Shown here: piece after piece, positions 1 through 42,184 of the stretch
Layout of the letters: every line of letters starts with the position of its first letter
Numbering within the stretch: the stretch's first letter is position 1
DNA from: Sporomusaceae bacterium
Lineage (GTDB): Bacteria; Bacillota; Negativicutes; Acidaminococcales; JAJUGR01
Length of the DNA stretch: 42,184 bases
Reading direction: 5' to 3'
NCBI GenBank assembly: GCA_029265905.1
Contig: JAJUGR010000021.1
Span: forward strand, 1 to 42,184
Made by a program: the position numbers and the translations under genes
Notes under the pieces: model-generated
Told to the model about the DNA's origin: nothing
The model's database searches: none
The model's input: only the letters and a program-made list of their open reading frames with translations

Positions 1-36
1 AATTGTCGATTCTAGGGTAATCTTGTATTGGGCCAT
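1..36 (-). CDS. IS256-type transposase, N-terminal fragment cut by the window edge
   Basis: The minus strand reads ATG at 36-34 and gives MAQYKITLESTI before the window ends. A GGAGG lies at the right distance upstream. This N-terminus resembles IS256-family transposases as I remember them, which commonly begin MAQY-I/L-T. Only 12 residues are visible, so the family call rests on this short match plus the candidate element end at 112-138. The DDE catalytic core would lie outside the window. Confidence 0.5.
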   Translation of the reverse strand, partial: MAQYKITLESTI

Positions 37-111
37 GCTCTTTTACCTCCGGTTCTGTAATGTTGGGGTAGCAACTACATTCTACCGGATTTTAGAGCCT
101 GGCCCTATTCC

Positions 112-138
112 TTTTTACACAATTATACGGACTTAATC
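112..138 (-). mobile_element. Candidate terminal end of the IS256-type element
   Basis: About 75-100 bases upstream of the transposase start the minus strand reads GTCCGTATAATTGTGTAAAA, where the terminal inverted repeat of an IS256-type element is expected. The partner end is outside the window, so neither the inverted repeat nor a target duplication can be checked. The exact boundary is uncertain; the stop codon of the neighbouring small ORF lies inside or at the edge of this end. Confidence 0.4.
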
Positions 139-381
139 GCCTTTCAACCGGGCTAATTCGACCTTTTCTTCTAAATAGTACCAATGTACGGATTTTTCAA
201 GCGTGCACCGAATCGCATCTATGTCGCCCACTAACGCGAGTTGTTTCATTTTAAGCAAGTTACAGCCATTGGCAGAAAAATAATTCGCGGCATAAAAACT
301 CCGGCGTTTCATCCACTTGCGATAGTAAGCAAAGTCCCGACTGTCTGTTTTGATCTGCCAGATCGCCATAGAGGCATTCAC
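133..381 (-). CDS. Small hypothetical protein, possibly truncated by an insertion sequence
   Basis: An 82-residue reading frame with an excellent ribosome binding site (AGGAAGG, 6 bases before the ATG at 381), which favours the first ATG over the one at residue 5. I do not recognise the family. The sequence is rich in aromatic and basic residues, with no signal peptide or membrane segment. The last codons and the TAA stop coincide with the candidate insertion-sequence end at 112-138, so the natural C-terminus may have been replaced. The EAL/GGDEF gene lies upstream on the same strand, about 50 bases away. Confidence 0.5.
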   Translation of the reverse strand: MNASMAIWQIKTDSRDFAYYRKWMKRRSFYAANYFSANGCNLLKMKQLALVGDIDAIRCTLEKSVHWYYLEEKVELARLKGD

Positions 382-429
382 AACCTTCCTATTGTTGGCT
401 TTGGACGATCAACTACAGTGAAATACCAT

Positions 430-2214
430 TCATCCGTCAATCAACCAGATCGATTGCGGGTATTTCTTGGCTTGCCTTTTAAGCCCCGCCGCGGCTTCGC
501 CGAGTTCGAGAAAATTGCCGAATCGGCGGTTAGCGTTGGTTACCACGGCGATGGATATCGTCATGACCGGGAAGCGTTCTTCAACTCCGCACCTGTTAAG
601 AACGGAAATGAACCCCTTTTCCAGGTCTTCAGCGGAATAAAGGCCATGCATTTCGTCATCAAAGCGCCTGACGATGAAATCGCACAGCTTGGGCGCTAAT
701 TCCGGCGTAGTGACGATCAGAAAATCATCGCCCCCGATATGGCCAAGAAAGTCGTTTGAGCCGCCAAATTCGGCAAGAGCGGCGCTGCAGAGCCCCGCAG
801 TCTGCACAAGGGCCTTATCGCCATGTTCAAATCCGTAGCGATCGTTAAACGCCTTGAAATTATCAATGTCCAGATACAAAACGGCGAACGGGTTATCGTT
901 CTTCACCTGTTCCTTCAAGCATTCTTCAATCATCACGTTGCCTGGCAGACCGGTTAGCGGATTGGCATGAAAGGCGTTGCGAATCTGCAGTTGTGTCAAA
1001 TGGTTTAACAGGTTCATTATCGAAACGGTTCCCAGGTAGTGGTCTTCTTTGACCACGATGATCAGGTCATAGAGGTTCTCTTCTTTTCTTTCTTGGGCGA
1101 GTCGGGCAACCGCTTCTAAGGGCAGAGCGGCCGATACGATCAACGGCGCATCATCCATCAATTTTTTGATCGGGCGCATCCTGTACAGGGAAATACCATA
1201 GTTTGACCCCAGGTGATAGTAAAGACGGGTGCGCATCATCAGCCCGAGCGGTTTTTTGCCGTCGGTGACGACGATGCCCTGCAAGTAGCTATGGCGCTCA
1301 AATAATTGTTCCACAACCTGAACGTTTTCCTCTAGAACGACCGTCGGCGTGGCATCGACAATGTCGCCGACGGTCAGCCCAAAGCCCTCGCTCCAAAGCG
1401 TTTCTTTATGCCGCTTTTCATGTTCCATTGCGATGCGCTGACGCTTTTCTTCTAACACGACAGGTGGTGGCACCTCCGGTCTGGCAAGATAAAATCCTTG
1501 GGCATAGTCAACATTCAGTCGCATCAGGCTCAGGAGTTCCGCCAGCGTTTCCACGCCTTCGCCGATCACTTTTGCGCGGCAGGAACGGGCGATATCAACC
1601 ATAGCCTTGACCATGTCCTGCTTGAGCGGGTTCTGTTCGAGATTTGTAATAAAAGCACGGTCGATCTTTATGTAATCGGGATTTAATTCCGCAATAGACT
1701 GCAGGCTGGAATAGCCGGCGCCGGCATCGTCTATCGCGATGCCAAAACCCTGCCGCCGGTAATGATCGATAGAGCGGCGGAAGGTGTCAAAATTACTGAT
1801 AGCGGAATGCTCAGTAATTTCCAGGATGATTTGCCGCGGATCGAGCCCGTGTTCAGCCAGTATTTTACGGGTCATTCCTGACAGAAAGGCCGGATCATCA
1901 ATGACGGACGGCGTGATGTTTAAAAACAGGTGATCCTGTATGGCATAACGCACGGCGCTCGCAATCGCCATTTCACGACACAAATGTTCCAGCGCCATTA
2001 ACTGGTTTTCTTCTTGCGCACACTGGAAAAGCGCCGCTGGCGAAAACAACCGGCTGCCTTCCGGCCCGCGGCTGAGCGCTTCATACCCCAAGGTGTCCCC
2101 CGTATGCAAATCGACGATCGGCTGAAACCGAGTGCTGATCGCCTTTTTCCGTAATACAGAAAATAACTCCAATGACAATGGTCTTTGCTCGGTTGCGGAT
2201 AAACTTAACACCAA
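430..2214 (-). CDS. Cyclic-di-GMP signalling protein with EAL, CBS-pair and GGDEF domains
   Basis: A 594-residue cytoplasmic protein without membrane segments. The N-terminal EAL phosphodiesterase domain (about 20-250) keeps its catalytic set: EALSR at 45-49, the Asn of LNITP, LEITE at 131-135, DDAGAGYSS at 162-170, KIDR at 183-186 and EGVE at 219-222. A CBS-pair-like region (about 280-405) follows, then a GGDEF domain with GGDDF at 494-498. No RxxD inhibitory site is seen just before it. The protein could both make and degrade cyclic-di-GMP, or one domain may be regulatory. The start is TTG at 2214, 9 bases after AAGGAG; GTG at 2211 is an alternative. It diverges from the ahb operon. Confidence 0.88.
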   Translation of the reverse strand: MVLSLSATEQRPLSLELFSVLRKKAISTRFQPIVDLHTGDTLGYEALSRGPEGSRLFSPAALFQCAQEENQLMALEHLCREMAIASAVRYAIQDHLFLNITPSVIDDPAFLSGMTRKILAEHGLDPRQIILEITEHSAISNFDTFRRSIDHYRRQGFGIAIDDAGAGYSSLQSIAELNPDYIKIDRAFITNLEQNPLKQDMVKAMVDIARSCRAKVIGEGVETLAELLSLMRLNVDYAQGFYLARPEVPPPVVLEEKRQRIAMEHEKRHKETLWSEGFGLTVGDIVDATPTVVLEENVQVVEQLFERHSYLQGIVVTDGKKPLGLMMRTRLYYHLGSNYGISLYRMRPIKKLMDDAPLIVSAALPLEAVARLAQERKEENLYDLIIVVKEDHYLGTVSIMNLLNHLTQLQIRNAFHANPLTGLPGNVMIEECLKEQVKNDNPFAVLYLDIDNFKAFNDRYGFEHGDKALVQTAGLCSAALAEFGGSNDFLGHIGGDDFLIVTTPELAPKLCDFIVRRFDDEMHGLYSAEDLEKGFISVLNRCGVEERFPVMTISIAVVTNANRRFGNFLELGEAAAGLKRQAKKYPQSIWLIDG

Positions 2215-2300
2215 TCAGGCACGCTCCTTACAGTAGGCAATTGTCTTTTCCCATGTTGTATCTCTCCCACTCTTATTGTACCCAGATAAAGCGGGCTCGC

Positions 2301-2350
2301 TGTTAATTTAGTGTTATTATTTGATTAACACGCAAGAAACTGATTAATAC
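2301..2350. promoter_or_regulatory. A/T-rich repeats in the EAL/ahb divergent region
   Basis: In the 250-base region between the divergent EAL gene and ahbC there is a direct repeat, TGATTAACAC at 2322-2331 and TGATTAATAC at 2341-2350, 19 bases start to start. It overlaps an inverted repeat, GTGTTA at 2311 and TAACAC at 2326. This looks like an operator. It does not fit the spacing of clostridial Rex or an FNR box, so the regulator is unknown. Confidence 0.3.
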
Positions 2351-2464
2351 ACCCTGGCGTCTAACGGCCGCGCCCCCTACCCAAGAGAAAAAAGGGTTTC
2401 CGCTGGTTTTTGTCAAAATAGTCATTACATTGTCACCGGAATTGATGTTTGGGAGGGTGTCGTT

Positions 2465-3649
2465 ATGATCAGCTTTTCCCGACTGCTATTAGGCCAAGAA
2501 CATTACGGAGACAGCCTCAGATATCACCATTCGGCAAAGGGGCATACCCGCGGCGCGGCGCAGGGTCTGGGGCCGGTCGTCGTCTGGAACTGCACGCGCG
2601 CCTGCAATCTCGCCTGCCGCCACTGCTACGCCGGCGCGACGCCGCAGGCGGCGCAACAGGAGCTCTCGACCGAGGAAGCCAAAACCCTCCTCGATTCGCT
2701 AGCGGCCGCCGATGTCCCTGTGCTGCTCGTATCCGGCGGCGAGCCGCTGCTGCGAAGCGACCTGTTTGAGCTGCTGGAGCATGCCGCCGCCATCGGGCTG
2801 CGCACGGTCATTTCGACGAACGGCACGCTGATCACGCCAGCAATCGCGCACCGCATCAAAGCCCTCGGCGTCAGCTATGTCGGCATCAGCCTGGACGGTC
2901 TGCACGAGGTCAACGACGCCTTTCGCGGCAAAGCGGGGGCGTATGACCAGACGCTATCCGGCTTCCGCAACTGCCACGCCGTCGGACAAAAGACCGGCCT
3001 GCGCCTTTCTTTGAGCCGGACGACCTTCCGCGAGCTGTTGCGCATTTTCGATCTGATCGAACAAGAGCGCATCCAGCGGGTCTGCTTCTATCACCTGGTC
3101 TACTCCGGCCGGGGCGAAGCGATGAAAGGCGAGGATCTGACGCCGCAAGAAACGCGGGCGACCTTGGACTACGTCATCGAAAAAACCCTGGACTTCGGGC
3201 GGCGCAATATCGCCACGGAAATCCTCACCGTTGACAACCACTGCGACGGCGTTTACCTGTATGAATACATGAAGCAGCGCGACCAAGCCAAAGCGGAAGA
3301 AATCAAGCGCCTCCTGTCGCGCGGCGGCGGCAACCGCTCCGGCATGGCCATCGGCGCCGTCGACTGGGAGGGCCACGTCTATATCGACCAGTTCACGCGC
3401 AGCCTGCCGCTGGGCAACATCCGCGAACGCGCCTTCGGCGAAATCTGGCAGGGGGCGGACAGCGAACTGCTGGCCAAGCTGCGCAACCGAAAAAGCCACC
3501 TGAACGGGCGCTGCCGGCATTGCCGGCATATAGCGCTCTGCAACGGCAATTTCCGGGCCAGGGCGCTCAGCACCGGCGACTTGTGGGCCTCCGATCCTGC
3601 CTGCTATTTCACCGACGACGAGATCGGGCTGGGAGGTTCGCCATGCTGA
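2465..3649 (+). CDS. ahbC: Radical SAM 12,18-didecarboxysiroheme deacetylase (AhbC / NirJ1 type)
   Basis: A 394-residue radical SAM enzyme, the full family length. The [4Fe-4S]/SAM motif CNLACRHC covers Cys47, Cys51 and Cys54, followed by the SAM-binding VSGGEPLL. A C-terminal cysteine cluster (CRHCRHIALC) probably binds a second cluster. In the alternative heme pathway AhbC removes the acetate side chains of 12,18-didecarboxysiroheme to give iron-coproporphyrin III. The N-terminus MISFSRLL is typical of the Firmicute NirJ1 branch. The start follows GGGAGGG. The next gene overlaps by 7 bases, and the full ahbC-D-A-B set supports the assignment. Some databases name this branch after heme d1 synthesis, but with both decarboxylase subunits present heme b is the likelier product. 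Confidence 0.88.
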   Translation: MISFSRLLLGQEHYGDSLRYHHSAKGHTRGAAQGLGPVVVWNCTRACNLACRHCYAGATPQAAQQELSTEEAKTLLDSLAAADVPVLLVSGGEPLLRSDLFELLEHAAAIGLRTVISTNGTLITPAIAHRIKALGVSYVGISLDGLHEVNDAFRGKAGAYDQTLSGFRNCHAVGQKTGLRLSLSRTTFRELLRIFDLIEQERIQRVCFYHLVYSGRGEAMKGEDLTPQETRATLDYVIEKTLDFGRRNIATEILTVDNHCDGVYLYEYMKQRDQAKAEEIKRLLSRGGGNRSGMAIGAVDWEGHVYIDQFTRSLPLGNIRERAFGEIWQGADSELLAKLRNRKSHLNGRCRHCRHIALCNGNFRARALSTGDLWASDPACYFTDDEIGLGGSPC

Positions 3650-4629
3650 TTTCCTGGAACACGACGAAGCGCTGCAACCTGTTTTGCCGCCACTGCTACC
3701 GCGAGTCAGGCCCGCAGGCCGATACAAGCGGCGAACTGACCACGGCGGAGGGCCTGTCCCTGCTCAAAGAAATCAAAGCGGCCGGCTTTCACCTTTTGAT
3801 TTTAAGCGGCGGCGAGCCGCTGCTCAGAGACGACATCGTCGAACTGGTGGCCGCCGCCAAGGCGGAAGGCCTTATCCCGGCGATGGGCACAAACGGCGTC
3901 CTGTTGACGCCGGACCTAGCCAAAGCCCTAGCGTCGGCCGGGCTGCGCGGGATCGCGATCAGCGTCGACAGTCTGGATCCCGCCTACCACGATGCGTTTC
4001 GCGGCCAAAGCGGCGCCTACGCCAAGACGCAAGCGGGCATTGAAAACGCCCTGGCCGCCGGCCTGCGCGTGCAGATCAACCTTACGCTGACGGAACAGAA
4101 CCAGGGCGAATTCGACAAAATGGTCAGCTACTACGAGCAAAAAGGCGTGCACGCCATCCACCCTTTTTTCCTTGTCCCGACCGGACGGGCGCGCTCCATG
4201 GGCGAAGAAGAATTGAAGGCAAGCGCCTATTTTTCCATGATCCGCAACATCCTGGAGCGGCAGAGCAGCACCGCGCTGGAGCTCAAGCCAACCTGCGCGC
4301 CCCAGTTCATGCCGATGGCCAAGGAGTTGGGGCTGGCGCAGCGCTTTACGCGGGGCTGCCTGGCGGGCACGGCCTATTGCTGCATCCTGCCCCACGGGGA
4401 CGTGCACGTCTGCCCTTACCTGCCGGTCGCCGTCGGCAACGTGCGCCAGACGCCCTTTTCCGCCCTGTGGCGAGACAGCGGCATTTTCAACAAGCTCAGA
4501 GACTTCGCCAATTACGAGGGCCGCTGCGGCCAGTGCGCCGACATCGCCATCTGCGGCGGCTGCCGGGCGCGCGCCTATTTTTACAGCGGAAATTATTTGG
4601 CCGAGGAGCCCTGGTGCTTCAGGAGGTGA
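3643..4629 (+). CDS. ahbD: Radical SAM heme synthase (AhbD / NirJ2 type)
   Basis: A 328-residue radical SAM protein starting at ATG 3643 behind GGGAGG. The reading frame is open further upstream, but that part overlaps ahbC and has no start signal. The cluster motif is CNLFCRHC (Cys11, Cys15, Cys18), followed by LSGGEPLL. A C-terminal set of cysteines (CGQCADIAICGGC and a late Cys) matches the auxiliary cluster of AhbD. The enzyme decarboxylates the two propionates of iron-coproporphyrin III to vinyls, giving heme b anaerobically. Its overlap with ahbC suggests translational coupling. Confidence 0.88.
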   Translation: MLISWNTTKRCNLFCRHCYRESGPQADTSGELTTAEGLSLLKEIKAAGFHLLILSGGEPLLRDDIVELVAAAKAEGLIPAMGTNGVLLTPDLAKALASAGLRGIAISVDSLDPAYHDAFRGQSGAYAKTQAGIENALAAGLRVQINLTLTEQNQGEFDKMVSYYEQKGVHAIHPFFLVPTGRARSMGEEELKASAYFSMIRNILERQSSTALELKPTCAPQFMPMAKELGLAQRFTRGCLAGTAYCCILPHGDVHVCPYLPVAVGNVRQTPFSALWRDSGIFNKLRDFANYEGRCGQCADIAICGGCRARAYFYSGNYLAEEPWCFRR

Positions 4630-4632
4630 CAT

Positions 4633-5088
4633 ATGGACGCGCTTGACCGGAAACTGCTGAACCTGCTTCAAGAAGGCTTGCCGCTGGAAAAGGACCCCTA
4701 CGCAATCGTTTCCAGGCAACTGGGCGTCACGCGTTCGGAAGTGGCCGAGCGCATCAAGCGCCTGCTGAATGAAGGCTATATCCGGCGCCTGGGCGGCACG
4801 TTTGACAGCAAGGCCATGGGCTATGAGAGCATCCTGGTCGGCCTGCGCGCAAGCGAAGAACAGTTTGCCGACGTGGCGCGGTACGTCAACGCCTGCCCCG
4901 GCGTCACGCACAATTACCGCCGCAGCGGCTTTTTGAACATGTGGTTTACCCTCTCCTTTTGCAGCAGCGCGCAAAAGGAGGCGCTGTTGCAGGGCCTGCG
5001 CGACACCTTCGCCTTGTCCGACGTCTTTGAATTTCCCAAGGTAAAAAGCTTCAAGCTGCGCGTATTTTTTGACATGGAGGGCGGGTGA
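4633..5088 (+). CDS. ahbA: Siroheme decarboxylase subunit, Lrp/AsnC-like (AhbA)
   Basis: A 151-residue protein with an N-terminal Lrp/AsnC helix-turn-helix (about 5-55) and a C-terminal ferredoxin-like domain. These proteins look like regulators, but AhbA/AhbB (NirD/L/G/H relatives) form the enzyme that decarboxylates siroheme to 12,18-didecarboxysiroheme. The gene starts three bases after the ahbD stop, behind AGGAGGTG. It is paralogous to the next gene. Which of the two is AhbA and which AhbB is assigned by order only. A pure regulatory role is the less likely alternative given the ahbC/D neighbours. Confidence 0.82.
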   Translation: MDALDRKLLNLLQEGLPLEKDPYAIVSRQLGVTRSEVAERIKRLLNEGYIRRLGGTFDSKAMGYESILVGLRASEEQFADVARYVNACPGVTHNYRRSGFLNMWFTLSFCSSAQKEALLQGLRDTFALSDVFEFPKVKSFKLRVFFDMEGG

Positions 5089-5093
5089 AGCCA

Positions 5094-5558
5094 ATGGACG
5101 CCGTCGAGCGACAATTGATCAAAGCCTTGCAGGGCTCCCTGCCTTTGGCGGAAAATCCTTACCAGGCCTTGGGCGAGCGCCTCGGCCTGTCAGAAGAGGA
5201 ACTGGTGCAGCGGCTCGCGGCCTTAAAAGCATCGGGCTGCCTAAAGCGCATCGGGGCCATCTTGCGCCACCAGCAATCCGGCTATCGCGCCAACGCCCTG
5301 GCTGTGTTCCTGGTCGACGCCGCCGCCATCGACGCCGTCGGCCAGGCGCTGGCGCAAAGCCCGCTCGTCAGCCACAGCTACGAGCGCAAGGCCTACGACG
5401 CATGGCCGTACAACCTGTACGCCATGCTGCACAGCCGGGACGCCCAAAAAATCGACGCTTTCGTCCATGGTTTCGCCGCGGCGCACGGCATCACACGCTT
5501 CGAAATCCTCGACAGCCAGGAGGAATTGAAAAAAACGAGCATGACGTATTATCCATAG
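5094..5558 (+). CDS. ahbB: Siroheme decarboxylase subunit, Lrp/AsnC-like (AhbB)
   Basis: About 154 residues, paralogous to the preceding subunit: MDAVERQLIKAL here against MDALDRKLLNLL there. It has the same helix-turn-helix plus sensor-like fold and is the expected partner in the siroheme decarboxylase heterodimer. ATG 5094 matches the start of its paralogue. GTG 5085 is an alternative that would overlap ahbA by four bases and sits 4 bases after GGAGG. It is the last gene of the operon, and its stop touches a strong terminator. Confidence 0.82.
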   Translation: MDAVERQLIKALQGSLPLAENPYQALGERLGLSEEELVQRLAALKASGCLKRIGAILRHQQSGYRANALAVFLVDAAAIDAVGQALAQSPLVSHSYERKAYDAWPYNLYAMLHSRDAQKIDAFVHGFAAAHGITRFEILDSQEELKKTSMTYYP

Positions 5559-5614
5559 CATAAAAAGAATGGACTGCCTCAAAAACGGTTTGAGGCAGTC
5601 CATTCTTTTTATGC
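5558..5614. terminator. Bidirectional terminator between ahbB and katG
   Basis: A perfect 26-base inverted repeat (5558-5583 with 5589-5614) and a five-base loop. The outer part is AAAAAGAA/TTCTTTTT, giving a T-run on either strand. It closes the ahb operon and the convergent katG. Confidence 0.92.
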
Positions 5615-5639
5615 TAAAACCTATACGCTTTTTCTAAAC

Positions 5640-7850
<2,211 letters not shown>

Positions 7851-7933
7851 TTATTCAATTCATGTATCCGCTAGACAAATTGCCGAATTTGCACGAGTCC
7901 TCGAGGCGCACCGACGGACTGCCGAACTACCGC

Positions 7934-8428
7934 TTAATATTTGATAAATTTGCTTCCCGGGACGCCGCAGATGCTGCATTTCTCCGGAACAAACTTTTCG
8001 ATATTCCCACAGACCGGGCACAGGTAATAGAATACTTCTTCCGTCTGGTCAAGATTCTCCAGGGCCTCCTGGTACAGCCTTGCATGAACTTCTTCCGCCT
8101 TCATCGCATAGGTGAACGAGAGCAGCGCCGCCTTATTGCCTTCCGCTTCGGCAGCTTTGACGAAATCAGGGTACATGTCCCTGTATTCATGGGTTTCGCC
8201 CGCCACGGCGTCTTTTAAGTTGTCGGCCGTCGTGGAGATTTTCCCCGCCACCTCCAAATGCTTCAAGGCATGCAGGGTTTCCGCATCAGAAGCAGCCTTG
8301 AACAGCTTGGCGGCATTCAGTTTTCCGTCCTTCTCCGCCTTCTTCGAGTACGCCAGGTATTTTCTGTTCGCCTGCGACTCTCCGGCGAAGGCCTCCATCA
8401 GGTTAGCGAGCGTTTTGCTGTCATTCAT
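7934..8428 (-). CDS. rbr: Rubrerythrin
   Basis: A 164-residue peroxide reductase of anaerobes. The ferritin-like diiron domain has the expected ligands (Glu17, Glu50, His53, Glu78, Glu81, Glu112, His115). The C-terminal rubredoxin-like domain binds one iron through Cys137, Cys140, Cys151 and Cys154. The frame extends upstream, but AGGGGG precedes the ATG at 8428, and rubrerythrins begin this way. katG lies 98 bases downstream on the same strand, so the two may be co-transcribed as a peroxide defence unit. Confidence 0.93.
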   Translation of the reverse strand: MNDSKTLANLMEAFAGESQANRKYLAYSKKAEKDGKLNAAKLFKAASDAETLHALKHLEVAGKISTTADNLKDAVAGETHEYRDMYPDFVKAAEAEGNKAALLSFTYAMKAEEVHARLYQEALENLDQTEEVFYYLCPVCGNIEKFVPEKCSICGVPGSKFIKY

Positions 8429-8535
8429 GTTTTTATCCCCCTTATTTTTATTGATGCTATGATCTGCCGCGAGAACTTCCACCTTCACCCAAGCGGCGTT
8501 TTCACATTAGCCGCTTATGGCAATCGGTGTTGCGC

Positions 8536-8565
8536 ATTGTAAATAATTCTAACTTTTTCGCTCAA
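8536..8565 (-). promoter_or_regulatory. Rubrerythrin promoter with PerR-like box
   Basis: On the minus strand TTGAGC (8565-8560), an 18-base spacer and TACAAT (8541-8536) form a good vegetative promoter about 110 bases before rbr. The interval 8552-8538 reads TTAGAATTATTTACA, matching 10 of 14 defined positions of the PerR box TTATAATNATTATAA. Repression by PerR is inferred. Confidence 0.45.
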
Positions 8566-8615
8566 TCCCTCCTTTTCACCCTGGTTTTTTCAGGAGCTGC
8601 ACGCCTCGGCAACAG

Positions 8616-8651
8616 AAAAAAAGCGGCTGCCGACCCTTAGTCGACAGCCGC
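8616..8651 (-). terminator. Terminator of the buk-ptb-OFOR operon
   Basis: On the minus strand GCGGCTG pairs with CAGCCGC, with an inner GTCGAC/GGTCGG extension. The stem (8651-8623) is followed by seven T residues (8622-8616). It lies 20 bases after the gamma-subunit stop. Its sequence resembles the terminator at 16921-16956. Confidence 0.85.
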
Positions 8652-8670
8652 AACCTTGTTGGGAACGATT

Positions 8671-9252
8671 TTACAAAACCGCTTCAGCAACCAGGCCGTT
8701 TGCGCAAAGCAAATTCACTTTGCCGCCCGCCATCCCCAGCTTTACCGCCTGGAGGTTCGCCTCGCGAAGCTGCGGCTTCTTCTTGCCGACCACCTCGTCG
8801 ATCGACCTTTCAATGCTGGCCAGATTGGCCGTCTGCAAGTAGTTGACCAAGGCCCCCAGGCAGACCATGTTGGCCAAACCCGGGTTGCCGGCCTCCGCCG
8901 CCAGCTCACCCGCCGGGACGCGAACGAGCCGAATATCAGCGCGACAATGATCCGCCTTGACGACGGAACCGTTGACGACCAAAACGCCGCCCGGCTTGAT
9001 GAACGGCATGAATTTTTCATAGGCGGGCTGGTTTAGCACGATGCCGGCATCGGCGCATTCAAGCACGGTCGAGTTGATCGCCTTGTCGGAGAGAATGACC
9101 GAGCAGTTGGCCGTCCCCCCGCGCATTTCCGGTCCGTAGGAGGGGATCCAGCAAACCTCCCGCCCGTCGAGCATGCCGGCGTAAGCCAGAATCTTGCCGA
9201 TAAAAAGCACCCCTTGCCCGCCGAAGCCAGCCAATATAATCTTGTCAATCAT
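8671..9252 (-). CDS. 2-oxoacid:ferredoxin oxidoreductase, gamma subunit
   Basis: A 193-residue subunit of a 2-oxoacid:acceptor oxidoreductase. The N-terminus IILAGFGGQGVLFIGKILA is diagnostic of the gamma domain, and SYGPEMRGG follows. Together with alpha and beta it converts a 2-oxoacid and CoA to acyl-CoA, CO2 and reduced ferredoxin. The ATG at 9252 overlaps the beta stop by four bases. The butyrate-kinase and phosphotransacylase partners suggest a branched-chain or similar 2-oxoacid as substrate (VOR-like), but 2-oxoglutarate cannot be excluded from sequence. Confidence 0.9.
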   Translation of the reverse strand: MIDKIILAGFGGQGVLFIGKILAYAGMLDGREVCWIPSYGPEMRGGTANCSVILSDKAINSTVLECADAGIVLNQPAYEKFMPFIKPGGVLVVNGSVVKADHCRADIRLVRVPAGELAAEAGNPGLANMVCLGALVNYLQTANLASIERSIDEVVGKKKPQLREANLQAVKLGMAGGKVNLLCANGLVAEAVL

Positions 9253-10007
9253 AGGTCCTTGACCTCCTCCGCCACCTTGATCTCGCCGACCGGATAGACA
9301 GGCAGCATGTTTTCCCGCAGCCACTTGAGGCAGTCGACCGGGCTCATGCCCCAGTTGGAGGGACAGGTCGACAGAATGCTGACGAAGGCGAAGCCCAGCC
9401 CTTCTTGCTGAATTCGAAACGCCTTTTTCAGCATTTTTTTCGTCAGCAGAATGTTCTTCGGCGAATCAACCGAACCGGACGCCACATAGACCGCCCCCTC
9501 CAGCGCAGCCAGCGTTTTGGGCAGGTTGATCGGCGGCCCGGCCAGCGCCACATCGCGGCCATACGGGCTGGTGGTCGTTTTTTGCCCCACCAGGCTCGTC
9601 GGGGCCATCTGCCCGCCGGTCATGCCGAAAACGGCGTTATTCACCATGATCGACGTGATGTTCTCCCCCCGGGCGGCAACGTGGATGGCGTGCGCCGTCC
9701 CAATCGCCGCAATGTCGCCGTCCCCCTGATAGGTAAAGACCAAACGGTCCGGGCGGGCCCGCTTGATGCCGGTGGCAATGGCTTGCGCCCGGCCGTGGGG
9801 GCCGCCGACCATGTCGCAGCTGAGCATGTCGAGCATGAACCCCGAGCAGCCGACCGGCGCCACGCCGATCGTCGTGCCGATGATGTCCAGCTCCTCCAGC
9901 ACCTCGCCGATCAGGCGGTGAATGATCCCGTGCGTGCAGCCGGGGCAGTAATGAAACGGCACTTCTGTCAAGCCCTTGGGACGCTTTAAGACCGGCACCA
10001 GGCTCAT
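9249..10007 (-). CDS. 2-oxoacid:ferredoxin oxidoreductase, beta (thiamine pyrophosphate) subunit
   Basis: A 252-residue TPP-binding subunit. HYCPGCTHG at 19-27 is the usual beta N-terminus. The TPP/Mg motif is GDGD at 95-98 with the NNAVFGMTGGQ segment downstream. The start is ATG 10007, overlapping the alpha gene by four bases behind GGAGGTGAC. The upstream open frame is only a shadow of alpha. The decarboxylation and electron transfer occur here, and electrons pass to the ferredoxin subunit encoded upstream. Confidence 0.92.
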   Translation of the reverse strand: MSLVPVLKRPKGLTEVPFHYCPGCTHGIIHRLIGEVLEELDIIGTTIGVAPVGCSGFMLDMLSCDMVGGPHGRAQAIATGIKRARPDRLVFTYQGDGDIAAIGTAHAIHVAARGENITSIMVNNAVFGMTGGQMAPTSLVGQKTTTSPYGRDVALAGPPINLPKTLAALEGAVYVASGSVDSPKNILLTKKMLKKAFRIQQEGLGFAFVSILSTCPSNWGMSPVDCLKWLRENMLPVYPVGEIKVAEEVKDL

Positions 10008-11062
10008 ACCGTCACCTCCAAATGAAACACTTCCGCTAATTTGCGCAAAATGGACTGCTCGCTCAGCAGCATGCCGCCCAGGCGGTTGTGCAGATGCACC
10101 GGCACGGAGCAATTCACCGCCAGCTTGACGTCTTCGATCATTTGCCCGGCATTGAGCTCTACCGTCAAAATGCCTTTGATTTGCTTCAGGCTTGCAAAGG
10201 CTTTGACCGGGAACGGCCACAGCGTAATGGGGCGGATTAGTCCCAGCTTGACGCCTTGCCGGCGCGCTTCCTCCACGACGCTTTTCGCCACGCGCCCGCA
10301 GGTTCCGTAGCCGACCAATAAGTATTCGGCGTCCTCCGTGCAGTAGTTTTCCCAACGCTGCTCGGCATCCTGAATGAAGCTGAACTTGTTTTGCAGGCGC
10401 AGGGCCGTGGCTTCGCCTTCCTCGTTGGTGAGGTTGTACATGGCGATTTTTCGCTTTTCCCTGTCCAGGCAGCCGTCCGCTGCCCAATTCTTCTCCGGCA
10501 GCGTCGTCACCTGCCCCCTCAGCTCGACCGGCTCCATCGTTTGGCCCAGCATCCCGTCCGCCAAAATGACCACCGGCGTCCGGTAGCGGTCGGCCAAATT
10601 AAACGCGCTCATCGTGTAGTCGTACATTTCCTGCGCCCGGGACGGCGCCAGGACGATGACCCGGTAGTCGCCGTGGCCGCCGCCTTTTGTGCACTGAAAG
10701 TAGTCCCCCTGATTGGGGCCCAGGCCGCCGAGTCCCGGGCCGTTGCGGTTGATGTTCACCACCACGACCGGCAGTTCAGCCGCGGCAAGGTAGGATATGC
10801 CCTCTTGCTTCAGGCTGAAGCCGGGGCTTGAAGACGCAGTCATGACCCGCGCGCCGGTGGCGGCGGCGCCGTAGCACATATTGATGGAGGCGATTTCATC
10901 CTCCCCCTGCAAGACGGTTCCCCCTGCTTTCGGCAGGTGCTTGGCCAGGTATTCAATGATTTCCGTCGACGGGGTGATCGGATAGCCGAAAAACAGCTTG
11001 CAGCCGGAACGGATCGCCGCTGCGCCGATGGCTTCGTTGCCTTTTAACATTTCCCGTTTCAT
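10004..11062 (-). CDS. vorB: 2-oxoacid:ferredoxin oxidoreductase, alpha subunit (VorB/KorA-like)
   Basis: A 352-residue alpha subunit with the pyrimidine-binding domain at the N-terminus (GNEAIGAAAIRSGC, GYPITPSTEI) and the transketolase-C-like CoA-binding domain behind it. The NRNGPGLGG and NQGDYFQ segments are typical of VorB. It overlaps the ferredoxin gene by four bases. Four subunits in the order delta-alpha-beta-gamma, next to buk and ptb, fit 3-methyl-2-oxobutanoate or a related amino-acid-derived substrate. The substrate is inferred from context. Confidence 0.88.
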   Translation of the reverse strand: MKREMLKGNEAIGAAAIRSGCKLFFGYPITPSTEIIEYLAKHLPKAGGTVLQGEDEIASINMCYGAAATGARVMTASSSPGFSLKQEGISYLAAAELPVVVVNINRNGPGLGGLGPNQGDYFQCTKGGGHGDYRVIVLAPSRAQEMYDYTMSAFNLADRYRTPVVILADGMLGQTMEPVELRGQVTTLPEKNWAADGCLDREKRKIAMYNLTNEEGEATALRLQNKFSFIQDAEQRWENYCTEDAEYLLVGYGTCGRVAKSVVEEARRQGVKLGLIRPITLWPFPVKAFASLKQIKGILTVELNAGQMIEDVKLAVNCSVPVHLHNRLGGMLLSEQSILRKLAEVFHLEVTV

Positions 11063-11286
11063 CTCGCCGCCTCGCTTCCGCTGTCTTTATAAATCGTCAG
11101 GGCGATGTCCGGGCACATGACGCCGCACAGCGCGCAGCCGATGCACGCCTCCGCCTTGGCAACCTCCACGTAGCAATACCCCTTGCGGTTCGTCTTGTCC
11201 CCGATCTTCAGCACCTGGCGCGGGCAGACCTCAATGCACAGGCCGCAGCTTTTGCAGCGTTCCGCGTCCACTTCCACTTTTCCCAT
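11059..11286 (-). CDS. 2[4Fe-4S] ferredoxin-type delta subunit of the oxidoreductase
   Basis: A 75-residue protein with two clusters: Cys11, 14, 17, 21 and Cys48, 51, 54, 58, each in a CxxCxxCxxxC pattern, the first followed by Pro. It is the electron-transfer subunit of the adjacent oxidoreductase. The start is ATG 11286, a single base after the ptb stop; the longer frame is a shadow of ptb. Confidence 0.9.
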   Translation of the reverse strand: MGKVEVDAERCKSCGLCIEVCPRQVLKIGDKTNRKGYCYVEVAKAEACIGCALCGVMCPDIALTIYKDSGSEAAR

Positions 11287-11287
11287 C

Positions 11288-12208
11288 TCATTCACCGCCG
11301 CTTTCGTTCTTGTTGGCCGCCAGGCAGGCCAGCGCAATCGAGTACAGTTTTCCCTGGGGGCTTTCCGCGCGCGACGTCATGACAACCGGCTTGGTCGCTC
11401 CCAGGACGATCCCGGCCATTTTCGCGCCCGCCAAATAAATCAAAGCCTTTGACACGATGTTCCCTGTTTCAATATTGGGAACAAGATATAGGTCCACCGC
11501 GCCGGCGATCGCGCTTTTAATCCCCTTGTGCGCCGCGGCCTCGCGGCTCAAAGCCACGTCCATCGCAATCGGCCCCTCCAGCGTGCAGCAAGGCAGGCCG
11601 CCGGCCTGGTTGATTTCAACCAGCGCCTGCGCATCCACCGTCGCCGGCATCTTGGGGCTGACCACCTCATTGGCCGCCAAAACGGCGACGTTCGGGCAGT
11701 CGAGCCCCATGTTGTGCATCGCCAGCAAGGCGTTCGTCAAGATATCTTTCTTCTCCGCCAGCGACGGCGCGATATTCATGCCGCCGTCGCTCAAAAACGC
11801 CAGCTTCTCCTGCCCCGGTATTTCCAGGCAGGCCAAATGGCTGAGCAGCCGGCCTGTGCGCAGACCCGCCTCGTGGTCTAGCACGGCGCGGAGAAAATCG
11901 CTGCTGTTAACCAGGCCCTTCATCAGGACCTGCGCCCGCCCTTCCTTCACAAGCGCCGCCGCCTTCAAGGCGGCCTTGCTTAGGTCCGCTTCATGCACCA
12001 CCGGCGTTTGGGGCGAGAGCCCGACCTCGTCCATAAGCGGCCGAATCGCGTCCGCATCGCCGACTAAGATAGCGTTTGCCAGTCCCAGCTCCTGGGCCGC
12101 CTTGACCGCCTGCAGGACGTCCTTGTCCTGGGCCGCCGCAACGCTGATCGTGGCCGTAGTATGGGAATCCCTGGCCGCCGCCAGCACGTCCTGAAAATTT
12201 TTCAACAT
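11288..12208 (-). CDS. ptb: Phosphate butyryltransferase
   Basis: A 306-residue phosphotransacylase of the Ptb family. Recognisable segments are LMKGLVNSSDFLRAVL, LSDGGMNIAP, and the C-terminal GIVLGATKPVVMTSRA. It converts an acyl-CoA and phosphate to acyl-phosphate and CoA. The start ATG 12208 is placed by AGGGGG six bases upstream; an ATG five codons earlier lies before this site. It sits between buk and the oxidoreductase genes, so it would process the acyl-CoA that enzyme makes. Confidence 0.92.
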   Translation of the reverse strand: MLKNFQDVLAAARDSHTTATISVAAAQDKDVLQAVKAAQELGLANAILVGDADAIRPLMDEVGLSPQTPVVHEADLSKAALKAAALVKEGRAQVLMKGLVNSSDFLRAVLDHEAGLRTGRLLSHLACLEIPGQEKLAFLSDGGMNIAPSLAEKKDILTNALLAMHNMGLDCPNVAVLAANEVVSPKMPATVDAQALVEINQAGGLPCCTLEGPIAMDVALSREAAAHKGIKSAIAGAVDLYLVPNIETGNIVSKALIYLAGAKMAGIVLGATKPVVMTSRAESPQGKLYSIALACLAANKNESGGE

Positions 12209-12225
12209 GACAATCCCCCTCACGT

Positions 12226-13287
12226 TCAGTACTGCAAGGCGCGCTCTTCGCCCTGCAAGACCCGCAATGCGCCGGCCGCCAAGGCTTCGAGCTCTTCTTC
12301 GCCCGGCACAACTTCCACCGGCGCGATAAAGGCCACTTTTTTTGCGACTTCTGCGACCAGCCGCTGCGAATGGGCCATCCCGCCGGTCAGCACGACGCGG
12401 TCAACCTGTCCGGACAAGACCGCAGCCATGGCGCCGATCTCTTTTGCCACCTGATAAGCCATGGCGCTGACAATCAAATCGGCCTGTTCGTCGCCCTCGG
12501 CCGCCCGTTTCTCCGCTTCGCGCAAATCTTTTGTGCCAAGGTAAGCAAACATGCCCCCCGACCCGCAAAGCTTGCTAAGCATTTGCCCCTCCGTGTACTT
12601 GCCGCTATAGCACAGTTTCACCAGCGACCTGGCTGGCAATCCGCCGCAGCGGTCGGGCGAAAATGGACCTTCTTCCAGGGCGTTGTTCACATCAACCATC
12701 CGTCCGCCCGTGTGCGGCGTGACCGAAATCCCCGTCCCCAGGTGGGCGACCACGAGGTTGATCTCTTCGTAGGGCCGGTTGAGCTTTTCTGCGACCTTCC
12801 GGGCGACCGCCTTGCTGTTCAAGGCGTGGACCATGCTGGCGCGCGGCAATTCCGGCAGTCCGGAGATACGCGCCACCGGCTCAAGCTCGTCGACCGAAAC
12901 CGGGTCGACAATATAGGCCGGAAGATTGAATTGCTTAGCCAGTTGATCCGCCAGGATCGCCCCCAGGTTGGAAGCGTGCTCGCCGCGTTTGCCCTGTTCC
13001 AGGTCGTCGAGCATGGCTTGGTTGATGGCGTAAGTCCCGCCGCTCAGCGGCTTTAACAGCCCGCCGCGGGCCACAATGGCGTTGAACGTTGTCAGCTCAA
13101 GGCCGGCCTCGGCCAGCGCTTCCAGGATGAGCGCCAAGCGGTGCGAGCGCTGGTCAACGATGCGGGGAAAAGACGCCAGCTCCGCCGCGGAGTGATGGAC
13201 CGTCTTGGCGAATTTCAAATTGGCGTCATCATACACGGCAAACTTCGTTGATGTTGCGCCCGGATTGATCACTAGCAATCGATTCAT
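12226..13287 (-). CDS. buk: Butyrate kinase
   Basis: A 353-residue ASKHA-fold acid kinase. The N-terminal phosphate-binding motif INPGATSTKFAVY, the HLGTGISVTPHTGGRMVDVNNA core and GSGGMFAYLGT are typical of butyrate and branched-chain fatty acid kinases. It makes ATP from acyl-phosphate, releasing butyrate, isobutyrate or a similar acid. It is the first gene of the operon buk-ptb-ferredoxin-OFOR and lies about 43 bases behind a sigma-54 promoter. Confidence 0.94.
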   Translation of the reverse strand: MNRLLVINPGATSTKFAVYDDANLKFAKTVHHSAAELASFPRIVDQRSHRLALILEALAEAGLELTTFNAIVARGGLLKPLSGGTYAINQAMLDDLEQGKRGEHASNLGAILADQLAKQFNLPAYIVDPVSVDELEPVARISGLPELPRASMVHALNSKAVARKVAEKLNRPYEEINLVVAHLGTGISVTPHTGGRMVDVNNALEEGPFSPDRCGGLPARSLVKLCYSGKYTEGQMLSKLCGSGGMFAYLGTKDLREAEKRAAEGDEQADLIVSAMAYQVAKEIGAMAAVLSGQVDRVVLTGGMAHSQRLVAEVAKKVAFIAPVEVVPGEEELEALAAGALRVLQGEERALQY

Positions 13288-13329
13288 ATGCTGTCACGCC
13301 TCCCGTATAATTCCTCTTTACTAAACTTA

Positions 13330-13345
13330 TGCAAATATCATGCCA
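13330..13345 (-). promoter_or_regulatory. Sigma-54 (-24/-12) promoter of the buk operon
   Basis: The minus strand reads TGGCATGATATTTGCA, matching the consensus TGGCAC-N5-TTGCA with one deviation, including the invariant GG and GC spacing. The divergent gene encodes a sigma-54 activator, which makes the assignment strong. Confidence 0.87.
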
Positions 13346-13453
13346 AAAATTTGGTCGTCGCCCCTGCCGCCCAAAGCGCCGGCTGAGCACGGCCAGCACA
13401 GGCGCGCAGGGTTCCCCGCCGGCCCGCCCGCGCCATTTCGACAACTTTTGCTG

Positions 13454-13571
13454 TCAACTTTTCGCACCACTGATAACTTTTGTTCAAGACAACCGCTCCG
13501 AACCACCGGCCACTGTTCGCGCGGCGCCGCCTAGCCTTGCAAACTTTGATTGACAACTTTTCGCACCAGTG
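13454..13571. repeat. Direct repeats upstream of buk and of its activator gene
   Basis: CAACTTTTCGCACCACTG at 13455-13472 and CAACTTTTCGCACCAGTG at 13554-13571 differ at one position and are 99 bases apart. Further AACTTTTG copies lie at 13443 and 13476. They lie 110-240 bases upstream of the sigma-54 promoter, where enhancer sites are expected. The 329-base region 13288-13616 otherwise holds only the two promoters. Confidence 0.6.
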
Positions 13572-13578
13572 CTACGTT
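13550..13578 (+). promoter_or_regulatory. Vegetative promoter of the sigma-54 activator gene
   Basis: TTGACA at 13550-13555, a 17-base spacer and TACGTT at 13573-13578. The -10 is weak. The downstream copy of the direct repeat fills the spacer, so activator binding there could repress its own gene. Confidence 0.5.
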
Positions 13579-13616
13579 CTTAAGTAATGGCACGCAAAAA
13601 AAAGGGGGGCCTCGTC

Positions 13617-15218
13617 ATGGATCCGCAGGAGCATGTTATTGAGATCGAATTTGAGGACCGGCCGCGTTTGGCCTTTGAAATATTCGAGGTGTTCGAACAA
13701 CATTCAATTGACAAGTCCAGCCTGGAAGTGGTTTCCCACCAAGGCAAGCTGTTTATGGCCGTTAAAATCCGCTGTCCCGGCAATGTGCAAACCAGCCAGG
13801 TAACGGAACAAATCAGCGCGATTCCCAGTGTCGTCGCCGTCCGTTTTCGCGATTACATGCCTTACGAGGAAAAGGAACGCCAACTGCAGACAATACTCAA
13901 TTCCGTCAGCGAGGGAATCATCGCCTTAGATGCCGAGGGCAATGTCCAGCACATGAACGACACGGCCTGCCGAATGTTCGCCTGCTCGCACGACGCCATC
14001 ATCGGCAAGTCCGCCGCGCTGGTCTTCCCGCCGCACGCCGCGATCTTAGAGTCGCTAAAAGCGGGCCTGCCCTTCAGCAACAAGGAGCAACGGATCCGTT
14101 TGGGCGGCAAGGAGATGCATTTTTTTATCAGCTGCACGCCGGTTCTAAACCCCAAAAACGCGGTGATCGGGGTCGTCGCCTCGATTAAAGACTATCAGCA
14201 GGCGGAAGAGATCACTTCCAAAATGAATCAACAGTGGAGCAACGTCTCTTTTGAAGCCATCGTTCACCAAAGCGCCATCATGAAGCAAATCATCGGCATC
14301 GCCAGGATTGTTGCGCAAGGCACGTCCACGATTTTGCTGCGCGGCGAAAGCGGCACCGGCAAGGAACTGTTCGCCAAGGCAATTCACTTTGAAAGCAAGC
14401 GATGCAGCGCGCCTTTTTTGGCGATCAACTGCGGCGCTTTGCCGGACACGCTATTAGAAAGCGAATTGTTCGGCTATGAGCCGGGTTCCTTTACCGGCGC
14501 GTTGCGGAGCGGAAAAAAAGGCTTGTTCGAGCAGGCCGACAACGGCACGCTGTTTTTAGATGAAATCGGGGAGATTTCCCCGCAAATGCAGGTGCGCCTG
14601 CTGCGCGTTTTGCAGGAACAGACGATCCGCCGAATCGGCGGCGAAAGGGACATTCCCGTCAACGTGCGCATCATCGCCGCAACCAACCGGAACCTCGAAG
14701 GCCTGATCAAGCAGGGCTTGTTCCGCGAAGACCTGTACTACCGGCTCAATGTAATTCCGCTGACCATCCCGCCGCTGCGGGAGCGCCGCGAAGACATCCC
14801 GCTAATCGCCCAGCATCTGATCCGCAAAATCTGCCTGAAATTGGGCAAGCCGGAAAAGTACTTAACAAATGAAAGCCTCGCCTTTCTTCTGGCCCAGGAC
14901 TACCCCGGCAATATCCGGCAGCTGGAGAACGTCTTGGAGCTGGCTGTAAACCTAGAGCAGACGCAAGCGTTGCACCTGACTTATTTCGCCAACCTGGCCG
15001 CTCACCCGCCCGCCGCCAGCCGCGCCGACGCGTCGGAAATAAGAATCCCGCTGCCGGCGGACGGCAATTGGCCGCCGCTAAAAGAAATCATGCGGCAGGT
15101 GGAAAAGCAGATCCTCGCCCGCATCATGGCGGACGCCCCGTCCTCGAGAAAAGCAGGCAACCGGCTGGGCGTTTCGAACACAACGATTTTAAAAAAAAGG
15201 AAGAAGCACAACCTCTAG
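13617..15218 (+). CDS. TyrR-like sigma-54-dependent activator (ACT-PAS-AAA-HTH)
   Basis: A 533-residue enhancer-binding protein. Order: ACT-like ligand domain (about 5-80), PAS domain (about 88-195), AAA+ domain (about 213-440), and a C-terminal TyrR-type helix-turn-helix. Walker A is GESGTGKE at 243-250, Walker B GTLFLDE at 310-316, and the arginine-finger region FREDLYYRLN follows at about 369. The sigma-54 loop reads GSFTGA (290-295) instead of GAFTGA. The start is ATG 13617 behind AGGGGGG. The ACT domain suggests an amino-acid effector. It is divergent from buk and the likely activator of that operon. Confidence 0.9.
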   Translation: MDPQEHVIEIEFEDRPRLAFEIFEVFEQHSIDKSSLEVVSHQGKLFMAVKIRCPGNVQTSQVTEQISAIPSVVAVRFRDYMPYEEKERQLQTILNSVSEGIIALDAEGNVQHMNDTACRMFACSHDAIIGKSAALVFPPHAAILESLKAGLPFSNKEQRIRLGGKEMHFFISCTPVLNPKNAVIGVVASIKDYQQAEEITSKMNQQWSNVSFEAIVHQSAIMKQIIGIARIVAQGTSTILLRGESGTGKELFAKAIHFESKRCSAPFLAINCGALPDTLLESELFGYEPGSFTGALRSGKKGLFEQADNGTLFLDEIGEISPQMQVRLLRVLQEQTIRRIGGERDIPVNVRIIAATNRNLEGLIKQGLFREDLYYRLNVIPLTIPPLRERREDIPLIAQHLIRKICLKLGKPEKYLTNESLAFLLAQDYPGNIRQLENVLELAVNLEQTQALHLTYFANLAAHPPAASRADASEIRIPLPADGNWPPLKEIMRQVEKQILARIMADAPSSRKAGNRLGVSNTTILKKRKKHNL

Positions 15219-15230
15219 GCTTCCAACAAC

Positions 15231-15277
15231 AAAAGAAAGCGCCAGTTTGCAATTTCTGTCAACTGGCGCTTTCTTTT
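15231..15277 (+). terminator. Terminator of the sigma-54 activator gene
   Basis: A perfect 17-base inverted repeat (15231-15247 with 15261-15277), a 13-base loop and a T-rich 3' arm. It starts 12 bases after the activator stop. Confidence 0.9.
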
Positions 15278-15335
15278 GCTGTTCCCCGGGCCCGGCCGCC
15301 TCACGCTATGCGCAATAGCTGAGTTCGTCTCCAAC

Positions 15336-15364
15336 TTGCAATTCCGCACGCAATCACTTATACT
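15336..15364 (+). promoter_or_regulatory. dinB promoter
   Basis: TTGCAA at 15336-15341, a 17-base spacer and TATACT at 15359-15364. The LexA box begins six bases downstream, over the expected transcription start. Confidence 0.75.
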
Positions 15365-15369
15365 AAAAG

Positions 15370-15383
15370 CGAACACTTGTTCG
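15370..15383. promoter_or_regulatory. LexA (SOS) box in front of dinB
   Basis: CGAACACTTGTTCG is a perfect match to the Gram-positive LexA/DinR consensus CGAAC-N4-GTTCG and is palindromic. It should repress the polymerase gene until DNA damage. Confidence 0.92.
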
Positions 15384-15401
15384 TTTTTGGAGGTACAAAA
15401 C

Positions 15402-16640
15402 ATGACGCGCTGCATTTTGCATGTCGACCTGAACAACTTCTACGCTTCGGTCGAATGCCTCTACCGGCCGGAGCTGGCCGATAAGCCGGTGGCGGTCAGC
15501 GGCGACATCGAGGCGCGCCACGGGATCATTTTGGCCAAAAACCAGCTGGCCAAACAGGCCGGCGTGGCGACCGGCGAAGCGATCTGGCAGGCGAAGACAA
15601 AATGCCCCGACCTCGTCCTCGTGCCGCCGGACTTCAAGAAATACCTGCGCTTCTCGCGCCTGGCGCGCCGCATCTACGCCGACTACACGGACCAGATCGA
15701 AGCGTTCGGCATCGACGAAAACTGGCTCGACGTGACGGGTTCGGTCCGCCTGTTCGGCTCAGGGCCGGCGATCGCCGACGAAATCCGCCGGCGGGTGCGC
15801 GGCGAGCTCGGCGTCACCGTTTCGGTCGGGGTTTCGTTCAACAAGATCTTCGCCAAGCTGGGCAGCGACCTCAAAAAACCGGACGCCACGACCGTCATCA
15901 CCGAAGAGAATTTCCGCTCGCGCGTCTGGCCGCTGCCGGTCGGCGAGCTGCTCTACGTCGGCCGCGCCACGCGCCGCAAGCTGGAAAACCGCGGCATCTA
16001 CACGATCGGCGACCTGGCAAAGCGCGATTTGCGCCCGCTTGTCCTGCTGCTCGGCCAGTGGGGCGAGACGCTCTGGCACTTCGCCAACGGCCGGGACGAA
16101 GCGCCGGTCAGAAAAACCGGCGAAGTCTCAGCCATCAAGTCGATCGGCAACAGCACTACCGCGCCGCGCGACCTGGCAACGCTCGCCGACGCCAAAATCA
16201 TCCTCTACGTCCTCGCCGAAAGCGTCGCCGCCCGGCTGCGCGCCCACGGCCTGCGCTGCCAGACGGTGGCGGTCAGCCTGCGCGACAAAGAGCTTGCCAG
16301 CTTTGAACGGCAAATACGGCTGTTGGAACCGACGGCCGCTTCCCGCGACATCGCCCGCGCCGCCATCGATCTCGTCGCCGCCAACTGGAAGAGCGGCAGG
16401 CCGCTGCGCAGCCTCGGCGTGCGGGGCGGCGACCTGGTGACGGAGACGGGCCGCCTGCAGCTCGACCTGTTCGACGAACAAAAAGCCGCCGCCTCTTCGC
16501 TCGAGACGGCGGTGGACGATATCCGGCGGCGGTTCGGCCAAAACAGCATCCAGCGCTGCGTGATGCTCACCGACTGCCGCCTGTCTGGTTTCAACCCCAA
16601 GGACGACCACGTCATCCATCCAGTTAGCTTTTTCCGTTAG
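15402..16640 (+). CDS. dinB: Y-family DNA polymerase IV-like translesion polymerase
   Basis: A 412-residue error-prone polymerase. Catalytic acidic residues are in HVDLNNFYASVE (Asp9) and FGIDENWLDVTG (Asp105, Glu106). Then come the SVGVSFNKIFAKLGSDLKKP finger/palm segment and a little-finger domain. The LNNFYASVE form and IDENW are typical of the Firmicute branch near UvrX/YqjW rather than classical E. coli DinB. The ATG is at 15402, 8 bases after GGAGG; the longer open frame starts inside the preceding terminator. A LexA box shows SOS control. A small gene follows 13 bases downstream. Confidence 0.9.
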   Translation: MTRCILHVDLNNFYASVECLYRPELADKPVAVSGDIEARHGIILAKNQLAKQAGVATGEAIWQAKTKCPDLVLVPPDFKKYLRFSRLARRIYADYTDQIEAFGIDENWLDVTGSVRLFGSGPAIADEIRRRVRGELGVTVSVGVSFNKIFAKLGSDLKKPDATTVITEENFRSRVWPLPVGELLYVGRATRRKLENRGIYTIGDLAKRDLRPLVLLLGQWGETLWHFANGRDEAPVRKTGEVSAIKSIGNSTTAPRDLATLADAKIILYVLAESVAARLRAHGLRCQTVAVSLRDKELASFERQIRLLEPTAASRDIARAAIDLVAANWKSGRPLRSLGVRGGDLVTETGRLQLDLFDEQKAAASSLETAVDDIRRRFGQNSIQRCVMLTDCRLSGFNPKDDHVIHPVSFFR

Positions 16641-16653
16641 GAGGTGACCCTGC

Positions 16654-16884
16654 ATGGGAAAAATTCTGGTCACAGTCAAGGCCGCGCACGACACGCTCGG
16701 CAACACGCGGCCGCTGTCCATCGTCTGGCATGACGGCCGCGAATTTGCGATCGACAAGGTGACCGACGTGCGCATGGCGGCGTCTCTCAAAGCCGGCGGC
16801 CAGGGCCTGCGCTACACCTGCCGCGTGTGCGGCAAGGAAATCCGCCTCTTTTGCGACGAAGGGATCTGGTTCATCGAAGGCTAA
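16654..16884 (+). CDS. Small protein co-transcribed with dinB, unknown function
   Basis: A 76-residue protein starting 13 bases after dinB behind AGGAGG (8-base spacing). I recognise no named family. A C-terminal CRVCG and a further Cys suggest a possible metal site, but there is no full four-cysteine set. It should share the SOS promoter of dinB. A function in translesion synthesis is inferred only from position. Confidence 0.72.
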   Translation: MGKILVTVKAAHDTLGNTRPLSIVWHDGREFAIDKVTDVRMAASLKAGGQGLRYTCRVCGKEIRLFCDEGIWFIEG

Positions 16885-16920
16885 AGTTATGCAGTTATGT
16901 GGTACCTGACCCCCAACAAC

Positions 16921-16956
16921 AAAAAGTGGCTGCCGACATTTTCTGTCAACAGCCAC
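16921..16956 (-). terminator. Terminator after the tRNA-Ser pair
   Basis: On the minus strand GTGGCTG pairs with CAGCCAC, with an inner TGACA/TGTCG extension (16956-16926), followed by TTTTTG. It is very similar to the terminator at 8616-8651. Confidence 0.78.
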
Positions 16957-16968
16957 AACCCTTTTGTA

Positions 16969-17059
16969 TGGCGGAGTGGGAGGGATTTGAACCCTCGCAG
17001 GCCTTACGACCTCTAACGATTTAGCAAACCGTCCTCTTCAGCCACTTGAGTACCACTCC
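16969..17059 (-). tRNA. tRNA-Ser (anticodon GCU)
   Basis: A 91-base type II tRNA with encoded CCA. The acceptor stem GGAGTGG pairs with CCACTCC and the discriminator is G. The anticodon loop TTTGCTAAA gives GCU (AGC/AGU codons). A long variable arm and GGTTCAAATCC in the T-arm are present. Confidence 0.96.
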
Positions 17060-17131
17060 ATATGCAATTTGCCGCTCAGCGGCCTGCGTTAGTCATTATA
17101 CAGTATCATAATCCAAAATGCAAACACTATT

Positions 17132-17220
17132 TGGCGGAGGGGGTGGGATTCGAACCCACGGTCCCTTGCGAGATCACTGGTTTTCAAGACCAGCTCCTTA
17201 AACCACTCGGACACCCCTCC
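17132..17220 (-). tRNA. tRNA-Ser (anticodon UGA)
   Basis: An 89-base type II tRNA with encoded CCA. The acceptor stem GGAGGGG pairs with CCCCTCC and the discriminator is G. The anticodon stem-loop CTGGTCTTGAAAACCAG gives UGA. A long variable arm and GGTTCGAATCC are present. It lies 72 bases upstream of the other serine tRNA. Confidence 0.96.
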
Positions 17221-17267
17221 GTGACACACTGTTGATTATAGCAAGCCGGCAAAAGACTTGTCAATCA

Positions 17268-18026
17268 CTAAGCGTAGCGGGACATGACGCGCGTGGCGGT
17301 CTGGTCGAAGCGGAAAATCGGAATGCGCTTGAGCGTAAACGGTTCCGCCTTCCGGGCGCAGGTGCCGTACTTGACCGTAAAACCGTGATCGTAGCCGACC
17401 GCCTTCGCCAGCTCCCTGGTGCTGTCATTGAAGCTGCCTTTGGGGTAGGAAACGGACGGAATGCTTTTGCCCAGCAAATCTTCCAGCGTTTTCTTGGAAA
17501 TCGTCAGCTCTTCTTCCGCCTGGCGGGGTGAAAGCTCCCCTAAGGCCAGGTGGTTGACCGTATGCGAGCCGATCGACATGCCGGCCGCATCCATCTCGCG
17601 GATATCCGGCGCCGCGACCCGGTCTTTGTGGCCGATCATGCCCGTGATGATGTAAAAAGTGCCCTTGTAGCCGTAGCGCTGCAAAATCGTGAAGGCGTTT
17701 TCATAGTTATCGCGGTAACCATCGTCGAAGGTGATCAGCACCGGCTTATCCGGCAGGCTGACCGATTCGCCGCGCACATGGCCGGCAAACTGCTCTTGGC
17801 TGATGGTATGATAACCAGCCTGCGCCAAGGCCTTGATGTCCTGCTCAAAGCGCGCCGTCGGCACGGTCAGGGGGTCGGTCGTCGCCCCGACGCGATGGTA
17901 CAGCAGCACTGGGATTTCAGATACCGCCGTGCCGCTGCTCGTCTCCGCCGCTATGGCAAACGGCGAACAGCCCGTTGCCAGCACGGTTCCTACGCACATT
18001 TTCAGAAATTGACGTCTCGTTAGCAT
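17268..18026 (-). CDS. Exported polysaccharide deacetylase (NodB family)
   Basis: A 252-residue carbohydrate esterase family 4 protein. The N-terminus TRRQFLKMC resembles a twin-arginine signal, followed by a hydrophobic stretch with ATGC, so it may be exported as a folded protein or lipoprotein. Metal and catalytic motifs are LITFDDGYRDN (Asp base and metal Asp) and SHTVNH (metal histidines). Likely substrates are N-acetylated glycans such as peptidoglycan or an exopolysaccharide; sequence alone does not say which. The gene lies 24 bases after the cyclodeaminase-like gene. Confidence 0.87.
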   Translation of the reverse strand: MLTRRQFLKMCVGTVLATGCSPFAIAAETSSGTAVSEIPVLLYHRVGATTDPLTVPTARFEQDIKALAQAGYHTISQEQFAGHVRGESVSLPDKPVLITFDDGYRDNYENAFTILQRYGYKGTFYIITGMIGHKDRVAAPDIREMDAAGMSIGSHTVNHLALGELSPRQAEEELTISKKTLEDLLGKSIPSVSYPKGSFNDSTRELAKAVGYDHGFTVKYGTCARKAEPFTLKRIPIFRFDQTATRVMSRYA

Positions 18027-18050
18027 GTCACCACTCCAGTGTAGCTATCA

Positions 18051-18677
18051 CTACATTCGGCGCTCCACTTCGGCCAACACGGTTTTTTCTACGCAGAGGG
18101 CTTGGTTTAGTAAGGAATTAGCTTCCGCTAGCGTCACCTGATTAAATTCGGCATCATGAATGATGCTAAGATTAATTTTAACATTATAAAAAGCGCTTTG
18201 TAAACCAGCCCGGGCCAGCAAGGCCGCCACGGCGGCGTCGCTCACGGCGTGCGGGTTGCCCGCTTGCGCCGCAGTCTCAGCCAATTCCAGCACGCGCAGG
18301 CAGGCGCGCATCGCCGCCAGCGGGGCCGCCGCCGCCGCCTTCGCCGCTTCCTGGAGGCGTTCATTGCGCGCCGCTTTCTCCGCTTCGGTCGCCTTCGGCA
18401 ATTTATAGCAGGACATCAGTTCCAAGAAGGCGTCGGTGTCCTGCTGCATCAGCCAGACAAGCGTTGACCGAAGCTCATCGGCTTCCCGTAGCACTTCCGC
18501 CGCCGTCTCCTGCTGCTCGGCAAACTTCGGATTGTTGACCGTCAGCTGGCAGACCATTGCCGCCAGCGCCGCCCCCATCGCTCCGCTCAGGGCGGCCGCC
18601 GAGCCGCCGCCCGGCGCCGGAGATTTTGACGCCAAAGAGGCTAAAAAGTCGCCGCAGGTTTGTGCTTCATAACTCAT
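18051..18677 (-). CDS. Formiminotetrahydrofolate cyclodeaminase family protein
   Basis: A 208-residue all-helical protein of the FTCD cyclodeaminase (FchA) family, with the diagnostic SPAPGGGSAAALSGAMGAAL at 19-38. FchA converts 5-formimino-THF to methenyl-THF and ammonia, a step of histidine and purine fermentation. The family is also widely annotated as methenyl-THF cyclohydrolase in anaerobes. Neighbours (nucleotidase upstream, deacetylase downstream) do not fix the role, though a nucleotidase partner is compatible with purine breakdown. Confidence 0.85.
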   Translation of the reverse strand: MSYEAQTCGDFLASLASKSPAPGGGSAAALSGAMGAALAAMVCQLTVNNPKFAEQQETAAEVLREADELRSTLVWLMQQDTDAFLELMSCYKLPKATEAEKAARNERLQEAAKAAAAAPLAAMRACLRVLELAETAAQAGNPHAVSDAAVAALLARAGLQSAFYNVKINLSIIHDAEFNQVTLAEANSLLNQALCVEKTVLAEVERRM

Positions 18678-18710
18678 CGTAAACCCTCTCTTCTTGTAAA
18701 ATAAGCATGC

Positions 18711-20231
18711 TTAGCGCTGAAGCCACCGCTCCTGCGGTTCTCCCGCCGGCAAGCTGGCGCTGCGCAGGCCGATCGCCAGCACGTCCTTCAGTTGCGCCCG
18801 CCACTCCTGCCGTTCTTTCATCGCGGAAAACCAGCTGTATTGGTCGCCGCCCGCCGCCAAAAAGCTGTTGGCCGCCACCTTATACCAGGCGCCGTCCTGC
18901 AATTCGCTGCCGTCAGCCAGTGTGATGCGCTGGATTTTGCTGCCCTGCGGCCGCGCCGCATCCGTCTGCACTTTCAGGCCGGAGAATTGCAGCACGCCAA
19001 CTTTCGTATTGAACAAGCCGTATTCCACCAGTTCGCGGATCGCGCGTCCTGTCAGTCGGCCCGTTTCCACGCTGTCGCGGAACGGCAAAACGCGGTGCAA
19101 GTCGCCGGCCGTCACCCGCCCGCCCGGCAAGTTGTCGCGCAGCGCGCCGCCGTTGACGAAAGCGACGTCCGCCTTGAAGGCCGCCCGCAGCATGTCAGCC
19201 GCATAGCAGCCCATGGGGGACAGTTGCCAGCGGTCATGCGCCAAAGCCGGAGCAGAGGTCGTGAGCACTTCCGACTGCACCACCGCCACCTGGCGGCTGG
19301 CGGAAGCCACCAGCTCCGCCGTTTTTTCATCGGCCGGATAGTTCGCCGCCGCCACGGAAACCAGCCCGGCCCCGGCAGAAACAACTTTTTTCTCCAGCCG
19401 GGAGTACAGCAGGCTCACCTTGCCCACCGCCCGGCCGTGCGAGCCGGCCTGCACGACCGGCACGCCATTGGCCTCCAGCGCCACGTCCTTATGGCTGTGT
19501 CCCGTCACGACCGCCGCCGCGCCGAGTGCGCCAGCCTGCTGCACCAAGGGTGCCGCCTCGCCGATCAGTTTTCCGTTCGCATCGGTATCGCTGCCCAAGT
19601 GGGTCAGCAAAATGATGATATCAACCTTGCCGCGCAGTTCGCCAATCGCCTGACGGGCGCTGTCGACCGGGTCGGCAAAGCGATACTGCCCGACTTCACG
19701 CGGGTGCGCCTTGAAAGCCGATTCCGGCGTCGCCAGGCCGATAACGCCGACCTTCACGCCGTCACGCTCGACAATGACATAAGGCTTGGCAAACGCGGGA
19801 CGCTGTCCGGTTGCCTTATCAAACAGATTCGCCGCCAAAAAGGGGATCGTCTGCGACTGCTTCAGCAAGCGCTCGGCCGGCATATTGAATTCGTGGTTGC
19901 CCAAGGCCATCGCCGCTACGTTGGCCCGTTGCATCACCGCCAGAACCGGCTGTCCTTCCAGCCAGTCCGCCTCCACCGTGCCGCTGAGCATATCGCCCGC
20001 GCTCAGAACGATCGTCCCCTGCGGATTGTTTTCCTGCAGCTTGCGCAGCGTTCCCACCAGCGCCGCCGCCCCTGGCTGGTCGCCCTGAGGCGCTAAGCGT
20101 CCATGAAAGTCATTGACCGTCAACACGTCGAGCATAACGAACGGCTTGTCACCCGCCGCCAGCGCAGGCGTTGCCAACACCGTCAGCAGCAAAGCCAGCG
20201 TCACCGCCAGCAAATTCCGCAATCGCATCAT
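18711..20231 (-). CDS. Secreted 5'-nucleotidase / UshA-like metallophosphoesterase
   Basis: A 506-residue protein. ATG 20231 lies 7 bases after GAGG; an upstream ATG has no such signal. A signal peptide ends near ATPALA. The metallophosphoesterase domain has NDFHGRL, SAGDMLSG, GNHEFN, THLGSD and GHSHKD, which give all metal ligands. The C-terminal 5'-nucleotidase domain includes NGGALRDNLPGG and AAGGDQY. It acts outside the cytoplasm on nucleotides or nucleotide sugars. Confidence 0.9.
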   Translation of the reverse strand: MMRLRNLLAVTLALLLTVLATPALAAGDKPFVMLDVLTVNDFHGRLAPQGDQPGAAALVGTLRKLQENNPQGTIVLSAGDMLSGTVEADWLEGQPVLAVMQRANVAAMALGNHEFNMPAERLLKQSQTIPFLAANLFDKATGQRPAFAKPYVIVERDGVKVGVIGLATPESAFKAHPREVGQYRFADPVDSARQAIGELRGKVDIIILLTHLGSDTDANGKLIGEAAPLVQQAGALGAAAVVTGHSHKDVALEANGVPVVQAGSHGRAVGKVSLLYSRLEKKVVSAGAGLVSVAAANYPADEKTAELVASASRQVAVVQSEVLTTSAPALAHDRWQLSPMGCYAADMLRAAFKADVAFVNGGALRDNLPGGRVTAGDLHRVLPFRDSVETGRLTGRAIRELVEYGLFNTKVGVLQFSGLKVQTDAARPQGSKIQRITLADGSELQDGAWYKVAANSFLAAGGDQYSWFSAMKERQEWRAQLKDVLAIGLRSASLPAGEPQERWLQR

Positions 20232-20299
20232 ATCCCTACCTCTTTCTTGCATATGTATTATCCTTACTTTAATTCGCCGGAGCTGAAAAATTTCCTGTC

Positions 20300-20339
20300 A
20301 AAAAAACAACTGGCCGGATCTTTCGATCCAGCCAGTTGT
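20300..20339 (-). terminator. Terminator of the Spy-like gene
   Basis: On the minus strand ACAACTGG pairs with CCAGTTGT, with an inner GGATC/GATCC stem (20339-20306), followed by a T-run. It is 10 bases after the stop codon. Confidence 0.88.
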
Positions 20340-20349
20340 CGAAGCTGCC

Positions 20350-20931
20350 TTATTGCTGCACTTGCGCCCGCGGGCATTCGCCCGGCGCACCGCCGCCCAT
20401 CGGACCCATCGGGCCCTGTCCGCCATGGCGGTGTCCGCGTCTTTCGTGTTTGCCGTCAGCGCGTTCCGTCATCCAGTTGATCCGTTTGTCCGCTTCTTCC
20501 TGCGTCAAGCGGCCGGCGGCAACTTGCTTTTGCAAAAACTCCTTATGCAGGCCGACCATTTTTAAGTGGCGCGCCTTCATTTGCTCCCGATCGGCATCAG
20601 TGAGCGGCTTGCGGGCAAAGTCGTCCTTTTTCATCCGCTCAAAGCGCTCCTGCATCAGCACCAGCCGCGCATCAGCCTCTTTTTGCGACAGGCGGCCGGC
20701 CTTCACGTCGTCGGCCAGGTTTTCCTTCATTAGGTTCAGGCGCTTGCCCTGAAAGTCAACAAAATCCTGTTTTTCTTCCGCCGTCATCGTTTTCGCGCCC
20801 GGTCCCCGCCCGCAGAGCCCGCCAGGGCCGCCAGGACCCATGCCGCCTCCCGGACCATACGCCGCAAAGCCAATTGCACTGAAGGCCAGAACTGCCGCCG
20901 CAGCCGTCAAACCCATAATCGATTTTTTCAT
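20350..20931 (-). CDS. Exported Spy/DUF2680-like protein with internal repeat
   Basis: A 193-residue protein with a clear signal peptide ending near GFAA and a Gly/Pro-rich linker. Two related helical units follow: KAGRLSQKEADARL, then AAGRLTQEEADKRI about 60 residues later. The tail is rich in His, Gly, Met and Pro. The charged helical repeats resemble envelope chaperones (Spy/CpxP) or DUF2680 proteins. The tail could bind metal, but no function is proven. It has a strong SD (AGGGGG) and its own promoter and terminator, so it is a single-gene unit. Confidence 0.75.
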   Translation of the reverse strand: MKKSIMGLTAAAAVLAFSAIGFAAYGPGGGMGPGGPGGLCGRGPGAKTMTAEEKQDFVDFQGKRLNLMKENLADDVKAGRLSQKEADARLVLMQERFERMKKDDFARKPLTDADREQMKARHLKMVGLHKEFLQKQVAAGRLTQEEADKRINWMTERADGKHERRGHRHGGQGPMGPMGGGAPGECPRAQVQQ

Positions 20932-20969
20932 TTGTCATACCCCCTGCTGTTTTGTGGTGGTTCCCTATG

Positions 20970-20998
20970 GCTATAACTATAGCAAGGAAGTTTGTCAA
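20970..20998 (-). promoter_or_regulatory. Promoter of the Spy-like gene
   Basis: On the minus strand TTGACA (20998-20993), a 17-base spacer and TATAGC (20975-20970), about 40 bases before the start codon. Confidence 0.65.
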
Positions 20999-21050
20999 AA
21001 GAAGGGCAAAACTGTGGCATTTTTGTGAACAAATCGCTGGGCGGCATAAG

Positions 21051-21076
21051 AAAAGCGGCCAGCTTCAGCCGGCCGC
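21051..21076 (-). terminator. Terminator of the decarboxylase gene
   Basis: On the minus strand GCGGCCGGCT pairs with AGCTGGCCGC with one mismatch and a two-base loop (21076-21055), then TTTTC. It is about 38 bases after the stop codon. Confidence 0.75.
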
Positions 21077-21113
21077 CTCTATAACGCATTTCGCTTTCCT
21101 GCCCGGGCTGTTT

Positions 21114-22292
21114 TCAGCCGGCGCAGGCCAGAAGAACTTTTTCTCCCATCAGCAGTTCGTCTTTAATTTCTTCCCACACCAGGATTTCCGTTTTGGCAAA
21201 ACCATTGAATACGGTCGCCGAAGCGGAGGTGTAAGCGCCGCAGTTCGGCACCAGCAGCACATCGTCGATCGCCAAGGGCGGCATCGGCTTGTCGCGGAAC
21301 ATGATGTCCAGCGAGTCGCAGCTCGGACCGGCAAAAGTCGACGGAATAGCGAAGCCTTCCTTGAACGGAATCAGCTCATAATCCCAATGGTCGAAAATCA
21401 CGCCGGAAAACGTGCCGTACAGGCCGTCATCCAAAAAGTACCACGGCTGACCGTTGCGTTCCGACACGCCGATGACGCGCGTAATCAGATTGACGGCGGT
21501 GCCGCAGATGAAGCGGCCCGGCTCAGCCCAAATTTCCGTATCCGGGAACAGGGCGGCCACTTCCTTGCCGATCGTAGCCAGCATTTCCCCACGGTCGAGA
21601 TCCAAGTCAGGCGTCGGAATCGGGAAGCCGCCGCCGATATCAAGAATCCGCAGGTCAAGACCCGCTTCTTTGGCATCATTGAACAGCTGCCGCGCCAGAC
21701 GCAGCGCCGTCAGATACGGTGCGACCGAAGTCATTTGGCTGCCAACATGGAAGCACAGACCAGCGGCATCAAGGCCGGCAGCCCGCGCCCGCAGGAGCAG
21801 GTCAACGGCATCGGCCGGCGAGGCGCCGAATTTTTTGTTCAGGTCCACGTGGGCGCCTGTGTTATCAATCCGAATGCGCAGCAAAACGGTTGCATTCGGC
21901 ACAGCTTTAGCCATCTTATTTATTTCGCTCTCGCAATCAAAGGTGAACTTGCGCACCCCAGTTTTGCGGCAAGCGGCAAACCCGCTCATGGTCTTTACCG
22001 GGTTTGCATATACCATCCGATGAGGCGCAACGCCCATTTCGGCCAACGCCATAATTTCGCCATCCGAAGCCACGTCAAACGACGAGCCCAGATCGGCCAA
22101 ACGGCGCACGAGGCGCAGATCCGGATTAGCCTTCATGGCGTAATACACGGAAACCATCGGCAAATGTTTCTTCAGCATGCGATAATTCGCTTCTACTTCG
22201 TCCAACGACAGAACCAACAGCGGCGTCCCGTTACGGTCAGCCAATTCACGTACTACCTGCTCCGACAAGCGGAATCCATTTGTCTTTTCCAT
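21114..22292 (-). CDS. Lysine/ornithine decarboxylase, Selenomonas type (fold III PLP enzyme)
   Basis: A 392-residue alanine-racemase-fold decarboxylase. The PLP lysine is in YYAMKANP (Lys54). HVGSQ, DIGGGFPIP, AEPGRF and the active-site Cys in GPSCD follow. From memory it aligns closely with the Selenomonas ruminantium lysine/ornithine decarboxylase, which makes cadaverine that is attached to peptidoglycan in Negativicutes. Residues in the specificity loop before the PLP lysine (VSV) are partly ornithine-enzyme-like, so the preferred substrate is open. ATG 22292 has GGGGA 8 bases upstream; GTG 22298 is too close to it. Confidence 0.9.
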   Translation of the reverse strand: MEKTNGFRLSEQVVRELADRNGTPLLVLSLDEVEANYRMLKKHLPMVSVYYAMKANPDLRLVRRLADLGSSFDVASDGEIMALAEMGVAPHRMVYANPVKTMSGFAACRKTGVRKFTFDCESEINKMAKAVPNATVLLRIRIDNTGAHVDLNKKFGASPADAVDLLLRARAAGLDAAGLCFHVGSQMTSVAPYLTALRLARQLFNDAKEAGLDLRILDIGGGFPIPTPDLDLDRGEMLATIGKEVAALFPDTEIWAEPGRFICGTAVNLITRVIGVSERNGQPWYFLDDGLYGTFSGVIFDHWDYELIPFKEGFAIPSTFAGPSCDSLDIMFRDKPMPPLAIDDVLLVPNCGAYTSASATVFNGFAKTEILVWEEIKDELLMGEKVLLACAG

Positions 22293-22335
22293 ATCCACTC
22301 TCCCCTATACACCGTTTTCGTTTAGGCATGATATG

Positions 22336-22363
22336 ATTGTACCATAACCCCCCCAAAGTGCAA
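22336..22363 (-). promoter_or_regulatory. Promoter of the decarboxylase gene
   Basis: On the minus strand TTGCAC (22363-22358), a 16-base spacer with a G-run, and TACAAT (22341-22336), 43 bases before the start codon. Confidence 0.6.
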
Positions 22364-22429
22364 TAGAAAATTGGACGAAAATCAAATTTTTTTGAGGAAA
22401 ACTGGAGCCATCACGATTAACCACGATTT

Positions 22430-22467
22430 AATGCAAAAAACGCGGGATAGACCGCGTTTTTTGCATT
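22430..22467. terminator. Terminator downstream of the BtuF-like gene
   Basis: A perfect 16-base inverted repeat (22430-22445 with 22452-22467) with a six-base loop and A/T-rich arms that give a T-run on either strand. It is about 110 bases after the BtuF-like stop; the stretch between shows only a weak small hairpin near 22533-22550. Confidence 0.8.
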
Positions 22468-22579
22468 AGTTTTTCTATTGTCGAAAAATTTCACGAAGCT
22501 CGGCCAGCAGCCCGCGCCCCGCCCAAGCAAGAAAAGTCCTTCGCAAGGAGACGTTTCTTTGTGCAGCAGACAGTCGTTC

Positions 22580-23506
22580 TTACTGGCCCTGACGCCAGGC
22601 GGAAGCCAGCAATTTCGCCCCCTCAAGCAGTTGAAAAGTGGGCCTGGAGACCAGCTCCTCCGGCACAATGACAATGCCGCCGTTTTTCACAGCCCGCATC
22701 GTGTCATAGCCAGGACGGCTGCGGATCGCCGCCGGGGTAACCGCCGCATTCATCGGGCCGCGCTGGGCCACGTAGTAATCGATTTTTTCCCCTGCCGCCA
22801 CCAGCTGCTCCAGGTCGTAGGGCACGACGCTCGTCCCATCGGCGGTTGGCTTGCCGCCCAGATTGACCAGGTCGCCGCCGGCGGCGCGAATCACGCCGGC
22901 CGGAATTGAATCGCCCGTCACCGTCCGCTGATTGGACGACACCTCAAAGAAAACCTGCGGCCGCTTGCCGGCCGACTGGCGATCCAGCGCCTGCAGTTCC
23001 CGGTGGAAAGCCGCCAGTTTTTCCTTCGCCGCCTGCTCCCGGCCGGTCAGAGCCGCCAGCCGTTCAATGTAGCCATCAAACTCGGCAAACGTATCCGGAT
23101 AGAACGAGGCCACCACCACGCCGGCGTTTTCCATCGCCCGGACAAACTCCGGATGGGCCCGGCGCACGAACGGCCGCACCAGCACCAAATCCGGCTCCGC
23201 CGCCAGGATTTTTTCCGGATCGGCCCGGTAATCAAACACCGGCCTGTTTTTCACCGCCGCGGCCGTTTCCGTCCGGCTGACGCCGATGATTTCCTTGTCC
23301 AGGCCCAGCGCCACGAGGTTTTCCGTATGCGCGGCATACAAGGAGATGATCCGCTTCGCCGGTTTGGCGAGCGCAATCGTCTTGCCCGCGTCGTCCGTCA
23401 CCCGGATGGCCGCGTTATTCGATGCCGCCTCCTTTTTATCCGCCTTGCCGCACCCGGCTGCCGCCAGGAGCAGCAGAACCAAACCTACCGTTAGAAGTTT
23501 TCTCAC
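22580..23506 (-). CDS. ABC transporter substrate-binding lipoprotein (BtuF/FecB family)
   Basis: A 308-residue lipoprotein with a hydrophobic signal ending in the lipobox AAAGC (Cys19). A helical-backbone binding fold follows (RIISLYAAHTENLVALGL). It delivers a corrinoid, heme or iron chelate to the importer encoded just upstream. The GTG start at 23506 overlaps the ATPase stop (GTGA) with AAGGAG upstream; the longer open frame is a shadow of the ATPase gene. The linked cobI makes a corrinoid or cobalt-related substrate the best guess. Confidence 0.85.
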   Translation of the reverse strand: MRKLLTVGLVLLLLAAAGCGKADKKEAASNNAAIRVTDDAGKTIALAKPAKRIISLYAAHTENLVALGLDKEIIGVSRTETAAAVKNRPVFDYRADPEKILAAEPDLVLVRPFVRRAHPEFVRAMENAGVVVASFYPDTFAEFDGYIERLAALTGREQAAKEKLAAFHRELQALDRQSAGKRPQVFFEVSSNQRTVTGDSIPAGVIRAAGGDLVNLGGKPTADGTSVVPYDLEQLVAAGEKIDYYVAQRGPMNAAVTPAAIRSRPGYDTMRAVKNGGIVIVPEELVSRPTFQLLEGAKLLASAWRQGQ

Positions 23507-24279
23507 CCCGTCGCACGCTCCTTGCCCGCCGTAACGGCGAGCCCCCGTTTTCCCACCTTGACGGCCTCGACCGAAAAGGTGTCCCGCACCCAAGCCGGCT
23601 CCAAGCCCTGCTCCGCCGGCCCGGCATAGGCGACGCGCCCGTCCCGCAGCAGCACCACCTGATCGGCATACTGGCTGGCCAGGTTCAGGTCGTGCAAAAT
23701 CGCCAAGACCGACAATTCGCCCCGGCGCACTTTGTCCGCCAGCAGGTCCAGGCAATGAATCGCCTGGTACATATCCATATTAGCGAAGGATTCGTCAAGA
23801 ATCAACAGGCGCGGCTCCTGCGCCAGCGCCTTGGCCAAAAAGACCCGCTGCCGCTCCCCGCCGGACAGTTCCGTAATCAGGCGGTCGGCAAAGCGAAGGG
23901 TGTCCGTCTCGTCCATCACTCGCTCGGCAATGTCCAGATCCGCTTGTGAATTGGGCGCAAACCGGCTGCGGTGCGGCGTCCGGCCCAGCAGCACCAAGTC
24001 AAGGCAGGTGTAGGGAAAGTGGACCTCCATATTTTGCGGCACCGTGGCAATCAGCCTGGCCCGCTCCTCGTCGCTGTAGCCGCGGCACTCCCGGCCAAAC
24101 ATGGTTAGCTCGCCGGCATAATCGGTTCGCTCGCCGGTGACGAGGCGCAAGAGCGTCGTCTTGCCGGAGCCGTTCGGCCCCAGGACAACGGAGAAAAGCC
24201 CGCCTTTGAGCTGGAAATCAACCCCCTGCAGCACGGGTGCCGCCCGGTATGAAAAGGAAACCTGACTGGCTGTCAACAT
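23503..24279 (-). CDS. ABC transporter ATPase (BtuD/FecE family)
   Basis: About 258 residues. In the frame counted from GTG 24288, Walker A is GPNGSGKTT at 37-45, the signature LSGGE at 141-145 and Walker B LLILDE at 161-166. Walker B continues SF where DEPT is usual; the catalytic Glu is kept. ATG 24279 is preferred because AGGTG lies six bases before it. GTG 24288 directly follows the permease stop and is the alternative. It powers the importer with the permease upstream and the lipoprotein downstream. Confidence 0.88.
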   Translation of the reverse strand: MLTASQVSFSYRAAPVLQGVDFQLKGGLFSVVLGPNGSGKTTLLRLVTGERTDYAGELTMFGRECRGYSDEERARLIATVPQNMEVHFPYTCLDLVLLGRTPHRSRFAPNSQADLDIAERVMDETDTLRFADRLITELSGGERQRVFLAKALAQEPRLLILDESFANMDMYQAIHCLDLLADKVRRGELSVLAILHDLNLASQYADQVVLLRDGRVAYAGPAEQGLEPAWVRDTFSVEAVKVGKRGLAVTAGKERATG

Positions 24280-24288
24280 CACTGTCAC

Positions 24289-25362
24289 CTACCCCATTTG
24301 TTTGGCGCGCTGCCGGAAGATATAAAAGAAGAAGGGCCCCCCCAGAAGGGTCGTCAAGACGCCGACCGGCACTTCCACCGCCACTAGCGTGCGCCCGGCC
24401 AAATCAGCCGCCGCCAGCAGCACGGCGCCGCCCAAAGCCGCCAGCGGCACCAGCGTGCGGTTGTCCGAGCCGAAGAACAGCCGCAAAATATGCGGAACGA
24501 TCAGGCCAACAAAGCCGATGATGCCGGACACCGAAACGGCGGCGGCGGTTAAAAAGGCGGCCGCCGCCAGGAAAAAGCGGCGCGCGCGGGCCGGGTTCAA
24601 ACCCAAGTTTCTCGCTTCCCGGTCGCCCAGCGACAACAAATTCAAATCGCCGGCAAACAGCGCCACGCCAACGACAACCGGCGCCACCAGCACCCAGGCG
24701 CTCGCCGCCTGTTCCCAGTTGCGCGCTGCCAGAGAACCGATCAGCCAGTTGACGATTGCCGCCACCTGCTCGCCTGACAGGCTCTTGACGAAGCTGATCG
24801 CCGCCGACAGCACCGAGCTGACGATAATGCCGCTGATAATCAGGTTGGCCGGCGACAGCACGCCGCCGGCGCGCGCCAAGGCGAGCACAACCAGCAAGGA
24901 CGCGACCGCGCCGGTAAAAGCAAAGGCGGACACCGGCCAATCAGCATTGAAAAACATGTTGAAAAACAGCGCCAGGCTGGCGCCGAACGCCGCGCCCGGC
25001 GACACGCCCATCGTAAAGGAGTCGGCCAACGGGTTCATCAGCACCGCCTGAAAAATCACGCCGGCGACCGCCAAGGCGGAGCCGACCGCCAGGGCCGTCA
25101 TGACCCGCGGCAGCCGGATGTTCCAGACAATCGCCGCCGAAGAGGCTTTCACTTCCGCCAGGTAATGCTCCTGCCCGGTCAGCTTGCCGAGGACGATGGC
25201 CAGCACCTGACCGGGGCCCAAGTCGGCCCGCCCGCTCGAAGCCGACACAAGCACGACGACCGCCAGAAGAAACGCAAGGACCAGCGCCCCGCGCAGCGCA
25301 CGCTGGCGCCGGCGGATGAGCAGGTCCTTTAGAGTAGCCGTTATGGGAGCAGCGTCTTTCAC
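24289..25362 (-). CDS. ABC transporter permease (BtuC/FecCD family)
   Basis: A 357-residue, very hydrophobic protein with about ten membrane helices. Family motifs include NIRLPRVMTALAVGSALAVAG, NPLADSFTMGVSPGAAFGA and GFVGLIVPHILR. The GTG start overlaps the cobI stop (GTGA) without a separate SD, implying translational coupling to cobI. It forms the membrane channel of the importer and dimerises in this family. Confidence 0.9.
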   Translation of the reverse strand: MKDAAPITATLKDLLIRRRQRALRGALVLAFLLAVVVLVSASSGRADLGPGQVLAIVLGKLTGQEHYLAEVKASSAAIVWNIRLPRVMTALAVGSALAVAGVIFQAVLMNPLADSFTMGVSPGAAFGASLALFFNMFFNADWPVSAFAFTGAVASLLVVLALARAGGVLSPANLIISGIIVSSVLSAAISFVKSLSGEQVAAIVNWLIGSLAARNWEQAASAWVLVAPVVVGVALFAGDLNLLSLGDREARNLGLNPARARRFFLAAAAFLTAAAVSVSGIIGFVGLIVPHILRLFFGSDNRTLVPLAALGGAVLLAAADLAGRTLVAVEVPVGVLTTLLGGPFFFYIFRQRAKQMG

Positions 25363-26063
25363 GGCAGACGGCGACGCGCCAAAATAGTGGACAGGTAGTT
25401 GACATCCTCCGCCGCCACTTTTGTCACGTCAGTAACGATCTGTTCGTCCTCCAGACCGCATTTTGTCACCATGACCGCATTTTCCGCAAAACCATGCTCT
25501 TTCAGTTTGCCGACGATGCCGTCGAAATTCCGCGACATTTTCATCAAGACGACATTATTGGACGCCGTCATGATCGCCTCCACCGTTTTTTCATCTGCCG
25601 TTGCCGGCACGATGCTCAGCACGTCGTCGCCTTCCACCAGCGGATAGCCGACATGGCTGGCAATCGCGCAAAATGCGGTGATGCCAGGCACGGTTTTGAC
25701 CGGATAGCCGGCATCCTTCAGCAGCCGGTACACATAAATGTACGTGCTGTAAAACATCGGGTCGCCGAGCGTCAAAAAGACAACCGCCTTGCCCGCGTCA
25801 AGCAATTCACCGATCACGCGGCGGTTTTCCGCCCATGCGTCCGTCAGGGTGTCCTGGTGGTAAACCATCGGGAACACCAGGTGCAGGACCTCTGCGCCAG
25901 GTTTCAAGTGCGGCGTGGCAATCGTCAGCGCCGTGCTGTCCTCTTTTTTCTCGGTCCGCGGCGCAATAATGACGTCCGCATCGTGAATAACCTTGACCGC
26001 CTTTATGGTCAACAACTCCGGATCTCCTGGCCCCACGCCAATCCCGTAAAAAGTCCCCTGCAT
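25359..26063 (-). CDS. cobI: Precorrin-2 / cobalt-factor II C20-methyltransferase
   Basis: A 234-residue tetrapyrrole methylase (CobI/CbiL). The N-terminal GIGVGPGDPELLTIKA and the LTLGDPMFYSTYIY segment bind S-adenosylmethionine. It methylates C20 of the corrinoid precursor. In an anaerobe the cobalt-containing factor II is the likely substrate (CbiL function). The SD GGAGG precedes ATG 26063. It is the first gene of the corrinoid/ABC set, following serS by 70 bases. No cobalamin riboswitch fits in that gap. Confidence 0.9.
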   Translation of the reverse strand: MQGTFYGIGVGPGDPELLTIKAVKVIHDADVIIAPRTEKKEDSTALTIATPHLKPGAEVLHLVFPMVYHQDTLTDAWAENRRVIGELLDAGKAVVFLTLGDPMFYSTYIYVYRLLKDAGYPVKTVPGITAFCAIASHVGYPLVEGDDVLSIVPATADEKTVEAIMTASNNVVLMKMSRNFDGIVGKLKEHGFAENAVMVTKCGLEDEQIVTDVTKVAAEDVNYLSTILARRRLP

Positions 26064-26133
26064 GTTCTTCCTCCTTCAATTTCCAGCCCAAGGCAAAAGG
26101 ATAACTTTGTTTCCTAGGTTTTACGCAACGCTG

Positions 26134-27417
26134 TCAAGCGCGCGGCACGGGGCGGATAACGTCCACGCCCATGTACGGACGCAGCACGGCCGGCACCACG
26201 ACCGAACCGTCCGCCTGCTGGTAGTTTTCCAAAATCGCCGCCACGGTGCGGCCGATCGCCAGGCCTGAGCCATTGAGCGTGTGCACATATTCCGGCTTGC
26301 TCTTGGCGTCGCGGCGGAATTTAATGTCGGCCCGGCGCGCCTGGAAGTCTTCGAAATTCGAACAGGAGGAAATTTCCCGGTAGCGCCCGGCGCTCGGCAG
26401 CCAAACCTCCAAATCGTAAGTCATGGCCGACGAGAAGCCCAAATCGCCCGTGCAGAGCTTGATGACGCGGTACGGCAGTTCCAGCGCCTGCAGCACCGCC
26501 TCGGCGTTGGCCGTCAGTTTTTCCAGTTCGTCATAGGACTCTTCCGGCAGCGTGAACTTCACCATTTCGACCTTGTTGAATTGATGCTGCCTGATCAGCC
26601 CCCGCGTATCGCGGCCGGCCGCACCGGCCTCCGCCCGGAAGCAGGCGCTGTAAGCGGCGTAGTAAAGCGGCAAGTCCTTGGCCGACAGAATTTCACCCCG
26701 GTGGTAGTTGGTCACCGGCACTTCCGCGGTGGGGATCAAATAATAATCAAGCCCTTCCAGCTTGAACATGTCTTCGGCGAACTTCGGCAATTGCCCCGTC
26801 CCCTGCATGCTGTCGCGGTTGACGATATAAGGCGGGAACATCTCCGTATAGCCATGCTGCTCGGTGTGCATGTTCAGCATAAAGTTATACAAGGAGCGTT
26901 CCAAGCGGGCGCCCAAACCGCGCAAAAAGGTAAACCGCGCCCCGCTGACCTTGCCGCCCCGTTCAAAATCGAGAATGCCGAGCTGCTCGCCCACATCCCA
27001 GTGCGCTTTGGCTTCAAAATCAAACGTCGGCAGCGTTCCCCAACGGCGCACTTCCGGATTATCCTCTTCATCGGCGCCGACCGGCACAGTGAAGTGGGGG
27101 ATATTCGGGATCGTCAGCAGGATGTCGGCCAGTTGCTGCTCAACCTCGCGCAGTTTCCCATCCAGCACGGCGATTTGGTCGCCAACGGCCCGCATGGCGG
27201 CGATTTTCTCATCCGCGTTTTCTCCCGCCCGCTTCATGCGGCTGATTTCCTGCGACGCTTGATTGCGCTCGTTTTTCAAGGTTTCGGCTTCAGCTAGAAT
27301 GCTCCGCCTTTCTTTCTCCAGCGACAAGAACGTATCAAGCGACAGCGGGGTATTCCGTTTTCGCAGCGCTTCCGCCACTACTTCAGGGTTTTCCCGCACA
27401 AATTTCATATCAAGCAT
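26134..27417 (-). CDS. serS: Seryl-tRNA synthetase
   Basis: A 427-residue class II synthetase. The N-terminal coiled-coil arm (about 30-100) clamps the long variable arm of tRNA-Ser. Motif 2 is in [20 protein letters not shown] and motif 3 is [21 protein letters not shown] lies nine bases before ATG 27417. Only 59 bases separate it from the flavoprotein gene upstream, too few for a T-box leader. Two tRNA-Ser genes are in the same window. Confidence 0.96.
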
Positions 27418-27476
27418 TCCACATTTCCCCCTAGCCTTCCATCACGAAATAACGGTTCTTTTTATTGTAGCACAAT

Positions 27477-28334
27477 TCAGCCCTTTTTTGCCAGCCAGAC
27501 AATTGCCGACAAAACCGCCTCCAGCCCTTGTCCGGCAGCCCGGCTGATCTGCCAGGGATGTCCGGTGCAGTCGCCGGCGGCAAAGACTCCGGGGATGTTT
27601 GTCGCCATTTTTTCATCGACGCGAATGGCGCCGTCTTTCAGCTCCAACCCGGCCAAAAAGCTGTCCACCGGATCCGACTCGCGCAGCAAAAAGACCCCGT
27701 CCACTGGCAAATCGCCCGCGCTCGTCCGCAGGGTTGTCACAACGCCCTCGCCGACAATCTCCTGCGGAATCGACCGTTCAACCCGCAGGTTCGCGTGCTC
27801 CGGCACATGCCCTTCCCGATACAGCGGGAAGAAAAGCACTTCCTTGCACAATTCCGCCAGGTAGACAGCCTCTTCGGCCGCCTCCGCCGACGTGGCCACC
27901 ACCGCGACCGTCCGACCGCGATAAAACTGCCCGTCGCAAGTCGCGCAATAGCTTACGCCCCGCCCGAGAAATTCCTTTTCTCCCGCCAGCGCCTTGGCGC
28001 CAGGCACGCCAACCGCCAGAATGACCGCTTTTGCCGCAAATGTTTTGTCGCTGGTCAAAATAGTGAAGCCCTCGTCGCCCGGATAGACGCCGGTTACTTT
28101 TTCCTTCACCCATTCCGGCCCATACGACAGCGCATGCTGTTCAAACGCCGTCATCAGCGCATCGCCCGTTATGCCCGGCAGGCCGAGATAATTCTCCACT
28201 TGATGCGCGCGTCTGAGCTTGGGGCTCATCCCCAGGTGGTCGAATAAAACCACCGATTTATTCCGGATCCGCCCGGTCACTACCGCCGACAACCCCGCCG
28301 GCCCGCCGCCAATCACCGCAATATCGTAAGCCAT
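27477..28334 (-). CDS. Thioredoxin-reductase-like flavoprotein lacking the usual NADPH motif
   Basis: A 285-residue FAD protein. FAD motifs are IGGGPAGLSA at 8-17 and the late GVFAAGDCTG. The redox-active pair is CATC (Cys130, Cys133), as in thioredoxin reductases. The second nucleotide-binding fold reads VAVVATSAEAAEEA where GGGxSA is expected. The HRRD-type motif that binds the NADPH 2'-phosphate is absent (FFPLYREG). Proteins of this kind include ferredoxin-dependent flavin thioredoxin reductases of clostridia, which would fit this anaerobe. The electron donor is inferred. ATG 28334 has GGAGG eight bases before it. Confidence 0.83.
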   Translation of the reverse strand: MAYDIAVIGGGPAGLSAVVTGRIRNKSVVLFDHLGMSPKLRRAHQVENYLGLPGITGDALMTAFEQHALSYGPEWVKEKVTGVYPGDEGFTILTSDKTFAAKAVILAVGVPGAKALAGEKEFLGRGVSYCATCDGQFYRGRTVAVVATSAEAAEEAVYLAELCKEVLFFPLYREGHVPEHANLRVERSIPQEIVGEGVVTTLRTSAGDLPVDGVFLLRESDPVDSFLAGLELKDGAIRVDEKMATNIPGVFAAGDCTGHPWQISRAAGQGLEAVLSAIVWLAKKG

Positions 28335-28416
28335 TGTCCATTCCTCCCCGCACTTTTGTTTTACAGGACGCGCCGTTGTTCCACAACCGCAAACAAGCGC
28401 CTGCCGCACGGCCCGC

Positions 28417-28466
28417 AAAAGAGCGGAGTCCGGCCTGCGACGCCGCTTGCCGTTCTCCGCTCTTTT
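28417..28466. terminator. Terminator after the 54-residue membrane protein gene
   Basis: A 12-base perfect stem (28417-28428 with 28455-28466) with A/T-rich ends that give a T-run in either direction. It begins at the stop codon of the small membrane protein gene. Confidence 0.82.
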
Positions 28467-28630
28467 CAGTCTTGCTGCTGGTAATATCGCCGGCCGCTTT
28501 GCCTTCGATAGACGATCCGGCCATCTGCCGCACCACAATTACACGGCCGCCGAATAGTCTGCTGCAACAGCCACGCCGTCAACGCCGTTGCTATCAACAG
28601 CCCCGGCAACCACGCACATTCCCACTCCAT
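28466..28630 (-). CDS. Small single-span membrane protein, unknown
   Basis: A 54-residue protein: MEWECAW, one membrane helix (about residues 8-24, LPGLLIATALTAWLLQQ), then a basic tail with CNC and several Arg. AGGAGG lies seven bases before the ATG at 28630, and the stop is followed at once by a terminator. Both are strong signs of a real gene. I recognise no family. It lies between the aminotransferase and the flavoprotein genes on the same strand. Confidence 0.6.
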   Translation of the reverse strand: MEWECAWLPGLLIATALTAWLLQQTIRRPCNCGAADGRIVYRRQSGRRYYQQQD

Positions 28631-28749
28631 CGGCAACCCTCCTGTTCTCCCCATTTCTCCTACGAAAGAAGATTCGCGAAGAAATGGCGCATTCCTGCCG
28701 GAAGCGACGGCGGCAGACTAATAATCGCCTAACAAACCCGCGCCAGGGC

Positions 28750-29916
28750 TTATTTTTCTTCCCGGCGCGCAGCAAGAAAGACCTGTTGCGCCGCCGCCAC
28801 GCCGGCGCCAAGCTGCACCTTGACCGCCATTTCCGTCAGGGCCATTTCCAGCATCGCCAAGGTAACCAGCACATCAGCCGGCGCCACATGTCCCAGGTGG
28901 CCAATGCGGAAAATTTTCCCTTCCAGTTCTTTTTGTCCGCCGGCCATCGTCACGCCGAACGCGTCGCGCATCTTCTTTTGCAGCGCTTTGCCGTCCACAC
29001 CATCCGGCACGCACACGGCCGTCACAACCGACGACGCCGCTTCCGGCTCGGCGAACAATTGCAAGCCCAGCGCCTGCACGCCGGCGCGAACCGCCTGTCC
29101 AAGCAGCACATGCCGGGCAACGATCGCCTCTTCGCCTTCTTCTTCAATCATAGCCAGCGATTCCTGCAAACCAAACAGCAGGCTGACGGGCGGCGTATAG
29201 GGGTTTTGGCCCTTATCCAGCGATTTTTTGATTTTTTTCGCATCCCAATAATATTTTGGCATGGCGCTTTGTTCATAAGCGGCCCACGCGCGGCCGTTCA
29301 TGGCCAAGAACGCCAGCCCTGGCGGAATCATCAGGGCTTTTTGCGACCCGGTCACAACCGCGTCAATGCCCCACTCGTCCATGCGCATCGGAATTGCCCC
29401 CAACGCGCTGACGGCATCAACGATGAACAGCGCCGGATGCTTGCCCTTGGCTTTGGCCAAGGCGCGCACGTCATTCGTCACGCCGGTGCTTGTTTCATTA
29501 TGGGTGACCACGACGCCTTTGATCTCGCCGCCTTCATCCTCGGCCAACCGCGCCGCCAAAGCAGACGGGCAGGCGGCGGCGCCGCGCTTAACCGTCATGA
29601 CCTCAACCTGCAGACCGTGCGCGGCAGCGATTTCCGCAAACCGGTCGCCAAACACGCCAATCGTCACAACCAGCACCTTTTCGCCCGGGCTGAACAAATT
29701 GACGATCGCCGCCTCCATCGCCCCGGTCCCGGCGCACGGGTAGGTCAAAACATCATGGTCTGTATGAAAGAGCGTTTTGAGCCGGGCGGAAATATCCCGG
29801 AACATGGCTTCGTAGCTGGGACCGCGATGGTTGATCATCGGGCGGTGCATGGCCGCCTGCACGCGTTCGGGCACGGGCGTCGGTCCCGGCACCATAAGAT
29901 ACGCTTTTTGTTGCAT
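28750..29916 (-). CDS. Class V aminotransferase (serine-pyruvate / alanine-glyoxylate type)
   Basis: A 388-residue PLP enzyme. The N-terminal VPGPTPVP, the GTGAMEAA phosphate loop and the PLP lysine in TGSQKALMIPPG (Lys193) are typical of the alanine-glyoxylate/serine-pyruvate aminotransferase branch. In anaerobes such proteins may serve as phosphoserine aminotransferase in serine synthesis. The leader is a T-box element whose features fit tRNA-Ser, supporting a role in making serine. No serA is seen nearby. Confidence 0.88.
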   Translation of the reverse strand: MQQKAYLMVPGPTPVPERVQAAMHRPMINHRGPSYEAMFRDISARLKTLFHTDHDVLTYPCAGTGAMEAAIVNLFSPGEKVLVVTIGVFGDRFAEIAAAHGLQVEVMTVKRGAAACPSALAARLAEDEGGEIKGVVVTHNETSTGVTNDVRALAKAKGKHPALFIVDAVSALGAIPMRMDEWGIDAVVTGSQKALMIPPGLAFLAMNGRAWAAYEQSAMPKYYWDAKKIKKSLDKGQNPYTPPVSLLFGLQESLAMIEEEGEEAIVARHVLLGQAVRAGVQALGLQLFAEPEAASSVVTAVCVPDGVDGKALQKKMRDAFGVTMAGGQKELEGKIFRIGHLGHVAPADVLVTLAMLEMALTEMAVKVQLGAGVAAAQQVFLAARREEK

Positions 29917-29948
29917 AGTGGTTCCCCCTCTTATTGCTAAAATAGAAT

Positions 29949-30170
29949 AAAAAAAGTCCCGTCCCCTAAAAGGGACGGGACTGCTCCCGCGTTGCCACCC
30001 TCATTGGCTTGTTCAGCCATCTCTATCCGCTTTATCGGGCGGACCCGTCACGGCTCATCGCCGGCATAGCTCCCGGGCGGAACGCAGACACTGCCTCGCC
30101 GGCTCGCACCAACCGCCGGCTCTCTTCAGACGCTGCACATGCGCTTCCCGTTCTTCGCTGTTATCACGAT
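29949..30170 (-). ncRNA. T-box leader, probably serine-specific, of the aminotransferase gene
   Basis: The minus strand holds the T-box sequence GGGTGGCAACGCGG (30000-29987), followed by a terminator (AGTCCCGTCCC with GGGACGGGACT, then a T-run, 29982-29949). Stem I features are AGAGA followed by GCCGGC-GGTTGGTGCGA-GCCGGC. My hand fold puts TCC (30081-30079), a serine codon, in the specifier loop, followed by a purine. The bulge UGGC pairs with an acceptor end GCCA, meaning discriminator G, as both serine tRNAs here have. Alanine and glycine tRNAs do not fit that base. Confidence 0.88.
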
Positions 30171-30176
30171 ATCAAA

Positions 30177-30205
30177 ATTATAAAAAAACGCGCGCCAAAA
30201 GTCAA
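30177..30205 (-). promoter_or_regulatory. Promoter of the T-box/aminotransferase unit
   Basis: On the minus strand TTGACT (30205-30200), a 17-base spacer and a perfect TATAAT (30182-30177). It fills the gap after the rhomboid gene. Confidence 0.88.
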
Positions 30206-30241
30206 TAGCGTCCCGCGCATGAAAACAAGCGTGCGCATCGT

Positions 30242-30901
30242 TTAGTCGCGGGGCAGCAAGCGCACCAGCGCCATGCCGGCCAAAAAGCCGCCAATATGCG
30301 CCCACCAGGCGATCATCGTCAAGGACATAAGACCGGTCATGCCGTTGATCAATTGCAGCAAAAACCAAACGCCGACGAAAGCCGTCGCCGGCACCTCCAA
30401 AATCGTGAAGAAAAGGAACAGCGGCACCAGCATCAGGATTTTCGCCCGGGGAAAGCAGTACAGATAAGCCCCTAAAATGCCGGACACCGCCCCGCTGGCG
30501 CCGATGATCGGAATCGCGGAATCGGGATAGAAGGCGACATGCACCAAGTTTGCCGCCACGCCGCAGGCAAAGTAGACGCTCAAAAACCGCCAGCGCCCCA
30601 GGCAAAGCTCCGAGCTATGCCCGAACAGCCACAAATACCACATGTTGCCGATTAAATGCATCACGCCGCCATGCAAAAACAAGCTCGTCAACAGCGGTTG
30701 ATACGCCGACACCGCCGCCTCCTGCTGCCATAGCGCCATAAAACTGCTCGGGATAAGTCCGAAGGTTTGCACAAACCCCGGCCAAGCCGCCATGGGCAAG
30801 GTAAAATACTCATAGAAAAAAACCGCCGCATTGAGTGAAATCAAGCCCACCGTCGCCAGCGGCGTACCGCGCAAATGAAGATTGTCACGCAATGGAATCA
30901 T
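30242..30901 (-). CDS. Rhomboid family intramembrane serine protease
   Basis: A 219-residue membrane protein with about six helices. The catalytic serine is in GASGAVSG (Ser136) and the catalytic His is in AHIGGF (His202). HGGVMHLIGNMWYL is the conserved helix-2 segment. It cleaves membrane proteins within the bilayer; the substrate is unknown. The start is ATG 30901 behind GGGAGG; the longer frame has no such signal. It follows the HD-domain gene by 50 bases. Confidence 0.9.
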   Translation of the reverse strand: MIPLRDNLHLRGTPLATVGLISLNAAVFFYEYFTLPMAAWPGFVQTFGLIPSSFMALWQQEAAVSAYQPLLTSLFLHGGVMHLIGNMWYLWLFGHSSELCLGRWRFLSVYFACGVAANLVHVAFYPDSAIPIIGASGAVSGILGAYLYCFPRAKILMLVPLFLFFTILEVPATAFVGVWFLLQLINGMTGLMSLTMIAWWAHIGGFLAGMALVRLLPRD

Positions 30902-30951
30902 AGCGACCTCCCGTCCACGAAGCGTTCCGCCGAGTTGGCCACGCACAAGAC

Positions 30952-31467
30952 TTACCGGAGATATTCCGCCTGCGCAATCGCCCGCCCGGTGGCGGTCCGA
31001 AAATTTTTCTCAATGATCGCCGGCAATTTAGCTTTGTCTGCGGCCAAGCCGTCTTCTTCGATGTTCACCAGCAGGTCCGACTCCCAGATAATCTGAAAAT
31101 CGAGCCCGTCATTTTTGCCGGGCGTATGATGGCCGCCGACAATATACGCCACCCGCTCGATCAGCGGCGCCGGTTCGCCATAGCTTGACATGATCGCCCG
31201 CACGATCGGCGGCCCCTCGAGTTCCTGATACGGTCCGGCAGAAGATTGGTATTTCTCCTCCGCCGCTTTGATGCCCACGTCGTGCAGCAAGGCCGTGATC
31301 ACAACTATTTTTTGCACCTCGGGCGCTACCCCCTCGCCCGTCATGATCCGCTCGGCAAACCCCAGCACCTTGAGCGCATGGTTTATCCGCCGCCCGTCCG
31401 CGCCAAAATGCGCTTTCAGCGCTTGCGCATATCGTTCGCGCAACGCTTGCGCTTCATCATTGAACAT
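30952..31467 (-). CDS. HD-domain phosphohydrolase-like protein
   Basis: A 171-residue cytoplasmic protein with the HD signature: His30 (INHALKV), His62-Asp63 (LLHDVGI), GGHHTP and a later Asp. All metal ligands appear present, so a metal-dependent phosphohydrolase activity is likely; the substrate cannot be told. The start ATG 31467 has GGAGG eight bases upstream. It probably forms a unit with the rhomboid gene. Confidence 0.8.
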   Translation of the reverse strand: MFNDEAQALRERYAQALKAHFGADGRRINHALKVLGFAERIMTGEGVAPEVQKIVVITALLHDVGIKAAEEKYQSSAGPYQELEGPPIVRAIMSSYGEPAPLIERVAYIVGGHHTPGKNDGLDFQIIWESDLLVNIEEDGLAADKAKLPAIIEKNFRTATGRAIAQAEYLR

Positions 31468-31566
31468 GCCTTCTCCCTCCGTCACCAACCGCGCTATCGC
31501 AAGCGCCTTCTACGCTAATCATACCATGCCGGCGCCGGAAAAACATGCACTAACCCGCACTGTTGA

Positions 31567-31625
31567 AAAAAGGCCCGCCGCGCGGACGACAAGCCTCGCT
31601 TATCGCCCGGGCAGCGGGCCTTTTT
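31567..31625. terminator. Terminator after the PanE-like gene
   Basis: AAAAAGGCCCGC (31567-31578) pairs with GCGGGCCTTTTT (31614-31625), with a 35-base partly structured loop. On the minus strand it ends the PanE-like gene. Confidence 0.82.
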
Positions 31626-31641
31626 CCAGCTTCCCAAGCAC

Positions 31642-32562
31642 TTATTTGGGATAAAAAGATTCCAGCGTTTTAATCGCCAAGAAAAGAGCCGCGTTAACCG
31701 GCGTCGGGATGCCCTGCTTTTGCCCTTCGCAAACAACCGGTCCGTTGATCGCCGCAACTTCCGTCGGCCGCTTGTGCAAAACATCCTGCAGCATCGGCGA
31801 TGAATGCTCCTGCATCGTCCCCGCGTACGCAAGCATCTCTTGCGCGCAGTTCGGATACAAGAGCGGAACGCCGGCAGCGGTGGCCACCGCCACCACTTCC
31901 GCAACCGCCATCCGGGCCAGCTGCTGCGCGTCCGCCGACTTTAGAAACTGGCTGTTCGTCGCCCGCGTCAACGCCGTGACGGCATTCAAGCCGGCATGAA
32001 TGGACAGTTTGCTCCACAAGAGCGAATCGACATTGTTTTCCGCCACCGCCGGCAGCCCGGCGTTCATAAAGAGGTCCTTCACCTTTTTTACCCGCTGCTT
32101 GTTGCCCTTTGTCCACGAGGCAATGTGCGTGTTTTTCAACCCGCTGTGCATTACCAAGCCCGGTTCCAGCACAACAGCGCCCATCAGCGTCGTGCCGACC
32201 AGCACCCGCTCCTTGCCGACTACCTCCGCCAGCTGCTCGGCGTTGCCCATGCCGTTTTGCACGGTCAGGACCGTCGTCTCGGGCTTTAAGAGCATCTCCG
32301 CCAGCATCGCCGCTTCCGGCGTGGCGCTTGACTTGACGCAGACAATCACTAAGTCGACCGGCCCGATCTCATCTACATGCGTCGTTGCGCGGGGGCGTAC
32401 TGCAAATTCATCATCGGCGGCAACCAACGACAGGCCTGCCGTTCTAATTTTGGCGATATGCTCTTCCCAGGGATCATACAGCCACACGTCTTCTTTTCCT
32501 CTCGCCAAATAACTGCCATACAGGCAGCCCATCGCTCCGGAACCGATAATTGCAATCTTCAT
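31642..32562 (-). CDS. Ketopantoate reductase (PanE/ApbA) family protein
   Basis: A 306-residue oxidoreductase. The N-terminal GSGAMGCLYG binds NADPH, VKSSATPEAA and VQNGMGNAE follow, and the catalytic Lys is in LLWSKLSIHAGLNAVTAL. The family reduces 2-dehydropantoate to pantoate in CoA synthesis, but many members act on other 2-oxoacids. No panB or panC is nearby, so the substrate stays open. The start ATG 32562 follows AAGGGGG. Confidence 0.85.
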   Translation of the reverse strand: MKIAIIGSGAMGCLYGSYLARGKEDVWLYDPWEEHIAKIRTAGLSLVAADDEFAVRPRATTHVDEIGPVDLVIVCVKSSATPEAAMLAEMLLKPETTVLTVQNGMGNAEQLAEVVGKERVLVGTTLMGAVVLEPGLVMHSGLKNTHIASWTKGNKQRVKKVKDLFMNAGLPAVAENNVDSLLWSKLSIHAGLNAVTALTRATNSQFLKSADAQQLARMAVAEVVAVATAAGVPLLYPNCAQEMLAYAGTMQEHSSPMLQDVLHKRPTEVAAINGPVVCEGQKQGIPTPVNAALFLAIKTLESFYPK

Positions 32563-32752
32563 CAAAACACCCCCTTCTTTAATGTTTTGAAAACTTCGAC
32601 GATGCAACGAAAATTCCTTTTTGTGCAATAAATAACTTGCCGATTGTTATTGTTGGCGGTTCTAGCAAAGGAAAATCCCCACTTGCCGTAGTATATAAAC
32701 AGCAGGGAACGATGCATCATCACGCTTTCAAACGGGAAGGAGATGAGGTTGA

Positions 32753-34387
32753 ATGGACAAAATCAATGTGCGTTTTGACGACGGCACGGTGCGGCAATAC
32801 GACAAAGGAACAACCCTGCTGACCATCAGCCGCGATGTGGCAGCCTCGTTTTGCTCGCCGATTGTCGCCGTTCAGGTGAACAATGAAATCAAGCATCTGC
32901 AGCATCAAATCACGACCGATTGTTCCGTAAGCTTTTCCGACATGAGCACGTCGCTGGGAATGAAGGTTTACCAGCGCAGCCTGATCTTCGTCATGCTGAT
33001 TGCCGCCCACGAGCTGTTCCCAACCGGCCAGCTGTTCGTCGAACATTCGCTGGGCAAAGGCCTGTATTGCGAACTGCGGTTAGGGCGCCCCCTGACAAGC
33101 ACTGACATCAGCGCCCTGCAAGAGCGCATGCGCCAAATCGCAGCGGAAAAACGGCCGATCGAAAAGCGCGTTCTCCCGGCCGACGAAGCCGTCTGCCTAT
33201 TCCGCACCACCGGCCAAGAAACAAAAGCCAAACTGATTGAACAGCTAAAGAAAAAGCTCGTCACCATCTACTGCTGCGGCGACTATTGCAATTATTTTTA
33301 CCGCACGCTAGTGCCGGACACAAGCTACCTGACGCTGTTTGAGCTGCGCTTTTATCCGCCTGGCTTTGTCTTGCGCTACCCGCTGCCAGACGCGCCCGCC
33401 TCGCTCCCGTCCTTCGTCGACGTGCCGAAGCTCGCGGAAATTTTTCTGGAAGCGGAACGCTGGGCGGAACTAATCGGCTGCGACTATATCCCCAGCCTCA
33501 ACGAACGGATCGCCGCGGGCGAGATCAACGACATCGTCCGCATCTCGGAAGCGCTGCACGAAAAAAAGCTCGCCCAGATCGCCGACTACATTACAGCGCG
33601 GCGGGACACCCTGCGCATCGTCGTTGTCGCCGGACCTTCCAGTTCCGGCAAAACCACCTTCGTGCAGCGCCTGGGCGTCCAACTGCACGTCAACGGCCTC
33701 GTGCCGCTGGCCGTTTCGATGGACGACTATTTTTTCGACCGCGACGAAATCACCGCGACCGACCTGGAATCGATCGACATTGTCGACCTCGACTTGCTGA
33801 ATCGGCACCTGGCCCAGCTTCTGAACGGGGAAGCGGTGGAGCTGCCGCGTTTCAATTTCCACACCGGCGACCGCGAGTTCACCGGCAAAAAGGTGCAGCT
33901 AAAAAGGGGGCACGTACTGCTCGTCGAGGGCATCCACGGCCTGAACGTGCGGGTGGCGCAAAATATTCCGCGCGAAAACAAGGTGAAAATATACATCAAT
34001 GCCCTCACGCAGCTCGCCATCGACCAGCACAACCGCATCCCCACGACCGACGCCCGGCTGATCCGGCGCCTCGTGCGCGACAGCCAGTTCCGCTCCCACA
34101 GCGCGGCGGAGACGCTGCGCATGTGGGCCTCCGTCCTGCACGGCGAAGAGGGCAATATCTTCCCCTTCGGCGAAGAAGCCGATCTGATGTTCAACTCGGC
34201 CCTGCTCTATGAGCAGACCGTTTTGAAAAAATACGCCATCCCCCTGCTGCGCGCCGTCCCGCCCGACCAACCGGAGTACAGCGAGGCGCGCCGGCTTATC
34301 CGCCTGCTGGGCTTCTTTTACGAAGCCCCTGACGACATTGAAATCCCCTTCAACTCCATCTTGCGCGAATTCATCGGCAAATCCTAG
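32753..34387 (+). CDS. Nucleoside kinase-like protein: TGS + ThrRS-like + uridine-kinase domains
   Basis: A 544-residue fusion known in Firmicutes. A TGS-like N-terminus (about 1-65) and a segment resembling the threonyl-tRNA synthetase editing region (about 70-240) precede a phosphoribulokinase/uridine-kinase domain. The P-loop is GPSSSGKTT at 294-302, followed by SMDDYFFDRDE. The kinase may phosphorylate uridine or another nucleoside; the role of the N-terminal half is unknown. AGGAG lies ten bases before the ATG. It diverges from the PanE-like gene across 190 bases in which I see no convincing promoter. Confidence 0.85.
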   Translation: MDKINVRFDDGTVRQYDKGTTLLTISRDVAASFCSPIVAVQVNNEIKHLQHQITTDCSVSFSDMSTSLGMKVYQRSLIFVMLIAAHELFPTGQLFVEHSLGKGLYCELRLGRPLTSTDISALQERMRQIAAEKRPIEKRVLPADEAVCLFRTTGQETKAKLIEQLKKKLVTIYCCGDYCNYFYRTLVPDTSYLTLFELRFYPPGFVLRYPLPDAPASLPSFVDVPKLAEIFLEAERWAELIGCDYIPSLNERIAAGEINDIVRISEALHEKKLAQIADYITARRDTLRIVVVAGPSSSGKTTFVQRLGVQLHVNGLVPLAVSMDDYFFDRDEITATDLESIDIVDLDLLNRHLAQLLNGEAVELPRFNFHTGDREFTGKKVQLKRGHVLLVEGIHGLNVRVAQNIPRENKVKIYINALTQLAIDQHNRIPTTDARLIRRLVRDSQFRSHSAAETLRMWASVLHGEEGNIFPFGEEADLMFNSALLYEQTVLKKYAIPLLRAVPPDQPEYSEARRLIRLLGFFYEAPDDIEIPFNSILREFIGKS

Positions 34388-34406
34388 CCGGGCGCAGGAC
34401 GACGCA

Positions 34407-34455
34407 AAGAAAAGCAGCCCCGGCGCGCTGAACACGCACCGGGGCTGCTTTTCTT
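34407..34455. terminator. Bidirectional terminator between the kinase and CoA-transferase genes
   Basis: A perfect 17-base inverted repeat (34407-34423 with 34439-34455), GC-rich core and A/T-rich ends, between two convergent genes. Confidence 0.92.
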
Positions 34456-34468
34456 CGCCAAAAAGTTA

Positions 34469-35653
34469 TTAAATGGCGTTTTTCTCGCGCAAGGCGGCGA
34501 TTTCCGCGTCGCTCAGGCCAAGAAGCTCCTTCAGAAGCTCATCCGTATGCTGGCCGAGCAGCGGGGCCGGCCTATCAACCGAACCCGGAGTGGCGGAAAA
34601 CTTGATCGGCACGCCAGGCATGTGCAGCGGGCCGGCCACCGGATGGTCAACTTCGACGATCATTTCTCTGGCCTTGATCTGCGGATCGTTGACGATCTTA
34701 TCAACCGTATTGATCGGCGCGCAGGGCACGCCGGCTTCCTCGAGCTCGCTCAGCCAAGCGTCAATTGTTTTGGTTTTGAACGTTTCGTCCAAAATCGCCT
34801 TCAGCGCCCGGCAGTTTTTCGTTCTGTTCAGGTTGTTGTTGAAGCGTTCGTCGGCAATCAGGTCCGCATGGCCAAGCAGGTTGCAGAGCTTTTCCCACAG
34901 GCGGTCATTGCCGGCGCCCACGATAACGTGCCCGTCGCTGGCGGTGAAGGATTCAAACGGCGTGATCGACGGATGGCGGTTGCCAAGCGGCTTCGGCACG
35001 ACGCCGTTGACGAAGTAGCGGGAGATGGCGTTTTCCAGCACAGCCACCTGGCAGTCGAGCATCGCCACATCGACCTTCTGTCCTTCGCCAGTCGCTTCGC
35101 GGTGATGAAGCGCCATCATGATGCCGATCGTCGTAAACAAACCGGCAATGATGTCGCCGACCGAAGCGCCGACCCGCGTCGGTTCGCCGTCTTCGGCGCC
35201 CGTGATGCTCATAATGCCGCCCATGGCTTGCACGATGATGTCATAGGCCGGTTTCAGCATATAGGGGCCCGAATGGCCGAAGCCGGAGCAAGCGGCGTAA
35301 ATCAGCTTCGGGTTGATTTCCTTTAATTCATCGTAGCCGAGGCCGAATTTCTCCATCGTCCCGGGACGATAGTTTTCCAGCACGACGTCAGCCTTTTTCA
35401 CCATTTCTTTGAACAGGTCTTTGGCTGCTTGCTCTTTGAGATTCAAGGTCATCGAACGTTTGTTGCGGTTCAAGCTCATGAAGTAAGCGCTTTCTTTGCC
35501 GACAAACGGGCCGAACGCGCGCGAATCGTCGCCCACTTCCGGCGGCTCGATCTTGACGATATCCGCACCGTAGTCAGCCAGCATCATCGCGGCGTACGGC
35601 CCCGCCAACACGCGGCTCAAATCGAGCACTTTCAATCCTGCTAATGGTTTCAT
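34469..35653 (-). CDS. Family III (CaiB/BaiF) CoA-transferase
   Basis: A 394-residue protein of the CaiB/BaiF family: VLDLSRVLAGPYAAMMLADYGADIVKIE at the start and the catalytic Asp in VGDIIAG (Asp167). It moves CoA between carboxylic acids. Next to citDEF-like genes, a citramalyl- or citryl-CoA, mesaconyl-CoA or similar substrate is plausible, but sequence does not settle it. It follows hutP across 154 bases holding a strong terminator, so read-through from the hutP promoter would need antitermination. No convincing promoter of its own is seen. Confidence 0.9.
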   Translation of the reverse strand: MKPLAGLKVLDLSRVLAGPYAAMMLADYGADIVKIEPPEVGDDSRAFGPFVGKESAYFMSLNRNKRSMTLNLKEQAAKDLFKEMVKKADVVLENYRPGTMEKFGLGYDELKEINPKLIYAACSGFGHSGPYMLKPAYDIIVQAMGGIMSITGAEDGEPTRVGASVGDIIAGLFTTIGIMMALHHREATGEGQKVDVAMLDCQVAVLENAISRYFVNGVVPKPLGNRHPSITPFESFTASDGHVIVGAGNDRLWEKLCNLLGHADLIADERFNNNLNRTKNCRALKAILDETFKTKTIDAWLSELEEAGVPCAPINTVDKIVNDPQIKAREMIVEVDHPVAGPLHMPGVPIKFSATPGSVDRPAPLLGQHTDELLKELLGLSDAEIAALREKNAI

Positions 35654-35744
35654 AATTCAAACACCCCTTATCATTTTTGAAAATATATGCACTGCCGCGC
35701 CCGTTTTGGGCGCCGCAATGGTTACGCGTTATCGGGTTCAAAAC

Positions 35745-35784
35745 AAAAAAAGGACAGACAAGAGCCATCGGCCCCTCTCTATCC
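35745..35784 (-). terminator. Terminator between hutP and the CoA-transferase, possible HutP target
   Basis: On the minus strand a 15-pair stem (35784-35752, three-base loop, one mismatch, a few G-U pairs) is followed by seven T. The 5' arm contains GATAGAGAG with a UAG. In Bacillus, HutP opens such a terminator just behind its own gene. Here the layout is the same, but the downstream gene is a CoA-transferase. Confidence 0.85.
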
Positions 35785-35812
35785 CTCAATCACTCACTAT
35801 GCTATTACTAGT
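35775..35812 (-). promoter_or_regulatory. UAG-rich RNA segment overlapping the terminator (candidate HutP site)
   Basis: Four UAG triplets occur on the minus strand at 35810, 35804, 35799 and 35781, the first being the hutP stop codon, together with several GAG triplets. HutP binds UAG/NAG triplets. The spacing here is irregular rather than the regular four-base spacing described for Bacillus, so binding is a hypothesis. Confidence 0.4.
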
Positions 35813-36263
35813 CGCTGCCAAGATGCATGATCCCAAGCCCGGCCCGCTCGTGGCTGGTCAAGGGATGAATCCCCGATTCGCCGAACATGGCAACCGCAAT
35901 CCACTGCGCATCACGCACGATCGCGATTTTTACCGCGATGCTCACACCGCCGGAAACATTCACCATGATACTGCGCTTCGCCTCTTCCGTCGCGTGCAGC
36001 AAGGCATGGTAATTAGTCGCCGTCTTGGCAATCAAGCCCGCGCTCAACGCCGCACCGATGACAGCCTTTGTTGTCTTAAGCTGGCACTCCGGCAAAGCGA
36101 AGTTACCACCCACTTCCGTAACCACAAACTTGTATCCCTGCCCGGCAACGATCGCCTTAACCGCCTCTTCGTCCTCAATCGTACGCGTCAGCGCCAAAAA
36201 CATGGCTCCGGTTCCGACACTTCTTACACTATGGGCCATGAAATTGCAGCGGGGCTGAGTCAT
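35808..36263 (-). CDS. hutP: HutP-family RNA-binding antiterminator
   Basis: A 151-residue protein matching HutP. The metal/histidine-binding residues appear conserved: His86 and His90 in YHALLHATEEA, His138 in SHERAGLGIMHL. WIAVAMFGESG matches the hexamer-core strand. In Bacillus HutP binds L-histidine and Mg2+, then UAG repeats in the hut leader, to prevent termination. Here no hut genes flank it: upstream is citF, downstream a CoA-transferase behind a terminator. It has its own promoter. The true ligand could be histidine or something related to this pathway. GAGGG lies nine bases before ATG 36263. Confidence 0.87.
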   Translation of the reverse strand: MTQPRCNFMAHSVRSVGTGAMFLALTRTIEDEEAVKAIVAGQGYKFVVTEVGGNFALPECQLKTTKAVIGAALSAGLIAKTATNYHALLHATEEAKRSIMVNVSGGVSIAVKIAIVRDAQWIAVAMFGESGIHPLTSHERAGLGIMHLGSD

Positions 36264-36269
36264 TTGGCA

Positions 36270-36297
36270 AATCCCTCTATATCTCTCTATCTCACAA
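36270..36297 (-). promoter_or_regulatory. AG-rich leader of hutP sharing a 9-mer with the downstream terminator
   Basis: The 5' leader on the minus strand is a run of GAG/UAG triplets around GATAGAGAG (36291-36283) and includes the SD GAGGG. The same 9-mer lies in the arm of the terminator after hutP (35783-35775). This suggests HutP also binds its own leader, perhaps controlling translation. Confidence 0.4.
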
Positions 36298-36302
36298 GCG
36301 TG

Positions 36303-36331
36303 ATTCTATCATCTTCTGAATAGTTAGTCAA
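36303..36331 (-). promoter_or_regulatory. hutP promoter
   Basis: On the minus strand TTGACT (36331-36326), a 17-base spacer and TAGAAT (36308-36303), about 40 bases before the hutP start. hutP can therefore be transcribed independently of the citrate-lyase-like operon. Confidence 0.8.
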
Positions 36332-36393
36332 GGAATATCATCCGTTGCGGGCGTTGCACGCAGGCTTTGAGCCCCCTCTTGTCCGCCACCATT

Positions 36394-37926
36394 CTATTTC
36401 AGCGTCCGGATGACGTCGATGATCGTGCCGTCGCGGTATTCCACCAGGCCGACCACGTCCCCGCCCGGCGGCGTCGGCGCCGGCGTGCCGGTCAGCTTGT
36501 ACGCCAGCCGCTGCAGATCCTCGATGCTCACCAGCGGCAGGTTGGACTCTTTGAGGTTGTCAAGCAGATCCTTGCGCAGCGGGTTCACGGCGACGCCGCG
36601 CTCTGTGACAATGACGTCCACTGTGCTGCCGGGCGTGACAATCGTATGCACCGCCTCGCGGACGACCGGCATCCGCCCCCGCACCAGCGGCAAGGCCACG
36701 ATGCACAGGTTCGAGCCGGCGGCCGTATCCGGGTGGCCGCCCGGTGCGCCCATCAGCTTGCCGTTCGAGCCGGTCAGCACGTTGGCGTTGAAGTCGATGT
36801 CGACTTCCGTCGCGCTCAAGATGACCGCATCGACATTGTTGACAATCGGTCCGGCGTTGCCGGGACTGGCGTAATAAGCCGCCGTCATCTCCAGGTGGCG
36901 GGGGTTCTTTTTGAGCGAGGCGATGGCGGTCGCGTCAAAGCTCTGGGTATCAAACAGCGTATCGACGAGTCCTTCTTCGAGCATTTCGACGAAGATGCCG
37001 GTCACGCCGCCGACGCCAAACGCCGCCGTGATGTTGCGCGCCTTCATTTTTTCGCGGATATATTTGGCCGCCGACAAGGAAGCGCCGCCACTGCCGAGCT
37101 GCAGCGAAAACCCGTCGCGAAAATACCCTGAGTGTTCAATGACGGTGGCCGCGTATTCAGAAATGATCAGTTCCTTCGGATCCTTGCTGATCCGCAGCGA
37201 GCCGGTGCTGATCCCGGCCGGATCGCCGATCGACCCAACCTTGACGATAAAATCGATCTGCGTCTGGGGGATGCTGATTTGCCGCAACGGATGCGCCACC
37301 AGGTTGTCGGTAATCGCCACCACCTTGTCGGCGCAGGCCGCATCGACCATCGCGTAGCCCAGCGCCCCGCAGGCCGCCGGACCGTCGACGCCGTTGCAGT
37401 TGCCGTACAAATCGCAGGTTGGCATCCCTAAAAACGCCACGTCGATGCGCAGTTCGCCCAGTTCAATCGCCCGCGCGCGACCGCCGTGGCTTCGCACCAT
37501 GACCGGCTTGGCCATTTTCCCCGCGGACACGAGCTTGCCGATTTCGCCCCGCAGGCCGCTGGTATCGAGCGCCGTGATGACGCCCGACTCTAGGTGCGGC
37601 ACCAGCGCATCCTGCACCGCGCTCAGCGAACTGGCCGACAGCGTCAGGTCGCGGATCCCCTTGCGGGCGATGGCGTCGACGACCAGCTTCATCACATAGT
37701 CGCCATTTCGCAGGTGGTGGTGGAAGGAAATCGTCATCCCGTCGCGCAGCCCGGTCGCCTCAATCGCCTCTTCAATTGATTTGACGAGCTTATTCGACTC
37801 AGGCAGGCCGCCTTTGCCACCGCAGTCCGCCCGGGCCGGCATGCAGTCCCAGGGGCTTTTATACGGGGTAAGCGCTATGCCGTTCAAGCTGGCGGGAATG
37901 TCACGCCCAACAGCATTTTTCATCAT
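36394..37926 (-). CDS. citF: Citrate-lyase alpha subunit-like CoA/ACP-transferase
   Basis: A 510-residue CitF homologue of normal length. Recognisable segments are the N-terminal GRDIPASLNGIALTPYKSPW, MTISFHHHLRNGD, LGSGGASLSAAKYI and the C-terminal GRMPVVREAVHTIVTPGSTVDVIVTERG. In citrate lyase it exchanges the acetyl group on the carrier protein for citrate, forming citryl-ACP. Since the CitD here lacks the prosthetic-group serine, it may instead transfer free CoA. The start overlaps the citE stop (TAATG) behind GGAGG. Citramalate lyase is an equally valid label. Confidence 0.85.
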   Translation of the reverse strand: MMKNAVGRDIPASLNGIALTPYKSPWDCMPARADCGGKGGLPESNKLVKSIEEAIEATGLRDGMTISFHHHLRNGDYVMKLVVDAIARKGIRDLTLSASSLSAVQDALVPHLESGVITALDTSGLRGEIGKLVSAGKMAKPVMVRSHGGRARAIELGELRIDVAFLGMPTCDLYGNCNGVDGPAACGALGYAMVDAACADKVVAITDNLVAHPLRQISIPQTQIDFIVKVGSIGDPAGISTGSLRISKDPKELIISEYAATVIEHSGYFRDGFSLQLGSGGASLSAAKYIREKMKARNITAAFGVGGVTGIFVEMLEEGLVDTLFDTQSFDATAIASLKKNPRHLEMTAAYYASPGNAGPIVNNVDAVILSATEVDIDFNANVLTGSNGKLMGAPGGHPDTAAGSNLCIVALPLVRGRMPVVREAVHTIVTPGSTVDVIVTERGVAVNPLRKDLLDNLKESNLPLVSIEDLQRLAYKLTGTPAPTPPGGDVVGLVEYRDGTIIDVIRTLK

Positions 37927-38807
37927 TAACGCCCTCCTTGTTGTCCGCCGATCGCCGCGGCGTAAGCCAGTGCGCGCTCGGCCCGTTTCACAATCGGCCC
38001 GTCGATCATTTTTCCATCCAGGGCGATGACGCCGGAGTTATTGGCCAGCGCTTCTTCATACGCCGCCAAGATGCGCCTAGACTTTTCCAGTTCCGCTTCG
38101 CTTGGCGCATAAATCCCATGCACCAGCGGGATCTGCGACGGATGAATGACCGATTTCCCGTCAAAACCCAATTCCTTGCCCAACAGCGTTTCCGCGCAGA
38201 AGGCTTCTTCGTCATTGACGTCGGCAAACACGTTGTCCAAGGCCTGGATTTTCGCCGCCCGCGCAGACAAGAGCAGCTGGCTCTTGGCAAACAGAATTTC
38301 TTTGCCATCGCGACTGCGGGTGGCCTGCATATCGGCGGCAAAATCCTCGGCGCCGATCCCCATCGCCACCACACGCTTGCTGGCCTTCGCCAACTCATAG
38401 GAGTTGCGGATGCCAAGCGCCGTTTCGATCGTCAGGACAAACTTCACGCTGCCCAGTTCATAGCCGTAACGCGACTCAGCCTGCGTGACGAACTCGTCCA
38501 CGCGCTGAATATCCTCCACCTCCTCTGACTTGGGCAGGCGGAGAAAGTCCGGTTTCACGGACATCATCGCCTCCAGGTCGTCATAACCGAACGGGGTGCT
38601 GATGTGGTTGACCCGCACGCCCACCTCGCAGTTGTACTCGTTGTATTTCAGGGCGTTGCGCACCAAATCGCGGGCCGCATCTTTTTCATAGATGGACACG
38701 GCATCCTCGAGGTCGAACACCACGCTGTCGGCCCGATATAGATCAGCATTCAGCAGCATGCCGGGATTATTGCCTGGCATAAACAACATCGTTCTTCTGA
38801 GTTTCAT
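37926..38807 (-). CDS. citE: Citrate-lyase beta subunit-like acyl-CoA/ACP lyase
   Basis: A 293-residue HpcH/HpaI-fold lyase. LFMPGNNPGMLLNADLYRADSVVFDLEDAV, RVNHI, the metal Glu in TIETALG and Asp in GAEDFAADM, then GFDGKSVIHPSQI are all canonical. It cleaves citryl- or a related 3-hydroxy-acyl thioester to an oxoacid and acetyl thioester. Close relatives act on free CoA esters (malyl- and citramalyl-CoA lyases), so an ACP is not strictly needed. It overlaps citD by four bases (ATGA). Confidence 0.87.
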   Translation of the reverse strand: MKLRRTMLFMPGNNPGMLLNADLYRADSVVFDLEDAVSIYEKDAARDLVRNALKYNEYNCEVGVRVNHISTPFGYDDLEAMMSVKPDFLRLPKSEEVEDIQRVDEFVTQAESRYGYELGSVKFVLTIETALGIRNSYELAKASKRVVAMGIGAEDFAADMQATRSRDGKEILFAKSQLLLSARAAKIQALDNVFADVNDEEAFCAETLLGKELGFDGKSVIHPSQIPLVHGIYAPSEAELEKSRRILAAYEEALANNSGVIALDGKMIDGPIVKRAERALAYAAAIGGQQGGR

Positions 38808-39088
38808 TTTTCCACCTCGCTTGTCGCGCGGCGAACCACTGTTTCCAGGCGGGCGCGCAGGGCAAAGTCCAGCGCCCCCTTGTCCACCAGCGCCACCCGG
38901 CAGTCAGCCACGTTGTTTTCCGCCAGGACCGCCCGGACGGTTGCTTCAATCTGAGCGCCGAATTCTTTGCGCACCGGACTTGTCAGTTCAATGATAATGC
39001 CACTGCCGGCTTCCGCCGGCTCAATCGTGGCAAGCACGTCGTTCTTTTTTTCCATGCCGGCTTGCGCGCGTCTGACTACTGTCGCCAT
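38804..39088 (-). CDS. citD: Citrate-lyase gamma (acyl carrier) subunit-like, prosthetic-group serine replaced
   Basis: A 94-residue CitD homologue. The C-terminal DKGALDFALRARLETVV and central SPVRKEFGAQI leave no doubt about the family. In CitD the 2'-(5''-phosphoribosyl)-3'-dephospho-CoA group is attached to Ser14 of AGTLESGD. Here the segment reads AGMEKKND, with Lys at that place and no Ser close by. The codons read cleanly with no frameshift. So this subunit should not carry the group and may be only structural. ATG 39088 follows AAGGGGG; the longer frame is not supported. Confidence 0.83.
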   Translation of the reverse strand: MATVVRRAQAGMEKKNDVLATIEPAEAGSGIIIELTSPVRKEFGAQIEATVRAVLAENNVADCRVALVDKGALDFALRARLETVVRRATSEVEK

Positions 39089-39119
39089 CCAATAACCCCC
39101 TTGAGTAACATGAATTATA

Positions 39120-39353
39120 CTAATCGCCCATTGACCAGCCGTTGACATACCCTTGTACAAAGCCGATCAGTCCCGTGATCGTGGCGGCGATAAAGGCCGG
39201 CTTGCCCAGCGTTTTCGTGACATTGACCGCCAGCGCGCCATTGGCCGTCACTACGCCATAAAACTGGACGGCGACAATAACCGTCCCCAGCGCCATAAAC
39301 AGCAACACGCCGATAACAAAGGCGTGGTTCAGAAGCTTCTTTACCAAATCCAT
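39120..39353 (-). CDS. Small two-helix membrane protein paired with the TRAP-type permease
   Basis: A 77-residue protein with two predicted membrane helices (about 10-33 and 48-68). GGAGGGGG precedes the ATG, and it lies 12 bases after the permease gene and 31 before citD. I recognise no family. Its position is where a TRAP small subunit (DctQ) would be, but DctQ has four helices and about 160 residues. It may be a miniature partner of the permease; this is inference. Confidence 0.75.
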   Translation of the reverse strand: MDLVKKLLNHAFVIGVLLFMALGTVIVAVQFYGVVTANGALAVNVTKTLGKPAFIAATITGLIGFVQGYVNGWSMGD

Positions 39354-39365
39354 GTCACCCCCTCC

Positions 39366-40721
39366 TTACACCGTCATAACCGGCAGCCAGCCGAGCGAAA
39401 TCAAGACGCCAATCACCAGAATCGGCACCACGTAATACACAATTAGCGGCACAAAGGTTTTCACTGGATCGACGTTGGCAATGCCGCAGGCAATGAAAAT
39501 CGGCGCCGCCCCGGGAGGCGAAGCCCCCTCCGTCGAGGAGAAAATCAAGATGACGGCAGCGGCAATCGCCGGATCGACGCCCGCGTACAGCAGCGCGGAA
39601 AACGAGACTGAGCCGATGGCGACGACGGTGGCCGTCGAGGTGAGCGGGCCGCCGACCACCGTGACCAAAATGCCGACCAGGATGATCGTCATCAGCGGCG
39701 ACAGGCTGAACGTCTGCAAAATCGCCATCATGTCTTTGGCCAGCCCCAGCTTCGTCATCACGTCGCCCGCCGCAAAGGCGAAAAACAAGGTCGCCCCGAC
39801 GACGACGTAGCGTCTGGCGGAAGATTGGATCAGGTCATAAAAACCCGACGCCGTTTTCGGCAGATACCGCCATCCTTCCAGCAGAGCGATCCAACTGATC
39901 AGAACCGGAATCCAAACGATCATGGAAATGCTTTTCAGCCCTTTGGGCCCGAAGCTCTTGACCGCCGTCAGATAATCGGCCACCGGGCCGATCGTCAGCC
40001 CAACCGGAATCAAAATGCCGGCAAAAATCAACAGCGACGTCCAGCCCTCGCGCATCGTTTTTCCGAATGGCTTGATCATTTCCGCCGGCAGCGGCTGGAT
40101 GTTGTACTTGTGCACAAACCAGCGCACTAAAATCAGACGATACAGCAAGGTCCAGAGTCCCGCGGTCAGCAGCGCGACATACAACGCGCCGGTCGTTACC
40201 TTTTCCGCCACGACGCCCAGCCCTAAGATAAGAAACATCGATGAGCATGGCGGCAGCGCGATGCCCAAGCCGGCATTGCCGGCGACCATCGTCGCGCTTA
40301 ATTGCGCCGACCAGTTCGATTTCATCATCCAGGGGATGGTAACCGAACCGACCGACGCAGCATTGCCGGAGCCGGAGCCGGAAATCAAGCCCATCAACGC
40401 GCTGGCCAAGGTCGAGATGTACCCGGCACCGCCCGCAACCCGCCCGAGCGTCGAATTTAAAATATCAACCATGCGGTTGACCAGGCCGGTTTTGGTCATT
40501 ACGAACGCCATAAACACAAACGCCAAGGCGGCAAACACCGTTTCCTGGGTGGCGGCAAAAACAATGCTTTTTCCCATCAGCTCAAAGAAACGACCGCCGC
40601 CAAACAGCAGCACCACAATCCAGCCGGCAACCATCGCTTCGCCGATGTTGCGTTTCAACACCGAATTCCAAACAATAATAGCAGCAATATAGGCAACTAG
40701 CGCCCAGACACTAAGTCCCAT
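39366..40721 (-). CDS. TRAP-type (DctM-like) large permease, probably for an organic acid
   Basis: A 451-residue membrane protein with about eleven to twelve helices. The half-repeat segments SGSGSGNAASVGSVTIPWM and NAGLGIALPPCSSMF, then SSTEGASPPGAAPIF, resemble TRAP DctM/ion-transporter-superfamily permeases. As the first gene of the citDEF-like operon it probably imports the acid the lyase uses. No DctP binding protein is in the window. The start is ATG 40721 behind AAGGAGGAGGG; the longer frame is not supported. Confidence 0.75.
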   Translation of the reverse strand: MGLSVWALVAYIAAIIVWNSVLKRNIGEAMVAGWIVVLLFGGGRFFELMGKSIVFAATQETVFAALAFVFMAFVMTKTGLVNRMVDILNSTLGRVAGGAGYISTLASALMGLISGSGSGNAASVGSVTIPWMMKSNWSAQLSATMVAGNAGLGIALPPCSSMFLILGLGVVAEKVTTGALYVALLTAGLWTLLYRLILVRWFVHKYNIQPLPAEMIKPFGKTMREGWTSLLIFAGILIPVGLTIGPVADYLTAVKSFGPKGLKSISMIVWIPVLISWIALLEGWRYLPKTASGFYDLIQSSARRYVVVGATLFFAFAAGDVMTKLGLAKDMMAILQTFSLSPLMTIILVGILVTVVGGPLTSTATVVAIGSVSFSALLYAGVDPAIAAAVILIFSSTEGASPPGAAPIFIACGIANVDPVKTFVPLIVYYVVPILVIGVLISLGWLPVMTV

Positions 40722-40781
40722 TTGTATCCCTCCTCCTTCTGTCTTGTAGAAAGCAACCCTACTGAAACATGCTTCACCGCC

Positions 40782-40819
40782 ATTATAGGCCGTTTTTAGA
40801 AAAATAAGAAATATCGATA
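40782..40819 (-). promoter_or_regulatory. Candidate promoter and LysR site of the lyase operon
   Basis: On the minus strand a perfect TATAAT (40787-40782) lies about 60 bases before the permease gene; the -35 is poor (TTCTTA at 17 bases). Just upstream is the palindrome TATCGATA (40819-40812), a possible site for the LysR regulator, as expected for an activator-dependent promoter. Confidence 0.5.
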
Positions 40820-40853
40820 CCTGATAGAGCCCATCAAAAAAACAGATGGCGCA

Positions 40854-40896
40854 AAAAACGGAGCTGACTGCGGCATCCTGCACCGCAGCCAGCTCC
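40854..40896 (-). terminator. Terminator of the LysR gene
   Basis: On the minus strand GGAGCTG-GCTGCGG pairs with CCGCAG-CAGCTCC with one mismatch (40896-40860), followed by TTTTTT. It separates lysR from the lyase operon. Confidence 0.87.
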
Positions 40897-40914
40897 ATTG
40901 ACTACCATATTTTT

Positions 40915-41787
40915 TCATCCGAGCGCGCTATAATCAACCGTTTTCACAAATTCGACAAACAGCTTGACCAGGCGCAAATTCAACGTCTCCTGTTGATAAA
41001 TCATCGTCGTCCGCCGGGTAATCACTTGCCCATTTTTGTCCCGCAACGGAATTTGGCAGGTCGGCCCGATGTCCTGCAAGATCGTGGTCGGCAAGATCGC
41101 ATACCCCAGCCCGTTCGCCACCATCGCCTTGCAGATATCCATGTGGGCCACCGTCATGCTGATGCGCGGCGGCTGCGTGAAATGCCCGTTCCACCATTCG
41201 TCCAAAAAAGCCTTATATGAGGCGTCCGTATGATAATCGATCCGGGCCAGCTTGGGCAGATCAGACAAGGCAATTTCTTTTTTGGCGGCAATGCACAGCG
41301 GCTCCTCATGCAGCACATGCTTTTCATCCTGCCAGTTATAATCATTGCGGACAAAGCCGATATGAACCTCCTGGTTGTACACCAGCCGGCAGACGTCACG
41401 GCTCCAGGCGTTCGTGACATTAAACTCGACGTCCGGATATTGCCTTTTAAACAGCCCGAGCAAGGACGGCAGCTTGCATTTGGCGATATAGTCCGGCGCG
41501 GCAATGCGCAGCGTGCCGCCGATTTCGCCGGCCATGTTCAACGCCCGCTCCCTGACGCGGCGAATCTGCGCCAGGATCTCGCCGGCGCTCTCCGCAAGGT
41601 ATTCCCCTTCCGGGGTGAAATGAATCCCCCGGCTCCCCCGGACAATCATGCTGACGCCCAAATCCCGCTCGATATGGCGGATGCGCGCCGTCAGCGCCGG
41701 CTGCGAAATAAACAGCGCCTGCGCCGCCTTCGTGACGTTTTTCTGTTCGTACAAAACCGTAATGATCAGCCAGTCCCGCTCGTCCAT
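40915..41787 (-). CDS. LysR-family transcriptional regulator
   Basis: A 290-residue LysR protein: an N-terminal winged helix-turn-helix (about 5-62; NVTKAAQALFISQPALTARIRHIE) and a C-terminal effector-binding domain. ATG 41787 follows AAGGGG and gives the usual LysR start MDERDWLIITVLYE. The longer frame crosses a terminator and is not supported. It is encoded just upstream of and in line with the TRAP/citDEF operon, so it probably senses the imported acid. Confidence 0.88.
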   Translation of the reverse strand: MDERDWLIITVLYEQKNVTKAAQALFISQPALTARIRHIERDLGVSMIVRGSRGIHFTPEGEYLAESAGEILAQIRRVRERALNMAGEIGGTLRIAAPDYIAKCKLPSLLGLFKRQYPDVEFNVTNAWSRDVCRLVYNQEVHIGFVRNDYNWQDEKHVLHEEPLCIAAKKEIALSDLPKLARIDYHTDASYKAFLDEWWNGHFTQPPRISMTVAHMDICKAMVANGLGYAILPTTILQDIGPTCQIPLRDKNGQVITRRTTMIYQQETLNLRLVKLFVEFVKTVDYSALG

Positions 41788-41892
41788 GCGCCACCCCTTA
41801 TCAAGCAAGCTGCCATCTTGCAGCGACTCACTCATCTTCAACATGTTAATAGTACCGCGAGTTCCGCACCGCGCGCAAGAAGCGCCAACCGC

Positions 41893-41940
41893 AAAAAACA
41901 GCGCGTCACGCGCCGTAGCCGGCGGTAACGCGCTGTTTTT
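41893..41940. terminator. Terminator of the second OFOR operon
   Basis: AAAAACAGCGCGT (41894-41906) pairs perfectly with ACGCGCTGTTTTT (41928-41940). On the minus strand it ends the gene at 42031 onwards. Confidence 0.85.
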
Positions 41941-42030
41941 CATTGTATACCCGTCTTAGCGCGGGCAGGGTGTAAAGCAGGCTAAGACGGAAAATGCACT
42001 GGGGGTGCTTTTTAAAAGGGTTGTAACAGG

Positions 42031-42184
42031 TTACTTCACCAGGCCCATGCCGAGCTCAAGCGCTTTTTCGTTGAGCGCTTCCGTGCCTTTTGGCACGCGG
42101 GCGAGAACAGCCTTCTTCAAAGATTCGGGGGAAACGACGCCGGTGATCTTCACCAGCGCGCCCAACGCGACGATGTTCGCCACC
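42031..42184 (-). CDS. 2-oxoacid:ferredoxin oxidoreductase gamma subunit, C-terminal fragment
   Basis: The last bases hold an open minus-strand frame without a start. It ends at TAA 42033-42031 and reads VANIVALGALVKITGVVSPE, then about 30 residues ending ALELGMGLVK. This is the typical C-terminus of OFOR gamma subunits of the KorC type, and it matches the NMVCLGALVNYL region of the gamma subunit at 8671-9252. Only about 50 residues are visible. It is therefore a second such enzyme, perhaps for 2-oxoglutarate or indolepyruvate. Confidence 0.82.
   Translation of the reverse strand, partial: VANIVALGALVKITGVVSPESLKKAVLARVPKGTEALNEKALELGMGLVK

Follow-up and report, generated by a model that had tools for sequence, protein, structure and literature searches.

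Citrate lyase depends on a covalent CoA-like cofactor, and dedicated proteins make, attach and charge that cofactor. A 42,184-nucleotide stretch of DNA from a Sporomusaceae bacterium (contig JAJUGR010000021.1; this whole stretch is called the window below) contains a citDEF operon in which the carrier subunit, CitD, has lysine where the cofactor-bearing serine is expected. How could a citrate-lyase-type complex work with such a subunit, and is this lysine peculiar to one genome?

A citDEF operon with lysine at the cofactor position

The citD-like reading frame begins with ATG behind a Shine-Dalgarno sequence (AAGGGGG), its stop overlaps the start of citE (AATGA), and the citE/citF junction sequence is TTAATGATG. 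The product exceeded the thresholds set for NCBIfam citD TIGR01608 (68.2 bits, cut-off 63.5), PRK13253 (81.1, cut-off 65) and Pfam PF06857 (77.1, cut-off 25.1). No gap was needed to align the segment AGMEKKNDV with AGTLESGDV of E. coli CitD, and the cofactor serine that marks CitD of citrate lyase therefore corresponds to Lys15. These results confirmed the preliminary description of an intact gene with a good Shine-Dalgarno sequence, operon overlaps and lysine in place of serine. The Lys15 codon ends a run of seven A residues; a sequencing or frame error was ruled out by the intact frame and by the same lysine in relatives.

Features of the window around the Lys-type citD gene (positions within the window)
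Feature	Position	Strand	Evidence
Family III (CaiB/BaiF) CoA-transferase	34469..35653	-	profile match
HutP-family RNA-binding antiterminator homologue, downstream of citF	35808..36263	-	PF09021, 4.9e-31
citF alpha subunit, acyl/CoA transferase, 510 aa	36394..37926	-	TIGR01584 666.6, above cut-off 501.5
citE-like beta subunit, 293 aa	37926..38807	-	profile match; catalytic E34, D35, R65, E128, D155, D269 kept; I-H-P-S at 221-224
citD-like gamma subunit, Lys-type, 94 aa	38804..39088	-	intact ORF, Shine-Dalgarno, above TIGR01608 cut-off
Lys15 codon AAG, where cofactor-bearing serine expected	39044..39046	-	gapless alignment with E. coli CitD
Small membrane protein between permease and citD	39120..39353	-	no family match
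DctM-type large permease subunit, upstream, same direction	39366..40722	-	PF06808
LysR-type regulator	40915..41791	-	profile match

On the minus strand, the permease gene (DctM-type) is followed by the gene for the small membrane protein, then citD, citE and citF, and last the HutP-like and class III CoA-transferase genes; the LysR-type gene lies upstream. With citrate lyase (CitDEF, EC 4.1.3.6) and citramalate lyase, the window shares the citD-citE-citF order, homology over the full length of the subunits and the CitE catalytic residues; it differs in lacking the serine for the phosphoribosyl-dephospho-CoA group as well as citC, citX and citG in the operon, and genomes with only Lys-type CitD lack citC and citX altogether.

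A structure predicted for the window CitD (pLDDT 92) had its best match in MdcC, the carrier subunit of malonate decarboxylase (5VIT chain C; VIA-align Z 11.4, 2.1 Å, 87 residues). This match came from the fold search only, as a PDB sequence search with CitD returned no relative. The loop joining the first two predicted strands contains Lys15, at approximately the place of MdcC Ser25 as judged from the alignment range (residues 1..89 to 11..97). In malonate decarboxylase, a loop carries Ser25 at its tip, roughly 10 Å away from the 2'-OH of the CoA ribose as modelled in the transferase site; free malonyl-CoA can serve as a substrate of MdcD-MdcE (PMC5534430). Despite the shared predicted fold and loop, MdcC differs in that it carries its group on Ser25 and serves another reaction. 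Its partners are an MdcA-type transferase and MdcD-MdcE, whereas the partners in the window are CitF and CitE.

In the window CitE, the catalytic residues of malyl-CoA lyase, which are conserved superfamily-wide, are all retained. Its best family match was citE (346.9, below the equivalog cut-off of 443.4), not malyl-CoA lyase or RipC (168.9 against the RipC_Ccl cut-off of 375). With the lyases that act on free acyl-CoA (malyl-CoA lyase, CLYBL, RipC/Ccl), it shares catalytic residues, the I-H-P-x-Q motif and, as proposed below, the use of free CoA esters. Those enzymes are stand-alone, whereas this CitE is still accompanied by CitF and CitD, and its gene overlaps both citD and citF. Arg224 was present in 50 of 63 CitE proteins from Ser-type sets and kept in 1 of 19 from Lys-type sets, the loss being toward I-H-P-x-Q, the form seen in solved free-CoA lyases. 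As some Ser-type CitE also have I-H-P-x-Q and the L132/L137 lineage differs, the motif change is a correlate and not exclusive to Lys-type complexes. In CitF, convergent residues were found at positions 304 and 332.

Recurrence of lysine and loss of the loading genes

CitD was searched in 380 genomes of the class and in a collection of named genomes. Among 139 copies in which the cofactor site was read, 111 had Ser, 24 Lys, 2 Thr and 2 Pro. Lysine was found in Veillonella, Pectinatus cerevisiiphilus (two copies), a Megasphaera MAG, Phascolarctobacterium faecium, "Candidatus Formimonas warabiya", Oscillibacter sp. PC13, a Mediterraneibacter MAG (Lachnospiraceae) and two Zixibacteria-type genomes, a range that spans several phyla and includes common mouth bacteria. 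"Ca. Formimonas warabiya" encodes two citDEF sets, with CitD proteins 51 and 49% identical to that of the window. In the open literature that was searched, no account of a CitD lacking this serine came up; the recurrent Lys-type variant of citrate lyase is real and apparently undescribed.

A tree of CitE plus CitF, built by a quick method from 82 rows, required at least five changes between Ser and Lys, all forced by well-supported branches, and placed the window with Formimonas, Phascolarctobacterium and one further genome (G049). A single Ser-less clade was thereby ruled out. Residues K15 and D17 were invariant across the eight Lys-type CitD sequences aligned; given this invariance and recurrence in at least five lineages, Lys15 is more than chance. 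Lysine is evidently not strictly required at the site, since some Ser-less copies have Pro or Thr. For example, the CitD proteins of two related species (L186 and L201) match at 88 of 91 residues, and one has Lys (AAA) and the other Thr (ACA) at the site, so interconversion by a single base change does happen. Proline (TLEPND, TMEPSD) was seen in CitD of L189, L212 and L053/L092; L092 (JAAYAE010000343.1) has the same CitD as L053, which comes from a genome (G020) of the window's own order, and the operon layout at L053/L092 is like that of the window. A relative of the small membrane protein (34%) occupies the same position at L092.

Lys-type genes show signs of maintenance. Veillonella citD had a dN/dS of 0.02-0.15, indicating purifying selection, and one genus of the class has, in six genomes (G373, G374 and G376-G379; loci L156-L159, L161 and L162), an in-frame fusion of a Lys-type citD with citE that encodes about 414 residues. 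All Veillonella citD genes read were Lys-type, V. dispar's not being among them; in a study of that species, citrate lyase was among the functions with regulated genes (PMC10100942). By these marks the Lys-type citD is a working gene.

The preliminary description stressed that the operon lacks citC, citX and citG. That holds for the operon and fails for the genome, which is 2.42 Mb in 42 contigs (98.8% complete) and encodes CitX on contig C2 and both CitC and CitG on C7 and C14, all copies lying outside the window's contig. An absence of maturation genes from this genome is therefore ruled out. The genome has five citD genes, and the four others are all Ser-type and located in citDEF operons (L006, L007, L008 and L009), two of them on stretches with CitC and CitG, with CitX on another contig. 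Half of what had been named as evidence against the first reading was thus found: ordinary citD genes and the loading genes are present, the other half being that they serve the window's subunits. Because the maturation genes lie elsewhere, beside Ser-type citD copies, their absence from the operon is no argument for this genome, and the argument rests on genomes with only Lys-type CitD. Five separate citDEF sets in a 2.4-Mb genome is not the extreme, as some relatives reach eight citD copies. One Ser-type citD adjoins genes judged by eye from sequence to encode glutamate mutase, and it may belong to a citramalate lyase.

CitX was searched in all 380 class genomes plus 47 named genomes, CitG in the 380, and CitC in 60. 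Among 92 Negativicutes genomes, CitX was present in 67 of the 70 with a Ser copy (one of which, G377, was assigned from canonical operon context, its CitD not being read) and in 0 of the 22 without (Fisher P = 2.5e-18, a value that overstates independence because the genomes are related). The Ser-bearing exceptions were G021, G030 (63% complete) and G270, with a fourth outside the class in the MAG of L127. CitX was also missing from the Oscillibacter and the two Zixibacteria-type genomes, and it was present in every genome that combined a Lys, Pro or Thr copy with a Ser copy. CitC was found in 29 of 32 Ser-bearing genomes and in none of 22 Lys-only genomes (19 Negativicutes with CitD read, two Zixibacteria-type and one Oscillibacter). 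The one Thr-only genome (G085, 77% complete) does encode CitC. When the comparison of genomes was corrected for the tree, five independent contrasts remained, about four as expected and none opposite, which is too few for significance. Taken by itself, CitG does not mark the difference cleanly: a CitG-type gene, which may serve another enzyme, is present in one Lys-only genome (G032). The expectation of a Ser-less clade always lacking the loading genes was therefore borne out for the lack of CitX and CitC and for the wide occurrence of Ser-less CitD, but not for a single clade.

A lyase that may work on free CoA esters

In vitro, the separated subunits of citrate lyase can use free CoA esters (EC 2.8.3.10 and 4.1.3.34). 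We consider it probable that the Lys-type complexes are cofactor-free CitDEF enzymes of the citrate lyase type that use free CoA esters, with CitD as scaffold. Such a complex would have given up the covalent phosphoribosyl-dephospho-CoA group. CitF would exchange the acetate on free acetyl-CoA for a hydroxy-acid substrate, and CitE would cleave the hydroxyacyl-CoA so formed, which would release an oxo-acid and give back acetyl-CoA. CitD would hold CitE and CitF together. We infer both the use of free CoA and the substrate, which could be citrate, citramalate or a similar acid. Because lysine has been chosen repeatedly, and not assorted residues, it is suggested to do something: on the loop tip that would bear the cofactor, Lys15 would probably contact a phosphate of free CoA. 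The preliminary description had already proposed a free-CoA lyase, with CitD kept only as a structural piece; the absence of CitX from Ser-less genomes and of CitC from Lys-only genomes supports the free-CoA idea indirectly and in outline, but "only structural" is probably too weak in view of the recurrent lysine.

Four other explanations were weighed. The class III CoA-transferase could make the acyl-CoA that CitE splits, leaving CitF and CitD as scaffold only, which would be a special case of free-CoA use. A CaiB-family gene lies near citDEF in the window and at three other Lys-type loci (L096, L056 and L132), and these three also have a gene that is HMG-CoA-lyase-like by sequence. Both genes are found near only some Lys-type loci, however; no CaiB-family gene occurs near the Veillonella, Pectinatus or Formimonas loci, and CitF is kept in full, making this version unlikely. 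The permease type also varies among Lys-type loci, with DctM-, DASS- and TctA-type examples (the latter two judged by eye).

The presence of four Ser-type citD genes together with CitX, CitC and CitG in the window genome raises the question of whether the window complex borrows a loaded CitD from another operon, the Lys copy being a spare or an inhibitor. With Ser-type CitD and the loading enzymes both encoded, a mixed complex may form in this genome. As a general account, borrowing is quite unlikely, since the gene persists in Lys-only species that have neither CitX nor CitC, and strong selection maintains it in Veillonella.

It is more doubtful still that the lysine itself bears another covalent group, such as an amide-linked arm or an acyl group, with CitD remaining a carrier. 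Recurrence of lysine and not of random residues, and its invariance in the aligned set, would fit such a role. No dedicated modifying gene was recognized beside the operons examined, however, and the close pair of CitD proteins with Thr and Lys at the site argues against it. That a novel group on Lys15 amounts to an alternative acyl-carrier chemistry, replacing phosphoribosyl-dephospho-CoA on serine, is if anything a little less probable. Decay, or the lack of any enzyme role, would account for loss of a residue thought essential, and is scarcely credible given the low dN/dS of Veillonella citD, the retained catalytic residues, the natural CitD-CitE fusions and the regulation of citrate lyase genes in V. 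dispar (PMC10100942).

If common bacteria have repeatedly dropped the cofactor and kept the complex, as the free-CoA reading would have it, this would show how an enzyme with a swinging arm can return to using a diffusible coenzyme. Mechanism and substrate would then be in doubt for many genes annotated as "citrate lyase", those of Veillonella among them. The switch between Lys and Ser, with natural Thr and Pro variants, is directly testable by simple assays.

Other genes beside the operon

Two neighbors of the operon were observed in addition. HutP is known from histidine use, and here a homologue of that family is placed between citF and the CoA-transferase gene. Adjoining the operon on the opposite strand, a gene at 32753-34387 (+) combines a threonyl-tRNA-synthetase-like N-terminal part with a uridine-kinase-like C-terminal part.
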